Assembly (NCBI RefSeq): GCF_016858305.2
Contig: NZ_CP074436.1
Span: forward strand, 3,740,001 to 3,804,000
Source of the DNA: Polaribacter sp. Q13
GTDB lineage: Bacteria > Bacteroidota > Bacteroidia > Flavobacteriales > Flavobacteriaceae
DNA length: 64,000 bases
Direction: 5' to 3'
The notes under the pieces were generated by a model. That model did no database searches. It was not told the DNA's origin and saw only the letters and a program-made list of their open reading frames with translations. The position numbers and the translations under genes are program-made. Below are positions 1-64,000 of the stretch, one piece after another (the stretch's first letter is position 1; the number at the start of each line of letters is the position of its first letter).

Positions 1-1
1 G

Positions 2-82
2 AATAGAGAAAAAAAAGAGGCTAGAATTAAAGAGTTTGTAAAAGAGATTATTTCTAGATTTCCTCCAGGAAAAGAAAAATAA
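2..82 (+). CDS. C-terminal fragment of an unidentified protein
   Basis: An open frame runs in from the window edge and stops with TAA at 80-82, leaving 26 residues rich in Lys/Glu and ending FPPGKEK. A strong terminator follows directly, which supports a real gene end. The remainder lies outside the window, so no family can be assigned. Confidence 0.6.
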   Translation, partial: NREKKEARIKEFVKEIISRFPPGKEK

Positions 83-90
83 AAGTTTAA

Positions 91-116
91 AAAGCGTTCT
101 TAGGAACGCTTTTTTA
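91..116 (+). terminator. Rho-independent terminator
   Basis: A perfect 9-bp stem (AAAGCGTTC / GAACGCTTT) with a TTAG loop is followed by a T run. It ends the gene entering from the left edge. Confidence 0.85.
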
Positions 117-129
117 ATGGATTAAAAAC

Positions 130-137
130 TATTTTTG
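130..137 (+). promoter_or_regulatory. Bacteroidota -7 element for the DUF5522 gene
   Basis: TATTTTTG matches the TAnnTTTG -7 consensus. Transcription would begin about 142, exactly where the only plausible start codon (GTG) of the next gene lies. No convincing -33 TTG is visible. Confidence 0.45.
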
Positions 138-141
138 TAGT

Positions 142-306
142 GTGTATAATAAAAGAATAGAATTAGAAGAAGGTGATTTTTATGTAAACGAACAAGGTTA
201 TAAAGTGTTTACAGAAAAGTTTCATCTAAAAAGAGGTCATTGCTGTAAAAGTGGGTGTAAACATTGCCCTTATGGTTATGATAAAAAAACAGATAGTTTT
301 AAGTAA
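142..306 (+). CDS. DUF5522 family small Cys-rich protein
   Basis: This 54-residue reading frame has the hallmark of the flavobacterial DUF5522 family: an IELEEGDFYVNEQG-like N-terminal half, then FHLKRGHCCKSGC and KHCPYGYDKK. The Cys pattern CC-x3-C-x2-C suggests a metal or Fe-S site, but the family function is unknown. There is no ATG in the frame; an in-frame TAA lies at 115-117. GTG at 142 is the best start because the protein then begins just before the conserved IELEEGDFY segment. A TAnnTTTG element at 130-137 would place the RNA start at or near this GTG, so the message may be leaderless. The exact N-terminus is uncertain. Confidence 0.75.
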   Translation: MYNKRIELEEGDFYVNEQGYKVFTEKFHLKRGHCCKSGCKHCPYGYDKKTDSFK

Positions 307-351
307 ATAGTGACTTTTAAAGGGAAATAGTTTCCAAAGAGTAGATAAGAT

Positions 352-1065
352 ATGATAAAAATGATAAAAAGAATTTTAGTTTTAGTAATTGCAATTCAGT
401 TAGTAGGATGTGCAGAATTACAAAAAGTAGCAAACCAAGTTTCACAAAGTACAGGTTTAAGTCAAGAGCAAATAGGTAATGGTTTGCGTGAGGCTTTAGA
501 TAAAGGAATAAAGGATCAAGTTTCTAAATTAACTGCAACAAACGGGTTTTATAAAAACGATTTGGTAAAAATTATGTTGCCAGAAGAACTACAAGCTGTA
601 GACAAAGGTTTACGTAAAGTAGGTTTAAGTAATTTGGCAGATGAGGGAATTAAAGTTTTAAACAGAGCGGCAGAAGATGCTGTAAAAACGGCAACTCCAA
701 TTTTTGTGAATGCAGTAAAAGATATGACGTTTGCAGATGCTAAAACAATTCTTTTAGGAGACCAAAATGCTGCAACTTCTTATTTACAGGGTAAAACAAC
801 CGATAATTTAACGGCTAGTTTTAGTCCAGTAATTAAAAACTCTTTTTCTAAAGTAGGGGCAGATAAAGTTTGGAGTAACTTAATTAGTAAGTATAATTCT
901 ATTCCTTTTGTAAAGAGTGTAAATCCAGATTTAACACAGTATGTTACCAATCAAGCCTTAAAAGGTGTTTTTACAATGATTGAAGTTGAAGAAAAAGGAA
1001 TTAGAGAAAATGTAGGTTTACGCAGTACTGCGTTATTAAAGCAGGTGTTTGCGTTGCAAGATTAA
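352..1065 (+). CDS. DUF4197 domain-containing lipoprotein
   Basis: This 237-residue protein has an N-terminal hydrophobic segment ending in a lipobox (LVGC, Cys about residue 20), so it is predicted to be a lipid-anchored periplasmic or outer-membrane protein. The mature part matches the DUF4197 family: a helical body with GLREALDKGI near the start, FYKNDLVKIMLPEEL, and ADAKTILLGDQNAATSYL in the middle. The family is common in Bacteroidota and Proteobacteria and has no assigned biochemical role. Two starts are possible, ATG 352 and ATG 361 (three codons later); both give the same signal. A strong terminator follows, so it is probably a single-gene unit. Confidence 0.85.
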   Translation: MIKMIKRILVLVIAIQLVGCAELQKVANQVSQSTGLSQEQIGNGLREALDKGIKDQVSKLTATNGFYKNDLVKIMLPEELQAVDKGLRKVGLSNLADEGIKVLNRAAEDAVKTATPIFVNAVKDMTFADAKTILLGDQNAATSYLQGKTTDNLTASFSPVIKNSFSKVGADKVWSNLISKYNSIPFVKSVNPDLTQYVTNQALKGVFTMIEVEEKGIRENVGLRSTALLKQVFALQD

Positions 1066-1092
1066 GAATATAGAAAATAAATAACATATTTT

Positions 1093-1130
1093 AAAAAAGA
1101 CTCTGCTTTTTACAAAGCAGAGTCTTTTTT
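1093..1130 (+). terminator. Rho-independent terminator
   Basis: A long perfect hairpin (AAAAAAGACTCTGCTTT / AAAGCAGAGTCTTTTTT, loop of 4 nt) ends in T6. It terminates the DUF4197 gene. The 180 bp that follow are AT-rich with no further gene. Confidence 0.9.
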
Positions 1131-1309
1131 GTTTGTATTTTTTAGCTAACGGCTCCTCATTATGGAATTATCATCAAAATTACCATATTAGTGTATTATA
1201 TTCTCTTTATTATTAATTTTATTGAATTATTTTTAAATAAATTAACATTTCCCTTTTTATTTTAAGAAAATTTTAAGATGTTTGACATAATTAATTCAAA
1301 TAAGATATA

Positions 1310-4300
1310 ATGGAGAGAAGAATTTTAAAAGCATCCCTAACACTATTTTTAGGGTTTATTGTGCAAATTACTTTCGCGCAAAAGAAAACTGTTTCTGGTA
1401 CTGTTTCAGATGCGTCAGGAAAACTACCTGGAGTAAGTGTAGCTGTTAAAGGTACTAGTACAGGTACAGAAACTGATTTTGAAGGTAATTATGCTATTTC
1501 TGTCACCGAAGGAGATATTTTGGTGTTTAGCTATTTAGGCTATAAACCAAATCAAAAAAAAATAGGTAAGTTTAGCAAATTTAACGTAGTGTTAAAGGAG
1601 GGTAGCAGTGAGTTAGATGAAGTTGTTATTGTTGGATATGGTACTCAAAGCAAGAGAAAATTAACAGACAATATTGTAAAATTAAGTTCAGATGATATTG
1701 CAGATGTGCCTACACCTAGTGTTATGAATTCATTAGCAGGTAAGGCTGCTGGTGTTCAAATTAGCCAAACAAATGGTAAGGTAGAAGGTGGTCTAAATTT
1801 TAGAATTAGAGGGCAGTCTAGTATTAGTGCAGGTTCAGATCCTTTGTATGTTTTAGATGGAATTCCATTAATAAACAGCAATGAGTCTAATAATGGGTCT
1901 CCAACAAATCCATTATTAACTTTGAGTCCTAATGAGATAGAATCTATAGATATTTTAAAAGATGCTTCTTCGGCAGCAATTTATGGAGCAAGAGGAGCAA
2001 ATGGAGTTGTGCTTATTACAACGAAGTCTGGTAAAGAAGGAAAAGCAAAGTTTTCTGTAAATATCTCTAATGGAGTAAGTGAAAAAGCAAACTCTAGAGA
2101 TTGGTTAAATGCAGAACAATATGTTGAGTTGTTTTTAGAAGCTGGAAAAAATGGGTTAGCCACTGGTGGTTGGCCAGCAGAAGGCTATGTAGAAGAAAGA
2201 TTAGATAGATATTCTAATAATACATGGAGAGAAGGAACTTATGATACCGATTGGCAAGACCTTGCGTTAGTTAAAGGATATACTAGAGATGCAGATTTTT
2301 CTATTTCTGGAGGAGATGCAAAAACTACTTATTTCTTTTCTGGAGCATATAACGATACAAAAGGGATTGTTAGAGGGAATGAATTGAACAGAATTAGTTC
2401 ACGTTTAAACATTACTCATAAATTAACAGATAAATTTTCTGCAGGAATGAACTTAAGTTTCTCTAGAACGGATATTGATAGAATTGGAAATGATAATGCA
2501 TTTGTATCGCCATTACAAGCAATTGCTCTTGCGCCAATTTCTCCTGATTTTGTAGATGGAGAGCCTTTTGCAAACACAACGTATGCAAATTTTTTATTAC
2601 AAGATAAGCATGCTTATTACAATACAATTATTAGAAGAGTAACAGGTAAGGTTTTTGCGGCATATCAATTTACTGATAACTTAAAATTTAATTCAGATTT
2701 TGCATATGATCTATATTCTCAGACAGAAGATAGTTTTACAGGAAGTTTAGCTCCTTTTCAATCTACAAACGGAGAGGCTTATGCTTCTAACGTTAATACA
2801 GAGAACTATATTTTTAGTAATTATTTGAGCTATAATAAAACTTTTGGAGAAAATCATGATTTAGATATTATTCTTGGTACAGAATTAAATAAAAGTAAAA
2901 GAAGATTTAACAGTGTTACTGGTCAACAATTTCCAACAGACGATTTTCAAACAATAAGTTCAGCTGCAGAAATTACTGCAGGTTCTGGTAGTTTTACAGA
3001 ATATGCTTTTGTTTCTTATTTTACTAGAGCAACTTACGCTTATAAAGATAGATATTTATTTAAAGCAAGTTTTAGAAGAGATGGTTCTTCAAGATTTGGT
3101 AGTGATTCTAGATTTGGTGTTTTTCCTGCTTTTTCTGCAGGTTGGATTCTTTCTGAAGAAAACTTTTTATCAGAGAGTTCTGCAATATCTTTCTTAAAGT
3201 TAAGAGCTAGTTACGGTCAAGTAGGAAATGCAGAAATAGGGAATTTTGCTTCTAGAGGTTTATTTGGTGGAGTTTCATACAATCAAAAACCAGGTATTGC
3301 CCCAACTCAAGCAGGTAATAATGAGTTAAGTTGGGAAACATCAGACCAAAGTGATGTTGCAATAGAATATGGGCTTTTTAACGGAGTACTTTCAGGAGAA
3401 GTAGCATATTATGTAAAAGATACAAAAGAGTTATTATTTGAGCAGCCTTTGCCTTTATCTTCTGGAGCACCAGAGCAAGGGGGGATTAATAATAATATTG
3501 GTAGAATGAAAAGTGATGGTATTGAATTCTCTATAACTTCTAAAAACATTCAAACAAAGGATTTAAAATGGACTACAAGTTTTAATATTGGAACAAATAA
3601 TAATGAGATAATTGAATTACCAGATGGGCAAGATGTTGTTAACGGTCAGAATATTTTAAGAGAAGGAGAAGCTGTAAATTCTTTATATCTTATAGAGTAT
3701 GCTGGTGTAGATGTTGATAATGGAGATGCGTTGTATTATTTAAATACAGATGATGGAAGTGGAAGCTTAGATAGAGGTACTACAAACGATTCTAATGCTG
3801 CAAGTAGAGTTGTAGCAGGAAATCCTTTTCCAGAAGTTATAGCAGGTCTTACAAATACTGTTCTTTATAAAGATTTCGATTTTACAATGACTTTTCAAGG
3901 AGAATGGGGAGCAAGTATTTATAATGGTGGAGGACGTTTTCAATCTGCAAATGGAGACTGGTTTGATAATCAAACAGTAGATCAATTAGATAGATGGCAA
4001 AACCCAGGTGATATAACAAATGTACCACAAGCAAGATTAGGTGCTGGTAATGGTACAAGTCATTCTACAAGATTTTTAGAAAAAGGAGATTTTATTAGAC
4101 TTAGAAACATAACATTAGGGTATTCAATTCCTCAATCAGTAATTGCTAAAATGGGATTATCTAAGTTAAGACTATATTTTAGTGGTCTTAATTTGTTAAC
4201 AATAACAGATTATACAGGTTATGATCCAGAATCTAGAAGTGATGCAGGTGGTGTAGGTCAAACCTTCTATTCTGCTCCTGCAGCAAAAACGCTTTCAATA

Positions 4301-4321
4301 GGTCTTAACGTAACTTTTTAA
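1310..4321 (+). CDS. SusC/RagA family TonB-dependent outer membrane transporter
   Basis: This 1,003-residue protein is a SusC-type nutrient importer. A signal peptide (about 1-23, ending ITFAQ) is followed by a carboxypeptidase-regulatory-like beta-sandwich (27-97) and a TonB-box region with DEVVIVGYGTQ (about 103-113). The plug carries RIRGQSSISAGSDPLYVLDGIPL-type motifs (about 115-240), and a large beta barrel ends in the terminal aromatic residue (NVTF). The SusD partner starts 18 bp downstream, so the two are one operon forming a lidded outer-membrane import complex. No glycoside hydrolase, sulfatase or local regulator accompanies the pair, so the substrate (glycan, peptide or other) cannot be told. 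The start is ATG 1310; no other Met precedes the signal peptide. Confidence 0.93.
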   Translation: MERRILKASLTLFLGFIVQITFAQKKTVSGTVSDASGKLPGVSVAVKGTSTGTETDFEGNYAISVTEGDILVFSYLGYKPNQKKIGKFSKFNVVLKEGSSELDEVVIVGYGTQSKRKLTDNIVKLSSDDIADVPTPSVMNSLAGKAAGVQISQTNGKVEGGLNFRIRGQSSISAGSDPLYVLDGIPLINSNESNNGSPTNPLLTLSPNEIESIDILKDASSAAIYGARGANGVVLITTKSGKEGKAKFSVNISNGVSEKANSRDWLNAEQYVELFLEAGKNGLATGGWPAEGYVEERLDRYSNNTWREGTYDTDWQDLALVKGYTRDADFSISGGDAKTTYFFSGAYNDTKGIVRGNELNRISSRLNITHKLTDKFSAGMNLSFSRTDIDRIGNDNAFVSPLQAIALAPISPDFVDGEPFANTTYANFLLQDKHAYYNTIIRRVTGKVFAAYQFTDNLKFNSDFAYDLYSQTEDSFTGSLAPFQSTNGEAYASNVNTENYIFSNYLSYNKTFGENHDLDIILGTELNKSKRRFNSVTGQQFPTDDFQTISSAAEITAGSGSFTEYAFVSYFTRATYAYKDRYLFKASFRRDGSSRFGSDSRFGVFPAFSAGWILSEENFLSESSAISFLKLRASYGQVGNAEIGNFASRGLFGGVSYNQKPGIAPTQAGNNELSWETSDQSDVAIEYGLFNGVLSGEVAYYVKDTKELLFEQPLPLSSGAPEQGGINNNIGRMKSDGIEFSITSKNIQTKDLKWTTSFNIGTNNNEIIELPDGQDVVNGQNILREGEAVNSLYLIEYAGVDVDNGDALYYLNTDDGSGSLDRGTTNDSNAASRVVAGNPFPEVIAGLTNTVLYKDFDFTMTFQGEWGASIYNGGGRFQSANGDWFDNQTVDQLDRWQNPGDITNVPQARLGAGNGTSHSTRFLEKGDFIRLRNITLGYSIPQSVIAKMGLSKLRLYFSGLNLLTITDYTGYDPESRSDAGGVGQTFYSAPAAKTLSIGLNVTF

Positions 4322-4339
4322 TTTAAAAACTTTATAAAA

Positions 4340-5695
4340 ATGAAAATAATAAAATATACATTAATTTTAGTTTTATTTTTTACAACTATTAGTTGTGAAA
4401 AAGAGCTAGATATTGAGCCAGCACAAAGTATATCTTCAGAAAAGGCATTGTCTACAGAAGATAATGTTCTTAATATTTTAGTAGGTACGTATACAGAGGC
4501 CGGAGAAGATGCAACATTTGGAGGTAGAACTCAGATAATTGCAGATTTGTTAGGAAACACAACTCAAATGAGTTGGGGTGGTACTTTTGTAGATCCAAGG
4601 CAATTTAATTCTAAAAGTGTTTTAGTAGACAATGCTTTTGTAGAAGAAGTTTGGGGAAATTCTTATGAAGTAATTAACCAAGCAAATTTAGTTATAGATA
4701 ATTTAGAGGTAATAACAAATGGTGCTGCAGATATTGCAGAAGGAGAGGCTAAATTTTTAAGAGCTTTAATGTATTTTGATTTAGTTCGTCATTTTGGTAA
4801 ACCTTATGTAGCGGGAGCAAGCAATACTCAGTTAGGTGTGCCTTTACGTTTAAATGGTATTATTGATTATGGTATAGATTTATCAATTGCTAGAAGTACT
4901 GTTGAAGAAGTTTACACTCAGATTATAACTGATTTAAATGATGCTTTTTCTAAATTACCAGCAACTAATGATGTTTATGCAGATAAATATGCAGCAGAAG
5001 CTTTATTGGCTAAAGTATATTTTCAACAAGGTAATTATGCAGCGGCAAGAGATGCCGCAGATGATGTAATATTATACAGTGGTCATACTTTAGCGCCAAC
5101 TTATAGTGGTGCTTTTAACAATGATGTTGATAGTGTAGAAGATCTTTTTGCTTTTCAAGTAACGTCTCAAGGTGGCGATAATGATTTTATTACATTTTAT
5201 GCTTCGCAAGATTTTGGAGGTAGACAGGGAGATATTGATTTACAAATAGGTTTTTTCAATTTGTTTGATGATGCTGCAAATGATGAAAGATATAGTTTTA
5301 CATATGTTAGTTCAGATACTGGTGGAACTTTAACATCAAAGTATACAAATCAGTTTGCCAATATTTCTGTTTTAAGAATTGCAGATATGCATTTAGTGAG
5401 AGCAGAGTCTAACTTTAGAGAAGGTACAAGTGTAGGTTTACCTCCTTTAGATGAAGTTAATGCTGTTAGAGCAAGATCTAACGCGAGTGCTTTAATTGCA
5501 TTAACTTTAGATGTATTGTTTAATGAAAGACAATTAGAGTTGTCTTTTGAAGGTCAATTAATTCATGATATAAAGAGAACTCAAAAAAATGTTGGTGCTT
5601 TGTCTTTTGATGCAGAAGAATTAATATTACCTATTCCTCAGGCAGAAATGGATACAAATAATTTAATGTTTCAGAATACAGGATACGTTAAATAG
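4340..5695 (+). CDS. RagB/SusD family nutrient-binding lipoprotein
   Basis: This 451-residue protein is the surface lipoprotein partner of the preceding SusC. The signal peptide ends in a lipobox (TISC, Cys about 20) followed by acidic residues. The body shows the SusD TPR-like pattern: EGEAKFLRALMYFDLVRHFG (about 136-155), ALLAKVYFQQGNYAAARDAAD, and the C-terminal FEGQLIHDIKR and LPIPQAEMDTN motifs before a final TGYVK. It is short for the family, which is often 480-600 residues, suggesting a compact ligand site. It is co-transcribed with SusC and closed by a terminator. The ligand is unknown. Confidence 0.92.
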   Translation: MKIIKYTLILVLFFTTISCEKELDIEPAQSISSEKALSTEDNVLNILVGTYTEAGEDATFGGRTQIIADLLGNTTQMSWGGTFVDPRQFNSKSVLVDNAFVEEVWGNSYEVINQANLVIDNLEVITNGAADIAEGEAKFLRALMYFDLVRHFGKPYVAGASNTQLGVPLRLNGIIDYGIDLSIARSTVEEVYTQIITDLNDAFSKLPATNDVYADKYAAEALLAKVYFQQGNYAAARDAADDVILYSGHTLAPTYSGAFNNDVDSVEDLFAFQVTSQGGDNDFITFYASQDFGGRQGDIDLQIGFFNLFDDAANDERYSFTYVSSDTGGTLTSKYTNQFANISVLRIADMHLVRAESNFREGTSVGLPPLDEVNAVRARSNASALIALTLDVLFNERQLELSFEGQLIHDIKRTQKNVGALSFDAEELILPIPQAEMDTNNLMFQNTGYVK

Positions 5696-5711
5696 TATAA
5701 TACTAATGATA

Positions 5712-5752
5712 AAAAAGAAAGGCTATTTTTAATTAAATAGCCTTTCTTTTTT
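5712..5752 (+). terminator. Rho-independent terminator of the susCD pair
   Basis: AAAAAGAAAGGCTATTTT pairs with AAATAGCCTTTCTTTTTT around a short AT loop. It is symmetrical enough to work on both strands, so it may also serve the minus-strand gene ending at 5791. Confidence 0.85.
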
Positions 5753-5790
5753 ATACTTAATTGTGGTATCTCTACTATATCACGATTACT

Positions 5791-6573
5791 TTAATGAAGC
5801 GTTTTAAAGTATTCAAAAGCTTTAATTAATCTACTTCCATACCAAGAAAACATTTCTCCATCAACCAATACTGCTTTTGCTTGGTGCGTGTAATTTTCTA
5901 TTTCTAAAATGTGTTCTTTCTTAAAAGGGTATGGTTCAGAAGACAATAAGATGAAATCTAGGTTTGTGTTTAGTTTCATTTCTTCTAAATCGATTTCTGG
6001 ATAACGTTCTTTATTTTGATAAATATTATCAAACTTGTTTAATGCTAACAAATGATTAATAAAAGTGTTATTTCCTACGGCCATCCAAGGATCTTTCCAG
6101 ATAAAATAGACTGCTGTTTTTGTTTCTTTATGCGTAATGAATTCCTTGAAATTAGTGAATTCATAATTGATCTTTTCAATAATTTCTGAGGCTTTTTTTT
6201 CTACCGAAAATATGTGTCCGTATTGTTTTATAAGCGCTAAATTATCATCAACCGTAAAGATATCAGAAACATGCGTGGTTGCAATTTCTTCGCAGATTTT
6301 TACAATTTCTTTTGAGTTTTCTTCTTTGTTGCAAAGTATAATATCAGGCTGTAAAGCCTTTATTTTATCAATATTTATGCTTTTTGTTCCGCCAACAATT
6401 GTTTTGGTTTCTTTTAAGAGAGCAGGATGTATACAAAATTTTGTAATGCCAACAATAGCATCTTCTAAGCCTAAATCTACCAATAATTCGGTTAAACTAG
6501 GTACAAGACTAATAATACGTTTTGGCGTTTTATCAAACGTTAAAATTCGTGCTATTTGGTCTTGAAGTTTCAT
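5791..6573 (-). CDS. Helical-backbone metal-receptor fold (BtuF-like) cobalamin-binding-type protein
   Basis: This 260-residue protein resembles the BtuF/TroA class of ABC-transporter substrate-binding proteins. It has RIISLVPSLTELLVDLG at 19-35, VGGTKSINIDKIKALQPDIILCN in the middle and a WKDPWMAVGNNTFI segment, all typical of the cobalamin/iron-complex binding fold. It has no signal peptide or lipobox, so as annotated it would be cytoplasmic; flavobacteria commonly carry this leaderless version. No permease or ATPase is adjacent. It starts 4 bp after the pyrF stop and is probably co-transcribed with it. The ligand is not known. Annotators usually call it cobalamin-binding protein. Confidence 0.75.
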   Translation of the reverse strand: MKLQDQIARILTFDKTPKRIISLVPSLTELLVDLGLEDAIVGITKFCIHPALLKETKTIVGGTKSINIDKIKALQPDIILCNKEENSKEIVKICEEIATTHVSDIFTVDDNLALIKQYGHIFSVEKKASEIIEKINYEFTNFKEFITHKETKTAVYFIWKDPWMAVGNNTFINHLLALNKFDNIYQNKERYPEIDLEEMKLNTNLDFILLSSEPYPFKKEHILEIENYTHQAKAVLVDGEMFSWYGSRLIKAFEYFKTLH

Positions 6574-6577
6574 GTAA

Positions 6578-7393
6578 TTATTTTGCTAAAATAGTTGCCA
6601 TTTCTTGTTGTAATTCTTCAGCTTTTAAAGCTGCATTTTTTGCAAAACTTTCATCTTTAGAAGCGTAAATAATACCTCTAGATGAGTTAATAAGCAAGCC
6701 AATATTTTCTGATAAACCATATTTACAAACATCTTGCAAGTTTCCGCCTTGTGCGCCAACACCCGGAACTAAAAGAAAAGAATTAGGAATAATTTTTCTA
6801 ATTTCTGCAAAATATTCTGCTTTTGTAGCACCAACAACATACATTAAGTTTTCAGAGTTTTTCCATCCTTTAGAAGTCTCTAAAACCTCTTTATATAATT
6901 CTCTACCATTTACCTCTTTGGTTTGAAAATCGAAAGCACCTTCATTAGAAGTTAATGCCAACATAATGGTATGTTTATTTTTAAAAGCTAAAAATGGCTC
7001 TACAGAATCTTTTCCCATATAAGGTGCAACGGTAACAGAATCGAACGCTAAGTCTTCTAAAAAAGCTTTTGCATACATGGTAGAAGTGTTACCTATATCT
7101 CCACGTTTTGCATCTGCAATTGTGTAAATCTCTGGGTAATTTGTATTTAAATACTGAATCGTTTTTTCAAGTGATTGCCATCCTTTTATTCCGTAGGCTT
7201 CATAAAAAGCAGTATTAGGTTTGTAGGCAACACATAAATGATGCGTGGCATCGATAATTGCTTTGTTAAAGGCAAAAATAGGATCTTCTTCTTTTAAAAG
7301 ATGAGGTGGAATTTTATTCAAATCCACATCTAATCCAATGCATAAAAATGATTTTTTCTCTTTAATTTGGGCAATAAGTTCTTGTGTTGTCAT
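6578..7393 (-). CDS. pyrF: Orotidine 5'-phosphate decarboxylase
   Basis: This 271-residue enzyme decarboxylates OMP to UMP, the last step of de novo pyrimidine synthesis, in the cytoplasm. It belongs to the longer PyrF subgroup: [10 protein letters not shown] near residue 20 binds substrate, and the catalytic Asp-Lys-Asp signature is [10 protein letters not shown] (about 94-103). [10 protein letters not shown] near the C-terminus is the phosphate-gripping motif. It is the first gene of a two-gene minus-strand unit with the BtuF-like gene. A TACTTTTG -7 element lies at 7413-7420 on the minus strand, about 20 bp ahead of the ATG. No unusual feature. Confidence 0.95.
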
Positions 7394-7397
7394 TTGT

Positions 7398-7430
7398 TTT
7401 GTAAAAGTTACGCAAAAGTAGGTATTTTTG
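7398..7430 (+). promoter_or_regulatory. Promoter of the thioredoxin-like lipoprotein gene
   Basis: TTTG at 7398-7401, a 21-nt spacer and TATTTTTG at 7423-7430 match the Bacteroidota consensus. The RNA would start about 7435, giving a 60-nt leader before the ATG at 7497. Confidence 0.6.
7413..7420 (-). promoter_or_regulatory. -7 promoter element for pyrF
   Basis: On the minus strand TACTTTTG matches TAnnTTTG and ends 19 bp before the pyrF start. It lies almost back to back with the plus-strand promoter at 7398-7430, giving a compact divergent promoter pair. Confidence 0.6.
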
Positions 7431-7496
7431 TTTTTAAATAAAGCGTCTAATTGTAAGTATTGGAAATTTTAGATGACAAAAAATAAAAAATAATTC

Positions 7497-7991
7497 ATGT
7501 TCAAAAAAATATCATTTCTAATTTTAGTATCAATTTTAGTGAGTTGTAATTTCGAAAAACCAACCGAATTTTCAGAAGAAGCGCTCAATGAAAAAGTATA
7601 TAATTTAAACGATGAGGTTGCTACGTTTCAAGAAGTTATCAATCAACATAAAGGGAAAAAGATTTTAATTGATGTTTGGGCTTCTTGGTGCAGAGATTGT
7701 ATAAAAGGAATGCCAAAAGTAAAAGAATTACAAGCGAAGTTTCCAGAAGTAGTTTATTTGTTTTTATCTGTTGATGAGAAAAAAGGTTCATGGAAAAGAG
7801 GTGTAAAACGTTACAATGTTATTGGAGAACATTACAATTTACCAAAAGGAATGAAAACGGGAGATTTGGTTGGTTTCTTAAATCTTAGTTGGATTCCGAG
7901 ATATGTCGTTGTTAATGAAAACAGGAAGATATTGTTATTTAAAGCAACAGAAGCTTCCGATAATGCAATGATAGAAGCTTTGCGAAATTAA
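7497..7991 (+). CDS. TlpA-like thioredoxin-fold lipoprotein
   Basis: This 164-residue protein has a lipobox (LVSC, Cys about 17), so it is predicted to be lipid-anchored facing the periplasm. The thioredoxin fold follows: ILIDVWASWCRDCIKGMP (about 57-74) holds the redox CxxC pair (CRDC), and the cis-Pro motif is WIPRYVVV near 136-143. It resembles TlpA/ResA-type proteins that reduce or isomerise disulfides in exported proteins or apocytochromes. There is no cytochrome maturation gene nearby, so the partner is unknown. It is a single gene with its own promoter. Confidence 0.82.
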   Translation: MFKKISFLILVSILVSCNFEKPTEFSEEALNEKVYNLNDEVATFQEVINQHKGKKILIDVWASWCRDCIKGMPKVKELQAKFPEVVYLFLSVDEKKGSWKRGVKRYNVIGEHYNLPKGMKTGDLVGFLNLSWIPRYVVVNENRKILLFKATEASDNAMIEALRN

Positions 7992-8223
7992 AAGATTCCA
8001 GGTTCGTTTAAAGATTTTGATTGATCGTATAAAGGAGTTTATTAGCTTCATTTTACGCATAGATAGCAGTCTAAAGTGTTTTTTATGTACTTCAAATTAT
8101 TTAGAAAAAACGTTATCGTAACTATTTGCGTTTCTATGTGTTTTTTGTCTTTTCATTTCTTAAATTTACATCCAAATTAATAAAAACATTAACAAGGACC
8201 TTTTAGGTTATAAAATAATAATT

Positions 8224-8982
8224 ATGAGAACAAAAATAGTAGCAGGTAACTGGAAAATGAACAATGATAAGAAAGAGAGTAAAAAACTTATCAAAGATTT
8301 AAAAAAAGCAATTAAAAAAGAGAAATTAAAAAATACTCGTGTAATTGTTGCTCCTACTTTTGTAAACTTATCAGCATCAATAAAAGCAGCAGACGGTTCT
8401 GCAATTGAAGTTGTTGCTCAAAATATGCACCAAGCTAAAAATGGCGCTTATACCGGAGAGATTTCTGCAGATATGTTAAAAGCAATCGGAATTAAAACGG
8501 TTATTTTAGGACATTCTGAAAGAAGAACTTATTTTAATGAAACAGATGAATCATTAGCAGCAAAAGTGGATGCTATTTTAAAAAATGATTTAGAAACAAT
8601 TTTTTGTTTTGGAGAATTGTTAGAAGATAGAAAATCTGAAAACCATTTTGCAGTAGTAGAAAGCCAAATTTCTAATGCATTATTTCATTTAGGAGCAGAT
8701 GCTTGGAAAAGCATTATTTTGGCATACGAGCCAGTTTGGGCAATTGGTACAGGAGAAACGGCAAGTGCAGAACAAGCGCAAGAAATGCATGCTTTTATTA
8801 GAAGTATTGTAGCTAAAAAATACAATAAAGAAGTAGCAGATGCTGTTTCTATCTTATATGGTGGAAGTGTAAAACCTGCAAATGCAGAAGAAATTTTCTC
8901 TAAACCAGATGTAGACGGTGGTTTAATTGGTGGAGCAGCATTAAATGTAGATGATTTTACAGGAATTATTAAAGCTATTTAA
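8224..8982 (+). CDS. tpiA: Triosephosphate isomerase
   Basis: This 252-residue glycolytic enzyme interconverts dihydroxyacetone phosphate and glyceraldehyde 3-phosphate. All catalytic elements are present: N9/K11 in AGNWKMN, H97 in ILGHSERR, the catalytic Glu169 in AYEPVWAIGTG, and the phosphate-binding LYGGSVKPAN and GGLIGGAAL loops. Length is normal for the family. It stands alone between a 230-bp upstream region without a gene and a perfect palindromic terminator. Confidence 0.97.
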   Translation: MRTKIVAGNWKMNNDKKESKKLIKDLKKAIKKEKLKNTRVIVAPTFVNLSASIKAADGSAIEVVAQNMHQAKNGAYTGEISADMLKAIGIKTVILGHSERRTYFNETDESLAAKVDAILKNDLETIFCFGELLEDRKSENHFAVVESQISNALFHLGADAWKSIILAYEPVWAIGTGETASAEQAQEMHAFIRSIVAKKYNKEVADAVSILYGGSVKPANAEEIFSKPDVDGGLIGGAALNVDDFTGIIKAI

Positions 8983-9013
8983 GCATCGTAATTAAAGATA
9001 TTTACAATAAATT

Positions 9014-9050
9014 TGCATCGAGATTTTAAAATCTCGATGCATTTTTTTTT
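9014..9050 (+). terminator. Rho-independent terminator of tpiA
   Basis: A perfect 28-bp palindrome (TGCATCGAGATTTT and its complement) is followed by nine T residues. It separates tpiA from prmA by only 80 bp. Confidence 0.9.
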
Positions 9051-9061
9051 ACACGAAGTTT

Positions 9062-9898
9062 ATGGACAATATATATATAGAATACAATTTTACAGTAACC
9101 CCAAAAGAACCAGCAACAGAAATTTTAATTGCAGAATTAGGAGAAGTTGGTTTTGAGAGTTTTGTTGAAAATGAAAACGGAGTAACGGCTTACATTCAAA
9201 AAGACGATTGGAATGCGGATATTTTAAACGATATTTTTGTCATAAATTCAGAAGAGTTTTCTATAGAGCACAACCACAGTGAAATAGCACAAACTAATTG
9301 GAATGCAGAATGGGAAAAGAATTTTTCACCTATTCAGGTGGAAGATATCGTAAGTATTCGTGCACCATTTCATGAAAATCCAAATCTAAAATATGATATT
9401 GTAATTGAACCAAAAATGAGTTTTGGTACAGGTCATCATGAAACAACTCACATGATGGTGCAACATTTATTGCAATTAGATTTAGAAGGTAAAAAAACAT
9501 TAGATATGGGATGTGGAACCGGAATTTTAGCAATTTTTGCTGAAATGAAAGGCGCAACCCCAATAGATGCCATTGATATTGATAATTGGTGTTATGAAAA
9601 CTCAATAGAAAATGTAGATAGAAATAATTGTAAAAATATTTCGGTTTTTGAAGGAGATGCTTCTCTTTTAATCAATAAAAAATATGATGTGATTATTGCG
9701 AACATCAATAGAAATATTTTATTGATGGACATGCAAGCGTACGCTAATTGTTTTAATGATAATGGAATTCTATTATTAAGTGGTTTTTATCAAGAAGATA
9801 TACCAATTATAGATGCAGAAGTTTCTAAATACAATTTAAAATTAGATACTGTTATAGAAAGAAATAATTGGGTTGCATTAAAATACAATAAATTGTAA
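9062..9898 (+). CDS. prmA: Ribosomal protein L11 methyltransferase
   Basis: This 278-residue SAM-dependent enzyme methylates ribosomal protein L11. The N-terminal substrate domain (1-110) precedes the conserved MSFGTGHHETT segment. The SAM-binding motif follows as KKTLDMGCGTGILAIFA (about 144-160), and the NPPY-like position reads IIANINRNILL. In flavobacteria prmA is usually followed by clpS, as here with a 10-bp gap, forming a small operon. Confidence 0.95.
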   Translation: MDNIYIEYNFTVTPKEPATEILIAELGEVGFESFVENENGVTAYIQKDDWNADILNDIFVINSEEFSIEHNHSEIAQTNWNAEWEKNFSPIQVEDIVSIRAPFHENPNLKYDIVIEPKMSFGTGHHETTHMMVQHLLQLDLEGKKTLDMGCGTGILAIFAEMKGATPIDAIDIDNWCYENSIENVDRNNCKNISVFEGDASLLINKKYDVIIANINRNILLMDMQAYANCFNDNGILLLSGFYQEDIPIIDAEVSKYNLKLDTVIERNNWVALKYNKL

Positions 9899-9908
9899 TT
9901 TTGTGATT

Positions 9909-10184
9909 ATGAGTACAAAAGAAAAAATACAAGAAGAGGTTGATGTCTTAGAACAAGAAGTCTTTCAGCATGAAATAGTATTACATAATGATGATGTAAA
10001 TACTTTTGACCACGTAATAGATTCTTTAGTTAGTGTTTGTGATCATTCATTTGAGCAAGCAGAGCAATGTGCAACCTTGGTTCATTATAAAGGAAAATGC
10101 ACGGTTAAATCTGGGGAACTTAAAGATTTAGAACCAAGATGTTCTAAATTATTACAATTAGGTTTGTCTGCAGAATTGGTATAA
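9909..10184 (+). CDS. clpS: ATP-dependent Clp protease adaptor ClpS
   Basis: This 91-residue adaptor delivers N-degron substrates to ClpAP/ClpCP. The ClpS core is clear: IVLHNDDVNTFDHVID (about 24-39) with the conserved NDD substrate-pocket motif, and CATLVHYKGKCTVKSG around 56-72. ATG 9909 is preferred over an in-frame GTG at 9903, since it gives the usual MSTKEKIQ-like start and leaves 10 bp after prmA. Co-transcription with prmA is likely. Confidence 0.93.
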   Translation: MSTKEKIQEEVDVLEQEVFQHEIVLHNDDVNTFDHVIDSLVSVCDHSFEQAEQCATLVHYKGKCTVKSGELKDLEPRCSKLLQLGLSAELV

Positions 10185-10218
10185 TCGAAAAGAATTAATT
10201 TCAAAAAAATATCTATTT

Positions 10219-10491
10219 ATGGAAAATGTTTTTAAATATTACGAGTTCTCACCTTTCTTTTTAGATAGATCAGATAGTTTTTCTGGAAATGAAATTAGTT
10301 TCACAGAATTAAATGATACCCATTTTTTAATTTTTGAAAAAAATAATGATATTTATAATTTATATGTATCAAGATATCAGCATAAAAAAGAAATTGGTGT
10401 TAATGCCCCGCAAATACTAGAGTTATTAGTAGAAAACTACGATAAGAGCATTCCTGAACATCGCTTAATGATTAAGCAATACCTCCATTAA
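10219..10491 (+). CDS. Small hypothetical protein (90 aa)
   Basis: I do not recognise this protein. It is soluble (no signal peptide or membrane segment), with many aromatic residues (FKYYEFSPFFLD at the start) and alternating hydrophobic stretches (THFLIFEKNNDIYNLYVSRY) suggesting a small beta-rich fold. It starts 34 bp after clpS and could be the third gene of the prmA-clpS unit. Codon usage looks like its neighbours. Confidence 0.6.
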   Translation: MENVFKYYEFSPFFLDRSDSFSGNEISFTELNDTHFLIFEKNNDIYNLYVSRYQHKKEIGVNAPQILELLVENYDKSIPEHRLMIKQYLH

Positions 10492-10592
10492 AGTACCATT
10501 CATCGAAAATATTTACAGAAAAGGCAATTTTATTTTTTATTTGTAGTGACTTTTATAACTAATATGAGTCATATAGATAAGAAACAATAAAT

Positions 10593-10790
10593 ATGATTAA
10601 AAAGATTACCCTTATAGTAATAGTTTTTATGGTTCCGTTTTTTGGTTTTAGTCAAACAATGACTCCACCACCTGCAGGACCACCACCACCTCCGGGTTTA
10701 CCTATAGATAATTTAATAGGTATGTTGTTTCTAATAAGTTTGGGATTGATATACGGATCTAAAAAGATCCTTAAAGATAGTAGTAGTTAG
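10593..10790 (+). CDS. Tiny exported protein with PID-CTERM-like sorting tail
   Basis: This 65-residue protein is little more than an N-terminal signal peptide (1-20, ending FGFSQ) joined to a Pro-rich linker with the motif AGPPPPPGLPID (about 28-39). A hydrophobic helix (about 42-57) and a basic tail (KKILKD) follow. The order Pro-rich/PID motif, helix, basic end is that of exosortase-type C-terminal sorting signals, and resembles what is called PID-CTERM in Bacteroidota. A paralogue with the same layout lies at 52760-52939. No exosortase is present in the window. What such signal-only proteins do is not known. It is followed by a terminator. Confidence 0.7.
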   Translation: MIKKITLIVIVFMVPFFGFSQTMTPPPAGPPPPPGLPIDNLIGMLFLISLGLIYGSKKILKDSSS

Positions 10791-10815
10791 TTTTTATACT
10801 AAGTTTGGTTAGACG

Positions 10816-10849
10816 AAAAGGCCTTGGACATTTGTTCAAGGTCTTTTTT
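10816..10849 (+). terminator. Rho-independent terminator
   Basis: AAAAGGCCTTG pairs with CAAGGTCTTTT (one G-U) around a 10-nt loop, ending in a T run. It closes the 10593 gene. The next 200 bp hold no supported gene. Confidence 0.8.
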
Positions 10850-11026
10850 ATGCGTAAAAGTTTTATTATTTAAATTAAGTCTAAATAAAAATAATTAGTT
10901 ATGTTTGCAAAACTATTAAAAGAGCTAGATTATATGTTGATTCATAAAATGGATTTTTTCTTTTAGTAAGGTATAGTAATTAAAATTAGAGAAGTTTAAT
11001 AAGAACGGAGTATTAAAAATTGAATA

Positions 11027-11055
11027 AAGGATTCTTTTTAACTAAAAGAATCTTA
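11027..11055 (-). terminator. Weak terminator of the ECF sigma gene
   Basis: AAGATTCTTTT and AAAAGAATCCTT (minus strand) can pair around a short loop just beyond the sigma-factor stop. The T run is interrupted, so termination may be inefficient. Confidence 0.45.
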
Positions 11056-11056
11056 A

Positions 11057-11632
11057 TTAAATAATTTTATAGAGAACAAATAAAAAGAAATCGTCACCTT
11101 TAAAAGCTTTACGTATTTTTTTAAAGGCAGTATGCATGTGAGATTCCACTGTTTTAACAGATATATCTAATTGATCTGCGATTTCTTTATATTTAAGTCC
11201 TTGAAATTTATTCATTTTTAAAATTTCTTTACATTTTTCGGGTAAAGATTCAATTACAATTTTTAATTTTGAAATTCGCTGCTCTATTAAATCATCATCA
11301 TCATTAATTCTATTGCTTAAAGCACGTTCTTTAATTTCATCAAAAAAACTCTCCTTATGTTTTTGTTTTCTATAAGTATCTATATAACTGTTTTGAGTAA
11401 TTCTGTATAAATAACTTTTAATTGATTTTTCTGTGTTTATTTTTTTTCGATTAGTCCAAAGGGTTATAAAGGTTTGTTGCACTATATCTTCTGCTTCTTG
11501 CAAATTGTGCGTAAAACTGAAGGAATAATCTACTAGTTTTTTATAGTAACGATCAAATAATGTTTTAAATGCCTTTTCATCATCTTTTTTTATATTAATA
11601 GCTAGTATAGAGTCTTCTATAGGGATTTTCAA
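11057..11632 (-). CDS. ECF RNA polymerase sigma factor (FecI-like, Bacteroidota type)
   Basis: This 191-residue protein has sigma region 2 (about 22-90, with AFKTLFDRYYKKLVDYSFSF and AEDIVQQTFITLW) and region 4 (about 125-178, with CKEILKMNKFQGLKYKEIADQLDISVKTVESHM). There is no region 3, which is the ECF class. It matches the Bacteroidota subgroup paired with FecR anti-sigma factors and TonB receptors. It is divergent from the FecR gene across a 121-bp spacer, whereas sigma and FecR are usually co-directional. It is expected to activate the receptor locus when FecR relays ligand binding. Confidence 0.9.
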   Translation of the reverse strand: MKIPIEDSILAINIKKDDEKAFKTLFDRYYKKLVDYSFSFTHNLQEAEDIVQQTFITLWTNRKKINTEKSIKSYLYRITQNSYIDTYRKQKHKESFFDEIKERALSNRINDDDDLIEQRISKLKIVIESLPEKCKEILKMNKFQGLKYKEIADQLDISVKTVESHMHTAFKKIRKAFKGDDFFLFVLYKII

Positions 11633-11753
11633 AATTGTTTGGGTTAATTTTTTTTTAAAAAAACAAATATGATAAAAATAATTAGATTTTAGCTAAGGGT
11701 ATTTTGTAAAATCAACGTAATGTTAATATAAATTTAATAAAACAGACAATCTG

Positions 11754-12932
11754 TTGAAGAAAATAATAATAAAATACATCGCCAATACAATTACAGACCA
11801 AGAGTTGGATGCTCTTAAGTTGTGGTTAAAAAAGGAAAAAAATCAAAATACATTTGAGCAATACATAAAAACCTCTTATGATATAGATAGCGCAATGAAT
11901 AAACCAGATTTAGATGCTGCTTATAAAAAAATAAGGCATTCTATTGATTCTAAAAAGAAATCTAAATTAAGGATTCTCCCCGTTTGGTCTGGATATGCAG
12001 CAGCGGCAGTGGTTGTATTTATGTTTTCATACATATATGTTTTTGATAATAAAGAACAACCTGCAGAGGTTTTAAACACATTTGTAACAACTGTAGAATC
12101 TGGTGTAGATAAAGCAACTTTAACATTAGATGATGGATCTAATATTATTTTAGAAGCAGGTACAGTTTATAATAATAAGACGGTAGCAAGTAATGGAGAA
12201 GAGATTATTTATAAAAAAGAGCAAGAAACAATAATTAATCTTGAAGATAAAGTTGAAACAAATAAGACGGAATCTAAAATAGCTTATAATTATTTAACGA
12301 CTCCAAGAGGAGGAGAGTTTCAAATTACGTTGGCAGATGGAACGCAAGTTTGGTTAAATTCTGAAACCAAATTAAAATATCCAACAGTATTTAAAAAAGG
12401 AGAAACTAGGCAAGTAGAATTGGTTTATGGAGAAGCTTATTTTGATGTATCGTCAAGTAAAAATCATAATGGCGCAACTTTTAAAGTTATTTCTAATTTA
12501 CAAGAAGTAGAAGTTTTTGGAACAGAGTTTAATATAAAAGCCTACAAAGACGAAGAAAGTGTATATACTACTTTGGCAGAAGGAAAAGTAGCTGTTAGTA
12601 ATTTTGCTTTTAAAGATAATTTAAAAGTAGGGCAACAATCTATTATTAGTAAATCAACAGGAGAAATTGCTATAAAAACGGTTAACATTTACAATGAAAC
12701 TGCTTGGAGGTTAGGTTCTTTTTCATTTAAAAATAAAACTTTAAAAGAAATTATGAAAGTTTTATCTAGGTGGTATGATGTTGATATTGTTTTTGAAAAT
12801 AAAAAATTAGAAACGATTAAGTTTAATGGTCTTTTAAGTAAAAAAATGACACTTGAAGAAATTTTAATTCCGATTAAAAGAAGCTCTAATTTAAATTATA
12901 CCGTAAACGATAGCAAAATAATTTTAAAATAA
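11754..12932 (+). CDS. FecR family anti-sigma/sigma-regulator
   Basis: This 392-residue inner-membrane regulator has an N-terminal cytoplasmic helical domain (about 1-70), one membrane helix (GYAAAAVVVFMFSYIYVF, about 80-97), a periplasmic FecR domain (about 180-290, with TPRGGEFQITLADGTQVWLNS) and a C-terminal DUF4974 domain (about 315-390). It should hold the divergent ECF sigma until the STN domain of the downstream receptor signals. The start is a TTG codon: an in-frame TAA lies at 11724 and no ATG intervenes, while the LKKIIIKYI start matches where this family normally begins. Confidence 0.88.
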   Translation: MKKIIIKYIANTITDQELDALKLWLKKEKNQNTFEQYIKTSYDIDSAMNKPDLDAAYKKIRHSIDSKKKSKLRILPVWSGYAAAAVVVFMFSYIYVFDNKEQPAEVLNTFVTTVESGVDKATLTLDDGSNIILEAGTVYNNKTVASNGEEIIYKKEQETIINLEDKVETNKTESKIAYNYLTTPRGGEFQITLADGTQVWLNSETKLKYPTVFKKGETRQVELVYGEAYFDVSSSKNHNGATFKVISNLQEVEVFGTEFNIKAYKDEESVYTTLAEGKVAVSNFAFKDNLKVGQQSIISKSTGEIAIKTVNIYNETAWRLGSFSFKNKTLKEIMKVLSRWYDVDIVFENKKLETIKFNGLLSKKMTLEEILIPIKRSSNLNYTVNDSKIILK

Positions 12933-12939
12933 AAAAAAA

Positions 12940-12980
12940 GGGATAAAGTCAATACCGCTCAAAGTACATCGCTTTATCCC
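12940..12980 (+). promoter_or_regulatory. Hairpin between fecR and the TonB receptor gene
   Basis: A perfect 9-bp stem (GGGATAAAG / CTTTATCCC) encloses a 23-nt loop in the spacer. No T run follows, so it is not a standard terminator; it could be an RNA-processing or stability element that sets different levels of FecR and receptor. Confidence 0.5.
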
Positions 12981-13024
12981 CAAAGAAATATTAATTAAAA
13001 GATTAACTAATACTTTACAAATTT

Positions 13025-15967
13025 ATGAAAATTAATTTTACTCAAGAGTGGCTCAAAAAGCGAACTCAAAATTTTATTATGAGGACAGTATTTTTATTAT
13101 TTTGTTCTACAGTATTTAGTTTTACCTCAATTGACGTTATTTCTCAAAATGCGGAAATTAAAATAAATAAGGATAAAACCGTAACTGTAGATCAAATTTT
13201 CGACATTATTCAAGCACAAACAGATTATACTTTTATTTATCGGTCAGATATGTTTAAGGATGTTTCTCCTATGCATTTAAAAGAAGGTACCATAAAAGCA
13301 AAAACCTTGCTGATAAAAGCGCTACCTAAAAGATATTATAACATAGAATTACTTAAAAATAATACGATTGCTATCGAAAAAATAGATTTTTCTCAAAAAA
13401 TAGATGTTAGAGGTAGTATTATAGACGATAACAAAAGACCACTTTCTGATGTAAACGTAATTGTTACAGATTTAAACCTCGGAACCTTTACGAATAAAAA
13501 TGGTGAGTTTTTGATGACCATACCTCATAAAAATTTTATATTAAATGTAAGTCTTTTAGGGTATAAAACAGCAGAAATTGATTTGTCTTTAGAATCAGAT
13601 TTATCTAATATTAAAATTATACTTCATGAAGATTTATTAGGTTTAGATGAGGTTGTAGTTACCGCAAAAAAGACAGTAAGTAGAGAAGGAACATCTACGT
13701 ATAAAATAGGAAGTCAAGCAATGAAACAAGTTCAGGCAATGAACTTAGGCGATGTGTTAAGTTTAATTCCTGGTAATAAAATGGAACAAACAAACTTAAC
13801 CTCTACAAAACAAGCTAATTTAAGAAGTGCAGTAAGTTCTGATGTAAACTCTTTTGGTACTGCTGTTATTTTAGATGGTGCGGCAATTAGTACAGATGCA
13901 AATATGCAAACAAAAAATTCATCTACTTTAAATGGAGGGAAATCTATTGTTGGTGGCGGTGTAGATTTACGAAGCATCACATTAGCTAATGTAGAATCTG
14001 TAGAAATTATAACAGGTATTGCATCACCAAAATATGGTAATTTATCTTCTGGTGGAATTTTAGTAAAAAGTAAAGTTGGTAAATCTCCTTATATTGTTTC
14101 TGCCAATGTTTCATCTACAAATTATCAGGCTTCTGTAGCAAAAGGATATGAGTTAAATAAATTAGGTGTTTTAAATACCGATTTATCTTATGCGTATTCT
14201 TCTGGCGCGCCAACAGAACGTAAATTATTTTATCAAAGTTTTAACTTAGGATTACGTTGGAAATTACCCGTATTTAAAGGTGTTAAATGGAATCATTTTA
14301 CCTCTCTAAGAATAGGACATTCAGATGATGGAAATCGTCATGAACCAGAAGAAGTTTTTAAGAATGAAGCAGATGTAAAAAGCACTTCTTATCAAGCAAC
14401 GCTTTCAGGAGATTTTCGTTCATCACTTTTAGGGAAAGTAAGTTATAATTTTAGCGGTAGTATAGTTAATCAACATTCTTTTTATGATACTTACGTTATT
14501 AACGGTCCTTTTCCTATTATAGAATCTATAGAAAGCGGAACTTATAATACCAACTATTCTCCGAATGCATTTAATCAAACTAGAGATATTAAAGGTAAAC
14601 CCATCAATTTAAATGGAAGAATTGAGGCATCTCAAAATGCAAGTTATAAGAGTTTAGATTTTAATTTTGAAACTGGTTTGCAGTATTCTTTTGATGATAA
14701 TACAGGTAGCGGTAGAGTTGCTACTGGTAATATTGCGCATACACAAGATATTGCTGGGAGTAGATCTGCAACATTTGAAAAAATCCCTGCATCTAAAATC
14801 TTTTCTGCTTATCATCAAACAATTATAAAAAGATCTGGTGAGACTTCTAACCAACAATTAAATTTAGGACTTAGATATGATAACATGTTAGAACGCTACA
14901 ATTTACTGTCTCCACGTATGTCTTTTTCATCAAAACATAATAATTTTAAGGTTAGAGGAGCTTGGGGAGTTTCTTACAAAGCACCGGCAATGGTGCAATT
15001 ATACCCAGGAAGATCGTACATAGATTATATCAATTTTCAATATTATGCAGAGAATCCAGACGAACGTTTAGCAATAGTAACAACCTATGTTTATCAACCT
15101 ACAAACGAGCATTTAAAACCTAATTATTCCGATTTAAAAGAGGTTGGTTTTGACTGGTCTCCTTCTTTTATGAATTTTAATTTCACCTATTTTAAAAAAG
15201 ACATGCGCAGAGGTATTTCTACAACAGACGAGTTATTACTATTGCCAAAAGCTGTTTATGAAGTAATAGATGCGCCAATAGGAGTGCAACCAACAGTTGA
15301 GCCTACCGGAGAGGTAAATAACATACCAAGAACGGTAAGTGTAATGAATAACAATTATTACGTTGCTACCAATGGAGTGGAAGCTACCATAAGTCCAAAG
15401 AAAATAAAAGCAACCAATACGCAGTTTAATTTTAGATATAGTTATTTAGAAAGTGTGGTAACAAATACCGGTTTTGATATTGATAAATCTAGTTATGTTG
15501 TTGGCGACAATTCTGTACGATATGGTGTTTATGAAAATAATTTAACAAAGGCAATTAGAAGTTTTGGTACTTTAACTTTAATTCAGCATATACCTTCTTT
15601 AAGGTTTGTGTTAACACTTTCAGCGGAATTAAACTTTAAGGAAAGTAGCCAGTATATTGGTGTAGGTTTATATCCGTTTGCATATTATGATATAGATGGT
15701 ACTTATATAGAAATTCCTGAAGAAAATAGAATGGATCCAGAATTTGATGACTTAAAAAGAGATCGAAATTCATATACAACAACAGCAACTCCTTTTTACA
15801 GCAATTTTAATTTGCAGATACGTAAAGAAACGAAACAAGGACATTCTTTTAGTTTTTACGCCAATAACGCTCCATGGAACAACCCAACTTATGAATTTTT
15901 AGGAAGTAGAAGAACATTGAATAATAAAATATCAGTAGGTTTTAATTTAACCTTATTAATTAAATAA
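13025..15967 (+). CDS. STN-domain TonB-dependent receptor (FecA-like transducer)
   Basis: This 980-residue outer-membrane receptor has a signal sequence around 19-41, an STN (secretin/TonB N-terminal) domain at about 50-120, a carboxypeptidase-regulatory-like domain (126-203), a TonB-box region LGLDEVVVTAKK (206-217), a plug and a barrel ending in NLTLLIK. STN is the part that contacts FecR-type regulators, so this is a transducer that both imports a ligand and switches on the adjacent sigma factor. The first ATG gives an 18-residue extension before MRTVFLLF; ATG 13079 is an alternative start. It leads a run DUF4876, DUF6850-like and M16 genes. The ligand is unknown; iron-bearing compounds or proteins are the best guess from context. 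Confidence 0.9.
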   Translation: MKINFTQEWLKKRTQNFIMRTVFLLFCSTVFSFTSIDVISQNAEIKINKDKTVTVDQIFDIIQAQTDYTFIYRSDMFKDVSPMHLKEGTIKAKTLLIKALPKRYYNIELLKNNTIAIEKIDFSQKIDVRGSIIDDNKRPLSDVNVIVTDLNLGTFTNKNGEFLMTIPHKNFILNVSLLGYKTAEIDLSLESDLSNIKIILHEDLLGLDEVVVTAKKTVSREGTSTYKIGSQAMKQVQAMNLGDVLSLIPGNKMEQTNLTSTKQANLRSAVSSDVNSFGTAVILDGAAISTDANMQTKNSSTLNGGKSIVGGGVDLRSITLANVESVEIITGIASPKYGNLSSGGILVKSKVGKSPYIVSANVSSTNYQASVAKGYELNKLGVLNTDLSYAYSSGAPTERKLFYQSFNLGLRWKLPVFKGVKWNHFTSLRIGHSDDGNRHEPEEVFKNEADVKSTSYQATLSGDFRSSLLGKVSYNFSGSIVNQHSFYDTYVINGPFPIIESIESGTYNTNYSPNAFNQTRDIKGKPINLNGRIEASQNASYKSLDFNFETGLQYSFDDNTGSGRVATGNIAHTQDIAGSRSATFEKIPASKIFSAYHQTIIKRSGETSNQQLNLGLRYDNMLERYNLLSPRMSFSSKHNNFKVRGAWGVSYKAPAMVQLYPGRSYIDYINFQYYAENPDERLAIVTTYVYQPTNEHLKPNYSDLKEVGFDWSPSFMNFNFTYFKKDMRRGISTTDELLLLPKAVYEVIDAPIGVQPTVEPTGEVNNIPRTVSVMNNNYYVATNGVEATISPKKIKATNTQFNFRYSYLESVVTNTGFDIDKSSYVVGDNSVRYGVYENNLTKAIRSFGTLTLIQHIPSLRFVLTLSAELNFKESSQYIGVGLYPFAYYDIDGTYIEIPEENRMDPEFDDLKRDRNSYTTTATPFYSNFNLQIRKETKQGHSFSFYANNAPWNNPTYEFLGSRRTLNNKISVGFNLTLLIK

Positions 15968-15999
15968 AAATAAATCAATAACAGTAAAACAACAACAAC

Positions 16000-17241
16000 A
16001 TGAAAAAAACAATTTTAAAACAACTAGGTTTAACAAAGTTAATTGCATTATTTCTCTTAATATCAGTAATTGTTAGCTGTGATAATGAAGATGATATTCC
16101 TAATTTAGGAAATTTAGAAGTTAAAGTAACATTAGCAAGTGGTCTTAGTGATATATCCTTAACAGATATAGATGTAACAATTACACAAACTATAGATAAT
16201 TCTACTTTAACAATGAATACAGATACAAATGGTTTGGCAACTTTTTCTGATATTCCTGTAGGAACTTATACTGCTGTAGTAGCACATTCTACAGATGAAT
16301 ATACTTTAAGTGGTACTGCAAATAATATAATAATCGCAAGACAAGAAACTGTTGCAACAACAGTAGAAGTAAATGCGGTTAACCAAGACGGTGGTTTGGT
16401 TATTAAAGAAATATACACATCTGGATCTGGTTATGTTACTTTGTTTAAAGATTCGTTTGTTGAAATCTTTAATAATTCATCAGAAACATTATATGCAGAT
16501 GGTATGTATATCGCGAATCTATTTGGAGATTCTGGTAGAACAGGAGACGTTTCAGTTTATTCGGTATTAACTGATGAAAATTATGTATATACAGATGTAA
16601 TGAGTCAAATACCAGGAACAGGAACAGATTATCCTGTAGCTGCTGGTAAAAGTATTGTAATTGCATTAAACGCTATTAATTATAAGGAAGCAAGTGCAAA
16701 TCCAGATGGAGAGTTAGATAATACAGATGCAACTTTAGAGCATTATTCTATAGATTGGTTAGAAGCACAAGGGCGTACTGGAAATTCTTTCTTTGAGTTT
16801 GATAACCCAGCGGTACCAAACATGATTAACACTTATATATTTGAAGGGACTAACTTTTTTAGATTGTCTACACCAGGAAGTATTGTTTTAGTTAACAGTG
16901 ATGCAACTTTTGATGCTTCTGCTATTGTAGATTATACCGAACCAGGATCTACTTCTACCTTTAAAGTAATGAAAATTTCTATTGAAAATATTGTAGATGG
17001 CGTAGATATTTTAGAAAATTCAGCAGCAGTAGGTTTTAAACGTATGCCTTCTTCTATAGATGGTGGTTTTACTTATTTAAATGCTGATGGAGCAATTTCA
17101 TATACAGGTTTAAGTAATAGAAGAAAAATTGATGAAGTAGCTACTGCTCGTTTTGGTAGAACTATTTTATTAGATACAAACAATTCAACTATAGATTTTG
17201 AAGCAATAGATTTTCCAGATAAATATGGTTATAACAAATAA
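16000..17241 (+). CDS. DUF4876 domain-containing lipoprotein
   Basis: This 413-residue protein has a lipobox (IVSC, about residue 27) and is probably surface-exposed. A small Ig/prealbumin-like domain (about 35-125, with NGLATFSDIPVGTYTAVV) precedes the DUF4876 body (about 130-410). The body carries LVIKEIYTSGSG, FVEIFNNSSETLYADGMYIA and a C-terminal VGFKRMPSSIDGG segment. The VEIFNNS pattern recalls lamin-tail-like beta folds. DUF4876 proteins are typically encoded beside TonB receptors in Bacteroidota and are presumed ligand-capture partners. It starts 32 bp after the receptor and overlaps the next gene by 17 bp. Confidence 0.8.
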   Translation: MKKTILKQLGLTKLIALFLLISVIVSCDNEDDIPNLGNLEVKVTLASGLSDISLTDIDVTITQTIDNSTLTMNTDTNGLATFSDIPVGTYTAVVAHSTDEYTLSGTANNIIIARQETVATTVEVNAVNQDGGLVIKEIYTSGSGYVTLFKDSFVEIFNNSSETLYADGMYIANLFGDSGRTGDVSVYSVLTDENYVYTDVMSQIPGTGTDYPVAAGKSIVIALNAINYKEASANPDGELDNTDATLEHYSIDWLEAQGRTGNSFFEFDNPAVPNMINTYIFEGTNFFRLSTPGSIVLVNSDATFDASAIVDYTEPGSTSTFKVMKISIENIVDGVDILENSAAVGFKRMPSSIDGGFTYLNADGAISYTGLSNRRKIDEVATARFGRTILLDTNNSTIDFEAIDFPDKYGYNK

Positions 17242-18805
17242 AAAAAGAAACCGTGTAACAATAAAGAGAGTGTTTTTAACATTCTCTTTATTATTTTGTG
17301 TGTTCAGTAGTTTTGCGCAATCATCAACAATAGATAGTCTTTCTGTTATTGAGAGAGATTTTCAGTTTAAATTGTTTGAAGGCAGGTATTTTCAAATTCC
17401 ATCGTTAATCAATCAATCTAATCTTACAAAGTTTTCTTATGGAACCATAAAATATTTGTATGGTGAAGGAAAACTAAGACATCCGCAAGAATATAAAAAA
17501 CAAAACGGATTGTATTTTAAAACAGCTTCTTTAGCGGCCTTAGAAAATACAAATTGGACTTTTTATGGTAGCCTAGAATATTTAAATACTAGAATTGAAG
17601 ATGTAGAAAATAATTTAACCTACGGAATTTCGGAGTATAATTCTCCATACTACTTTTTTCAAAAAACAACAGGTTTATGGAATCATCAGAATTATAATTT
17701 TGAAATAAGTGCGGCTCATAAAGTAAATTCTAAATTAAGTTTAGGAGGCTATTTAAACTATGATACCAATTTTTATTTTAGAAAAACAGATACTAGAAAT
17801 GAGCTAACGGCTTTAAAAATTAATGGAAAGCTTTCTGCAAGTTATCAGTTTAACGAAAAACATTTATTGAGTTTAGCTTTAAGTACAGAGTTTTTTAAAA
17901 CAGATTCTGAATTAGGAAATAAGTTTCCAGAAAATAATACAGAGGTTACTGCAAACTATTACTTAAACACGGGTTTAGGGTCTTATATAAAAAATATAGA
18001 CAACGGCTTTCAAACCAAAAGAGTAATACCTCAATTACAATTGCATTGGCTTTTTAAACAAAATAATTGGGATTTATCTGTAGAAAGTGCAACCAAATAC
18101 GGTGCAGAAAGATGGATAGATAAAAACATTGTAAGAGTAGAAGAGAATGATGAATTAACGAAGTATAGTTTTTTAAATCAACAATTTAATGTTGTGTTTA
18201 ATCAGTATAAAAAAAATAGTTTATTATCTATTAATTTAAATGCCGAATATTTAAAAGGGAAAGGGAAAGTTTGGCAAGAATTAGGTGCTTATTATGCTAA
18301 AAACTTTAATGCTACAAACTATAATTTTAAAACTGAGGCAAACATTTTATTCTATAAAAAGTTATTGAATAAAGTGAGCTTAGGAGTAAATTATTCTAAT
18401 GTAGAACAATTAGATTTAAACTATGCGTATCAATTCGATTATCAGTTTTTAGAACCTAAAGTAGCTCTTGGCTTGCATAAAGATGTTTCTACAAAAGTGG
18501 CATTTTTTACAAATGTTTCTGGTTTATATCACCATGTTTTAGATATGCAACATAACCCTTATGCAGCCAACAACATTTATGTAGATTGGATTGGAAATAG
18601 CGTTGCAGATTATACAGGAACCAGCTCTTTTAATTTAAACACCAAATTAGGTTTTAATGTAAAACTTAAAAACGAGAATACCTTAGAATGTTCTCTTACT
18701 GGTGATTATTGGCAAGCGACAAGCTTATCTAACGAAGCAATTAATTATGTTTCAAAAAGCGATGATTATCTAAGTTTAGTGGTTGGGCTTAAATTGTATT
18801 TTTAA
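17225..18805 (+). CDS. DUF6850-like outer membrane beta-barrel protein
   Basis: This 526-residue protein has a signal peptide (about 13-33, ending FSSFAQ) and then many alternating amphipathic strands, ending in LVVGLKLYF with a terminal Phe typical of outer-membrane barrels. It resembles the DUF6850 barrel family that accompanies DUF4876. Its ATG lies inside the end of the DUF4876 gene (17-bp overlap), which suggests translational coupling and a fixed protein ratio. No TonB box is visible, so it is a passive pore or surface scaffold rather than a TonB receptor. The family name is given from memory. Confidence 0.65.
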   Translation: MVITNKKRNRVTIKRVFLTFSLLFCVFSSFAQSSTIDSLSVIERDFQFKLFEGRYFQIPSLINQSNLTKFSYGTIKYLYGEGKLRHPQEYKKQNGLYFKTASLAALENTNWTFYGSLEYLNTRIEDVENNLTYGISEYNSPYYFFQKTTGLWNHQNYNFEISAAHKVNSKLSLGGYLNYDTNFYFRKTDTRNELTALKINGKLSASYQFNEKHLLSLALSTEFFKTDSELGNKFPENNTEVTANYYLNTGLGSYIKNIDNGFQTKRVIPQLQLHWLFKQNNWDLSVESATKYGAERWIDKNIVRVEENDELTKYSFLNQQFNVVFNQYKKNSLLSINLNAEYLKGKGKVWQELGAYYAKNFNATNYNFKTEANILFYKKLLNKVSLGVNYSNVEQLDLNYAYQFDYQFLEPKVALGLHKDVSTKVAFFTNVSGLYHHVLDMQHNPYAANNIYVDWIGNSVADYTGTSSFNLNTKLGFNVKLKNENTLECSLTGDYWQATSLSNEAINYVSKSDDYLSLVVGLKLYF

Positions 18806-18865
18806 TGGATACACAAGCTTTCTGCTATAAAGAGTTCGTATTATTATAAAATTTAAATTAAAAAA

Positions 18866-20182
18866 ATGAAGTCATTATTTAAAGTATTCATCTTTTTTAT
18901 TCCACTGGTTATTTGTGGGCAAAAGTTGGACAATGTTCATTTTGAAGAATATGATTTAGCAAACGGATTGCATGTTATTCTTCATAAAGATGTAAACGAA
19001 CCCAATGTAATTGTTGGGACTAAATACCATGTAGGTTCTAAAAATGAAGAGATAGGGAAAACAGGATATGCACACTTTTATGAGCACCTTTTATTCCATG
19101 GAACAAAAAATATTCCGCAAGGAAAATTTGAGAAAATTATTTTAGATGCTGGTGGATATTGCAATGCATATACCAATTATGATGTAACTTATTATTATCA
19201 ATTATTGCCTGCACACGAATTTAAATTGGGGCTTTGGGCAGAGTCAGAAAGAATGTTACACCCTGTAATTACGCCAGAAGGTATTAATCGTGAAAGAGAG
19301 ATTGTAAAGGAAGAGAAAAGAATGCGTTATGATAGTAAACCATTGGGTAATTCTTACTTTGAAATGATGTCTAAACTATTTTCTGATGAAACTTACGGAC
19401 ATAATATGATTGGTTCTATGGAAGACCTTAATGTTGCTTCTAAAGAAGATTTTGATGCGTTTCTAAAGACTTATTACATTCCTAATAATGCCTGTTTAGT
19501 GGTTTCCGGTAATATTGATATTAAAGAAACTAAAAAATGGATAAAGCTTTATTTTAAAGATATCCCGAAAGGGAAAAAGATAAAAAGACCTATAAAATTT
19601 GATAGAATATCTGGAGTCGAAAAACATACGGAAAGAACTGTAAAAGGCTTAAAAGAAGAATCTATATTAGTAGGATATCCGTTAATGTCACAAAGTGATG
19701 CAGATGCTCCTGCGATGCAAATAATAAATGCTATTTTATCTGGTAGTAGTAATTACTCTTATTTTGAAAATCATCTAAATTTAAAGAAAGACACCATTAT
19801 TAAACGTATTAAATCTTCAGTTGATTTTTGGGAAAAGGAAGGAACATTGCGTATTACTGCAAATGTTGAGAATAAAAATAGTGAACCTTATTTACTAGAA
19901 AAAATAGAAGCACAAATAACGCTTTTAAAAAATGAGCCTGTCGATGCTGTTGTATTGCAACAAGTAAAAAAGCAATTCGAATCTGCTCATGTAGACTACT
20001 TTTATCATGCAGAAACATTTGCAGATAAGGTAACTAATTATTATCATTTATATAATAAAACATCAGACATTAGAAATCTTATAGATGATTTTAATAAGGT
20101 AACAACTGATGACATTCAGCGAGTTGCTAAAAAATATTTAGATAAAAAGAATCAAGTAGTAATTGTTTATCACCCAGAATAA
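18866..20182 (+). CDS. M16 family zinc metallopeptidase, catalytic subunit
   Basis: This 438-residue protein is a single M16B unit. A signal peptide (1-18, ending VICGQ) places it in the periplasm. The inverted zinc motif HxxEH is intact at 70-74 (HFYEH), with the distal glutamate in NREREIVKEEKRM near 149-150. M16 enzymes need two such units to close the chamber; the next gene encodes a unit without the zinc motif, so the two should form a heterodimer. The pair follows the TonB/DUF4876/DUF6850 genes 60 bp downstream, suggesting that an imported peptide or protein is cleaved. Confidence 0.88.
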   Translation: MKSLFKVFIFFIPLVICGQKLDNVHFEEYDLANGLHVILHKDVNEPNVIVGTKYHVGSKNEEIGKTGYAHFYEHLLFHGTKNIPQGKFEKIILDAGGYCNAYTNYDVTYYYQLLPAHEFKLGLWAESERMLHPVITPEGINREREIVKEEKRMRYDSKPLGNSYFEMMSKLFSDETYGHNMIGSMEDLNVASKEDFDAFLKTYYIPNNACLVVSGNIDIKETKKWIKLYFKDIPKGKKIKRPIKFDRISGVEKHTERTVKGLKEESILVGYPLMSQSDADAPAMQIINAILSGSSNYSYFENHLNLKKDTIIKRIKSSVDFWEKEGTLRITANVENKNSEPYLLEKIEAQITLLKNEPVDAVVLQQVKKQFESAHVDYFYHAETFADKVTNYYHLYNKTSDIRNLIDDFNKVTTDDIQRVAKKYLDKKNQVVIVYHPE

Positions 20183-20192
20183 TTTAGTAAAA

Positions 20193-21638
20193 ATGAAAAA
20201 TATTTATATATTAATATTTGCTATTTGTTTTAGCTTTAAGGCTATTGCACAAGTAGATCGTTCTATGCCTCCAGAAGCAGATGAGCCTGCAAAATTAAAT
20301 GTAGGTAAATTAATTCCTATACAGCTAAACAACGGACTTCGTATTTATTTGGCTCCTGTAAAAGAGTATCCAAAATTTACAATATCTGTAAATATAGAGT
20401 TGCCAGGTTATGATAAAGAAACAAAGCTTGCAGAAAAGAAAATTTTAAATTCAGCATATTTTGAGAAACTATCAGCAAAATATCCTAACGGAGAAATTGA
20501 TTCTATAACCAAATATTATGGAGCCATGTTAAATGCCAGTATGAATGGTGGTACAATAAAAGGGATGAAGCAAGATGTAAATATGTTGTTAGATGTTTAT
20601 GCTGATGCGCTATTACATCCTGTTATTACTGATAGTTACATTCAAAAAAAACATGAAGAACAGATTGAAAAAGATAAGAAGAAAATATCAAAAGTAAATA
20701 CACCTAAAAAACAGTTTTCGATAGAAAAAATTATAGATTCCTTGTTATTTGGCAATGAGAAGAAAGTTATTGAAACTCAAGAAAAAGTGAAAGCTAATTA
20801 TAATGGTTTAACAGTTTCTGATATTGAAAACTTTAAAAATGATAGAATTGTATCTAATAATTCTTTAATAGTAGTTGTTGGAGATTTTACAGAAAAAGAA
20901 TGTAAAGAATTAATGATGCGTTATTTTGGTGCTTGGAAATCTGGAGAACCTTATGTTAAGAATAGCCCTATAAATAAAAAAACTTCTATTATTAAAAAAA
21001 GGAAAATAGTGGTTGTAGATGCGCCAAATGCAGTTCAGTCTGATATTTCTTTTAGATGGCATTTAGGGGATGCATATACTTATTTTAAAGATGATATTAA
21101 GTTACAGGTGTTAAATGAAATTTTTGGAGCAAGTCAATTATCCTATTTATATAAAAATTTAAGAGAAGATAAAGGGCTTTGTTATTTTATTAGATCTTCT
21201 GTTGGCGCTTCTGCCGTTGGTGGTACAGGAACTGTTCGTACAAGTGTACGTAATAATCAAACTGCGTATGCAATAGAAAACATTATTTTAGAAATGTTGC
21301 GATTAAGAAATGGAAAAGTAAGCGCATCAGATTTAAAAATAGCTAAAAACAGTTTAATTGGTCGTTATACACGATCTTTAAATGCAATTGCGCCAATACC
21401 ATATATTACGTTTGCCATGCAAAAAGATGATTATAATTTACCTGATGATTATTTACAAAGTAAAGTAGAAAAATATTATGAGGTAAATGTAGATGATATT
21501 ATGGCAATGTCTCAAAAATACATAGATCCTTTTAAATCTGTTATTTATATTAAAGGTAAAGTTTCTGAACTAAAAGGAACGCTAGAAAAATTTGGAGATG
21601 TAATGTACTTTGATGAAAAAGGAAATACAATAGAATAA
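20193..21638 (+). CDS. M16 family non-catalytic partner subunit
   Basis: This 481-residue protein has a signal peptide (about 1-20, ending KAIAQ) and an M16 fold with no HxxEH: the expected place reads ILNSAYFEKLSAKYP. It keeps the C-terminal half features of the non-catalytic unit, LREDKGLCYFIRS and the following Gly-rich stretch, which close the active site in paired M16B enzymes. ATG 20193 is chosen over an upstream in-frame TTG (20163), since it begins at the signal peptide. It sits 10 bp after the catalytic subunit and ends before a terminator. Confidence 0.85.
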   Translation: MKNIYILIFAICFSFKAIAQVDRSMPPEADEPAKLNVGKLIPIQLNNGLRIYLAPVKEYPKFTISVNIELPGYDKETKLAEKKILNSAYFEKLSAKYPNGEIDSITKYYGAMLNASMNGGTIKGMKQDVNMLLDVYADALLHPVITDSYIQKKHEEQIEKDKKKISKVNTPKKQFSIEKIIDSLLFGNEKKVIETQEKVKANYNGLTVSDIENFKNDRIVSNNSLIVVVGDFTEKECKELMMRYFGAWKSGEPYVKNSPINKKTSIIKKRKIVVVDAPNAVQSDISFRWHLGDAYTYFKDDIKLQVLNEIFGASQLSYLYKNLREDKGLCYFIRSSVGASAVGGTGTVRTSVRNNQTAYAIENIILEMLRLRNGKVSASDLKIAKNSLIGRYTRSLNAIAPIPYITFAMQKDDYNLPDDYLQSKVEKYYEVNVDDIMAMSQKYIDPFKSVIYIKGKVSELKGTLEKFGDVMYFDEKGNTIE

Positions 21639-21660
21639 GCTTAACGTTTACTAAAAATAT

Positions 21661-21690
21661 AAAAATCCTAGAAGTAATTCTAGGATTTTT
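21661..21690 (+). terminator. Rho-independent terminator
   Basis: AAAAATCCTAGAA and TTCTAGGATTTTT form a perfect 13-bp stem with a GTAA loop. It ends the M16 pair and, being symmetrical, may also stop the convergent ChaN-like gene. Confidence 0.9.
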
Positions 21691-21719
21691 TATTGTAAAA
21701 GAAAGTTAGATTTAGTAAA

Positions 21720-22604
21720 CTAACTTTTTGTTTGTGTCATATTATCGGCAACTACAAGTATATAATTGGCTATCGTATTTTTTTCTTCTTTAGTCATTTT
21801 ACTCCATTCAGATTGAGAAACAGTAGTAATTGATTTTAGTGTTAATCCTGGTTGAATCTTCTGAATCCACCAAATGATACCTTGTTCGTAGTTAGAGTGG
21901 TATGAACCTTCAAAATGAAGTAATAAATCTCCTTTTTTAAAGTTTTTAAGAGAAAAATGAGCCATAGTAGCGTCTTTTGCAGCTTGTGCCGTTTGTATAT
22001 TTAACATGTTTGGTGGCACGTGTCCTCCCATTTTATCAGCCATTTCTGCATACGCTTTTACGGTAGGGTCAAAATATTTTTCTAAATCTGGGCCAATTAA
22101 AGCAAGAGCTTCCGGACTTAATTCTTTTAAAGCATCCATTCCTTTTTTATTAAACATAGCGGCATATCTTCTAGGAATATTTGTAGCAATAAATCGAAGA
22201 TTATTGGTTTTTGCAAATTCAACCAAAGGTCTGTAATCAGTTTGGTAATTACCCCACATTTGTGTCATTTCAGGAATCATTTTACTTTCTGGGTACAATC
22301 CAGATAAATATTCATTTAAAACCAATTGATTTCCGCTTTCTAACATTTCAGCTCCAAAGAATAATGAGTCTTTTTTAATGTTAAACAAACTTTTACTCAC
22401 TTCTAATTGCATCCAATGTGCAATAGGATTGTAATGATATTCGCCAAAAAACACCATATCGCTATCAGCAAGATCTTTAATCATTTTGTTATAATTAGCA
22501 GTCTTTCCATTATTTTTAAATAATTGATAGGCAGGTTTATTTTGTGCTTTGGTGGTGCTTATTAAGGATATTAATAAAAGGGTTGTAAGTAATAAATATT
22601 TCAT
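21720..22604 (-). CDS. ChaN family protein (haem-binding type lipoprotein relative)
   Basis: This 294-residue exported protein has a signal peptide (1-20, ending TTKAQ) and no clear lipobox. The body matches the ChaN/DUF399 family: MVFFGEYHYNPIAHWMQLEV (about 50-69), a FFGAEMLESGNQ segment, and LLLHFEGSYHSNYEQGIIWWI near 227-247. ChaN of Campylobacter binds stacked haems and is iron-regulated. Here it is convergent with the FecIR/TonB/M16 locus, consistent with an iron or haem theme, but its own regulation is not shown. A TAATTTCG -7-like element lies at 22625-22632 on the minus strand. Confidence 0.8.
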   Translation of the reverse strand: MKYLLLTTLLLISLISTTKAQNKPAYQLFKNNGKTANYNKMIKDLADSDMVFFGEYHYNPIAHWMQLEVSKSLFNIKKDSLFFGAEMLESGNQLVLNEYLSGLYPESKMIPEMTQMWGNYQTDYRPLVEFAKTNNLRFIATNIPRRYAAMFNKKGMDALKELSPEALALIGPDLEKYFDPTVKAYAEMADKMGGHVPPNMLNIQTAQAAKDATMAHFSLKNFKKGDLLLHFEGSYHSNYEQGIIWWIQKIQPGLTLKSITTVSQSEWSKMTKEEKNTIANYILVVADNMTQTKS

Positions 22605-22624
22605 ATTTTCTTGGTTTAGATATG

Positions 22625-22632
22625 CGAAATTA
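22625..22632 (-). promoter_or_regulatory. Probable -7 element of the ChaN-like gene
   Basis: TAATTTCG on the minus strand fits TAnnTTTG with one change and lies about 20 bp before the start. No clear -33 was found. Confidence 0.4.
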
Positions 22633-22936
22633 GAGGATGCTTTAAAAGGATGTAGTTAAAGGATTGTTAAATATAAACCACTAAACTATTATTGTTTATA
22701 TGATTTTTTTTAAGTAAATTTTCTTTGTTAAAGATTGATATATAGAAAGAAATAAAAAAGTAATTATTTTTGATATATCAGCAGAATATTAATATTTGAA
22801 TCGTTTATCAAGTAGAGAAACAATTTAATTAAAATTGAGCGTAAAGTTGTTATTTTTTAATTTTAGTAATCAAAATACTGTATAGTTGTAGATTAAAAAA
22901 AATAGTATAATTTAGAAATGTTAAGTGATCATAAAA
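22633..22936. other. Intergenic region without a recognised gene
   Basis: About 300 AT-rich bases lie between the ChaN-like start and the regulator stop. A TATTTTTG at 22765-22772 resembles a -7 element, but no ORF or hairpin terminator follows. I see nothing else to support. Confidence 0.5.
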
Positions 22937-23311
22937 CTAAGAACAATCTTTACAAGTTCCGGTTAAAACGCAATTTACGTTTTCAACCAAATAATTCTCC
23001 GGAACTGAAAAATTAACTTCACCTGGCAAACATTCTATGGTATCACATTTTAAACATCTAAAATGAAAGTGGTGCACTGTTTTATGTTCTTTATCGCAAT
23101 CTAAACATAATGCAAAATACTGTTTACCGTCTTCTGCAACCACTTTATGTAAAATTCCATCATCGCAAAAACGATTCAATACGCGGTAAATGGTAGCCCT
23201 GTTGATGTCAATATTTATTTTCTTTTCAATTGCATCCTGACTCATTGCTTTTCCTGTTTTTGTTAATACATTTAAAACAGCTTCTTTTGTAGGAGTACTT
23301 CTTCTTTTCAT
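22937..23311 (-). CDS. Fur family transcriptional regulator, probably Zur
   Basis: This 124-residue repressor has a winged-helix DNA-binding half (1-67, with INRATIYRVLNRFCDDGILHK) and a metal-binding dimerisation half. The structural zinc site is C86/C89 (CLKC) with C120/C123 (CKDC), and the sensory region is His-rich (HKTVHHFHFRC, about 76-86). ATG 23311 is preferred to an in-frame TTG upstream because the latter lies inside an operator. It is divergent from a MerC/ZnuD-like/FolE/COG0523 set, a gene content typical of zinc-starvation regulons, so zinc sensing (Zur) is more likely than iron sensing. Three copies of an operator-like motif lie in the shared promoter region. Confidence 0.85.
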   Translation of the reverse strand: MKRRSTPTKEAVLNVLTKTGKAMSQDAIEKKINIDINRATIYRVLNRFCDDGILHKVVAEDGKQYFALCLDCDKEHKTVHHFHFRCLKCDTIECLPGEVNFSVPENYLVENVNCVLTGTCKDCS

Positions 23312-23315
23312 CTTG

Positions 23316-23408
23316 ATGCGATCTATTTGCAATAATTAATGCGATTCTATTGCAATATTATAAAAAATATAATATGTTTGCAAACTTGTAATGCGACTTT
23401 GTTGCTTT
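23316..23408. promoter_or_regulatory. Three-copy operator array of the Fur/Zur-type regulator
   Basis: An 18-bp motif occurs three times in the same direction, at 23316-23333, 23339-23356 and 23391-23408, all beginning ATGCGA and with TTGC near the end. Each is an imperfect dyad; the middle copy is TGCGAT-TCT-ATTGCA with 5 of 6 pairs. Copy 1 abuts the regulator start codon, copy 2 covers the -33 box of the divergent promoter, and copy 3 lies just after its RNA start. Spacings are 23 and 52 bp. A separate dyad (ATATTATA / TATAATAT) sits between copies 2 and 3. This layout suggests repression of both directions by one regulator. Confidence 0.65.
23350..23380 (+). promoter_or_regulatory. Promoter of the zinc island operon
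   Basis: TTG at 23350-23352, a 20-nt spacer and a perfect TATGTTTG at 23373-23380 match the Bacteroidota promoter. RNA would start about 23385, giving an 80-nt leader to the first MerC gene. Operator copy 2 overlaps the -33 box. Confidence 0.65.
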
Positions 23409-23465
23409 AACAGGTAATCTTGTAATGTTTTATTAATGACTGCAAGTACTATAAAATAGAATTAA

Positions 23466-23852
23466 ATGAAAATTAAAAACAATACCATAGATATTATTGC
23501 GCTTTCAAGCTCCTTAATTTGTGCAGTGCATTGTGCAGCAATACCATTAATTCTTTCATTTTCATCTTTAAGTAGTCTGCATTTTTTAGGGAATAAATAT
23601 ATTGAAGGTACGTTTATTAGTTTCGGACTTTTTTTTATTTTAATTTCTTTGTGGCCAAGTTATATAAAGACACATCAAAATGTAAAACCTTTGGTCTATG
23701 CTATTTTTGGGTTTCTATTTGTAGTTTTAGGGAGACTTAATTTATCGGAGCTTTTTGAGGTTATAAATACAGTTATCGGAGCTTCTTTAATTGCTTTTGC
23801 TCATTATACCAATTGGAAATTATTGAAGAGTAAGAAATGCTATAAGCATTAA
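23466..23852 (+). CDS. MerC domain-containing membrane protein
   Basis: This 128-residue protein has about four membrane helices and the MerC metal motif C19-x2-H22-C23 (ICAVHCAA) in helix 1. MerC proteins were first described as mercury carriers, but in flavobacteria small MerC proteins occur in metal-uptake clusters without mer genes. Here it is the first gene of the zinc island, reading away from the Fur/Zur regulator, so a role in moving or sensing zinc at the inner membrane is inferred. The C-terminal tail ends KKCYKH, another possible ligand set. Confidence 0.8.
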   Translation: MKIKNNTIDIIALSSSLICAVHCAAIPLILSFSSLSSLHFLGNKYIEGTFISFGLFFILISLWPSYIKTHQNVKPLVYAIFGFLFVVLGRLNLSELFEVINTVIGASLIAFAHYTNWKLLKSKKCYKH

Positions 23853-23903
23853 GTTAATTTTAATAAAATAGTTATCTCGTTTTTTAGATTTTTTAATAGA
23901 TTA

Positions 23904-24212
23904 ATGAAGCTAAGTCGCCATAAAAATAATATTACATACCTGTTTCTTGTACTTTTTCTATCGATGAAAATGGCAGGGCTTCATGTGTTGTCTCATACAG
24001 ATGATAAAGAACATGCAGCGTATTGTCTTATATGTGATCATGCGATTGTACATAATTTAACGCCAACACTTGCGCCAGGTTTTAGTGATCTTGAAATTAA
24101 AAATATTGATTTTTTTATTCAGCAAGAAATAGTAATAAACTACAGAAGTGTTATTTTTAATAATGCAATTCCTAGAGAACTTTTTTCTCGACCTCCTCCC
24201 TTTATGGTATAA
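23904..24212 (+). CDS. Small Cys/His-rich exported protein (unknown)
   Basis: This 102-residue protein is not assigned to a named family. It has an N-terminal hydrophobic segment (about 11-28), then a dense set of possible metal ligands: HVLSHTDDKEHAAYCLICDH (about 27-46) with a CxxC pair flanked by histidines. The C-terminus ends LFSRPPPFMV. Short proteins of this design are often found just ahead of TonB receptors in flavobacteria. It lies between MerC and the ZnuD-like receptor and may hold or present metal in the periplasm. Confidence 0.7.
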   Translation: MKLSRHKNNITYLFLVLFLSMKMAGLHVLSHTDDKEHAAYCLICDHAIVHNLTPTLAPGFSDLEIKNIDFFIQQEIVINYRSVIFNNAIPRELFSRPPPFMV

Positions 24213-24286
24213 GTTTTCTATACATTTTATTACTAACTATTTTAAAAGAGTTAACGCGCTTTTTATAATTTTTTTTGGATGATGTT

Positions 24287-24301
24287 ATATAATCATTATC
24301 A
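24287..24301. promoter_or_regulatory. Fur-box-like sequence upstream of the TonB receptor
   Basis: ATATAATCATTATCA matches the 7-1-7 Fur inverted repeat (TGATAAT-n-ATTATCA) at 12 of 14 positions. It lies 166 bp ahead of the receptor start, in a 254-bp gap with no gene. It differs from the operator array at 23316-23408, so it would need a different Fur-family member. Confidence 0.35.
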
Positions 24302-24466
24302 AAGAAAGGGTATAACTAGCATTATTTTTCTTAGCTGTAATTTTAGTAAACTATTTATTTTAAGGTTGATAAAGTTCCTAGATTTTATCCTTAAAATATA
24401 GCGGTGTATAGATTTTGTGATGGTTCTATTTTAAGAGCATTTTTTCAAATCTTATAGTATACTATT

Positions 24467-26836
24467 ATGTTTAAAAATATATTGAGTATCTGGCTATCTT
24501 TTAGCCTGTGCTCTATTGCGTTTGCGCAAGATTCTTATCAAATAAAAGGATCTGTGTTAAATTCCAAGACTTTACAACCTATAGAAGGTGCTAATATTAT
24601 TGGCGAAAATCTATTTTCAATTTCATCAGAAACAGGTGAGTTCAGCATCAATAATGTAGACCAAGGAACGTATACTTTTAAAATATCTCATGTTGGTTTT
24701 GATGCCGAAACTGTCACGGTACAAGTTAAATCTGCGAAAATTTCAATTCCTGTTTATTTAAAAGAATCTTCTACACTGCTAGAAGAAATTAAAGTGTTGG
24801 GCAAGTCTAAAGGAAGAAAAAATAAAGAAATTTCGTTTGTTTCTCAGACGGTTTCTAAAGAGTTTCTCAATAATAATAGAGAAAATAGTTTGATGCAGAC
24901 TTTGAGTAAAATACCTGGAGTTAGCACTATTAATATTGGCTCCGGACAATCGAAACCCGTTATTAGAGGTTTAGGATTTAACAGAGTTGCTGTAGTGCAA
25001 AACGGCATAAAGCACGAAGCGCAACAATGGGGAAACGATCATGGTTTAGAAATTGATCAGCAAGGAATAGAAAATATACAAATTATAAAAGGTCCGGCCT
25101 CGTTGTTGTATGGTTCTGATGCAATTGCAGGTGTTGTAGATATTCAACCCAATAAAATTCCGTTAGAAAATACTTTTAAAGGGGAAGTCAATATTTTAGG
25201 AGAAACCAATAATGATTTAGTAGGAATTTCTACGGGAGTTGAATCTAGAAAAGAGCATTGGTTTTATCGCGCACGATTAACCTATAGAGATTATGGAGAT
25301 TACAAAGTGCCTACGGATAAAATTAATTATGAAAATTACATTTTTGATTTACATGACAATAATTTAAGAAACACTGCTGGTAACGAGGCAAATGCAAGTG
25401 TAAGTGTTGGTTTTATTGATGATAAAATTACATCGGAAACTGTATTTAGTAATGTAAATGCAAAAAACGGATTTTTTGCAAATGCGCATGGTTTAGAAGT
25501 AAGAACTTCTAGTATTGATTATGATGCTTCTAGTAGAGATATCGATTTACCTTTTCATAAAGTAAATCACTTTAAAATTACCAATAATACGACTTTAAAG
25601 AAAGATAATTCTACGTTGCATTTCGATTTTGGTTATCAAAATAATCATAGAGAAGAACATTCAGAACCTGTTCCGCATGGTTATATGCCAAAACCGTCGG
25701 ATACAAAAGAACGTGTATTTCATAAAAACACTTACTCATTTAATGTAAGAGATGTATTTAAACCTAACAATCAACACAATATGGTTGTTGGATTAAATAT
25801 GGAATATCAAGATAATAATATTGATGGTTGGGGATTTTTAATTCCAGAATACAATCGTTTTACAGCGGGTGTATTTGGATACGATCAATTTGAAATTAAT
25901 AATAATTTACACGTTTTAGCAGGTGTGCGTTATGATTACGGATTGTTAGATACCAAAACGTATAAAGATTGGTTTCCATCAACCGTCAAAAATAACGATG
26001 GATCTACATCTTCTGTTTTTTTACAAAGGGCGAAAGATAAAGTGTTGAATTTTGGAAATTTAAGCGCTTCTTTGGGTTTGAGTTATATCAACAATAACAC
26101 AACGTATAAAGTAAATGTAGGTAGAAGTTTTAGAATGCCTTTGGCAAATGAGTTGGCTTCTGATGGAGTGAACTATCACATGTATCGTTATGAAAGAGGA
26201 AACTTAGATTTAGACCCAGAAATATCATATCAATTAGATTTGGATATAGATCATACTACAAAATGGTTTAGTGTAGGTGTGAGTCCGTTTGTAAACTTTT
26301 TTGACAATTATATTTATTTAAATCCGACTTCTAATTATTACGAAACCTTACAAATTTATGAATACACCCAAGCCAAGGTTTTTAGAATAGGAGGAGAGTT
26401 TAGAGCAAATGCCACCCTTAATAAAAACTTGCAAGTAGATGCTTCTGTAGAGTATGTGTATTCTAGACAAACAAGCGGACCAAAAGAAGGATTTACTTTG
26501 CCTTTTTCACCGCCATTATCGGGGTTATTATCTGCCAATTATCAATTTAAAGAACTGTTATTTTTTAAAAAGCCGCAATTAGTGGCAGATTATAGAATAA
26601 CTGCATCTCAAGAAGAAATTGTTCCTCCGGAAGAAAAAACGGCAGGTTATCAAGTCTTAAATATGTCTTTTTCATCAGAAATAAATGTGTTTAAAAAGGA
26701 GACTCCCATAGAAATGCGTGTAAAACTGAATAACGTATTTAATACCAAATATTACAATCACACCAGTTTTTACCGATTGATAGATGTGCCAGAAGCTGGT
26801 AGGAATCTATCGTTATCCCTAACCATACCTTTTTAA
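24467..26836 (+). CDS. TonB-dependent receptor, ZnuD-like (probable zinc importer)
   Basis: This 789-residue outer-membrane receptor has a signal peptide (1-20, ending IAFAQ), a carboxypeptidase-regulatory-like domain (24-100) and a plug (about 125-235). The plug contains KPVIRGLGFNRVAVVQNGIK and QWGNDHGLEIDQQGIENI, a wording typical of ZnuD-type receptors. A surface loop near 392-405 is rich in His and acidic residues (NNHREEHSEPVPH). The barrel ends LSLTIPF. Placement beside a Zur-like regulator, MerC, DUF4625 and COG0523 genes supports zinc import. No STN domain is present, so it is not a sigma transducer. Confidence 0.85.
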   Translation: MFKNILSIWLSFSLCSIAFAQDSYQIKGSVLNSKTLQPIEGANIIGENLFSISSETGEFSINNVDQGTYTFKISHVGFDAETVTVQVKSAKISIPVYLKESSTLLEEIKVLGKSKGRKNKEISFVSQTVSKEFLNNNRENSLMQTLSKIPGVSTINIGSGQSKPVIRGLGFNRVAVVQNGIKHEAQQWGNDHGLEIDQQGIENIQIIKGPASLLYGSDAIAGVVDIQPNKIPLENTFKGEVNILGETNNDLVGISTGVESRKEHWFYRARLTYRDYGDYKVPTDKINYENYIFDLHDNNLRNTAGNEANASVSVGFIDDKITSETVFSNVNAKNGFFANAHGLEVRTSSIDYDASSRDIDLPFHKVNHFKITNNTTLKKDNSTLHFDFGYQNNHREEHSEPVPHGYMPKPSDTKERVFHKNTYSFNVRDVFKPNNQHNMVVGLNMEYQDNNIDGWGFLIPEYNRFTAGVFGYDQFEINNNLHVLAGVRYDYGLLDTKTYKDWFPSTVKNNDGSTSSVFLQRAKDKVLNFGNLSASLGLSYINNNTTYKVNVGRSFRMPLANELASDGVNYHMYRYERGNLDLDPEISYQLDLDIDHTTKWFSVGVSPFVNFFDNYIYLNPTSNYYETLQIYEYTQAKVFRIGGEFRANATLNKNLQVDASVEYVYSRQTSGPKEGFTLPFSPPLSGLLSANYQFKELLFFKKPQLVADYRITASQEEIVPPEEKTAGYQVLNMSFSSEINVFKKETPIEMRVKLNNVFNTKYYNHTSFYRLIDVPEAGRNLSLSLTIPF

Positions 26837-26949
26837 AATTTATCGAAAAATCATTAATCAATTATCGGTTATCAATTAACAATGTTCAATAAATAATAAT
26901 CAATTAAAATTAATCAATAATCAATAATCAACAAGTAAAATTAAAACAA
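26837..26949 (+). repeat. Short AATCAAT-type repeats in the receptor-DUF4625 spacer
   Basis: The spacer holds several imperfect copies of ATCAATTA/AATCAATAATC in tandem, including AATCAATAATCAATAATCAA. It is low-complexity DNA without a hairpin terminator, so the DUF4625 genes are probably read through from the receptor. Confidence 0.55.
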
Positions 26950-27735
26950 ATGAAAACAAACAGTATGAAATCAAATTTAAAATTTTTAGCAATTATTGCT
27001 TTTGTCGGAATTACTTTACAATCATGTAGTAGTGATGAAAACCTCGAATTAAATGCCCCAATTATTTCAAATTTTGAGTACGGAAAAGGTAGTGATCATA
27101 CCACAGATCAAGTAGCTTACAAAGGATCAGACATTCATTTAGAAGGCGAAATTAACGCAGAAGCCATTGTAAGCAGTATTACGCTTTCTATTCACGCGCA
27201 CGATTTAACTCCTGGAGACGGAGAAGTAGCGTGGGGTTTTGAACAAGTATTTACTGATGCTAAATATTTAGCAATCAATCCTACTTTTCATGAGCATATA
27301 GATGTTCCTGCTAATGCGCCGGCAGGAGAATATCATGTAGAGCTTACAGTTACTGATGAACAAGGAAACAGCACAGAAGTAGAAGGACATATTCAAATTT
27401 TAGATGTTATTACTTTAAGTGAAATTTCTATTGATACTACTGTCGCCAGAGGCGATGATTTTCATGCAGAATTTAAGATTGATGCTGTAAATGGTATTCA
27501 TAGTATTTCTGTGGATGCTCAAGCACACGGACTAACTGTTGGGGCTGGAGAGGTAGAATGGGATTTTGAACAAGAATTTTTAGGGAAATACCATGAGCAA
27601 ACTTCTATTGAATTTCATGAGCATATAGATGTTCCTGCAACTGCTCCTGTTGGCGAGTATCATATCATTTTTACAGTAAAAGATGAAGATGGAAATACCA
27701 AAGAGTATGAAACTCATATAGATATTACTGCTTAA
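26950..27735 (+). CDS. DUF4625 lipoprotein with two His-rich repeats
   Basis: This 261-residue lipoprotein (lipobox LQSC, Cys about 26) has two tandem DUF4625 beta-sandwich units, about 37-145 and 147-260. The repeats share the pattern LxxxAHxLTxGxGEVxWxFEQ, later FHEHIDVPAxAPxGEYH. Each unit carries six or more histidines at matching places (HAHDLTPG, FHEHIDVP, GEYH; then AQAHGLTVG, EFHEHIDVP, GEYH), a strong sign of metal binding. It is likely to face the periplasm or surface and to pass zinc to the ZnuD-like receptor. ATG 26965 is an alternative start. The family has no proven function. Confidence 0.8.
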   Translation: MKTNSMKSNLKFLAIIAFVGITLQSCSSDENLELNAPIISNFEYGKGSDHTTDQVAYKGSDIHLEGEINAEAIVSSITLSIHAHDLTPGDGEVAWGFEQVFTDAKYLAINPTFHEHIDVPANAPAGEYHVELTVTDEQGNSTEVEGHIQILDVITLSEISIDTTVARGDDFHAEFKIDAVNGIHSISVDAQAHGLTVGAGEVEWDFEQEFLGKYHEQTSIEFHEHIDVPATAPVGEYHIIFTVKDEDGNTKEYETHIDITA

Positions 27736-27791
27736 TTAAATAAAAATTTACCGCATAGTATTTATACTGTACGGTTTTAAATCGAATTACC

Positions 27792-28271
27792 ATGAAATTT
27801 AGATTAAAACATTTTTATATTTTATCATTTATAATACTAATTTCTTCTTGTTCTAGTGATAATAGTATTGATAAAGATGAAGAAAAACCAACCATAAGCA
27901 TTAATTATAACGAAGGATTTCCGCAAGGTTGTGCCGTATTAAAAAGAGGAGAAACCTATAGTTTTAGAGCTAAAGTTACAGATAATAAGGCATTGGCTGC
28001 TTATAGCATCGATATTCACCATAATTTTGACCATCATACACATGATGACCAAGTAGCTGAATGTAATTTAGAAGATATAAAACAAGCTATAAATCCATTC
28101 ATATTTATAGAAAACTATTCTATAGACGAAGAGGTAACTAGTTATGAAATTAATATTGCTATTACAATTCCAAATGATATAGATACTGGAGATTATCATT
28201 GTGCATATTCTGTAACGGATAAAACTGGTTGGCAGTCTAGAACTTCTGTAGATATAAAGATTGAGGAATAG
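27792..28271 (+). CDS. Second DUF4625 lipoprotein, single unit
   Basis: This 159-residue lipoprotein (lipobox ISSC, Cys about 19) has one DUF4625 unit. A compact His cluster (IDIHHNFDHHTHDDQ, about 76-90) stands where the preceding gene has its HAHDLTPG element, and GDYHCAYSV sits near the end. The changes are consistent with a different metal-site geometry. It starts 56 bp after the first DUF4625 gene in the same direction and shares the context of the zinc island. The function is inferred from ligands and neighbours only. Confidence 0.75.
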   Translation: MKFRLKHFYILSFIILISSCSSDNSIDKDEEKPTISINYNEGFPQGCAVLKRGETYSFRAKVTDNKALAAYSIDIHHNFDHHTHDDQVAECNLEDIKQAINPFIFIENYSIDEEVTSYEINIAITIPNDIDTGDYHCAYSVTDKTGWQSRTSVDIKIEE

Positions 28272-28316
28272 TGTTGGAACTTAGATAAACGTAAGGATAT
28301 AAAATTATTATTAAAT

Positions 28317-28727
28317 ATGACATTTACAAATCAAAAAGCAGATCATATAGGTGCTATAGCTAGTTCACTTTGTTTGATTCATTGTGTTGCAACACCTTTT
28401 ATATTTATTGCACAAAGTAGTGTTCTTGCTTGTTGTAGCACAACAACTGCACCTAGTTGGTGGAAATTTATAGACTATTTTTTCTTAGTCATTTCATTTT
28501 TAGCTATTTATCGTTCCACAGAAACCACCGCAAATAATTGGATGAAACCTTCTTTGTGGTTTAGTTGGTTGCTGCTTTTTGTAGTGATTATTAATGAAAA
28601 AATAGCATTGCTTTCTATACCAGAAAGCGCAATTTATATACCGGCAATTGCCCTGATTATTTTACATACATATAATAGAAAATATTGCCAATGTAAAACC
28701 GATAAATGTTGTAGTCATGAAAAATAA
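28317..28727 (+). CDS. Second MerC domain-containing membrane protein
   Basis: This 136-residue protein has four predicted helices with the MerC motif C19-x2-H22-C23 (LCLIHCVATP), at the same residue numbers as the first MerC of the island. It differs in having a Cys pair in the loop (LACCSTTT) and a cytosolic-type tail with many ligands (KYCQCKTDKCCSHEK). Its end overlaps the folE start by 11 bp, so the two are translationally coupled. A metal-transfer role at the inner membrane is inferred. Confidence 0.8.
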   Translation: MTFTNQKADHIGAIASSLCLIHCVATPFIFIAQSSVLACCSTTTAPSWWKFIDYFFLVISFLAIYRSTETTANNWMKPSLWFSWLLLFVVIINEKIALLSIPESAIYIPAIALIILHTYNRKYCQCKTDKCCSHEK

Positions 28728-29382
28728 AAAACAAATAGAAATCGTAGGAGATAATCATTTTTCAACGAGTATAAAAACGCCTTTACGTGCAGATGCTTTT
28801 GATAAAAGTGACGATGAGAAAATAGAAAACATTCAGTATCATTTTAAAAAGATCATGGAAGAAATGGGGTTAGATTTAACTGATGATAGTTTGTCTGGCA
28901 CTCCGTATCGCGTTGCAAAAATGTATGTAAAGGAGTTGTTTTATGGATTAAACCCTATAAATAAACCTAGGTTATCCACTTTTGAAAACAAATATGGGTA
29001 TAAAAAAATGCTGGTAGAACAAAATATTACCATAGATTCTGCTTGCGAACATCACTTTTTGCCAATAATAGGGTATGCAAATGTGGCGTATATTCCTAAA
29101 GACAAAGTAATAGGTTTGTCTAAAATAAATCGATTGGTAGATTATTATGCCCGTCGTCCGCAAGTGCAAGAAAGGCTTGTGCTTCAAATTTTAAACGACT
29201 TACAAACTATTTTAGAAACCAAAGATGTAATTGTTTCTGTTACTGCAAAGCACCTTTGCGTTTCTTCTAGAGGGATTAAAGATCAAAGTAGTTTTACAAC
29301 CACTTTAGAGTATGGAGGTTGTTTTGAAGAAGCTGAAACTCGTAATGAATTCTTAAAGATCATCGCTCAAGAGAAAATATAA
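28717..29382 (+). CDS. folE: GTP cyclohydrolase I (type IA)
   Basis: This 221-residue enzyme converts GTP to dihydroneopterin triphosphate, the first step of folate/pterin synthesis. The fold is typical: LSGTPYRVAKMYVKELFYGL (60-79), the zinc ligands C110 and H113 (DSACEHHFLP) and C181 (AKHLCVSSRG), and the ARRPQVQERL dimer motif. All zinc ligands are kept, so it is not the metal-flexible type IB. Extra folE copies are known in Zur regulons next to COG0523 genes. Whether another folE exists in this genome cannot be seen from the window. Confidence 0.92.
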   Translation: MKNKKQIEIVGDNHFSTSIKTPLRADAFDKSDDEKIENIQYHFKKIMEEMGLDLTDDSLSGTPYRVAKMYVKELFYGLNPINKPRLSTFENKYGYKKMLVEQNITIDSACEHHFLPIIGYANVAYIPKDKVIGLSKINRLVDYYARRPQVQERLVLQILNDLQTILETKDVIVSVTAKHLCVSSRGIKDQSSFTTTLEYGGCFEEAETRNEFLKIIAQEKI

Positions 29383-29481
29383 TTTAGGGCATTTTTCGAA
29401 TGAATGTTGTAAGGTTTTATTGATAAAATGAATACATTAAATCTACTAAAAGCATAAATTAGCACAAGCATTTTTTACAAT

Positions 29482-30387
29482 ATGGAAGCAATTATTACCA
29501 TTGTCGGTTTTTTAGGATCAGGGAAAACTACCTTGTTAAATTATTTAATAGATCGTTTTACAGAAAAAAAATGGAATCCTTTTGTCATTTTAAATGATTA
29601 TGAAAATGCCAATATGGATGTGCAGCAGTTTCTAGAAAAAGTAGATAACAAATATCTAAAAGCGCTTACCGGAAGTTGTATCTGTTGCAGTGGTATACAT
29701 GAACTTAGAAATTATGTAAACGGAATTCCTGTTAGAAAAAACGGAATTACCTTAATTGAAGCCAACGGAACATCAGATGCTTGTTCGCTTATGGAGTTTT
29801 TAGGAGTAGGTGTAAATGATCGATTTTTACCACCGATACAAATCTCTGTGGTAGATGTACAAAATTGGCAAAAACGAGGAGAACATAATGAATTAGAAGC
29901 GAATCAAATACAAGTTTCCTCTTTAATTGTGCTGACTCATCTTAATGGAGCTTCAGAAAATAGAACAGCATTGGTGGTTAAAGATTTAAAAAAGCACAAC
30001 CCTTTTGCTAAAATCATTACCATGGATGCGCTAGACGTTGAGTTGTTACCCATTCTTTTACCTTCTAAAAATGTGGTCGATAAATTAGCGCATCAAAAAG
30101 CACATTGGTCTTCCTGTTCTATAGATTTACCTGTTTTACCATCTAAAGATTGTATAGATTTTATTTGTAAACAATTACCTAAAAGTATACTTAGGGTTAA
30201 AGGTTGTGTGCAAATAGCTAAAGAAGCAAATTATACTTATTTTGAAAGAACTCCAGACGGAAAAGTATTTGTAAGACCTTTTAAAGGCGTACCAATTACA
30301 GGAACTAAATTACTAACTATTGGTGCTGGTAGTGAACCCGCTGTTTTAGAAAAAGTGATTGCATACAGCCTTAAAGCTCATAATTAA
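29482..30387 (+). CDS. COG0523 (CobW/P47K family) GTPase, divergent
   Basis: This 301-residue protein is a member of the metallochaperone GTPase family. The P-loop is GFLGSGKTT (9-17) and the metal-binding CxCC motif is C66-I-C68-C69 in TGSCICCSG. The Walker B/switch region reads LIEANGTSDA instead of the usual ETSG form, and the NKxD base-recognition motif is replaced by THLN (IVLTHLNGAS), which is unusual. A short CobW C-terminal domain follows. In zinc islands these proteins are thought to deliver zinc to target enzymes; the gene just upstream, folE, is an obvious candidate client. Confidence 0.82.
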   Translation: MEAIITIVGFLGSGKTTLLNYLIDRFTEKKWNPFVILNDYENANMDVQQFLEKVDNKYLKALTGSCICCSGIHELRNYVNGIPVRKNGITLIEANGTSDACSLMEFLGVGVNDRFLPPIQISVVDVQNWQKRGEHNELEANQIQVSSLIVLTHLNGASENRTALVVKDLKKHNPFAKIITMDALDVELLPILLPSKNVVDKLAHQKAHWSSCSIDLPVLPSKDCIDFICKQLPKSILRVKGCVQIAKEANYTYFERTPDGKVFVRPFKGVPITGTKLLTIGAGSEPAVLEKVIAYSLKAHN

Positions 30388-30432
30388 TTACGATAATTTA
30401 GATAAATAACCCATTCAAAATATAAAATAATA

Positions 30433-30525
30433 ATGATAAAAGGAATAAAAAAATTACCAGTAACTGTTTTAAGTGGATTTTTAGGAGCTGGTAAAACTAC
30501 ATTGTTAAATCATTGTGGTGTTTAA
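30433..30525 (+). pseudogene. Truncated COG0523 GTPase gene
   Basis: A 30-residue frame begins with [19 protein letters not shown], a perfect COG0523 N-terminus, reaches LLNH and then ends abruptly with CGV and a stop. The rest of the gene, about 350 codons, is absent; the next feature is the terminator and 3' end of a tRNA-Arg gene. It looks like the surviving 5' end of a second, full-length COG0523 gene after a deletion or rearrangement. Confidence 0.75.
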
Positions 30526-30558
30526 ATTCTTGTTTTGTAGGCAAATAGTATGCAAATG

Positions 30559-30600
30559 AAAAAACCAGTAATTTCCAAATCGTTGGAAAGTACTGGTTTT
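30559..30600 (-). terminator. Terminator of tRNA-Arg
   Basis: On the minus strand AAAACCAGTACTTTCC pairs with GGAAATTACTGGTTTT with a short loop and ends in a T run, just after the tRNA 3' end. Confidence 0.8.
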
Positions 30601-30602
30601 AT

Positions 30603-30679
30603 TGGTGACCATGGCTGGATTCAAACCAGCAACCTCTTGAGCCGTAATCAAGTGCGCTATTCAGTTGCGCCACATGGCC
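30603..30679 (-). tRNA. tRNA-Arg (anticodon ACG)
   Basis: The reverse complement folds as a cloverleaf: acceptor GGCCATG / CATGGTC (one G-U), D stem GCGC/GCGC, anticodon stem CTTGA/TCAAG with loop TTACGGC, and T stem GCTGG/CCAGC. The anticodon ACG reads CGU-type Arg codons. CCA is encoded. It borders the truncated COG0523 gene. Confidence 0.93.
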
Positions 30680-30737
30680 GTTAAGCGGGTGCAAATATAG
30701 TGTGCTTTTTTGAATACGGAAAGATAATTGTTGTTTT

Positions 30738-30968
30738 TTATGAATTTATTTTCATTTTATAAGCATCTATAATTGGTTGGGCCTTTTCTAGATCTGTTTT
30801 TAAGACAAATAATTCAACAGAATTTGTGGGAACACCAAAACCAGCTAATCTTCCAGATTCTACTCGATCGGATGTTCTAGATTTAATATCTGCATTAATT
30901 AATAAGGTATGCAATCTGTGTACTATGATAGAATTATCTGTAAATACTTTGGTATAATCTTCAGACAT
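30738..30968 (-). CDS. DUF2007 domain-containing small protein
   Basis: This 76-residue protein matches DUF2007 (putative signal-transducing protein): VFTDNSIIVHRLHTLLINADI near the start, the variable middle with GFGVPTNSVELFVLKTDLEKAQPII, and no membrane segment. The fold is ferredoxin-like and resembles PII-type proteins. The biological role is unknown. It sits beside tRNA-Arg and 11 bp downstream of another short gene. Confidence 0.8.
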   Translation of the reverse strand: MSEDYTKVFTDNSIIVHRLHTLLINADIKSRTSDRVESGRLAGFGVPTNSVELFVLKTDLEKAQPIIDAYKMKINS

Positions 30969-30979
30969 AATATTGTTTT

Positions 30980-31132
30980 TTAGGTTAATGAATTTTTAGT
31001 TGTAAAAGCTCTCCATCCAATAATAGCTAGTTGAATTTTAGATGCTTTAGAGATATCCAATCCTTTTTTAGTAAAGGAAGGTAAGATCAATTTATTAATC
31101 TTTGCAAGTATTTTAAAAACTTGTTTTTTCAT
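30980..31132 (-). CDS. Conserved 50-aa flavobacterial protein (often misnamed SsrA-binding protein)
   Basis: The frame starting at ATG 31132 gives a Lys-rich 50-residue protein: KILAKINKLILPSFTKKGLD then KASKIQLAIIGWRAF. I recall very similar short proteins in flavobacteria labelled SsrA-binding protein, but the sequence lacks the SmpB fold and is far too short. A longer frame starting further upstream exists, but the conserved MKKQVFKILAK start supports the shorter form. The function is unknown. Confidence 0.65.
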   Translation of the reverse strand: MKKQVFKILAKINKLILPSFTKKGLDISKASKIQLAIIGWRAFTTKNSLT

Positions 31133-31649
31133 TGGTCGTAAATTAGCTATCAAATTTACTAAAATAAACAACTCAATGTTTAAAGATTGAGTTGTTTAAA
31201 GGTAAGTTACTTTTTTTTCTCTGCATATATAGTTTTGTTATTTTTTTGTTATAATAAAAGTTGAAATATAATATCACAGAGCGTTGTTATACATTTAATT
31301 AAAATTAGAATCATAATAGTTTGGGTTTTAAAAGTTACTAATTTGTGTCAATTTCGAAATTGTTTTATCAATATATAATGTTTGCAGCCTCGTTACCAAA
31401 TAGAGTAGTAGTTATTAATTAAATTGATTTGTTATTAGTAATCATTTAATGTAAATTAGTTTTAATATGTAACCATATTTGCTTTAATCATATTTGTAAT
31501 TGTAAGTTGTAAGGTTGTTTTAGGTAATTAAGTGTTAGGTTGTAAAGGCGTGTTTATTTGAATTTTTAAAACGTAAAGGAAAGTGCCTTTTAAAAATTTA
31601 GAAATTTTGGCTTTTCATTTTTTATTTTCTTCTAAGAGTGATAAAAATG
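31133..31649. other. About 500 bp without a supported gene
   Basis: The stretch is AT-rich with scattered homopolymers. An overlapping frame at 31583-31843 runs into the antiporter gene in another frame and is rejected. No tRNA, hairpin terminator or repeat was found. Confidence 0.5.
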
Positions 31650-31657
31650 TATCTTCG
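31650..31657 (+). promoter_or_regulatory. Probable -7 element of the antiporter gene
   Basis: TATCTTCG is close to TAnnTTTG and lies 16 bp before the ATG at 31674. Confidence 0.4.
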
Positions 31658-31673
31658 CTAAAAATTATAATTC

Positions 31674-32606
31674 ATGAATTTTTTATTAATAATTGGAGGT
31701 TTGGTATTGTTGATTTTGGGAGGGCATTGGTTGTTAAAATCTGCTGTTGCTTTATCTTTAAAATTAGATATTCCAAAAATAGTTATTGGTATGACAGTGG
31801 TTTCCTTTGCTACTTCTGCACCAGAACTAATTGTAAGTATTAATGCTGCTTTAAGTGGTTCTTCAGATTTAGCTTTGGGTAATGTTATTGGTTCCAATAT
31901 TGCTAATTTAGGTTTGGTTTTAGGAATTACCTTGTTATTAGGAACCATGGAAGTGCAAAAGAGTTTTTATAAAACAGATTGGCCTGTTATGATGATTGCA
32001 TCGCTTCTTTTGTATTTTTTCTTAAGTGGTGATCATGTAATTACTCGAAATGAAGGAATTATTTTGTTTTCATTTTTAATTATCTTTTTAGTATACCTTT
32101 TACGTTTTCAAAAAACAGCCGTAATAGATGAATTACCAGAAGATGATGAACCTTTGCCTTTGTATAAGATAGTTTTGTTTTTAGTTATAGGAGGTATAGG
32201 GCTTTGGGGTGGATCTGAATTATTAATAAAAGGAGCTACTTCTCTCGCTTTAGAGTTTGGTGTAAGTGAACGTGTAATAGGTGTTACGGTAGTTTCTATA
32301 GGAACAAGTGTACCTGAGCTAGCGGCGTCTATTATAGCTGTTTTAAAGAAAGAAAAAGCAATTTCTTTAGGAAACCTTATTGGATCTAATGTGTTTAATA
32401 TTTTAGCTGTTTTAGGAATTACTTCTATAATTACTCCTGTTGCAGTAAAAGACCAAGGATTGCTAACCAGTGATATTTTTTGGATGTTAGGAATCTCTTT
32501 TATTGTGCTTCCTTTGGTTTTTATACCAAAAGGATATCGTTTAAATTGGAAAGATGGTATTCTTTTATTAGCAGCTTATTTGGCTTTTATTTATCATACT
32601 ATTTAA
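31674..32606 (+). CDS. Calcium/sodium antiporter (YrbG-like, CaCA family)
   Basis: This 310-residue integral membrane protein has ten predicted helices in two homologous halves. Each half carries a CaCA alpha repeat: SFATSAPELIVSINAALSG...GNVIGSNIAN (about 43-77) and SIGTSVPELAASIIAVLK...GNLIGSNVFN (about 208-242). The acidic Glu and Asn/Ser residues of the ion sites are intact. It exchanges Ca2+ for Na+ or H+ across the inner membrane. It is a single gene closed by a terminator. Confidence 0.93.
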   Translation: MNFLLIIGGLVLLILGGHWLLKSAVALSLKLDIPKIVIGMTVVSFATSAPELIVSINAALSGSSDLALGNVIGSNIANLGLVLGITLLLGTMEVQKSFYKTDWPVMMIASLLLYFFLSGDHVITRNEGIILFSFLIIFLVYLLRFQKTAVIDELPEDDEPLPLYKIVLFLVIGGIGLWGGSELLIKGATSLALEFGVSERVIGVTVVSIGTSVPELAASIIAVLKKEKAISLGNLIGSNVFNILAVLGITSIITPVAVKDQGLLTSDIFWMLGISFIVLPLVFIPKGYRLNWKDGILLLAAYLAFIYHTI

Positions 32607-32615
32607 GCGAAATAG

Positions 32616-32642
32616 AACCGACTCTTTAAAGAGCCGATTTTT
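32616..32642 (+). terminator. Imperfect terminator of the antiporter gene
   Basis: AACCGACTCTTT pairs with AAAGAGCCGATTTTT with two mismatches, then short T and A runs. Confidence 0.6.
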
Positions 32643-32732
32643 AAAAAAAAAGAAAAATAAAAAAATATTTTTTTTATGTAGATAAGTTAAATCAAATGAA
32701 TTTAATCAATCATTTTGTAGAATACTGTCTTA

Positions 32733-33689
32733 TTAAAAATAACAACGGTTATGAAATAACCAACGTGTATTTCTATTTAAATTTAAATCGAAACGAATTA
32801 TAATTTCATGAGAGCTTAAGTTGTTTCCATAACTTGCTAACCTATTATCATAAGAATACCCCACCCTATATTTTTTATTTATAATTATAGCAAATAATGC
32901 ACTGATGGATTCTTTATAACGATAAGATAATCCTGTTTCAATCTTATCTTTGTAAATTAAATTAGCATTTAAATCAACTGACATCGGCAAGCTAGGTGTG
33001 TATTTTACAATTGTTGAAGGCTTAAGTTTAAAGTTTTCAGACAAATCATATATAAAACCTGTTGATAAAAAAAAATTATTATGTTTTATTCCAAAATTGT
33101 TTTCTAGGTTTTTAAGGGTTTTAAATTGATTGGAATCTAAAATATTTGGAATGGATAATCCTACAAAAAACTCTTCAGTATAATACAATCCTCCAAAACC
33201 TATATTTGCATATGTACCGTTATTAGATGCATATATTTCATTGTCTGGAGTTATTCCTCCTGCATAGTTGTTATTAAAAAAAGTAATACCACCTTTTAAA
33301 CCAAAAGATAATCTTTCGTAACGAGATATGGCAAGCGTATATGAAGCATCTAAATTTATATTATTGCTGTTTGCTAAACCCAATTTGTCGTTTATTACGG
33401 TTACTCCAAAACCTAAACCAGCAGCTGTCCTTGCATTTATAGAAAAGGTTCTAGTTTCTGGAGCTCCTTCTACACCAACCCATTGCTTACGCGATAAAAA
33501 AGAGATGCTTAAATCTGCTTTAGAACCCACAAAAGCCGGGTTTATTACCTGCATGTTATACAAATATTGTGTATAATGTGGTGTTAGTTGTGCGTAATTA
33601 ATGGTCGTAAAAAAAAGAAAGATGAAGGCATTTATATAAAGCTGCCTATATTCAATTTTTAGATTGTTTAGGGGGTTGTTTTTTATCAT
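32733..33689 (-). CDS. PorP/SprF family type IX secretion system membrane protein
   Basis: This 318-residue outer-membrane protein has a signal peptide (ending TINYAQ, about 34) and the PorP/SprF start LTPHYTQYLYNMQVINPAFVG (about 35-55). Repeated beta strands follow. PorP/SprF proteins pair with type B cargo proteins of the T9SS. The start overlaps the stop of the upstream 1,676-residue cargo by 4 bp (ATGA), so the two are translationally coupled and this is its dedicated partner. No core T9SS genes lie in the window. Confidence 0.9.
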   Translation of the reverse strand: MIKNNPLNNLKIEYRQLYINAFIFLFFTTINYAQLTPHYTQYLYNMQVINPAFVGSKADLSISFLSRKQWVGVEGAPETRTFSINARTAAGLGFGVTVINDKLGLANSNNINLDASYTLAISRYERLSFGLKGGITFFNNNYAGGITPDNEIYASNNGTYANIGFGGLYYTEEFFVGLSIPNILDSNQFKTLKNLENNFGIKHNNFFLSTGFIYDLSENFKLKPSTIVKYTPSLPMSVDLNANLIYKDKIETGLSYRYKESISALFAIIINKKYRVGYSYDNRLASYGNNLSSHEIIIRFDLNLNRNTRWLFHNRCYF

Positions 33690-36600
33690 CTTATTAATTG
33701 AATAAAGCTTTTTTTAGGTTTGGTAATTCCGTCGTTGTAGTTTAAAGAATAATAATAAATACCCTCTGTAACAGGTTTTCCATGATTGCAACCATCCCAC
33801 CAAAGAGGATTTGACTTTCCGTTGTTATTATAATTAAATACTTGACCTCCCCAACGATCCATAATGATTATTTTAAAGTTAGGATACTCTTCAATACCCG
33901 CAATTTCAAAAGTGTCACTTTTTCCATCGCCATTTGGCGAAAATAGGTTTGGATAATCATTATCTTTTATAGTTCCAGTTCCAAATATGGTTGATGAAAT
34001 ATTAGAGACATCTGTAGATGTTATGCTTACTTGTAGTCGCATGGTTTCTGTATCTTCATTTAAAGAGTCATCTATGGTTTGTATCTTTTGGGTTATAGAT
34101 GTAGAAAATGCAGGGATTGTAGCGTTGGTAAATAACATTTTAAAATCTTCTAAATCACTTGCTGTTTCATTAACCGATTGCAAATTAAAATTGATTGGTA
34201 AAGAGTTTTGCATTGGTTCATCAGAATCTGGATTTATAAGAGAAATTGTAAATACCAAAGTAGCTCCCTCAATAACTGTTACATCATCTATTATAATTTG
34301 GGGTTCTTGATTAATATCTAAAATGGTTCCGGTTTTTGTTAAATCTTGGGTTCCTATAGGTGAAGAAGCTACAACTCCTAAAACATTTATAAACTCATCT
34401 GGTTCGTTTATGTTGTCTACATATGTAGAAATGTTAAACGTAGTTTCTGTATTCGCATTCTCAGGATCTGTCGTTTCGTTAATAGATACAGATTTATAAG
34501 AACTTGGGTAATCTTCTGGACTAATTGCGGTTCCGTCGGTTGTATGGATATCTATGTAAATAGGTCTAGAAGATGGATGACTTAGTTTAATTGTGTGTTC
34601 TAAATCTTCACCTTCCTTATTTTCGGAATCATTCATACTTATAGATGGAGCATCATCATCATCTAAAATAGTACCAACACCACTTATTTCTGTGTTAATG
34701 GTATTGTTAGAGATTATTTTTCCGTTTAAAGTAAATAATTCCTCTAATTCATCAATATTGTCATCTAAAGAGGTTATGGTAAATGTTTTTGTATCTGTAA
34801 AAGCAGGTATCTTTAACATTTTTGATGTTACTTGCTCATAATCATAAGGGGCGATTGCTATATTGTATTTGTTTGCGGTTTCAGTACCGTCTTCTGTTGT
34901 AAAACTAATTGTAATTGGTGATGCACTTTGAATCAATTTAGAGTGATCAGTCTTTTTAACTAGCAAGATTGTGAATTCTAAAACTTTTCCTTCTATAGCA
35001 GAAACGTTATCAATAAGTACGTCGATTGCTATAATTTCTCTCCAATCTCTTTCGGTTGTATCGGGGTCATCGTTGTTTGGAAAATCGGTAGGATCTTGAT
35101 TATTTGTTGGGTTTACTAGGATTTTGTTATTGTCATAAGCGTCGTCTAAGCCATCATTATCACTATCTAAATTTAGTGGGTTAGTTTCTGCTACTCCATC
35201 ATTATCATCATCCCAAGCTTCAATAGCATCATCACGAATGTCGTTATCAGAATTTAAATCAATATAATCAGGATCACCATCACGATCTGTGTCTGTTGGA
35301 GTAATTCCATTTGGGTATGCTGTGTCTATACCAAAAGTATTAACAATGCCGTTAGGGGCTTTATAAGTAGCGGTAGTTTGTCCTTCAATATTATCTACAA
35401 TACCATCTGCATCTGCATCAATATCTATAAAGTTAGGAGAACCATTTGCATCTGTATTTAGAATAGTGTATTTAATAGATGTACTTGCAGTGTCGGTGTT
35501 TTCTAAAGTGTTATCTAGTCCGTTATTACCTACAAAATTATTGGTTGTACCAGATTGGTCTTTGTCTGCTGCCCTATTTCCTGCTTCTACAATATCTAAA
35601 ATTCCATCATTATCACTATCTAAATCAAAGTGATTAGGAACACCATCATTATCAAAATCAAAAATATCGACAATACCATCATTATTGGCATCAACTCCGT
35701 AATCTGTATCTCTGTAATTAGGTGTTAAATCTTTGTCATGATCATCTAAAGGATTTAATCCGTTATATTCATCAATATCTAGTATGGTATCATTATCATC
35801 ATCAATATCAACGAAGTTTGTAATTCCGTCATTATCTGTATCCGTTGAGGCATTTACAAGTACAAAAGCAGAAGAACTTATAATTACATTTAATGGGTCT
35901 GTTGCTGTAAAACTAGAAGTGTTGGGGTTAATACAGTCTTCATAAAATACAACTGTAAATTGAACTGTAATTGTTTCTCCTTGCATTAATATACCGGAAG
36001 TACCATCAAAAAAATTAATATCTGAAACTCCGTTATATGCCGGGTTTAATGTTGGGTTAGTGGTTGCTGTAGAGTTTTCTATAAAAGGAAGGCTAACAGA
36101 AACAATATTACCAACACAAATTTTATTTAAGTCGTCTTGTAGGTTTAAGTTTTCTAATTGTACAATTTCACTAGTATTTTTAACGGTAAGTTGAAACGTA
36201 ATTTCTTGGTGTTCTAAAATTCCATTAGGAACTTTATTTACTTCTGAAATTGTTTTAGTATTTCCAGAAAAAGAATTAAAAAGAAAAACCATACTAGAAG
36301 CAGAACAACTGCATTGTAATGATGATGAAACAGGCGCTGTAGGTGAATTAGAAGGGTAATATCTATCTAAATGATTTCCTAAATTATCTGACCAATTAAC
36401 AAAAGAGTAACTTTTATTACTAGAAGTTGTTGTTTCATCAAACCCATCTATACCGCCTTGAGTTTGAGAACGATTTAATTGATAAAAATTATTTACTCTA
36501 GAAGAAGAAAAAGGTTCTGTTAAATAAAAGATTTCTAAAATAACAGTTTCTCCTGGAGCAAGAGTGTTATTTGGCATTAATAATTTAGTGTTTGTGTCTC

Positions 36601-38716
36601 CGTTATAGGAATTATTAACGGTAACATTAGGCCCAGAAATTTGAGTAACTTTAAGTTCTTTAAAAACAATAGACTTGTTTAAAAAATCACCTAAGCCCAT
36701 ATTGTAATTAATATTGTTTGCGGTAGCAGTTCCTTCATTTGTTAAGATTACTCTATTGGTGTAATCAAAAGTTCCGTCTGGGTTTACTTTAGGTTTAGGC
36801 TCTGGTACATATAAACCTCCAGCTAGAATAGCTTCTGTAGTATGAAAATCTGTTAATAAAACATTCGCAGTATCGTTTCCTATGGTAGAGGTAACATCTA
36901 CAACATGATTAAAATCGATTCCAGAACCAGATGGAGTAGGGTTTGGTCTGCCATTACAAAAAGGGTTTACTGTTACACAAAACTGAATATTTATAGATTG
37001 TCTTGGGTATAAAGTAAAATTATCTATGGCATTTTTATTAAAAATTTCATTTGATGAAGCAGTAAAAAAGTCATTATTTATAGCGTCATTATCAAAATCT
37101 AAAGGATATGGGTTGTTTACAAAATCTTGAACGGAAGTGGTGCTTACAGTAACTCCTTCTATTTTTTCAACACATGTATTTCCATAAATAGCATTTAAAT
37201 CATTTGTTAAATTGATGTTGGTTATAAGGTTTTCTGCATGGTAATCTCTAGCTGTACTTGTGTTTTTAAGCGTTATGTTATATTTAATTTTATAGACTCC
37301 GTCTACTGTGTAGCCTTGGTTGCAACTAGATAAAGATTTTATTTTTAATAAGTTAGTGATATGTTCTACTGTTAAATATAAATTAGCAGCATCTGTAAAA
37401 GTTCCATCAGAAATGATGTATTTAATTACAGGAACATTACCCGTGTAGTTTTTAGCAGGGATAAAAGAATAGCTACCATCTGGTTTAAAAGAGATACTTC
37501 CTTCTGTAAAAGTAGCTGTTTGATCTGTGTTATACGTTTTGCCGTTTACAATAAAATTAATAATAGACAAGGCGTTATTGTCTTGGTCACTATCATTTAT
37601 TAATACCCCAGGGTTATGAACACTTAAAGTAGTGTTTATGTTTGCAGTATCATAATCATCTTTTGCATCTGGCGGATATAAGTTGATGATTTTTATAGTT
37701 AGGTTAGCTGTACTTGTAAAAGTTCCGTCTGAAACTGTATAATTAATTGTAGGAATACTATTGTTATAATCTGTTGCAGGAGTAAAAGAAAAACTACCAT
37801 TTGCATTTAAGGTAATAGACCCTTCATTAAATTTAGCTTTTTCACCAACCTTATAACTAACGGAATCTATTTTAAATTCTGTAATTGTTAGAAAGTTTTT
37901 ATCTTTATCTGTGTCGTTATTTAAGATCCCTGGAGCATCAATATTTAATGCTGCATTTGTTTCTGTTGTATAATTGTCGTTTTGTACGGTTGGCGGATAT
38001 AAGTTAATGATTTTTATAGTTAGGTTAGCTGTACTTGTAAAAGTTCCGTCTGAAACCGTATAATTAATTGTAGGAATACTCTTGTTATAATCTTTTGTAG
38101 GAATAAAAGAAAAACTACCATTAGCATTTATGGTAATAGATCCTTCATTAAATTTAGCTTTTTCACCAACTTTATAACTAACGGAATCTATTTTAAATTC
38201 TGTAATTGTTAGAAAGTTTTCATCTTTATCAGTATCGTTATTTAAGATGCCCGGAGCATCAATATTTAATGCTGCATTTGTTTCTGTTGTATAATTGTCG
38301 TTTTGTGCCTTTGGCGGATATAAGTTAATGATTTTTATAGTTAGGTTAGCAGATGCTGTAAAAGTTCCATCAGAAATTGTATAGTTAACTACAATAGTAA
38401 AGTCGTTATAATTGATGGTAGGTATAAAAACAAAACTACCATTAGCATTTATGGTAATTGTTCCTTCAGGTAAACTAATACTGTTTCCTACATTATATGT
38501 ACTACCGCTCACAGAAAATCGAATGACTTCTAGTTCATCATCATCTTTGTCTGTATCATTACTTAATAAACCAGGAGTGTTAATTCTTAGTTCTAAATTT
38601 GTTTTAGTAGCATAACTATCATCTAATGCTATAGGAGCTGTTTGTGCTGCTGTAAATTGATAGAAAAGTAGAAAGAATATAACTATTTTATAGGTATTGT
38701 ATTTAGGGGATATCAT
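33686..38716 (-). CDS. Giant T9SS type B cargo: Ig-like/TSP3/Calx-beta adhesin
   Basis: This 1,676-residue protein has a signal peptide (1-25), four cadherin/Ig-like repeats of 107 residues (about 26-455, with TETNAALNIDAPGILNNDTD), and a conserved-repeat region (about 456-950). Thrombospondin type 3 calcium repeats follow (about 955-1235, DxDxDG loops), then three Calx-beta domains (about 1236-1588). The C-terminus is the type B sorting domain (1589-1676: NLFSPNGDGKSDTFEI, MDRWGGQVFNYNN, WDGCNHGKPVTEGIYYYSL). It is secreted by the T9SS and should be a calcium-stiffened surface or released adhesin. Repeats 2 and 3 are nearly identical in DNA. Its partner PorP/SprF gene overlaps its end. Confidence 0.9.
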   Translation of the reverse strand: MISPKYNTYKIVIFFLLFYQFTAAQTAPIALDDSYATKTNLELRINTPGLLSNDTDKDDDELEVIRFSVSGSTYNVGNSISLPEGTITINANGSFVFIPTINYNDFTIVVNYTISDGTFTASANLTIKIINLYPPKAQNDNYTTETNAALNIDAPGILNNDTDKDENFLTITEFKIDSVSYKVGEKAKFNEGSITINANGSFSFIPTKDYNKSIPTINYTVSDGTFTSTANLTIKIINLYPPTVQNDNYTTETNAALNIDAPGILNNDTDKDKNFLTITEFKIDSVSYKVGEKAKFNEGSITLNANGSFSFTPATDYNNSIPTINYTVSDGTFTSTANLTIKIINLYPPDAKDDYDTANINTTLSVHNPGVLINDSDQDNNALSIINFIVNGKTYNTDQTATFTEGSISFKPDGSYSFIPAKNYTGNVPVIKYIISDGTFTDAANLYLTVEHITNLLKIKSLSSCNQGYTVDGVYKIKYNITLKNTSTARDYHAENLITNINLTNDLNAIYGNTCVEKIEGVTVSTTSVQDFVNNPYPLDFDNDAINNDFFTASSNEIFNKNAIDNFTLYPRQSINIQFCVTVNPFCNGRPNPTPSGSGIDFNHVVDVTSTIGNDTANVLLTDFHTTEAILAGGLYVPEPKPKVNPDGTFDYTNRVILTNEGTATANNINYNMGLGDFLNKSIVFKELKVTQISGPNVTVNNSYNGDTNTKLLMPNNTLAPGETVILEIFYLTEPFSSSRVNNFYQLNRSQTQGGIDGFDETTTSSNKSYSFVNWSDNLGNHLDRYYPSNSPTAPVSSSLQCSCSASSMVFLFNSFSGNTKTISEVNKVPNGILEHQEITFQLTVKNTSEIVQLENLNLQDDLNKICVGNIVSVSLPFIENSTATTNPTLNPAYNGVSDINFFDGTSGILMQGETITVQFTVVFYEDCINPNTSSFTATDPLNVIISSSAFVLVNASTDTDNDGITNFVDIDDDNDTILDIDEYNGLNPLDDHDKDLTPNYRDTDYGVDANNDGIVDIFDFDNDGVPNHFDLDSDNDGILDIVEAGNRAADKDQSGTTNNFVGNNGLDNTLENTDTASTSIKYTILNTDANGSPNFIDIDADADGIVDNIEGQTTATYKAPNGIVNTFGIDTAYPNGITPTDTDRDGDPDYIDLNSDNDIRDDAIEAWDDDNDGVAETNPLNLDSDNDGLDDAYDNNKILVNPTNNQDPTDFPNNDDPDTTERDWREIIAIDVLIDNVSAIEGKVLEFTILLVKKTDHSKLIQSASPITISFTTEDGTETANKYNIAIAPYDYEQVTSKMLKIPAFTDTKTFTITSLDDNIDELEELFTLNGKIISNNTINTEISGVGTILDDDDAPSISMNDSENKEGEDLEHTIKLSHPSSRPIYIDIHTTDGTAISPEDYPSSYKSVSINETTDPENANTETTFNISTYVDNINEPDEFINVLGVVASSPIGTQDLTKTGTILDINQEPQIIIDDVTVIEGATLVFTISLINPDSDEPMQNSLPINFNLQSVNETASDLEDFKMLFTNATIPAFSTSITQKIQTIDDSLNEDTETMRLQVSITSTDVSNISSTIFGTGTIKDNDYPNLFSPNGDGKSDTFEIAGIEEYPNFKIIIMDRWGGQVFNYNNNGKSNPLWWDGCNHGKPVTEGIYYYSLNYNDGITKPKKSFIQLIR
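37350..38640 (-). repeat. Four tandem 321-bp coding repeats in the adhesin gene
   Basis: The unit boundary GGCGGATATAAGTT (plus strand) recurs at 37671, 37992 and 38313, exactly 321 bp apart (107 codons). Units 2 and 3 are almost identical; units 1 and 4 are more divergent. This points to recent duplication and possible length variation between strains. Confidence 0.8.
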
Positions 38717-38785
38717 TCTTAGGGGGCGTTAAATGATTTTAATAAAAAAGTTTATATGTTGTCAGGTCATTTTTTTTATGGGCAA

Positions 38786-38992
38786 TCAATTTATATCAAA
38801 ATCTACATCGTTAACAGATGCATTTAAGGGTTCAATCTTTAAAGTAGTATTGGTTTTAGTATAATGTTTGTTCTTTTCTGATTCAGGATTTGCTGCAGCA
38901 AACTTATTGAATAATAAAAGGAATAATAAAAATATTAGTAGATAGGATACTAGATTTATTATAAAAGTCTTGTTTTTTTTAGTGTTTACCAT
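38786..38992 (-). pseudogene. Decayed copy of the adhesin 5' end (68 codons)
   Basis: The frame has a hydrophobic N-terminus and then HYTKTNTTLKIEPLNASVNDVD. This aligns with the adhesin repeat start (YTTETNAALNIDAPGILNNDTD) before stopping. The 25 bp ahead of its start match the leader of the adhesin gene, including a C6 tract. It is a remnant of a duplicated adhesin gene, or a short protein derived from one. Confidence 0.6.
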
Positions 38993-39086
38993 TTGTAGGG
39001 GGGATTAAATGATTTTAATATTTATATGAACTATTTAAAGGCAGAGGTTTGTTTTAAACACTGCCATATTTTTTGTTTTTTGTGGT

Positions 39087-39302
39087 CTATAATAAACGGG
39101 GGTAACTCGAATAAAAACGAGTAACCGACTGAAAAAATTTATTTAGGCCTATGTGATTAATAAGCAGGTCTATATTGTTAGTAGTAAATGTAGTGTATGT
39201 TTTAATATCGTAATTATCCGTTATAGCTACAGGAGTTGCAGTAGCTAACTGATAGGATATTCCGAAAAATACAATAATATTGTATTTGTTTTTTTGTATC
39301 AT
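39087..39302 (-). pseudogene. Second decayed copy of the adhesin 5' end (71 codons)
   Basis: The frame begins like the adhesin: the adhesin has YQFTAAQTAPIALDDSYATKT and this one has YQLATATPVAITDNYDIKT. It then continues TTNNIDLLINHIGLN before losing similarity. The upstream leader (TAATCATTTAACCCCCCAACAAATG) is again shared. The frame ends at 39087 without a complete domain. Confidence 0.6.
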
Positions 39303-39468
39303 TTGTTGGGGGGTTAAATGATTATGTAATTCTAACTATTGATAAAAATACAGATAAATATTTTAAATACTGCGTTTTTATATGTTTTAATTCAGCAAAA
39401 ATATAAAATATTTATGATTAACAAGGCTTTTTTGAGTTAAAATAAATTACAAATATTTGTAAATCAAT

Positions 39469-39675
39469 CTATTGTCCCCATAGTATGCGGATTGCTATAA
39501 AAACAGCAATAATGATTCCTCCATACATAAGTACTTTTATTCCGGTATCTTTATAATAACGTTTGTGATTTTTAATATCTTTTCTGTAACTATAAATCAT
39601 TAAGGCAGTAAAAGCAATGATAAAAAAAATCATAAAAACGATTCTTCCTGAAGTAAAATAAGCACCTAAAAACAT
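39469..39675 (-). CDS. Small two-helix membrane protein (68 aa)
   Basis: The protein has two hydrophobic helices (about 11-30 and 47-66) separated by a basic loop, YRKDIKNHKRYYKDTG. I recognise no named family, though short proteins of this kind are widespread in flavobacteria. It ends with WGQ. No operon partner is close. Confidence 0.65.
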   Translation of the reverse strand: MFLGAYFTSGRIVFMIFFIIAFTALMIYSYRKDIKNHKRYYKDTGIKVLMYGGIIIAVFIAIRILWGQ

Positions 39676-39812
39676 AATTTGTATTCTTTATAAGTTGTGA
39701 GTTAATAGTAAACAAGAAGCTTTTATTTTATCAGAAAGATTCTATATATTGTCTAACTAAAATTAACAAAATTCTATTTTGTAAAATTACAAATTAAAAG
39801 AAGAATGTCATT

Positions 39813-39836
39813 GTTTTTAGAGTAACTTCTAAAAAC
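39813..39836 (+). promoter_or_regulatory. Hairpin in the leader of the MazG-like gene
   Basis: GTTTTTAGA and TCTAAAAAC form a perfect 9-bp stem with a 6-nt loop, 55 bp before the start codon. There is no T run. It may affect mRNA stability; the role is not shown. Confidence 0.35.
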
Positions 39837-39890
39837 AGAATATCATAAACCAAAATTTAAACCAAAAGAATTATAAAAATCTTATACATA

Positions 39891-40277
39891 ATGAAAAACA
39901 AAATAGCAGCAGTAACTAAATTTCACACCGCTTTTAAATTAAACATGAATCAAGAACCAATTGCAAATATTGGTAAAGATAGAAATACACTTCGTTTTGA
40001 TTTAATGAAAGAAGAAAATGAAGAGTATATAGAAGCAGCAGAAAACAATGATTTGGTAGAGGTTGCAGATGCTCTAGGAGATATGTTATATATTTTATGT
40101 GGAACAATTATAGAACATGGAATGCAAGATAAAATAGAAGAAGTCTTCAATGAAATTCAACGTAGTAATATGAGTAAATTAGGTGCAGATGGTAAACCTA
40201 TTTACAGAGAAGATGGCAAAGTTTTAAAAGGGCCTAATTATTTTAAGCCCAACATTGCCGAGATTTTAGAAAAATAA
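39891..40277 (+). CDS. MazG/PRA-PH-like nucleoside triphosphate pyrophosphohydrolase
   Basis: This 128-residue all-alpha NTP pyrophosphatase has the metal-binding signature EENEEYIEA (about 42-50) followed by EVADALGDMLYILCG (about 57-71), i.e. the ExxE...ExxD pattern. A C-terminal DGKPIYREDGKVLKGPNYFKP segment is typical of the small MazG-like family. The enzymes remove the beta-gamma pyrophosphate from (d)NTPs or phosphoribosyl-ATP. Which substrate is used cannot be read from the sequence. It is convergent with the next gene, 4 bp away. Confidence 0.8.
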   Translation: MKNKIAAVTKFHTAFKLNMNQEPIANIGKDRNTLRFDLMKEENEEYIEAAENNDLVEVADALGDMLYILCGTIIEHGMQDKIEEVFNEIQRSNMSKLGADGKPIYREDGKVLKGPNYFKPNIAEILEK

Positions 40278-40281
40278 AATA

Positions 40282-40764
40282 TTATAAATATCTGTTATAC
40301 CAGCTTTCTTCAATAGGGATTTCCCAATTGTTATCAAAGTCAACTTTTGTGGTAATTAAATTATCAAAAATGATACTTTTTGCAGTTACAGCTTTGTTTT
40401 TAAGTAGTTTTTTAAAGTCTTTTAAATCTTTGTATTGCACAAATTCTCCTTGTTTAAAACAAGCATTCATTTTGTCTAACAATTCTACTTCATATTCTTG
40501 TTGTAAACCCAAAATAAAAGAAACAGAAGCATCAACATCTGCATTTGTTAAATTAGAATTTTCACTATCAGCAAATAGTACAATAAAACGGTTGTAAAGA
40601 AATTTGTACGAAACTTTAAAATTTTCGTCGTCAGATTTCCAGTTTTCTAGAAATTCTTTTACTTTGCTTTCAATTCCTTCAATTTCATTAGGATAGAATT
40701 TTCTGCTAGAAGGGTATACCCAAACTTTTGCGTTTTCGGTAATTGTGGAATAATCTACAAACAT
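40282..40764 (-). CDS. Conserved hypothetical protein (misnamed ABC transporter ATPase)
   Basis: The start is taken at ATG 40764, giving 160 residues beginning MFVDYSTITENAKVWVYPSSR; a longer frame adds 17 residues with no family support. Flavobacterial relatives are often labelled ABC transporter ATPase, but no Walker motifs are present. The protein is acidic with a C-terminal IPIEESWYNRYL block. The function is unknown. It ends 4 bp from the convergent MazG-like gene. Confidence 0.7.
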   Translation of the reverse strand: MFVDYSTITENAKVWVYPSSRKFYPNEIEGIESKVKEFLENWKSDDENFKVSYKFLYNRFIVLFADSENSNLTNADVDASVSFILGLQQEYEVELLDKMNACFKQGEFVQYKDLKDFKKLLKNKAVTAKSIIFDNLITTKVDFDNNWEIPIEESWYNRYL

Positions 40765-40799
40765 TTTTATATAATTTTCGCTGCAAAGATACAGAAAAG

Positions 40800-40836
40800 A
40801 AAAACCGCAAATCAATTTATTAATTTGCGGTTTTAA
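40800..40836 (-). terminator. Rho-independent terminator of the thioredoxin-like gene
   Basis: AAAACCGCAAAT and ATTTGCGGTTTT form a strong stem around an AT loop, with T/A runs on both sides. It lies after the minus-strand gene ending at 40864. Confidence 0.85.
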
Positions 40837-40863
40837 ATTTATTTTGATTTTTAATTAGAACTC

Positions 40864-41466
40864 TTATGCTAAGGACTTTTTAAAAAGTTTGATAAAATCT
40901 TCTTGTAAACTTTGTCCTTTATTTTTGTTATACCAAACTTGTAAGTCTTGTTTAAACTGTGCATCTATAACACCATGTTCTGCTTTATAGTCTGCAACCA
41001 TTTTAGTAGCCTCACTAGGCCTAGGTCCCCAAGTATTTATTACGTTATTATTTTTATCTAAAGCAATTAATTTTGGTATGGATTTACCGCCATTGGTTAA
41101 AAACAGGTTCATTAAATCTTCATTCTCATCTCTTAAAGCTAATTTAAGCGTAATAAGATCATTTGTTTCTGCAATTTTATTTATAACAGGTAGGTTTTGT
41201 GCAGCATCTCCACACCAACCTTCTGCAATAACCAACCAAGTTTGTGGTTCATTAATTTCTTGCATTTCTGCAATGGTTTCTTCAGATATTTTTATGGTTT
41301 TATCTAAACGCTTCATTCTTTTATCGTTTAACAAGCTGTAGTTTGTTAAATCTTCAGATTGATTAGGTCCTGTAGCTTTTCCTTCTGCTAATAAATTACT
41401 TACTAAACCTCTATACTCTATATATGATAATGCGTTCTCTAAACTTTTTTCAATGATTTTTTTCAT
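40864..41466 (-). CDS. Thioredoxin family protein with WCGD instead of CxxC
   Basis: This 200-residue cytoplasmic protein has a thioredoxin fold in its middle: TWLVIAEGWCGDAAQNLPVI (about 76-95) and the cis-Pro region GGKSIPKLIALD. The active site reads CGDA, so the second Cys is missing, which is usual for this clade (thioredoxin_9 type). It probably does not act as a dithiol oxidoreductase; a monothiol or binding role is inferred. It is a single gene with a terminator. Confidence 0.8.
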   Translation of the reverse strand: MKKIIEKSLENALSYIEYRGLVSNLLAEGKATGPNQSEDLTNYSLLNDKRMKRLDKTIKISEETIAEMQEINEPQTWLVIAEGWCGDAAQNLPVINKIAETNDLITLKLALRDENEDLMNLFLTNGGKSIPKLIALDKNNNVINTWGPRPSEATKMVADYKAEHGVIDAQFKQDLQVWYNKNKGQSLQEDFIKLFKKSLA

Positions 41467-41682
41467 CTTCTAATATTTTATACAAATGTATTTTTATTAC
41501 TTAAAACAATTGGTAACCTTTGTTACAAAAGTCTTAATTTTTACTTATTTAAATAGACGAAAAAAAAAGAATATCTTACAAAGTTATTTTTTTAGTATAA
41601 ATAAGGCCTTGTGTTACAATTTTCTTAAATTGATAACAGATGCTCTTAAAATGTGTATTTTTACCACTTATTATAAAAACTC

Positions 41683-42336
41683 GTGAAACAAATTATTTAC
41701 TTATTTATATCAGTCATTTTATTTTCTTGTAGTAATAATAAGCAAGAAACTATTAAAACACCCCAAGAAACACCTAAATTAAGTATTTCTAAACAGCATA
41801 TTTCTGTAGAAAATGTAAAACCTATTTATAAAAAAGAGGTAGAAAATTGGGAAGAATTAAAATCAGTAAATTCTTTTATAAAGAAGTTTCAAAAAGTATC
41901 TCCTAACGAGGCTTTAAGTAATGCTTTAGAATTGAGGGATTTAATAATAAGTTTAAAGGATAGTGTAAAACCAGCAATTTTTAACAATCCTCCTTTTCAA
42001 ACAAGAATAGATGTGTTAAATAATGAGGCCTTGCGTTTGGCAGATTTAACCTTTATACCCGCTATTACGTCAGAAGAAGTTAATTTACAAATAGACAAAA
42101 CAATAGCCGCTTTTTCATCTGTTAATTCTAAAATTAATAGCATTCTTGCTAAAAAAAGTTTTGAAGATGAAATAGATGTGGAATTCGCTTTTATTGGTAT
42201 AGATTCTACACAAATGGATAGCATATCCAAGAAATCTATTAACTTAAAAAAGCACGTAGAAGATTCAATAAAAAAGACTAGGGTAAAGCCTAAGTTACGT
42301 GTTATTAAGAAACAAGTAGAAAAAGTGGAAAAATAA
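41683..42336 (+). CDS. Hypothetical lipoprotein (217 aa)
   Basis: The signal peptide ends in a lipobox (ILFSC, Cys about 16). The rest is charged and helical, with NWEELKSVNSFIKKFQKVSPNEAL and a long coiled-coil-like Lys/Glu-rich end (KQVEKVEK). The start is GTG 41683; an in-frame stop at 41674 rules out anything further upstream. No named family is recognised. It is followed after 5 bp by another lipoprotein gene, so the two form an operon. Confidence 0.7.
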   Translation: MKQIIYLFISVILFSCSNNKQETIKTPQETPKLSISKQHISVENVKPIYKKEVENWEELKSVNSFIKKFQKVSPNEALSNALELRDLIISLKDSVKPAIFNNPPFQTRIDVLNNEALRLADLTFIPAITSEEVNLQIDKTIAAFSSVNSKINSILAKKSFEDEIDVEFAFIGIDSTQMDSISKKSINLKKHVEDSIKKTRVKPKLRVIKKQVEKVEK

Positions 42337-42341
42337 AAAAG

Positions 42342-42863
42342 ATGAAAAACTTCTTTAGCGTTTTTGTAGTTTTTGTGTCTTTTATGAGTTGTGTTGAAAA
42401 AAAAGAAATTAAAGCAGCACAAACTATTTTATCCATAAAAACCAAGGTGAATACCTTGTTAGATGATTGGCACAAAGCTGCTTCTGAAGCAGATTTTGAA
42501 GGTTATTTTGGAAAAATGGATAGCATTTCTGTTTTTATTGGAACAGATGCAACGGAAAATTGGAGTAAAATGCAATTTGCAAACTTTAGTAAACCTTATT
42601 TTGATAAGGGCAAAGCGTGGTCTTTTAAGTCGTTAGAAAGAAATGTTTATGTGAATGATGCTAAAGATTTTGTTTGGTTCGATGAGTTGTTAACTACTTG
42701 GATGGGCACCTGTAGAGGGTCTGGAGTTTTAGAGAAAAAACAAAATATATGGAAAATAAGACACTACGTTTTGTCTGTAGAAATTCCGAATGATGATATA
42801 CAATCAGTTATTTTTGCCAAGAAAAAAAGTGATTCTATTTTTTTAACAAGATTTAATAAATAG
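42342..42863 (+). CDS. NTF2/SnoaL-like lipoprotein
   Basis: This 173-residue lipoprotein (lipobox FMSC, Cys about 17) has an NTF2-like cone fold: LLDDWHKAASEADFEGYFGKM (about 39-59), SVFIGTDATENW, then FVWFDELLTTWMGTCRGSGVLEK and WKIRHYVLSVEIP. SnoaL_3-type proteins of this form are thought to bind small ligands; the substrate is unknown. It is co-transcribed with the preceding lipoprotein. Confidence 0.78.
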   Translation: MKNFFSVFVVFVSFMSCVEKKEIKAAQTILSIKTKVNTLLDDWHKAASEADFEGYFGKMDSISVFIGTDATENWSKMQFANFSKPYFDKGKAWSFKSLERNVYVNDAKDFVWFDELLTTWMGTCRGSGVLEKKQNIWKIRHYVLSVEIPNDDIQSVIFAKKKSDSIFLTRFNK

Positions 42864-42878
42864 CTTTAGAAGCTATTT
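42858..42878 (+). terminator. Weak hairpin terminator
   Basis: AAATAGCTT and AAGCTATTT form a 9-bp stem with a TAG loop overlapping the stop codon of the NTF2-like gene. Only three T residues follow, so it may be leaky. Confidence 0.45.
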
Positions 42879-42879
42879 C

Positions 42880-43607
42880 CTGCTTGGAATTTATCTTGAG
42901 CAGTGTCGAAAGACTATATCTTTTTTCAGAAAAAGAAAAAAGGATGCCGTTTCAATTAGGGCTAGATTTTTTTGCAAGTATTTTGTTATTACAAGAAATT
43001 ATTATGAGAGTTTATCTATGTCTGTAACATCTTCTAAGTTATAGATTTGTAGTGGTTTTTACCGCCCAATTTGTCTCTTCTAACGTAGAGACAAATCACA
43101 TAAGGTTTGGTTGGTGTTTTGTTATCACTGTTATGAGATTTCTCCTTTTGTGGAAATGACAATTGTTAGGATTTCTTTTGCGTTCAGTTTTTTCGCACAC
43201 AGTTTTGTCATTTCGACCTTTTTTTGGGAGAAATTACATAAGGTTTGGTTGGTTTTGTGTTATCACTGTTATGGGATTTCTCAATACTTCGAAATGACAA
43301 TTGTTGAGGCTTAGTTTTGTGTTATCACTGTTATGAGATTTCTCCTTTTGTCGAAATAACAATTGTTGGGATTTCTTTTGCGTTCAGTTTTTTCGCACAC
43401 AGTTTTGTCATTTCGACCCTTTTGGGAGAAATCACATAAAGTTTTGTTGGTTTTGTGTAATCACTGTTATGTGATTTCTCAATACTTCGAGATGACAATT
43501 GTTGAGGCTCAGTTTTGTGGTATCACTATTATGGGATTTCTCAATACGAAGTGACAAATTAGTGATGGTTATGGTGTTTTTGAAAAATAATCGATTAACA
43601 TAGGTGT
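42880..43607. repeat. Intergenic repeat array with 200-bp tandem unit and palindromic elements
   Basis: Two near-identical 200-bp units start at 43121 and 43321 (GTTATCACTGTTATGAGATT), and further partial copies of GTTATCACTGTTATG-GATTTCTC lie near 43259, 43459 and 43520. Each unit contains GTCATTTCGACC...GAGAAAT and, in opposite sense, GATTTCTCAATACTTCGAAATGACA, so the array can form large hairpins. A separate stem ATTTGTCTC/GAGACAAAT is at 43069-43096. These look like dispersed REP/MITE-type flavobacterial repeats. The short frames inside them are not genes. Confidence 0.75.
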
Positions 43608-44081
43608 CTAAGAAACTACCTCGTTTACAGCTTTATAAATCAACTCGTTTTCAAAGCCTTTACGCATTAAAAACCCAATTAATTTCTGTTTTCTTTTGTA
43701 AATATTCGGTTCTGTAATTACTTCATTTCTATTTTCTGTAATTCTATAAATAGTTTTTAAATATTCACTCTCATCAATTTCTTTAAGGGCTGTTTTAATA
43801 TTGTAAGCAGAAATATCTCTAAACTTCAATTCTCTTACAATACGTTGTTTTCCCCAAGATTTAATTCTAAATTTTCCTCTTGCATAACTTTTAGCAAAAC
43901 GTTCTTCATTTAAAAAATTATCTTTCATTAAACTTAAAAGAATCATTTCTCTAGCCTCAGGAATCAAGTTGTATTCGCGCATTTTTTGCTCTACTTCCTT
44001 GTGGCATCTATCTTGATAAACGCAATAATTCTCTAGTTTTCGTTTTAGTTCATCAACCGTAAAAGATTTCTTTTTTATCAT
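43608..44081 (-). CDS. recX: Regulatory protein RecX
   Basis: This 157-residue all-helical protein modulates RecA filaments. The three-helix repeats are visible: LKRKLENYCVYQDRCHKEVEQKM (about 12-34), the LNEERFAKSYARGKFRIKSWGKQRIVRELKFR block (about 57-88), and the C-terminal RKQKLIGFLMRKGFENELIYKAV. Length is normal. It is a single gene, upstream of a terminator belonging to the efflux operon. Confidence 0.9.
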   Translation of the reverse strand: MIKKKSFTVDELKRKLENYCVYQDRCHKEVEQKMREYNLIPEAREMILLSLMKDNFLNEERFAKSYARGKFRIKSWGKQRIVRELKFRDISAYNIKTALKEIDESEYLKTIYRITENRNEVITEPNIYKRKQKLIGFLMRKGFENELIYKAVNEVVS

Positions 44082-44097
44082 TGGTTCGAAAATACAA

Positions 44098-44130
44098 AAA
44101 GGGATGAAATTTAAATAATTTCATCCCTTT
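44098..44130 (-). terminator. Rho-independent terminator of the efflux operon
   Basis: AAAGGGATGAAATT and AATTTCATCCCTTT form a 14-bp stem with a TAAAT loop, between the RND stop (44156) and recX. It serves the minus-strand efflux operon. Confidence 0.85.
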
Positions 44131-44155
44131 AATATTAAAATATATTTAATTCTTT

Positions 44156-47100
44156 TTACAAAATTACTTTTTTAGGAGCTATTTTACTTTTTAACCACAT
44201 TTTAAATAACGTAATTAAGAAGAATAAAACAGGTACTATAATTAATGTTAAAAAGGTTGCTATTAGTAGACCGTAAATAACGGTCCAAGCTAACGGTCCC
44301 CAGAAAGCAACGTTATCTCCTCCAAAATAAATATGCGGATTGTATTCTGAAAATAAAGTAAAGAAGTTAATGTTTAAACCAATTGCTAAAGGAATTAAAC
44401 CTAAAATGGTTGTAATTGCGGTTAATAAAACGGGTCTTAAACGTGCGCCACCAGCTTTTACAATAGCTTCATATAAAGTTTCTTTGTCTAAATAATCTTC
44501 ATGGTCTATTTCTAATTCACCTTTCTTTCGGTCTATTAATAATTGCGCGTAATCTAATAGTACCACACCATTATTTACTACAATTCCGGCCAATGAAATA
44601 ATACCCATCATGGTCATCATAATTACAAAAGAACTTCCAGAAATAACGATTCCTCCAAAAACGCCAATAAAGCTTAAGAAAATAGCAATCATTATAATTG
44701 CTGGTTTAGAAACCGAGTTAAATTGGAAAATTAGAATAAAGAAAATTAAAGCCAAACCTGTAAAAAATGCGCCTACTAAAAATTGCATTTGTTTGTTTTG
44801 TTCTTCAATCTGACCGGTATAATCAATTTTAATTCCTTTAGGTAAATTCTTGAAATTTTTCATTTCATTTTGAATTTTACCAACAACAGCAGCAGCATCT
44901 GTTTCTCCCGGAGTTAATGCAGAGTAAACGGTTACCACTCTTTTAATATCCTTATGTTTAATAGCGCTAAAACCAGAATTGTTTTTTTGTGTTGCCACCG
45001 TAGAAACCGGAATTTCTTTTACTTTACCAGAAGCCATGTCTCTAAAAATAATATTCTGATTAAAGAGTGCGCTTGTGTTATACCTATCTTCTTTATTAAA
45101 ACGAACATAAATATCATAATCATCTCCATCTTCTTTGTAAACGCCTGCTTTGTTTCCAAAAATGGAAGCTCTTAATTGTTGTCCTACTTGACCCGTAGAA
45201 ACCCCTAATTCACCCGCTTTTTTTCTGTCAACTAAAACTTCCATTCCTGGTTTGTCTCTGTTTACATCAATCTTTAATTCATCTATACCAGAAATACTTT
45301 TTGTATTGATAAAATCGCGCATTCTTTGAGCAACATGAATTAATTCAGCATAATCATCACCTTCAATTTCAATATTAATAGGAGAACCTGCTGGTGGTCC
45401 GTTAGCATCTTTTTCAACAGAAATTAAAACTCCCGGATAAATACCAACCAAAGCAGTTTGTAATTTCTGACGCATTAATTCACTATCTAAACCTCTTCTA
45501 TATTTGTATTCTCTCATAGAGGCTTTTACTTTTCCTTTATGTGGCATTTCTGCAGCAGAACCTCCATCTGTTTGTGGGTTTCCTGCACCTTCACCAACTT
45601 GAGAAATCAAACTTTCTACCATAAAGTTATAGTCACCATCCATATATTCATCACTATACAAAACGGTTTCTACTTTCTTCTCGATTAGTTTAGTAATGTC
45701 ATTTGTTTTTTGAATATCTGTTCCTTCTGGGTATTCTATATAAACAATTATTTGATTTGGTTTATTGTCTGGGAAAAATTCTACTTTAGTTCTTTGTGTA
45801 CCTAAAGACCATCCGAAGGCAATAAAAGAAGCTAATAATAAAAGGGTAGTTCCAATAACTAAAAAGTATGGTGTTTTACCTGTTAAAGAGAATCTTAAAC
45901 TACTTTCATACCATCTTTCTAAGACCGGTAATACTTTATTTTGAAAACTATTTGCCCAGTCTCTTAAGAATAAACGATACACCCAAAGCATAATTGCGGT
46001 AAATATCATTAAAGATCCAAGAGCTGCGTAAGCACCTCCGGTAATTAAAACAATAATTCCTAAAACGGTCATTACACCGGTAAGAATTGCTATCTTTTTA
46101 ATAGGCATATCTACATCTTCTACACTCATAAATTGAGAAACCAATACAGAGTTAAAGAAAATGGCAACTAATAAAGAAGAACCTAAAACGGTAGATAAAG
46201 TTATAGGTAATAACACCATAAAGTCACCCATAACTCCGGGCCAAAGACCTAAAGGAATAAATGCGGCTACCGTTGTAGCGGTAGAAATAATAATAGGATA
46301 TGCAATTTCGCTAATTCCTTTTTTTGCAGCTTCAATTCTGCCCATTCCTTCCTCGTCCATTAAACGATACACGTTTTCTACGACAACAATTCCGTTATCT
46401 ACCAACATTCCAAGTCCCATAATTAATCCAAAAAGAATCATGGTATTCATGGTGTAACCTAATAAGTTTAAAATCATTAAAGACATAAACATAGACATTG
46501 GTATTGCAAAACCAACAAAAACGGCATTTTTAAACCCTAAGAAGAACATTAAAACCGTAACAACTAAGAAAACTCCAAAAATAATGTTGTTTACTAAATC
46601 GTCTACCTGACCAATGGTTTTGTTAGATTGATCGTTTGTAATAGTTACTTTTAAGTCTTTTGGAAAATAATTAGCAATGGCATCAGCAACAATTACTTGT
46701 ATTTGTTCTGAAGCTGCAACCATATTTTTCCCTGCTCTTTTTTTAACATCTAGCATTACAACCTCTTTTCCGTTTTCTCTAGCAAAAGTTGTTTTGTCTT
46801 TGTCTTTAAAGGCAACGGTTGCTACATCTTTTAGGTAAATAGGATTGTTAAATTCAGATTTAATTACAAAATCTTCTAAGGCAGCAGGTTTATCAATTTC
46901 ACCAATAATTCTAACCGTTCTTCTTTGTCCGCTTGTAATAAAGTTACCTGCAGACATGGTTACGTTTCCGTTGCTAATAGCAGAAGTAATATCATTAAAA
47001 CTTACTTTTGCAGCCATCATTTTATAAATATCTACGGCAACTTCAACTTCTTTTTCTTGGGCTCCACGAATATCTACTTTCTTAATTTCTGCTAAATCTT

Positions 47101-47641
47101 CTATTTCGTCTTGTAAATATTCACCAAATTCTTTTAGTTTATGAACAGGGTAATCACCAGAAATGTTAATATTTAAAATTGCTACTTCTTCAGATAAGCT
47201 TAAATCAAATACATTGGGTTCTATTTTAGCCCCGTTAAAAGTAGGCCAATCTTCACTAGCTGTTTCTGTTGCTATTTCGTCTTTAATCTTTTGTTTAGCA
47301 AGTTCTACAGAGATGTTTTCATCAAACTCTACAACAACCATTGAGTAATCTTCTTGAGATGTTGAGGTAACTTCTATAACATTACTAATTGTTTTTACTT
47401 CGTCTTCTAGGGGGTCTGTAATTAGTTTCTCTATGTCTTCAGCTGTATTACCAGGGTAGATGGTACTAATGTAAATTTTGGTTTCTTTTACTTCCGGAAA
47501 ATTCTCTCTAGCCATGCTTAAATAAGCAGTAATACCATAGAAAAATAACACAGCCATTATTACGTAAATGGTAGTTTTATTATGAATTGCCCAAGAAGAT
47601 AATTTAAATTCTTTATCTACTTGTTTTCTTTGTTTTGTCAT
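44156..47641 (-). CDS. RND efflux transporter permease (AcrB/HAE1 type)
   Basis: This 1,161-residue inner-membrane pump has the RND layout: helix 1 near residue 25, a periplasmic pore/docking domain, helices 2-6 (about 350-560), a second periplasmic loop and helices 8-12. The proton-relay motif GLGMLVDNGIVVVENV is in helix 4. It is longer than most HAE1 pumps because of an extra hydrophobic insert near 520-560 (GVMTVLGIIVLITGGAYAAL). It works with the upstream adaptor and TolC-type protein in one operon. Substrate range is not evident. Confidence 0.93.
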   Translation of the reverse strand: MTKQRKQVDKEFKLSSWAIHNKTTIYVIMAVLFFYGITAYLSMARENFPEVKETKIYISTIYPGNTAEDIEKLITDPLEDEVKTISNVIEVTSTSQEDYSMVVVEFDENISVELAKQKIKDEIATETASEDWPTFNGAKIEPNVFDLSLSEEVAILNINISGDYPVHKLKEFGEYLQDEIEDLAEIKKVDIRGAQEKEVEVAVDIYKMMAAKVSFNDITSAISNGNVTMSAGNFITSGQRRTVRIIGEIDKPAALEDFVIKSEFNNPIYLKDVATVAFKDKDKTTFARENGKEVVMLDVKKRAGKNMVAASEQIQVIVADAIANYFPKDLKVTITNDQSNKTIGQVDDLVNNIIFGVFLVVTVLMFFLGFKNAVFVGFAIPMSMFMSLMILNLLGYTMNTMILFGLIMGLGMLVDNGIVVVENVYRLMDEEGMGRIEAAKKGISEIAYPIIISTATTVAAFIPLGLWPGVMGDFMVLLPITLSTVLGSSLLVAIFFNSVLVSQFMSVEDVDMPIKKIAILTGVMTVLGIIVLITGGAYAALGSLMIFTAIMLWVYRLFLRDWANSFQNKVLPVLERWYESSLRFSLTGKTPYFLVIGTTLLLLASFIAFGWSLGTQRTKVEFFPDNKPNQIIVYIEYPEGTDIQKTNDITKLIEKKVETVLYSDEYMDGDYNFMVESLISQVGEGAGNPQTDGGSAAEMPHKGKVKASMREYKYRRGLDSELMRQKLQTALVGIYPGVLISVEKDANGPPAGSPINIEIEGDDYAELIHVAQRMRDFINTKSISGIDELKIDVNRDKPGMEVLVDRKKAGELGVSTGQVGQQLRASIFGNKAGVYKEDGDDYDIYVRFNKEDRYNTSALFNQNIIFRDMASGKVKEIPVSTVATQKNNSGFSAIKHKDIKRVVTVYSALTPGETDAAAVVGKIQNEMKNFKNLPKGIKIDYTGQIEEQNKQMQFLVGAFFTGLALIFFILIFQFNSVSKPAIIMIAIFLSFIGVFGGIVISGSSFVIMMTMMGIISLAGIVVNNGVVLLDYAQLLIDRKKGELEIDHEDYLDKETLYEAIVKAGGARLRPVLLTAITTILGLIPLAIGLNINFFTLFSEYNPHIYFGGDNVAFWGPLAWTVIYGLLIATFLTLIIVPVLFFLITLFKMWLKSKIAPKKVIL

Positions 47642-47652
47642 CGCTATTCTTT

Positions 47653-48825
47653 TTATTTATTGATAACTTTTACTGTTTGTCCGTTGTTTACACTACGAGC
47701 ACCTTCTTTAATTATTTCCGATCCAACAGGTAAGTTTTCTAAAACTTCAATAAAATTTCCTTGTGTTTTTCCTGTTTTAATAACAACTCTTTCTGCGATA
47801 GCTTCATTATCAGAATTTTTTCCTTTAATAACATATACAAATTGTTCTCCATTTGCATTTTCAGAAATAATACTTTGCGGAATTAAAATAGAGGTAGCAT
47901 CTGTATAATCATTAATTTGAAGTTTTGCCGTTAAGTTTGGTTTTACATTTCCACTTTTATTAGCAACAGGAACTTCAATTTTAAAAGATCTATTATTTGG
48001 GTTGATAAAACTACCAACTTGTCTTATTGAGCTATTTACACTTGTACCTAATACAGGGAATTCTATTTTTACCTCTTTGTTTTTTTGAATGCTTGTAATA
48101 TATCTTTCTGGTACTTCTGCCTCTACATACATGTTGTTAAGGTTTACAATTCTAAAAACTTCAGACCCTTGACCAGGAGCAATTACAGTTCCTTTTTCTT
48201 TTATTACATCATCAATAACACCAGAAAAAGGTGCTCTGATAGAAGATTTAGATTGCTGACTTTTAAGTTGTTTTAAAGAGTTTCTTTGTGATTCATAGCT
48301 TGTTTTTGCTTGTAAAAATTGAATTTCTGAGCCTATTTTTTGATCCCATAAACGTTTTTGACGTTCAAATGTAGTTTTGGCTAATTGAGTTGTAGCTGCT
48401 AATTGAGCTACCTGATTGCTTAATCCACCATCATCTATAGTTGCTAATAATTGACCTTTAGTAACTTTTTGACCTTCTTTAACATAAACTGTTTTTAAAA
48501 TTCCCGCCATTTCTGGGTAAATTAAAATATTCTGTTTTGTTTTTACATTTCCTTGAATTTCTAAATAGTGATTAAAAACTTCTTCTTTTACTGTAATAGT
48601 AGTAATTAAAGGAAGTTTTTTTAAGGTATCTTTTTTAGAAATGGCTTCGTTTATAGTTTCTAATTCGGTATTTATTTTTTCTAAATTAGCGGTAATTTCT
48701 TTCTTTTTTGCTGTTAATTCTTGTAAGTTTCCTGTGGCAACTAAATCTGCAACAGAGGTTGTTTTTTTCTCTCCACAAGAGTTTAAAACAAGTGTAATTA
48801 CTAATAATAAATATATTTTTTTCAT
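47653..48825 (-). CDS. RND efflux periplasmic adaptor (MFP) lipoprotein
   Basis: This 390-residue membrane-fusion protein has a lipobox (VLNSC, Cys about 17), a coiled-coil section near 30-65 and 135-190, split lipoyl halves (MAGILKTVYVKEGQKVTKGQLLATID and SSIRAPFSGVIDDVIKEKGTVI), a beta-barrel domain and a C-terminal membrane-proximal domain. It bridges the RND pump and the TolC-like channel. It is separated from the RND gene by 11 bp. Confidence 0.92.
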   Translation of the reverse strand: MKKIYLLLVITLVLNSCGEKKTTSVADLVATGNLQELTAKKKEITANLEKINTELETINEAISKKDTLKKLPLITTITVKEEVFNHYLEIQGNVKTKQNILIYPEMAGILKTVYVKEGQKVTKGQLLATIDDGGLSNQVAQLAATTQLAKTTFERQKRLWDQKIGSEIQFLQAKTSYESQRNSLKQLKSQQSKSSIRAPFSGVIDDVIKEKGTVIAPGQGSEVFRIVNLNNMYVEAEVPERYITSIQKNKEVKIEFPVLGTSVNSSIRQVGSFINPNNRSFKIEVPVANKSGNVKPNLTAKLQINDYTDATSILIPQSIISENANGEQFVYVIKGKNSDNEAIAERVVIKTGKTQGNFIEVLENLPVGSEIIKEGARSVNNGQTVKVINK

Positions 48826-48834
48826 GCCTGGTTG

Positions 48835-50178
48835 TTATTTGATTGGGGTGTTTAATGCGTTTTCTAAAGTTGCTTTTTTAGCAATTACATCTAACATAGA
48901 TTGTATGTAGGTTTGTTGTTGTGTGTATAGTTGGTTTTGTGCTTGCAGTAAATCGAAGCTAGTAGAAATTCCTTCGAAGAATTTAATTCGTTGCTTTTTT
49001 TCTATTCTTTCTGCTAAGCCAACATTTTTCTTTGCTGTTGCGTAGTTTTCGATGCTTAATTGATACTCGCTTTTTGCTTTTTCTGCCAATAAGGTTAAGC
49101 GTTGTTTGGTTTCTTCTAATCTAATATCTGCTGTTTCTAAGTCGATTTTTGCTTGTGCAGTTTTAGAACTTCTTTGTAAACTACTAAATATAGGGATGTT
49201 TAAACTAACACCTAATAAAGAAGAGTTGTACCAGCTTTGATCTGATTTAAAAAAAGAAAAGTCGCTAGAGTATGCTTGTGCTCCGTAATTTACATAGGCA
49301 GATAAACTTGGTAAAGCTTTACTTTTTTCTAATTTTACAAGTAAGCGTTTAGATTCTCTATCGTTTTGTGCAATTTTAAAATCGATATGTTTATCCACTT
49401 TAAAATCATCAGCAATTAAACCTAAGTTAATGTTTTTCTCCGCTAAAGAGTCTAAAGAATCTGTTAATACAAGTTGTGTTTCAATAGGGTTTCCTAGAGA
49501 AAGATTTAGCATCTTGTAAGCAATGTCTTTCATTCTCTTAACACTATTAAGCTGACTTTTTAGATTTCCTAATGTAATTTGTAGTTGTTCTACATCTTCC
49601 TCTTCATTAAAACCATTTTCATAGATTTTTTTAGCATCACTTAAATTTTTTTCAAGAATTCTTATATTTCCTTCTAATATGGTAATGCTGTTTTCTACCA
49701 CTAAAACATTTCCGTAAGCATTTATAATAGCTTCTCTGGTTAGGAGCTCTGTTTTTTCATTGGCTTGTTTAGAAATTTTTAAATATGTTTTAGATGCTTG
49801 TAATCCTACCAAATAAGAACCATCAAATAATAATTGCTTTAAGGTTACAGATGCACCAATGTTTTGTTTTGGACTAAAAGTTACAGGGGTAAAGGTGCCT
49901 GCAGCTCCTCCAACTAATTCGGCAGGTAACAACGATACTTGTTGTTTAAGCCAATTTGTATAATCTACAGTTCCTGAAATTTGAGGCAACCCAGTAGCGG
50001 TTGTTTCCCAAACTTTTTTGTCTGCAATTTTTATATCATTTTTAGATGCTTTGGTATTGTAACTATGCTCTATTGCAAAGTCTATAGCTTCTTTTAAAGA
50101 TAATTTCATTGTTTTTTCTTGTGCGTTTGTAACTAAGAAAAAACAGGTACTTAAACATACCATAATTATTTTTTTCAT
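48835..50178 (-). CDS. TolC family outer membrane efflux channel
   Basis: This 447-residue outer-membrane protein has a signal peptide (1-19, ending VTNAQ) and two OEP repeats of long helices, such as ISLPAEL-region strands followed by AQAKIDLETADIRLEETKQRL (about 345-365). A final IQSMLDVIAKKATLENALNTP segment ends the second repeat. It forms the exit duct of the tripartite pump. It sits 9 bp before the adaptor gene and 7 bp after the TetR gene. Confidence 0.92.
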   Translation of the reverse strand: MKKIIMVCLSTCFFLVTNAQEKTMKLSLKEAIDFAIEHSYNTKASKNDIKIADKKVWETTATGLPQISGTVDYTNWLKQQVSLLPAELVGGAAGTFTPVTFSPKQNIGASVTLKQLLFDGSYLVGLQASKTYLKISKQANEKTELLTREAIINAYGNVLVVENSITILEGNIRILEKNLSDAKKIYENGFNEEEDVEQLQITLGNLKSQLNSVKRMKDIAYKMLNLSLGNPIETQLVLTDSLDSLAEKNINLGLIADDFKVDKHIDFKIAQNDRESKRLLVKLEKSKALPSLSAYVNYGAQAYSSDFSFFKSDQSWYNSSLLGVSLNIPIFSSLQRSSKTAQAKIDLETADIRLEETKQRLTLLAEKAKSEYQLSIENYATAKKNVGLAERIEKKQRIKFFEGISTSFDLLQAQNQLYTQQQTYIQSMLDVIAKKATLENALNTPIK

Positions 50179-50185
50179 GTGTTCT

Positions 50186-50785
50186 TTATTTCAGTTTTAA
50201 TTGGTTTTCTAATTGTTGTATTCCTTTTTCAGTACAAATTCCTCTTAAATGATATTCTAAGTAATTGGTCATTAAGGTGTTCATAGAATAATTTGTTAAA
50301 GGAAATAGATCTTTATCTTTAATTCCGATCATTCCATTATAATATATTCTAGAGATAAATTCTAAATCTATTGTTTCTCTGTATAAGTTGGTTTTTATTC
50401 CTTTTTCTAGGTTATTGATAACGCAATCTTGCATTACATGAAATTGTTTTTGTTTTAAAGAGGCATAAATTTTAGGGTAATATTTTTGAAGTTGATATTG
50501 TGGTGATGATTTTTCATCCTTTAAATTTTCCAAAATCAATCTTTTTATAGAAAAAAGTTCATGTATTGCATTTAATTCTAATTTGCAAACGCCATTAATA
50601 CCACAACATATTTTATCAAACATAGCGTGTGTTACAGCGGTAACAAGTTCGGTTTTGTTTTTAAAATACTTGTAAATGGTTTTTTTTGAAACCCCAAGAG
50701 CCTCTGCTATTTCATCCATAGTAACACTTTTAAAACCTAAGTTTAAAAAGAGTTCATTTGATTTTTCTAAAATTTTTTCTCTCAT
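50186..50785 (-). CDS. TetR/AcrR family repressor of the efflux operon
   Basis: This 199-residue regulator has an N-terminal helix-turn-helix (VTMDEIAEALGVSKKTIYKYFKNKTELVTAV, about 21-51) and a ligand-binding helical C-terminal domain with several Cys residues (KICCGINGVCKLEL). It is the first gene of the efflux operon, so it should autoregulate. A 13-bp-arm palindrome with GTTTCC half-sites overlaps its promoter and is the likely operator. Confidence 0.92.
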   Translation of the reverse strand: MREKILEKSNELFLNLGFKSVTMDEIAEALGVSKKTIYKYFKNKTELVTAVTHAMFDKICCGINGVCKLELNAIHELFSIKRLILENLKDEKSSPQYQLQKYYPKIYASLKQKQFHVMQDCVINNLEKGIKTNLYRETIDLEFISRIYYNGMIGIKDKDLFPLTNYSMNTLMTNYLEYHLRGICTEKGIQQLENQLKLK

Positions 50786-50796
50786 AATTTAAAAAA

Positions 50797-50824
50797 GTTT
50801 CCTTTAGTTTTTCTAAAGGTTTCC
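50797..50824. promoter_or_regulatory. Possible secondary TetR site in the operon leader
   Basis: Two direct GTTTCC hexamers (50797 and 50819) flank an inverted repeat CCTTTAG-N5-CTAAAGG, just upstream of the TetR start. The shared GTTTCC half-site with the main operator suggests a second binding site. Confidence 0.4.
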
Positions 50825-50836
50825 TCTGAAATTGTC

Positions 50837-50856
50837 ATTCCCGTGAACACGGGAAT
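50837..50856. repeat. REP-like palindrome
   Basis: ATTCCCGTG-AA-CACGGGAAT is a perfect GC-rich palindrome inside AT-rich leader DNA. It resembles dispersed flavobacterial intergenic palindromes. Confidence 0.6.
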
Positions 50857-50895
50857 CTAAATATTGAATTTTATAAAAAAAATAATATTCGGGTG

Positions 50896-50926
50896 CAAAT
50901 ATATAAAAGGAAACTTTGGAAACAAA
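50896..50926 (-). promoter_or_regulatory. Promoter of the TetR-efflux operon
   Basis: On the minus strand TTTG at 50926-50923, a 19-nt spacer and TATATTTG at 50903-50896 match the Bacteroidota consensus exactly. RNA would start about 50891, giving a 105-nt leader. The palindrome at 50911-50943 covers the -33 box and spacer. Confidence 0.7.
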
Positions 50927-50943
50927 AAAAGTTTCCAAAGTTT
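50911..50943. promoter_or_regulatory. TetR operator: perfect 13-7-13 inverted repeat
   Basis: AAACTTTGGAAAC, seven A residues, then GTTTCCAAAGTTT. It overlaps the -33 element of the TetR promoter, so bound repressor would block RNA polymerase. Confidence 0.7.
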
Positions 50944-51012
50944 TAGTAATTTTTCTACAGTGGAATTAAAAAATAAAATTTCTTTACGTTATTTTTACAA
51001 AAAATTACAGAT

Positions 51013-51984
51013 TTGGACATTTTACATTATCAGAAAGATTTTATTGATTATTTAGAATCTAAAAAGTGGGTTAATGAACCTAAAAATTTATATGAGCCCA
51101 TAGATTATATTATAAAATTAGGAGGTAAACGAATGCGTCCTATTTTAACGCTAATGGCAGCAGATATTTTTTCTGGAGGATATGAAAAAGCAATGCCAGC
51201 AGCTTTGGCTGTAGAAGTTTTTCATAATTTCACCTTAATTCATGATGATATTATGGATGATGCACCTTTAAGAAGAGGTAAGGCTACAGTGCATGAAAAA
51301 TGGGATATCAATACGGGAATTCTTTCTGGAGATGCCATGTTGATATTAGCATATCAGTATTTTGAGAATTATGAACCTATTGTTTTTCAGAAATTAGCAA
51401 AACTATTTAGCAAAACAGCTTTAGAGGTTTGTGATGGACAGCAATTAGATGTCGATTTTGAAACTAGAAATGATGTAACTATCGATGAGTATATTAATAT
51501 GATTCGTTTAAAAACTTCAGTTTTGGTTGCAGCGGCATTAAAAATGGGTGCAATAGTTGCAGAAACTAGTGATGAAAATGCAAACTTAATATATGATTTT
51601 GGACTAAATTTAGGATTGGCCTTTCAGTTACAAGATGATTATTTAGATACTTTTGGTGATCCCGAAACTTTTGGAAAACAAGTAGGAGGGGATATTATTG
51701 AAAATAAGAAAACTTATCTTTATTTAAAGTCATTAGAGGTTGCAAATGAGCATGATTGTAAGAAATTGGAATATTTTTATAGCCGTAAATTAGATGATAA
51801 TTCAACTAAAATTACGGAGGTAAGTCGTATTTTTGATTTAAATGATATTCCTATTTTAATAAAAGAACAGATTCAGGATTATACAGAAAGAGCTTTTGAG
51901 ACTTTATCTTGCATGAATATTTCTGAAGAAAGTAAGGTTAGTTTAAGGAATTTTGGACTTTGGTTAATGAATAGATCAGTTTAA
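51013..51984 (+). CDS. Trans-isoprenyl diphosphate synthase (polyprenyl synthetase)
   Basis: This 323-residue enzyme condenses isopentenyl diphosphate units to a polyprenyl diphosphate. It has GGKRMRPILTLMA (about 37-49), the first Asp-rich motif LIHDDIMDDAPLRRG (about 76-90) and the second LQDDYLDTFGD (about 210-220). Chain length cannot be read with confidence. The start is a TTG: an in-frame TAA lies at 50974 and no ATG intervenes, and relatives begin with the same MDIL peptide. It stands alone ahead of the CAT-anticodon tRNA. Confidence 0.93.
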   Translation: MDILHYQKDFIDYLESKKWVNEPKNLYEPIDYIIKLGGKRMRPILTLMAADIFSGGYEKAMPAALAVEVFHNFTLIHDDIMDDAPLRRGKATVHEKWDINTGILSGDAMLILAYQYFENYEPIVFQKLAKLFSKTALEVCDGQQLDVDFETRNDVTIDEYINMIRLKTSVLVAAALKMGAIVAETSDENANLIYDFGLNLGLAFQLQDDYLDTFGDPETFGKQVGGDIIENKKTYLYLKSLEVANEHDCKKLEYFYSRKLDDNSTKITEVSRIFDLNDIPILIKEQIQDYTERAFETLSCMNISEESKVSLRNFGLWLMNRSV

Positions 51985-52003
51985 TTAATTTTTTTTTAAA
52001 AAG

Positions 52004-52036
52004 TTTGTTGATTATTCAAAATAAAGAGTACCTTTG
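52004..52036 (+). promoter_or_regulatory. Promoter of the CAT-anticodon tRNA
   Basis: TTTG at 52004-52007, a 21-nt spacer and TACCTTTG at 52029-52036 match the consensus. RNA would start about 52041, nine bases before the mature tRNA. Confidence 0.7.
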
Positions 52037-52049
52037 CAGCCAATTATTC

Positions 52050-52123
52050 GGTCCCATAGCTCAGCTGGTTAGAGCATCTGACTCATAATCAGAGGGTCCT
52101 TGGTTCGAGCCCAAGTGGGACCA
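52050..52123 (+). tRNA. tRNA with CAT anticodon (Met, or Ile2)
   Basis: The cloverleaf is complete: acceptor GGTCCCA/TGGGACC with A discriminator, anticodon stem TCTGA/TCAGA with loop CTCATAA, and T stem CTTGG/CCAAG. CCA is not encoded. The acceptor pairs C4-G69 and C5-G68 are those that the lysidine synthetase TilS recognises in E. coli tRNA-Ile2, so this may be the AUA-reading Ile tRNA rather than elongator Met. Confidence 0.9.
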
Positions 52124-52134
52124 CTAGTAACAAC

Positions 52135-52168
52135 AAGCCTTTACAGAAATGTAGAGGCTTTTTTTTGT
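52135..52168 (+). terminator. Terminator of the tRNA gene
   Basis: AAGCCTTTACA pairs with TGTAGAGGCTT (one G-U) around GAAA, followed by eight T residues. Confidence 0.85.
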
Positions 52169-52169
52169 T

Positions 52170-52759
52170 TTAAAAAAATATTTAAATAACGGTTATTTAC
52201 TATATAATAAGTTAGAAAAAGAAATTAGTCTAATACTAAATAAAATGTTACTGCTGTTTAAAAAGAAAAGGTTTTAATAAATATTGAAATTGAGAGATTG
52301 TGATTTACTTTAATTAATTATTAATGAGCATGAATTAGTTTGGTTAAAAACTAAGAATTATTCTAAATATTTTGGATGAAGTTATCTAAGTATATTAAAA
52401 TTAATAAAAGTATAAATTTAAGATGAAGGGCTTGGGGGGATATGCGAATTATTAAAATGAGATAATCCGAACCCTATCATTGAAGCTTATTTTAAAATTA
52501 ATTAGATTTTTATGATGATTAGATTATTGATAGGAAATCAAATTATTTTTAAAACGGATGCTAAAAATTACAATTAATAAATAAAAGTATCTATATTTGC
52601 CGAGAAAATTTTTATATCCTATTTTAGTAAGTAGTTAGAAAAGAGGTTGATTTGTTTAGTTATAACAAATAAGCTTTGTTTTTAGATTGTTTATGATATA
52701 TAGATTTTTTATCTAATAAAATTATTTAATATTAAAATTTTAATCTGGGGGGATATAAA
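52170..52759. other. 590-bp AT-rich leader/spacer with one promoter element
   Basis: No gene is supported. TATATTTG at 52592-52599 is a perfect -7 element and would give a 155-nt leader for the 52760 gene. The block GGGGGGATAT occurs twice, at 52434-52443 and at 52747-52756 just ahead of the start codon, where the G tract may act as a ribosome-binding site. Confidence 0.5.
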
Positions 52760-52939
52760 ATGAAAAATAAAAAATACTTTGCATTAATAATAATGCTAGC
52801 ACTTACGTATATAGTTAACGCACAAAATGTTCCAAGACCTGCAGGACCACCGCCACCACCTGGTTTGGCTATTGACGGAGGTTTGATCTTTTTAGTAGTT
52901 TCTGGAATTATTTACGGAGTAAAGAAGGTTAAGAATTAG
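52760..52939 (+). CDS. Second tiny exported protein with PID-CTERM-like tail
   Basis: This 59-residue protein parallels the one at 10593. It has a signal peptide (1-22, ending IVNAQ), then PRPAGPPPPPGLAIDGG (about 25-41), one hydrophobic helix (about 42-54) and the basic tail KKVKN. The AGPPPPPGL block is identical in both. Mature length after both cleavages would be only about 15-20 residues. Its 3' end overlaps the ribE stop by 11 bp on the opposite strand. A G6 tract 7 nt before ATG is a possible ribosome-binding site. Confidence 0.75.
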   Translation: MKNKKYFALIIMLALTYIVNAQNVPRPAGPPPPPGLAIDGGLIFLVVSGIIYGVKKVKN

Positions 52940-53513
52940 TTAGTTTACTAACGTATTTTCCAATAACATCAAATTCGAGATTTACACAATCATTAAGTTT
53001 TAAATACTTAAAGGTTGTGTTTTCTGTCGTATATGGTATTATAGCAACACTAAATTCATCTTTTTTAGAGTTAACAACCGTTAAGCTTACTCCATTTATA
53101 GTAATAGAACCTTTTTCTATGGTAATATTATTAGTGCCAGCATCGTATTTAAAAGTAAAAATAGTACTTCCATTATCTTTTTTAATATTAATGCAAGTTG
53201 CAGTTTGGTCTACGTGGCCTTGCACTATATGTCCATCTAATCGATCACCTAGCTTCATTCCTCTTTCTAAGTTTACAGAATCATTTACATTTAAACGACC
53301 AATATTTGTTTTGTTTAAAGTTTCTTTAATTGCGGTAACTGTGTATGTGTCATTTTTAATATTTACAACAGTTAAACATACACCATTATGCGCTACGCTT
53401 TGATCTATTTTTAATTCATTAGTAAAATTACTTTTCACAGTTAGATGAATATTGTCTTGTTCTTTTGTGATATTTGTTATTGTACCAAGTGTTTCTATAA
53501 TTCCGGTAAACAT
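52929..53513 (-). CDS. ribE: Riboflavin synthase, alpha chain
   Basis: This 194-residue enzyme makes riboflavin from two 6,7-dimethyl-8-ribityllumazine molecules. Two homologous lumazine-binding barrels are visible: MFTGIIETLGTI...NGVCLTVVNI (1-52) and HIVQGHVDQTAT...INGVSLTVVN (about 94-150). The conserved GVCLTV and GVSLTV motifs appear in both halves. It is divergent from pdxA. No FMN riboswitch was seen upstream. Confidence 0.95.
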   Translation of the reverse strand: MFTGIIETLGTITNITKEQDNIHLTVKSNFTNELKIDQSVAHNGVCLTVVNIKNDTYTVTAIKETLNKTNIGRLNVNDSVNLERGMKLGDRLDGHIVQGHVDQTATCINIKKDNGSTIFTFKYDAGTNNITIEKGSITINGVSLTVVNSKKDEFSVAIIPYTTENTTFKYLKLNDCVNLEFDVIGKYVSKLTNS

Positions 53514-53529
53514 ATTTATAAATTTTAGT

Positions 53530-53537
53530 TACTTTTG
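53530..53537 (+). promoter_or_regulatory. -7 element of pdxA
   Basis: TACTTTTG matches TAnnTTTG; RNA would start about 53542. This rules out an in-frame GTG at 53537 as the start codon. Confidence 0.55.
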
Positions 53538-53572
53538 TGGTATTCAAAAATAGGAATAATAGAAGAGTTACT

Positions 53573-54607
53573 ATGGATAAATCTGATAAAATTATAGTTG
53601 GTATTTCAATAGGAGATTTAAATGGAATAGGTTTAGAAGTAATTCTAAAAACTTTTCAAGATAAAAGAATGCTAGATTTTTGTACACCTGTTATTTTTGG
53701 AAGTACAAAAGTAGTTTCTTATCATAAAAAAGCATTAAAATCAGAGACTCCTGTTCATGGAATAACTTCTTTAAATCAAATTAATCATAATAAGATTAAT
53801 ATACTAAATATTTGGAAAGAAGATGTTTCTATTGAATTAGGGAAGGAAACGAAAGAATCTGGTGAGTATGCAGCAAAATCATTAGAGGCAGCAACGACTT
53901 ATTTAAAAGAAAAAAAGATAGATGTTTTAGTAACTGCACCAATTAATAAAGAAACCATACAATCTGATACTTTTAATTTTCCGGGACATACTGAATACTT
54001 AGAAGATAAACTAGAAGGAAAGAGTTTGATGATTTTAATGACAGATGCATTACGAATTGGGTTAATTACTGGGCATATTCCTATCTCTAAAGTAGCAGAG
54101 TCCATTAGTCCGGCATTAATTAAAGAAAAAGTAGGAACAATGTATGCTTCGTTGGTACAAGATTTTGGTATCAATAAACCAAAAATAGCAGTTTTATCAT
54201 TAAATCCACATTGTGGAGATAAGGGAGTTATTGGTGTTGAAGATGATGAGATTATAAAGCCGACTATAGATGAAATAAAAGAATCTGGTAAGTTGGTTTT
54301 TGGACCTTATGCAGCAGATGGATTCTTTGGTTCTGAAACATATAAGCAGTTTGATGGTGTTTTAGCAACTTATCACGACCAAGGTTTGGCGCCATTTAAA
54401 GCGTTGTCTTTTGGTAGTGGAGTAAATTATACGGCAGGTTTAAGTGAGATTAGAACATCACCAGATCACGGTACAGGCTTTGATATTGCTGGTAAAAACA
54501 TAGCAAATGCATCTTCTTTTAAAGAAGCATTGTTTACTGCAATTGAAATTTATAAGACAAGAAAAGAATATAAAGAGCTTACAAAAAGTCCTCTTTTAGT
54601 AAAATAA
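53573..54607 (+). CDS. pdxA: 4-hydroxythreonine-4-phosphate dehydrogenase
   Basis: This 344-residue enzyme oxidises 4-phosphohydroxy-L-threonine in the DXP-dependent route to pyridoxal 5'-phosphate. It has GISIGDLNGIGLEVILKTF at the start, FPGHTEYLED and GLITGHIPISKVAESI in the middle, and the metal ligands in ATYHDQGLAPFK and RTSPDHGTGFDIAG. ATG 53573 is preferred because the -7 box overlaps any earlier codon. It heads the run into DUF177-rpmF-fabH. Confidence 0.94.
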   Translation: MDKSDKIIVGISIGDLNGIGLEVILKTFQDKRMLDFCTPVIFGSTKVVSYHKKALKSETPVHGITSLNQINHNKINILNIWKEDVSIELGKETKESGEYAAKSLEAATTYLKEKKIDVLVTAPINKETIQSDTFNFPGHTEYLEDKLEGKSLMILMTDALRIGLITGHIPISKVAESISPALIKEKVGTMYASLVQDFGINKPKIAVLSLNPHCGDKGVIGVEDDEIIKPTIDEIKESGKLVFGPYAADGFFGSETYKQFDGVLATYHDQGLAPFKALSFGSGVNYTAGLSEIRTSPDHGTGFDIAGKNIANASSFKEALFTAIEIYKTRKEYKELTKSPLLVK

Positions 54608-54648
54608 AAAACTTTTAAAAGAAAACAGTGTAAAATAAGAATTTTTTA

Positions 54649-54656
54649 TATCTTTG
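54649..54656 (+). promoter_or_regulatory. -7 element of the DUF177-rpmF unit
   Basis: TATCTTTG matches TAnnTTTG 22 bp before the ATG at 54679. Confidence 0.6.
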
Positions 54657-54678
54657 CACCCTCAACTGATATTTGGAA

Positions 54679-55215
54679 ATGAAATACTTAAAGGAATTCA
54701 ACATACCGTTTGTAGGATTAAAAGAAGGAAGTCATTTGTTTGAATATGAAATTGATAATACGTTCTTTGACGCCTTTAATTTTGATGAATATGAAAGTTC
54801 ATCAATTAAAATCTCATTAGATTTTATAAAGAAGAGTACATTATTAGAGTTAACTTTTACTGCCAATGGTTATGTAGAGGTGCCCTGTGATGTTTCTAAT
54901 GAACTTTATAAACAAGATGTTCAAGCAGTTTTACCTTTAGTTGTAAACTTCGGACCAGAATTTAATGATGAAAATGAGGAGATTTTAATCTTACCTCATG
55001 AGGCGTATGAGTTTAGTGTAGCTCAGTTTATTTATGAAATGATTGTATTATCAGTTCCAAATAAAAGGGTTCATCCAAAAGTATTAGACGGAACAATGGA
55101 CTCTGAAGCATTAAATAAGTTAAGAGAATTAGAAATAAAAGAAGTAAAGACTGTTGAAGAGACAGACCCAAGGTGGGATAAATTAAAGAATTTAATAACA
55201 GAAAAAAATACATAA
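54679..55215 (+). CDS. DUF177/YceD family protein
   Basis: This 178-residue protein is the YceD-family companion of ribosomal protein L32: [20 protein letters not shown] and the beta-rich [20 protein letters not shown] are conserved, with an acidic middle ([20 protein letters not shown]). Zinc-binding Cys pairs seen in some YceD proteins are absent. YceD is linked to 23S rRNA/ribosome assembly. The start is ATG 54679, not an in-frame TTG at 54673. It is followed after 1 bp by rpmF. Confidence 0.88.
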
Positions 55216-55216
55216 A

Positions 55217-55414
55217 ATGGCACATCCTAAAAGAAAGATATCTAAAACTAGAAGAGACAAAAGGAGAACGCATTATAAAGCCGCTTCTCAACAAATAGCA
55301 ACAGATCCAACAACAGGAGAGTCGCATTTATACCACAGAGCTCACTGGCATGAAGGTAAATTATACTACAGAGGACAAGTAGTATTAGAATCGGCATCAG
55401 CAATTGAAGCATAA
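55217..55414 (+). CDS. rpmF: 50S ribosomal protein L32
   Basis: This 65-residue ribosomal protein starts [21 protein letters not shown] and lacks the zinc-binding Cys of C+ L32 forms, so it is a C- (zinc-free) version. It is co-transcribed with DUF177, the usual arrangement, and a terminator follows. Confidence 0.97.
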
Positions 55415-55433
55415 GAATTAAAAGTTTTTGAAT

Positions 55434-55462
55434 AAAAACCCTCATTAAATGAGGGTTTTTTT
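55434..55462 (+). terminator. Terminator of rpmF
   Basis: AAAACCCTCATT and TGAGGGTTTT pair around an AT loop, ending in seven T residues. Confidence 0.85.
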
Positions 55463-55475
55463 GCGTTTTTAAAGT

Positions 55476-55537
55476 AAAAATCACTTCTTTTGATAATTAA
55501 TACTTTAAAAAGTGAAATAAAAATCACTACTTTTGAT
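55476..55537. promoter_or_regulatory. Direct repeat over the fabH promoter
   Basis: AAAAATCACTTCTTTTGAT (55476-55494) recurs as AAAAATCACTACTTTTGAT (55519-55537) with one base changed, 43 bp apart. The second copy contains the -7 box TACTTTTG (55528-55535), and an AGTGA/TCACT dyad lies across it. This could be an operator for a fatty-acid regulator, or a duplicated promoter. Confidence 0.45.
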
Positions 55538-55568
55538 TTTCCTAACCACATGGAAAACAACTAAAATT

Positions 55569-56564
55569 ATGACAAAAATCACTGCAGCAATTACAGCAGT
55601 AGGGAAATATGTTCCTGAATATGTTCTAACTAATAAAGAGTTAGAAACCATGGTAGAAACAAATGATGAGTGGATTACCAGTAGAACAGGGATTAAAGAA
55701 AGAAGAATTTTAAAAGGAGAAGGTTTAGGTACTTCATACATGGCTATAAAAGCCGCAGAAGAATTACTAGAAAAATCAAAAGTAAACCCAGCAGAAATAG
55801 ACCTAATTATTGTTGGTACTGCAACACCAGACTTACCTATAGCATCTACAGCAGCTTATGTTGCGTCAGAAATAGGAGCAATAAATGCTTTTGGTTATGA
55901 TTTGTTAGCTGCATGTTCTAGTTTTTTGTACGGTATGTCTACTGCCGCAAGTTATATAGAGTCTGGTAGATATAAAAAAGTGCTATTAATAGGGGCAGAT
56001 AAAATGTCTTCGATTATAGATTATAAAGACAGGGCAACCTGTATTATTTTTGGAGATGGAGCAGGAGCTGCATTGTTTGAACCTAATTATGAGGAATTAG
56101 GTTTGCAAGATGAATATTTAAGAAGTGATGGTGTAGGAAGAGACTTTTTAAGAGTAGAAGCAGGTGGTTCTGTAATGCCAACAACCAAAGAGACAGTGGA
56201 AGGAGATAAACATTTTGTGTATCAGGAAGGTAAAACTGTTTTTAAATATGCCGTTTCTAGTATGGCAGATGTTGCAAAAAAAGTGTTAACTAGAAATAAT
56301 CTTATAGAAAAAGATGTTCAATGGTTAGTTGCTCATCAAGCTAATAAAAGAATTCTTGAAGCAATTGCTAAAAGGATAGAAATGCCATTAGAGAAAGTAA
56401 TGATGAATATTCAAAAATATGGGAATACTACATCTGCAACTATACCTCTTTTACTGGCAGATTATGAAAGTCAATTAAAAAAAGGAGATAATTTAATTTT
56501 TGCGGCATTTGGTGGCGGTTTCACATGGGGAGCAGCTTACGTAAAATGGGCGTATAATTCATAA
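55569..56564 (+). CDS. fabH: Beta-ketoacyl-ACP synthase III
   Basis: This 331-residue enzyme starts fatty-acid synthesis by condensing acetyl-CoA with malonyl-ACP. The catalytic triad is visible: Cys116 in LLAACSSFLYG, His in LVAHQANKRI, and Asn in QKYGNTTSATIP. The start is ATG 55569 rather than an upstream in-frame TTG, which overlaps the -7 box. It leads a unit with accB and accC, the standard flavobacterial order. Confidence 0.95.
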   Translation: MTKITAAITAVGKYVPEYVLTNKELETMVETNDEWITSRTGIKERRILKGEGLGTSYMAIKAAEELLEKSKVNPAEIDLIIVGTATPDLPIASTAAYVASEIGAINAFGYDLLAACSSFLYGMSTAASYIESGRYKKVLLIGADKMSSIIDYKDRATCIIFGDGAGAALFEPNYEELGLQDEYLRSDGVGRDFLRVEAGGSVMPTTKETVEGDKHFVYQEGKTVFKYAVSSMADVAKKVLTRNNLIEKDVQWLVAHQANKRILEAIAKRIEMPLEKVMMNIQKYGNTTSATIPLLLADYESQLKKGDNLIFAAFGGGFTWGAAYVKWAYNS

Positions 56565-56583
56565 ATACAATAACTAAACAATT

Positions 56584-57066
56584 ATGAGTATGGATATTAA
56601 AGAGATTCAAAATCTTATAAAATTTGTAGCTAAATCTGGCGCTAGCGAGGTAAAGTTAGAAATGGAAGATGTAAAGATTACGATTAGAACTGGTTCTGGA
56701 AAAACAGAAACAACAATTTTACAAGCAGCTCCAATGGCAGGTATGCCTCAAGTAGCAGCTCCTATTGCAGCGCAACCAGTTGCTACTTCAGAAGCAGCTG
56801 TACAAGCAGAAAGTGAAGATTCTAAATATATTACTGTAAAGTCTCCTATTATTGGAACATTTTACAGAAGACCATCTCCAGATAAATCTAATTTTGTTGA
56901 AGTAGGAACTGATATTTCTATAGGAGATACTGTTTGTGTAATTGAAGCTATGAAATTATTTAATGAGATAGAGTCTGAAGTTTCTGGTAAAATTGTTAAA
57001 GTATTAGTTGATGATTCTTCTCCTGTAGAGTTTGATCAACCATTATTTTTAGTAGACCCATCGTAA
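56584..57066 (+). CDS. accB: Biotin carboxyl carrier protein of acetyl-CoA carboxylase
   Basis: This 160-residue protein has an N-terminal helical domain, an Ala/Pro-rich linker (about 48-78) and a biotinyl domain (80-160). The biotin-attachment motif is EAMKLFNEIES with Lys124. It carries the carboxyl group between AccC and the carboxyltransferase. It starts 19 bp after fabH. Confidence 0.96.
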   Translation: MSMDIKEIQNLIKFVAKSGASEVKLEMEDVKITIRTGSGKTETTILQAAPMAGMPQVAAPIAAQPVATSEAAVQAESEDSKYITVKSPIIGTFYRRPSPDKSNFVEVGTDISIGDTVCVIEAMKLFNEIESEVSGKIVKVLVDDSSPVEFDQPLFLVDPS

Positions 57067-57148
57067 TAGAAAGAGTTTAGATTTTTGAGTTTAGATTTTA
57101 GACTTTCTAACTCAAATCTTATAACTTATAACTTATAACTCTTAAATT
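57067..57148 (+). repeat. Short tandem repeats in the accB-accC spacer
   Basis: GAGTTTAGATTTT occurs twice in tandem, followed by an inverted relative (CTAACTCAAATCT) and then three copies of ATAACTT. The spacer can form a modest hairpin. Such AT repeats are common between flavobacterial genes; no terminator tail is present. Confidence 0.5.
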
Positions 57149-58486
57149 ATGTTTAAAAAAATATTAATTGCCAATAGAGGAGAAATAGCACTTCGTGTTA
57201 TTAGAACCTGTAAAGAAATGGGCATTAAAACTGTTGCAGTATATTCTACTGCAGATGCAGAAAGTTTACATGTAAGGTTTGCTGATGAAGCAGTTTGTAT
57301 TGGTCCAGCACCAAGTTCAGAATCTTACTTAAAAATGTCTAATATTATTGCTGCTGCAGAAATAACGAATGCAGATGCAATTCACCCAGGTTACGGATTT
57401 TTATCTGAGAATGCTAAATTTTCTAAATTATGTGAAGAGCATAATATTAAATTTATTGGAGCAACAGGAGATATGATTGATCAAATGGGAGATAAAGCAA
57501 ACGCTAAATCTACTATGATTGCTGCAGGTGTACCTTGTGTTCCAGGAAGTGAAGGTGTTATTGAAACCTTTGAAGATTGTGAAAAAATAGCTATTGAAAC
57601 CGGGTATCCCGTAATGCTAAAAGCTTCTGCAGGAGGTGGAGGTAAAGGAATGCGTGCTGTTTGGAAAGCCGATGAATTAAGAGATGCTTGGGATGCTGCA
57701 AGATATGAATCTAAAGCAGCTTTTGGTAATGATGATATGTATATGGAGAAGCTTATTGAAGAGCCAAGACATATAGAAATTCAGATTGTTGGAGATTCTT
57801 ACGGAAAAGCATGTCATTTATCAGAAAGAGACTGTTCTGTTCAACGTCGTCATCAAAAATTGACAGAAGAAACTCCTTCTCCTTTTATGACGGATGCATT
57901 AAGAAAGAAAATGGGTGCTGCAGCTGTTAAAGCGGCAGAATTTATTAAGTATGAAGGTGCCGGAACCGTAGAATTTCTTGTTGATAAACATAGAAATTTC
58001 TTCTTTATGGAGATGAATACTCGTATACAAGTAGAGCATCCTATTACAGAAGAAGTAGTAAATTACGATTTAATTAGAGAACAGATTTTAGTGGCTGCAG
58101 GTGTGCCAATTTCAGGGAAAAATTACTTCCCTCAAATGCACTCTATAGAATGCAGAATTAACGCAGAGGATCCTTATAATAATTTTAGACCAGCTCCAGG
58201 AAAAATTACAACATTCCATTCTCCAGGAGGGCATGGAGTAAGAGTAGATACACATGTATATGCAGGGTATATGATTCCGCCAAATTACGATTCTATGATT
58301 GCTAAATTAATTACTACTGCTCAAACAAGAGAAGAAGCAATTAATAAAATGAAGCGTGCTTTAGATGAATTTGTAATAGAAGGCGTTAAAACAACAATTC
58401 CTTTTCATAGACAATTAATGGATCATCCAGATTATGTTGCCGGAAACTATACAACTAAGTTTATGGAAGATTTTGTAATGAAATAA
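57149..58486 (+). CDS. accC: Acetyl-CoA carboxylase biotin carboxylase subunit
   Basis: This 445-residue ATP-grasp enzyme carboxylates the biotin of AccB. Motifs include [20 protein letters not shown] at 6-25, the Gly-rich ATP loop [10 protein letters not shown] (about 160-169), [19 protein letters not shown] (about 288-306) and [16 protein letters not shown] metal/substrate residues. Length is normal. It ends the fatty-acid unit and is followed by a terminator. Confidence 0.96.
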
Positions 58487-58516
58487 AATATAAAACCTTA
58501 GTTTAAATTTAATATA

Positions 58517-58553
58517 AAAATAGAGAATACAATTTGTGTTCTCTATTTTTTTT
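58517..58553 (+). terminator. Terminator of accC
   Basis: AAAATAGAGAATACA pairs with TGTTCTCTATTTT (one bulged base) and is followed by a T run. The next promoter (TATCTTTA, 58553-58560) starts inside its T tract. Confidence 0.8.
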
Positions 58554-58577
58554 ATCTTTATAGTTAAAGATCTTAAG

Positions 58578-59027
58578 ATGAAAATAGACGGAATTGATAA
58601 AAAAATTATTAGAAGTTTAATAAAAGACGCAAGAACACCTATTTTAAGTATTGCTAGAGAAGTTGGTATCTCTGGAGCTGCAATTCATCAAAGGTTAAGA
58701 AAATTAGAGAAATCAGAACTAATTGATGGTTATCAAATGATGGTAAATACTAAGGCTTTGGGCTATAATACAATCGCTTTTGTAGGGGTTTTTTTAGAAA
58801 CTTCTGCAATTTTATCATCTGTAATCAAAAGACTTAAAGAAATTTCGGAAGTAGTAGAATGTCATTATACAACCGGTAGTTTTACAGTTTTTATTAAGGT
58901 ATTATGTAAAAATAATGAAGATTTAATGTATTTGTTAAATAGTAAGTTAAAAGTTATTAAAGGAGTTGTTAAATTTGAAACATTTATTTCTTTAAATAAA
59001 CATATTGAGAGGCAAATACACATATAA
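58578..59027 (+). CDS. Lrp/AsnC family transcriptional regulator
   Basis: This 149-residue regulator has the AsnC helix-turn-helix (MKIDGIDKKIIRSLIKDART, then SIAREVGISGAAIHQRLRKLEK, about 1-45) and the RAM ligand-binding domain (about 65-140, with SEVVECHYTTGSFTVFIKV). Starting at ATG 58578 gives the usual MKIDGID opening. It is a single gene; targets and ligand are unknown. Confidence 0.92.
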   Translation: MKIDGIDKKIIRSLIKDARTPILSIAREVGISGAAIHQRLRKLEKSELIDGYQMMVNTKALGYNTIAFVGVFLETSAILSSVIKRLKEISEVVECHYTTGSFTVFIKVLCKNNEDLMYLLNSKLKVIKGVVKFETFISLNKHIERQIHI

Positions 59028-59151
59028 AAATAAACTGAACTCTAAAATTTTACCATTTAACGAGTTTTTACTTCATGTAAACTAACAAATTTTTTATTTC
59101 TTTCTTAATAGTTCAATTTTACATAGTTCTAAACAAAAAAAGTTAAAAGAA

Positions 59152-59559
59152 ATGAAATCTCTCTCCATATTACTTATTGATGACGATGAATTGGAAAGAA
59201 TTAAGTTTAAAAAAGTATGTAAAGATATTTGTTTTTCATGCACAATAGTTGAAGCGGTAGATGGAAAACAAGCTTTACATTTTTTAAGTGCAAAAGGTAA
59301 AACTTTCGATATTATTATTTTAGATTTACACATGCCTAAAATGAACGGTCTTGAACTTTTAAGAATATTAAAGTCAAATACCGAGTATAAGAATATTCCT
59401 GTTGTCATAATGTCTAATTCAGAAGATAGTACAGAATTACAAGACTGTTATAATTTGGGGATTTCTGGCTATTTTACAAAACCAGCACAATATTCTCAAT
59501 ATTCTGAAAAAGTAAAATCATTATTAGATTATTGGAAAAGGAATGAACTTAATGAATAA
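59152..59559 (+). CDS. Stand-alone response regulator receiver protein
   Basis: This 135-residue CheY-like receiver domain has the acidic pocket D10/D11/D12 (LIDDDE), the phospho-acceptor D58 (IILDLHMPKMNG), S88 in the Thr position and K110 (GYFTKPAQ). No output domain follows. It resembles cyanobacterial-type Rcp receivers. It begins a three-gene set with an Hpt protein and a LytTR regulator, so it may take part in a phosphorelay. Confidence 0.9.
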   Translation: MKSLSILLIDDDELERIKFKKVCKDICFSCTIVEAVDGKQALHFLSAKGKTFDIIILDLHMPKMNGLELLRILKSNTEYKNIPVVIMSNSEDSTELQDCYNLGISGYFTKPAQYSQYSEKVKSLLDYWKRNELNE

Positions 59560-59592
59560 TAATTAGATTTTTTTAAAACAATTCTAACAAAA

Positions 59593-59907
59593 ATGGAGAC
59601 CCCAAATTTAAATTATATAAAAGAGCTTTCTGGAGGAGATTTAGAATTTGAAGAAAATATCATTGAGCTGTTAAAAAAGGAATTTCCTGAAGAACATATG
59701 CTCTTTAATGAGAATTTTTCTAAAAAAGAATATGTAGAGGCTGCAAATAATGTTCACAAGATAAAACATAAAATTAGTATTTTAGGTTTGAAAAAAGGGC
59801 TAGAATTAGCTTCTAGATTTGAAAAAGATTTAAAAAATACTAACACTGAATTATATAATGATTTTGTAAATATTTTAGACAAAATTCATGTATATTTAAA
59901 GGTCTAA
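59593..59907 (+). CDS. Hpt domain protein
   Basis: This 104-residue helical protein is a histidine phosphotransfer domain. The site is VHKIKHKISILGL with H55 as the phospho-acceptor (H59 also present), followed by a helix-rich C-terminus. It starts 33 bp after the receiver gene and ends 18 bp before the LytTR regulator. Hpt proteins shuttle phosphate between receivers. Confidence 0.8.
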   Translation: METPNLNYIKELSGGDLEFEENIIELLKKEFPEEHMLFNENFSKKEYVEAANNVHKIKHKISILGLKKGLELASRFEKDLKNTNTELYNDFVNILDKIHVYLKV

Positions 59908-59925
59908 TAATTTTTTAAATATAGT

Positions 59926-60633
59926 ATGATTGGTATAATAATAGATGATGATGCAACGGCAAGATTAATTATTAAGCAGTTATGTAGTAATTCTAAAGAA
60001 GTTTCTGTAATAGAGGAGTTTAGTTCTGCTATAGAAGCTGTAAAGTATCTTAATTCTAATGATGTAGATTTAATATTTTTAGATATACACATGCCTACAT
60101 TTTCTGGTTTTGATTTTATACAAACGTTAAAATCGCCTCCAAAAATTATTTTAACTACTTCAGACATGAATTTTGCTTTACAAGCATTTGAATATGATTG
60201 CGTGATTGATTATATAGTAAAGCCTATTACTAAAGAAAGATTTAATAAATCTTTACAGAAATTAGCGGGCCTAAATGAAATTAAAAATTCTATAAATCTA
60301 AAGGATGTGTCTAAGGAAGATTCTAGTTTTATTTATGTTAGTGTAGAAAGAAGGCTTGTTAAAATTAATATTCCAGATATCTATTTTGTTGAAGCAAAAG
60401 GAGATTATATTAGCATTAAAACAGAAGGGAAAAATTATATAGTACATTCTACACTAAAGAAAATAGAAGATAAGTTACCGTCTTCTTTATTTTTAAGAAT
60501 ACACAGGTCATTTATTATTAATATTTCAGAGATTGTTGATATAGAAGATAATAGTGTGCTTATTCAAAAAAGTGTTATTCCGATTAGTAGATCTAATAAA
60601 AGTGAATTAATGAGAAGGTTAAACTTGCTTTAA
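59926..60633 (+). CDS. LytTR family response regulator
   Basis: This 235-residue protein has a receiver domain (1-115; D7-D9, phospho-acceptor D53 in FLDIHMPTFSGFD, K99) and a LytTR DNA-binding domain (about 133-235, with IYFVEAKGDYISIKTEGKN and LFLRIHRSFIINISEI). It is the output of the receiver-Hpt-LytTR set. No histidine kinase is nearby, so the sensor must be encoded elsewhere. Confidence 0.93.
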   Translation: MIGIIIDDDATARLIIKQLCSNSKEVSVIEEFSSAIEAVKYLNSNDVDLIFLDIHMPTFSGFDFIQTLKSPPKIILTTSDMNFALQAFEYDCVIDYIVKPITKERFNKSLQKLAGLNEIKNSINLKDVSKEDSSFIYVSVERRLVKINIPDIYFVEAKGDYISIKTEGKNYIVHSTLKKIEDKLPSSLFLRIHRSFIINISEIVDIEDNSVLIQKSVIPISRSNKSELMRRLNLL

Positions 60634-60777
60634 AGTCATTTCTTGGCCTCAGTTTAATAAAACCTATGTACTTTACTCTGATTTTGTTATTTCAAGAATT
60701 GTAAATGTTTAATAATTTAGATTGTTTTAGTTCTATTTAAAGACTTCTCTATGAGATGTAACGTCTTAATTAAAAGG

Positions 60778-60861
60778 TTATTTTTTATATAAGTATCTGG
60801 TTCTTAGAAGTACTAATATTACAAACGCTGTAATAAATAGGATAGATCTGTTGCGGCTCAT
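60778..60861 (-). CDS. Possible 27-aa single-helix membrane peptide
   Basis: A short frame (ATG at 60861, TAA at 60778) encodes a basic N-terminus, a hydrophobic helix (SILFITAFVILVLL) and a basic tail (RYLYKK). It stands in an otherwise empty 320-bp gap. No ribosome-binding or promoter support was found beyond the hydrophobic pattern, so it may be chance. Confidence 0.25.
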   Translation of the reverse strand: MSRNRSILFITAFVILVLLRTRYLYKK

Positions 60862-60900
60862 GGTGCCTTTTGGTTGAAAAATTTAAAGCATAAGAATATA

Positions 60901-60940
60901 AAAAAAGCCCTAATTTCAATTTTGAAATTGGGGCTTTTTT
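60901..60940. terminator. Bidirectional terminator
   Basis: AAAAAAGCCCTAATTTCAA and TTGAAATTGGGGCTTTTTT form a long stem (one mismatch), with A and T runs on either side. It serves the minus-strand M16 gene and possibly LytTR. Confidence 0.9.
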
Positions 60941-60957
60941 ATGGAAGTATTTTATAT

Positions 60958-63795
60958 CTAATTTTTTATTTTTTCTTGTCTTTTATTCAGTAAAATAGGT
61001 TTTCCATACCCTAATTCTTTTATTCTTTCCAATTGTGTTTCTGCATCACCCACAACCAACCAGATCATTTTATTAGGATTCACATATTTGTTTGCTAACG
61101 CTGTAATTTGCTCTTTGGTCATGTTATTAACCGTGTTTTCTTGGTCTTTTACATAGTCTGCACTCCAGCCATAGTCACTAATATTAGACAACATATTTAG
61201 TTTTGCTCTAGAAGTTTCAAAAGCTCTTGCATTACTTTTAATTAAAAAACTTTTGGTAGTTTCTAAATCTTTATCGGAAAAAGTAGTTGGGTATTCTTCT
61301 AATATTTTTTTTACAGCTTGGGCAGATTCTAAAGTTACATTACTTCTTACGCCGCTAGAAATGGTAAAAGCACCTTTTGCTTTTGTGCCAGAAAAACCAG
61401 AACGAATTCCGTACGTATATCCTTTTCCTTCTCGTAATTCTTGTGTTAAACGAGAAGCAAAGCCACCGCCACCAAGAATGTAATTCATAACTGAAGCAGC
61501 GTAAAAATCTTTATCTGTTGCTGCTAAAGCAGGTGCGCCAAATTGTAAAACAGATTGTTTTGCATTCGGAATATCATAAAAATAAACAGTAGGTTTAGTT
61601 GGTGTTTCTGGTGTTTTATATACCGGAATTGAAACTTCTTTTGCTTTCCAATTCGTGTTTAAAGTGCCTAAAGAAGCAATTACTTTTTCTTTAGAAATAT
61701 CTCCTACAACTAACATTTTTGCTACAGAAGGAGAAATAAAATTGTTGTAATATTCTTTTAAATCGTTAATTGTTATTTTTTCTACGGATGTTGTTGTTCC
61801 TAAAATGTTTTTAGAACGGATATTGTCTTTTCCGTAGATTAACGCGTTATAAGCATTTCTAGCTACAGAATTAGGGCTCGCTTCTTGCTGACGTAAATTA
61901 GCAATAGTCGCTTTTTTTAATAAATCGAATTCGTTTTTATCGAACCTTGGTTCTAATAATATTTCTTCTGCTAAAGCTAACGTTTTATCATAGTTTTTGG
62001 CTAATGTTGTTCCGCTTAAGGTAATGTTTTCAACATCTGAAGACACATAGATAGAAGCACCTAATTCTTGAATAGCTTCTTCTAATTCTTTTACAGTTTT
62101 ATTTTTTGTTCCTTTGTTTAATAGATTCGCAGTTAAATTAGCAACCCCTAATTTATCCATAGATTCTAATAATTGGCCACCATCAATAGTTATATTAAAA
62201 CGAACCAAAGGAACTTCGTCATTTTCAATTCCAAAGATTTTTAAACCATTCTTTAAACTACTTTCATACACTTTTGGTACTGCTAAAGAAGGCGTTGCTC
62301 CGTAAGGTGGTTCTATCGTTCTATCAAAAGAAGAAGGTGTTTTCTCGTATGTTGCCGCAATTTTAGGATCGAATTTTTCTTCTGCTCCTGTTACAATTTT
62401 CTCTTCTACAACATTTGCTAATAGAGAATTTGTTAATGCTAATTCAGTACTGTTTTTAGGAACAAAACTTGTTGCTATATAATTTTTGTTTTTTATGTAT
62501 GTATTATAAACACGCATTACATCTTCTGTGGTAACGGATAATGTTCTTTTAATATCTTCTGTAACAAAGCCAGGGTTGCCTAAATAAGTATTGTAAGATG
62601 CAAGGTTAGTTCCTTTACCTAAAACGCTAGAAAGGCTTGCGTAAAAATCAGTTTCCTGACCTGCTTTAATTCTATTTAAATCTTTTTCTGATATTCCTTC
62701 AGTTTCAAACTTTGCCAATCCTTTTTCAACTCCAGCTTTTACATCATCTAATTTTACATCATTAAAAGCGCGTATAGAAATTTGAATTTCTCCTGCCAAT
62801 TCAGAATTTCTGCTGTACATACCTGTTCTAGATGTTAATTTTAAATCATCAACTAAAACTTGATTAAGAGGGGCCGATTTACCATCTGTTAAATATTGAG
62901 ATAATACATCTAGTGCATAAGAATCTGGATTGTATTGCGCTACTGTTGGCCAAACCATTGTTAATTGTGGTACTCTTGCAAAGTTATCTTCGTAATATAA
63001 AAATTTAGTTTCTTTAACTACACCAGGTCTTTTAACTAATGCAGGTATTTCTTCTTTTCCTTTTGGTATTTCATCAAAATATTTATGAACCCATTTTGTT
63101 GCTTGTGCAATATCTATATCTCCAGATAATACTAAAGTTGCGTTGTTAGGTACATACCATTTCTTATAAAAATCTTTTACATCTTGTAAGGTTGCATTTT
63201 GTAAATCTTCTAAAGAACCAATAACTTGCCAGTTATAAGGATGGTCTTTTGGGTATAAGTTTTTACCAATTACATATTGGTTATGTCCGTACGGTCTGTT
63301 GTCTATACTTTGTCTTTTTTCGTTTTTTACTACTTGTTTTTCTTTTGCTAAAACCGGGTCTGTAACGGTGTTTATAAAATATCCTAATTTATCGGCTTCT
63401 GCCCAAATCATTTTCTCTAAACCATCTTTTGGTACCGTTTGTAAGTAATTTGTTCTGTCTCTAGAAGTAGATCCGTTTGCGCCAGAACCACCAATTCTTG
63501 CACTCATTTTATCCAATCCACCTTTTCCTAAATTTTCAGATTCTAGGAATAATAAATGTTCAAATAAATGTGCAAAACCAGTTCTACCTTCAATTTCTCT
63601 GGCAGAACCAACATGAACCATTAGTTCTACAGCCACAACTGGGTCGGATTTATCTACATGAAAAACAACATCTAAACCGTTTTCTAATTCAATTTTTTTA
63701 TAATTGATGCTAAGTTCTGGTGTTTTTTCTTCTTTTGATTGTTTACAACTTAAAAAACAAGTTGTTGCTAAAATTACAAGTAGTATTTTTTTCAT
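60958..63795 (-). CDS. Two-domain M16 family zinc metallopeptidase lipoprotein
   Basis: This 945-residue peptidase has a lipobox (CFLSC, Cys about 17), so it is membrane-anchored in the periplasm. The N-terminal M16 half has the intact zinc motif H76-L-F-E79-H80 (AHLFEHLLF) with the distal Glu near AKEKQVVKNEKR. The C-terminal half carries the non-catalytic unit, ending the chamber with ELREGKGYTYGIRSGFSG. It is thus a fused version of the split pair at 18866-21638, close to PqqL and similar enzymes. It is a single gene; substrates are unknown. Confidence 0.92.
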   Translation of the reverse strand: MKKILLVILATTCFLSCKQSKEEKTPELSINYKKIELENGLDVVFHVDKSDPVVAVELMVHVGSAREIEGRTGFAHLFEHLLFLESENLGKGGLDKMSARIGGSGANGSTSRDRTNYLQTVPKDGLEKMIWAEADKLGYFINTVTDPVLAKEKQVVKNEKRQSIDNRPYGHNQYVIGKNLYPKDHPYNWQVIGSLEDLQNATLQDVKDFYKKWYVPNNATLVLSGDIDIAQATKWVHKYFDEIPKGKEEIPALVKRPGVVKETKFLYYEDNFARVPQLTMVWPTVAQYNPDSYALDVLSQYLTDGKSAPLNQVLVDDLKLTSRTGMYSRNSELAGEIQISIRAFNDVKLDDVKAGVEKGLAKFETEGISEKDLNRIKAGQETDFYASLSSVLGKGTNLASYNTYLGNPGFVTEDIKRTLSVTTEDVMRVYNTYIKNKNYIATSFVPKNSTELALTNSLLANVVEEKIVTGAEEKFDPKIAATYEKTPSSFDRTIEPPYGATPSLAVPKVYESSLKNGLKIFGIENDEVPLVRFNITIDGGQLLESMDKLGVANLTANLLNKGTKNKTVKELEEAIQELGASIYVSSDVENITLSGTTLAKNYDKTLALAEEILLEPRFDKNEFDLLKKATIANLRQQEASPNSVARNAYNALIYGKDNIRSKNILGTTTSVEKITINDLKEYYNNFISPSVAKMLVVGDISKEKVIASLGTLNTNWKAKEVSIPVYKTPETPTKPTVYFYDIPNAKQSVLQFGAPALAATDKDFYAASVMNYILGGGGFASRLTQELREGKGYTYGIRSGFSGTKAKGAFTISSGVRSNVTLESAQAVKKILEEYPTTFSDKDLETTKSFLIKSNARAFETSRAKLNMLSNISDYGWSADYVKDQENTVNNMTKEQITALANKYVNPNKMIWLVVGDAETQLERIKELGYGKPILLNKRQEKIKN

Positions 63796-64000
63796 ATAGG
63801 TTGATTTTAAGCTTTTAAAAATACTAAAATTTAATGATAGAGGTATTTTTGAGTTGTTAAATATTATGAGAAAAACACTAAAACTTCGTGTTGGATTTTG
63901 AATATTATTTAATAGAAATAATGCTTTTGTTGTTTTTTTTCTTGCAAGGTTTACAGCGTAAGATTTATAGATCTGTTTGCTGAGTGTGATCTAACTTTTT
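63796..64000. other. Window edge, no gene supported
   Basis: The last 200 bp are AT-rich, upstream of the M16 gene. A frame of 11 codons was ignored as too short. No promoter matched convincingly. Confidence 0.5.

Follow-up and report, generated by a model that had tools for sequence, protein, structure and literature searches.

A candidate zinc-starvation island under a Zur-type regulator in Polaribacter sp. Q13

Introduction

Does a compact run of metal-related genes beside a tRNA gene in Polaribacter sp. Q13 constitute a zinc-starvation island, and could it provide a route for zinc from the outer surface into the cytosol? The genome yields no strong match to an ABC-3 permease and encodes one ZIP protein. 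We addressed the question in a 64-kb stretch of this genome (the window, whose first letter is position 1), by comparing the genes and the promoter DNA of the block with solved structures, curated family models and related loci.

Results

Nine intact genes occupy positions 22937–30387, in the order and orientation that the first-pass annotation had described. Pfam families above their cut-offs were FUR, MerC (twice), the Plug and barrel of a TonB receptor, DUF4625 (in both lipoproteins), GTP_cyclohydroI and cobW. The end of the block had been drawn at 30525; the nine genes stand, and the last stretch proved to be a 5' fragment, not noted before, of another COG0523 gene, one of ZigA type (30433–30525, plus strand; 30 codons and then a stop). 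At 82–100% identity it matches the N-termini of complete genes in L033, L034, L040 and L047. A tRNA-Arg (acg) gene follows (30603–30679, minus strand) and forms the edge of the block, and a ChaN-like heme-binding gene (21720–22604) also adjoins it. Beside the same tRNA-Arg in a genus-mate (G131) the block is absent, an observation new here. The annotation had proposed a search for the gene order in other genomes; the block is also present in Polaribacter sp. Hel1_85 (L045), an environmental isolate, its order recurs in other genera, and the regulator, merC1, HP102, receptor and DUF4625 genes are found together in several of them, which argues that the block is more than a chance assembly.

The gene at 22937–23311 (minus strand) encodes a putative Zur-type member of the Fur family (PF01475, 43.3 bits, cut-off 23.1). 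Its ORF is listed from a TTG, extending to 23332; because the relatives begin at residue 8 of this frame, and because box 1 (see below) then falls just upstream, translation probably starts at the ATG at 23311–23309 and yields a protein of 124 aa. In an alignment of 18 rows, H62, C76, C79, H88, H90, C93, C96, C101, C127 and C130 are invariant, including the two structural CxxC pairs (C93/C96 and C127/C130) that had been read from the letters alone. C76 aligns with a Cys in the solved Zur proteins 3mwm and 2o03 and with a Ser in the Fur protein 2w57; the sensed zinc is presumably bound by the Cys at this position. By score, Fur is as close to the regulator as the Zurs are, with Fur models and structures standing alongside Zur, and a stronger FUR match (83.7 bits) lies elsewhere in the genome. 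The earlier assignment to the Zur type was supported by PF01475, the CxxC pairs, the sensing-site Cys and an operator at zinc-response genes, and we infer that zinc would be the signal, with zinc-dependent repression as its effect.

The divergent regulator/merC1 promoter contains three copies of the palindrome TGCRAYNNNRTYGCA: box 1 (TGCGATCTATTTGCA, 23317–23331, one mismatch) is conserved upstream of related regulators, box 2 (TGCGATTCTATTGCA, 23340–23354) is exact, and box 3 (TGCGACTTTGTTGCT, 23392–23406) has one mismatch. When up to two mismatches were allowed, the whole window contained 18 matches against 18.5 expected, which is no excess; with at most one mismatch, three matches fell within 90 bp between the regulator and merC1, and two elsewhere in the window. 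Within the block the boxes are confined to this first promoter, and none was found in the window before the receptor gene or merC2. The −7 consensus of Bacteroidetes promoters is TAnnTTTG, and its sole plus-strand occurrence in 23311–23470 provides a −7-like element for merC1 (TATGTTTG, 23373–23380). The corresponding element of the regulator promoter (TAATATTG, 23353–23360, minus strand) overlaps box 2, and the six gaps inside the block contain no TAnnTTTG.

Related loci carry the box as well: it lies upstream of 40 of 44 distinct loci of related regulators, in 31 of them as an exact copy. A survey blind to the regulator placed it upstream of 62 of 103 MerC genes versus 25 of 531 control ORFs (Fisher p 8e-38), and exact boxes summed over 68 genomes numbered 64, versus 7 for the reversed pattern. 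Among 30 stretches with the box away from a known regulator, a MerC, FolE, COG0523 or Zur gene starts beside it in 11; in the other 19 the exact box has no tagged gene next to it. The box stands directly before HP102 in L100, L117, L125, L136 and L137, and before DUF6660 genes adjoining an RND pump in L192, L200 and L205; regulators of the MerC2-FolE type use it too. On these comparisons we propose TGCRAYNNNRTYGCA as a candidate operator and MerC as its recurrent linked gene, both of them new here. The zinc-starvation setting that had been suggested for folE, COG0523 and the ZnuD-like receptor is thus backed by comparison, with a conserved putative operator found besides.

MerC1 (23466–23852, plus strand; PF03203, 73.3 bits) is an inner-membrane MerC-family protein, and MerC2 (28317–28727, plus strand; 72.4 bits, the cut-off being 27.6 for both) is 25% identical to it. 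The CxxHC motif is invariant in MerC, and zinc may be the metal that these proteins transport. HP102 (23904–24212, plus strand), a small Cys/His protein of 102 aa, carries a C-terminal SRPPP motif that is invariant in an alignment of 21 rows together with H27, H31, C41 and C44, and it may bind metal; no Pfam family matched HP102, nor did its 21 relatives give a convincing match. The folE gene (28717–29382, plus strand; NF006824, 273.2 bits, cut-off 202) encodes a type IA GTP cyclohydrolase I, and the genome has another copy at 57370–57900. The enzyme is of the zinc-dependent type and keeps the CEHH and HLC motifs, which serve as zinc ligands, so a role as the zinc-free FolE2 substitute does not fit. 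The COG0523 GTPase (29482–30387, plus strand; 301 aa; PF02492, 85.1 bits), a putative metallochaperone, has the motifs GFLGSGKT and CICC; its 46.7 bits with the ZigA model NF038288 lie below the curated 600 and place it in the wider COG0523/cobW family only.

The TonB-dependent receptor gene (24467–26836, plus strand) is preceded by a gap of 254 bp, and its product has Pfam Plug and barrel domains with a CarboxypepD_reg-like domain at the N-terminus. Among solved structures ZnuD (4rdr) scored 83.2 bits, the second being the copper receptor OprC at 38.6. ZnuD (NF038289) was also the best NCBIfam model; since its 159.6 bits do not reach the curated cut-off of 950, we term the receptor only ZnuD-like. 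The heme-receptor model TIGR01785 gave 132.7 bits. Two lipoprotein genes follow on the plus strand, at 26950–27735 (PF15418, 189.4 bits) and 27792–28271 (152.7 bits; cut-off 27). Both had been described as His-rich DUF4625 lipoproteins; the family holds for each, and the detail is amended to 16 His in 261 aa with two domains for the former and 7 His in 159 aa with one domain for the latter. An AlphaFold2 model of the one-domain protein (pLDDT 87.6) predicts an Ig-like fold. The lipobox region reads CSSDD in 21 of 46 relatives and CSSDN in the window, so that the residues at the lipobox Cys are similar, not identical, to the surface-lipoprotein consensus of F. johnsoniae, given in the available text of PMC5080379 as SDDFE from +2. 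A receptor gene is paired with DUF4625 in 45 of 56 DUF4625 stretches of relatives, and DUF4625 and MerC co-occur in genomes (29/53 versus 70/344, p 6e-7). From sequence, the DUF4625 proteins are probably lipoproteins of the cell surface that pair with the receptor, a proposal new here, and they may bind metal.

Discussion

The block is probably an accessory zinc-starvation island in which a Zur-type regulator controls a zinc route from the surface to the cytosol. What argues for this by comparison are the protein families, the Zur-type Cys, the conserved box and gene order, the sharing of the box by MerC, FolE and COG0523 genes of relatives, and a receptor nearest to ZnuD among solved structures. 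When zinc is sufficient, a Zur-type dimer bound to the boxes that start at 23317, 23340 and 23392 would close its own promoter and the divergent merC1 promoter; when zinc falls, the regulator would leave the boxes and the block, possibly as one transcript, would be expressed. The DUF4625 lipoproteins would then catch zinc or a zinc complex at the surface and pass it to the ZnuD-like receptor, HP102 would assist in the periplasm, MerC1 and MerC2 would carry zinc over the inner membrane, and the COG0523 GTPase would deliver it to enzymes in need, while the extra FolE would sustain folate synthesis. The first-pass annotation had taken the whole block for one outer-membrane-to-cytosol zinc route; its zinc-starvation setting is supported by comparison, and the single route or transcript is a conjecture, given boxes at the first promoter only and 31 of 56 DUF4625 stretches of relatives without a zinc marker.

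That confinement of the boxes, the gap ahead of the receptor gene, and the lack of zinc markers in 26 of the 45 receptor-DUF4625 stretches would suit an arrangement in which only merC1-HP102 is under Zur, and rearrangement brought the receptor, the DUF4625 pair and merC2-folE-COG0523 alongside as transcripts of their own, with the receptor pair perhaps serving another ligand. We regard this as unlikely, as the five-gene association recurs in several genera, the inner gaps lack a −7 element, and HP102 elsewhere has a box of its own. The oxidoreductase genes of relatives raise another alternative: a TrxR-like FAD oxidoreductase gene is present at 32 of 45 regulator loci, several also with a SAM methyltransferase, and therefore the oldest partner of the regulator may be redox. 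CxxC pairs can sense oxidation, and the regulator could be a redox sensor to whose box the zinc genes were joined later. We consider this quite improbable, however, since the oxidoreductase gene is not beside the regulator in the window or in the island loci L041, L045, L048 and L049, and the MerC2-FolE type regulators share the box.

The identity of the metal can be questioned as well. A response to copper or another thiol-loving metal would accommodate the invariant extra Cys residues C79 and C101, the naming of MerC for mercury, the boxes near RND pumps and the rank of OprC, but ZnuD far outscores OprC, the box is common to MerC, FolE and COG0523, and no mer reductase was present among the ten proteins scanned; we judge it improbable. 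The Fur scores, the TIGR01785 match and the neighbouring ChaN-like gene would point to an island for iron or heme with a Fur-like repressor, which is most improbable in view of the Zur-type Cys, the higher score of ZnuD than of heme receptors, folE and COG0523 as partners, and the stronger FUR match elsewhere in the genome.

The proposed zinc-starvation island would give DUF4625, and MerC in settings other than mercury resistance, a function that can be tested. It also supplies a concrete candidate zinc-starvation operator for this bacterial family and suggests one way in which a genome without a strong ABC-3 permease might scavenge zinc; across genomes, loss of the permease did not track with the presence of MerC or DUF4625. 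More tentatively, and with some doubt, flavobacteria might import zinc without ZnuABC, using DUF4625 proteins as BtuG-like catchers, a ZnuD-like receptor, and CxxHC MerC proteins as Zur-controlled inner-membrane importers, with a Cys-rich Zur recognising TGCRAYNNNRTYGCA in control of all of them.

As described in the available text of PMC6103462 and PMC2770081, Zur regulons of Proteobacteria, Firmicutes and others place a TonB receptor, folE-type and COG0523 genes under a Fur-family zinc repressor, an arrangement that the block shares. It differs in its box, its MerC and DUF4625 genes, and a zinc-type FolE instead of FolE2. Neither Bacteroid nor Flavobacter occurs as a word in that text of the former paper, and neither Bacteroidetes nor Flavobacter in that of the latter. 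In the open-access literature searched, no paper names DUF4625, and no report among the matches listed appears to put MerC or DUF4625 in a Zur regulon, in keeping with the earlier view that these are the least studied parts. The ZnuD of Neisseria is the best match of the receptor among both structures and models, whereas the subthreshold score, the CarboxypepD_reg-like domain and the DUF4625 partners set the two apart. Like the MerC of mercury resistance, MerC1 and MerC2 pass the Pfam cut-off, but they have zinc-type neighbours, a Zur-type box and the invariant CxxHC. The nearest functional analogy may be BtuB-BtuG and SusCD of Bacteroidetes (available text of PMC6143338), in which the TonB receptor gene likewise adjoins that of a lipoprotein with an export-signal-like N-terminus; BtuG, which binds B12, is a beta-propeller, whereas DUF4625 is predicted to have an Ig-like fold.

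Gene content, operator and regulator

The gene run that the first-pass annotation had described at 22937-30525 is real: gene calls and family profile matches gave a minus-strand Fur-family regulator facing eight plus-strand genes, in the order merC1, HP102 (a 102-aa Cys/His protein, 23904-24212), a TonB receptor gene, a two-domain and a one-domain DUF4625 gene, merC2, folE, whose first 11 bp overlap the end of merC2, and lastly a COG0523 gene. Searched with the 301-aa COG0523 protein, the strain's own genome returned the self-match only. Beyond this gene lie the truncated 5′ end of a ZigA-type gene (a COG0523 subgroup) and then a tRNA-Arg gene; the fragment is probably the leftover of an island gene since lost, because the same block in two relatives (L040 and L047) carries full-length ZigA-type genes. 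HP102 has an invariant SRPPP C-terminus, and similar RAPP ends are encoded just 5′ of some DUF4625-linked receptor genes (L132-L134).

Between the regulator and merC1, the putative operator box TGCRAYNNNRTYGCA occurs three times with at most one mismatch each (23317-23331, 23340-23354 and 23392-23406). TAnnTTTG, the Bacteroidetes -7 promoter consensus, sits on the plus strand between boxes 2 and 3, and TAATATTG on the minus strand overlaps box 2, the layout to be expected if a repressor acts on both divergent promoters. Three exact boxes, box 2 among them, were found in the own genome. When we surveyed the starts of 46 related regulators, which comprise 44 distinct sequences and include the window's own, a box with no more than one mismatch lay within 300 bp upstream of 42 (40 of the distinct sequences) and an exact box upstream of 32 (31 distinct); none was detected in that interval in L026, L033, L036 and L039. 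Regulators of less than 40% identity had the box in three of six cases.

Ten metal-ligand-type residues are invariant across 18 regulator rows, and C79 and C101 are additional conserved cysteines. Profile scores against solved proteins tie (Fur, 38.7 bits; two Zurs, 37.4 and 36.2); an aligned cysteine sides the regulator with the two Zurs, against Fur. Close regulators are sparse; at E <1e-30 they occur in 24 of the 249 genomes of the family, counting the own genome, which has one further Fur-family gene. Since a TrxR-like oxidoreductase is encoded near the regulator at 32 of 45 loci (L011-L055), this regulator type appears also to serve functions besides uptake, and the oxidoreductase set would constitute a second, unexplained partner set. 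The TrxR-like product is an FAD oxidoreductase, with a CPYCHGYE motif in L040; its gene stands at the box-bearing promoter, in many cases together with genes for a protein of 80-odd aa and a TPMT-like methyltransferase.

Distribution of the box

The least biased test of the box started from MerC. PF03203 matched above cut-off at 104 places in 99 of 397 family genomes; all were examined, and 103 genes were counted, the MerC profile having missed L314. Of the 103, 62 were preceded by a box carrying no more than one mismatch (44 exact). In the comparison set for Fisher's test, untagged ORFs of 100 aa or longer from the stretches holding the MerC genes, 25 of 531 had one (13 exact); untagged means other than Zur, MerC, FolE, COG0523 or TonB receptor genes. 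The window's merC2 has no box of its own upstream. A Zur-type gene lay within 4 kb of at least 52 MerC genes and a FolE gene within 4 kb of at least 36, and no tagged neighbor was seen beside 29; the counts of neighbors are lower bounds, because contig ends or 1.5-kb flanks limit some stretches. In L193, L206 and L272, MerC is divergent from an ABC ATPase gene across a box (Pfam scan of the L206 ATPase), with permease-like and Fur-like genes downstream.

A stricter pattern, TGCAACNNNGTTGCA, was scanned in 68 genomes selected for a regulator or DUF4625 match. It occurred 64 times, versus 7 for the reversed pattern, with at least one site in 40 of the 68 genomes, and was absent from the window's own genome. 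Forty stretches around sites were fetched; a tagged gene started next to an exact site in all 10 of those adjoining a known regulator and in 11 of the 30 judged to lie elsewhere. In the remaining 19 of the 30, sites lay before DUF6660 genes adjoining RND pumps, before TrxR-like oxidoreductases (L208, L209) or within ORFs. Only in L221 was a site directly 5′ of a TonB receptor gene. In L192, L200 and L205 (also L191) the box precedes a DUF6660 gene (scanned in L192) adjoining an RND efflux pump gene (scanned in L191); the box may thus reach efflux genes, or these may be chance sites.

The receptor-DUF4625 pair

A regulator-blind survey found DUF4625 matches in 53 of 397 genomes, and 56 stretches were fetched, leaving out weak places in G380, G297, G121, G374 and G038 and two contig-edge places of G041. 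The DUF4625 profile gave no match in L135. A receptor gene lay within 4 kb on the same strand in 45 of the 56, HP102 in 36, a Zur-type gene in 18, a box before HP102 or the receptor in 7, and any zinc marker in 25. The receptor-DUF4625 pair is the stable core, and its zinc link is strong in under half. The nearest solved sequence to the window's receptor is ZnuD, and the receptor's score is under the curated ZnuD cut-off. A relative's receptor gene (L099, 10783-13143) is split into three frames. DUF4625 N-termini have a lipobox Cys followed by a Ser/Asp-rich start, and the model-predicted fold is Ig-like. H76, H82, H84, D85, D86 and H136 are invariant in 46 rows, and this His/Asp set is a plausible candidate metal site.

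Candidate inner-membrane transporters, FolE and origin of the block

MerC1, MerC2 and 11 other MerC proteins share C19, H22, C23, E95 and H113, and MerC is a possible candidate for the inner-membrane importer. ABC-3 transporters gave a weak match alone in the own genome (E 3.4e-4) and strong matches in 149 of 397 genomes. The own genome has one ZIP gene, and the 3.5 kb examined there contained no box. ZIP, rather than MerC, could do the import. There is another folE in the own genome, at 57370-57900. The island copy may add capacity, because it is a zinc-type enzyme; according to Haas et al. (PMC2770081), zinc sites are kept in some Zur-linked paralogs. In L122 (10946-13170), folE consists of two partial ORFs on opposite strands flanking a Zur-MerC pair, as if split by an inversion.

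In the genus-mate G131, the same tRNA-Arg, DUF2007-like gene and exchanger are present, and a single 515-aa gene sits in the place of about 20 kb of the window, block included; the whole of 10500-30600, with its sigma factor, FecR-like and M16 peptidase genes, is missing beside the tRNA-Arg. DUF4625 had no match in either genus-mate of the sample, a search for an att repeat found none, and G320 carries a Zur-MerC-FolE module at another site (L280). The block is accessory. We conclude that it is real and conserved as well, and that its purpose is most likely zinc starvation. BtuG beside BtuB (PMC6143338) offers a precedent of similar working for DUF4625 beside its receptor. The kind of system is known; its composition and operator are new.
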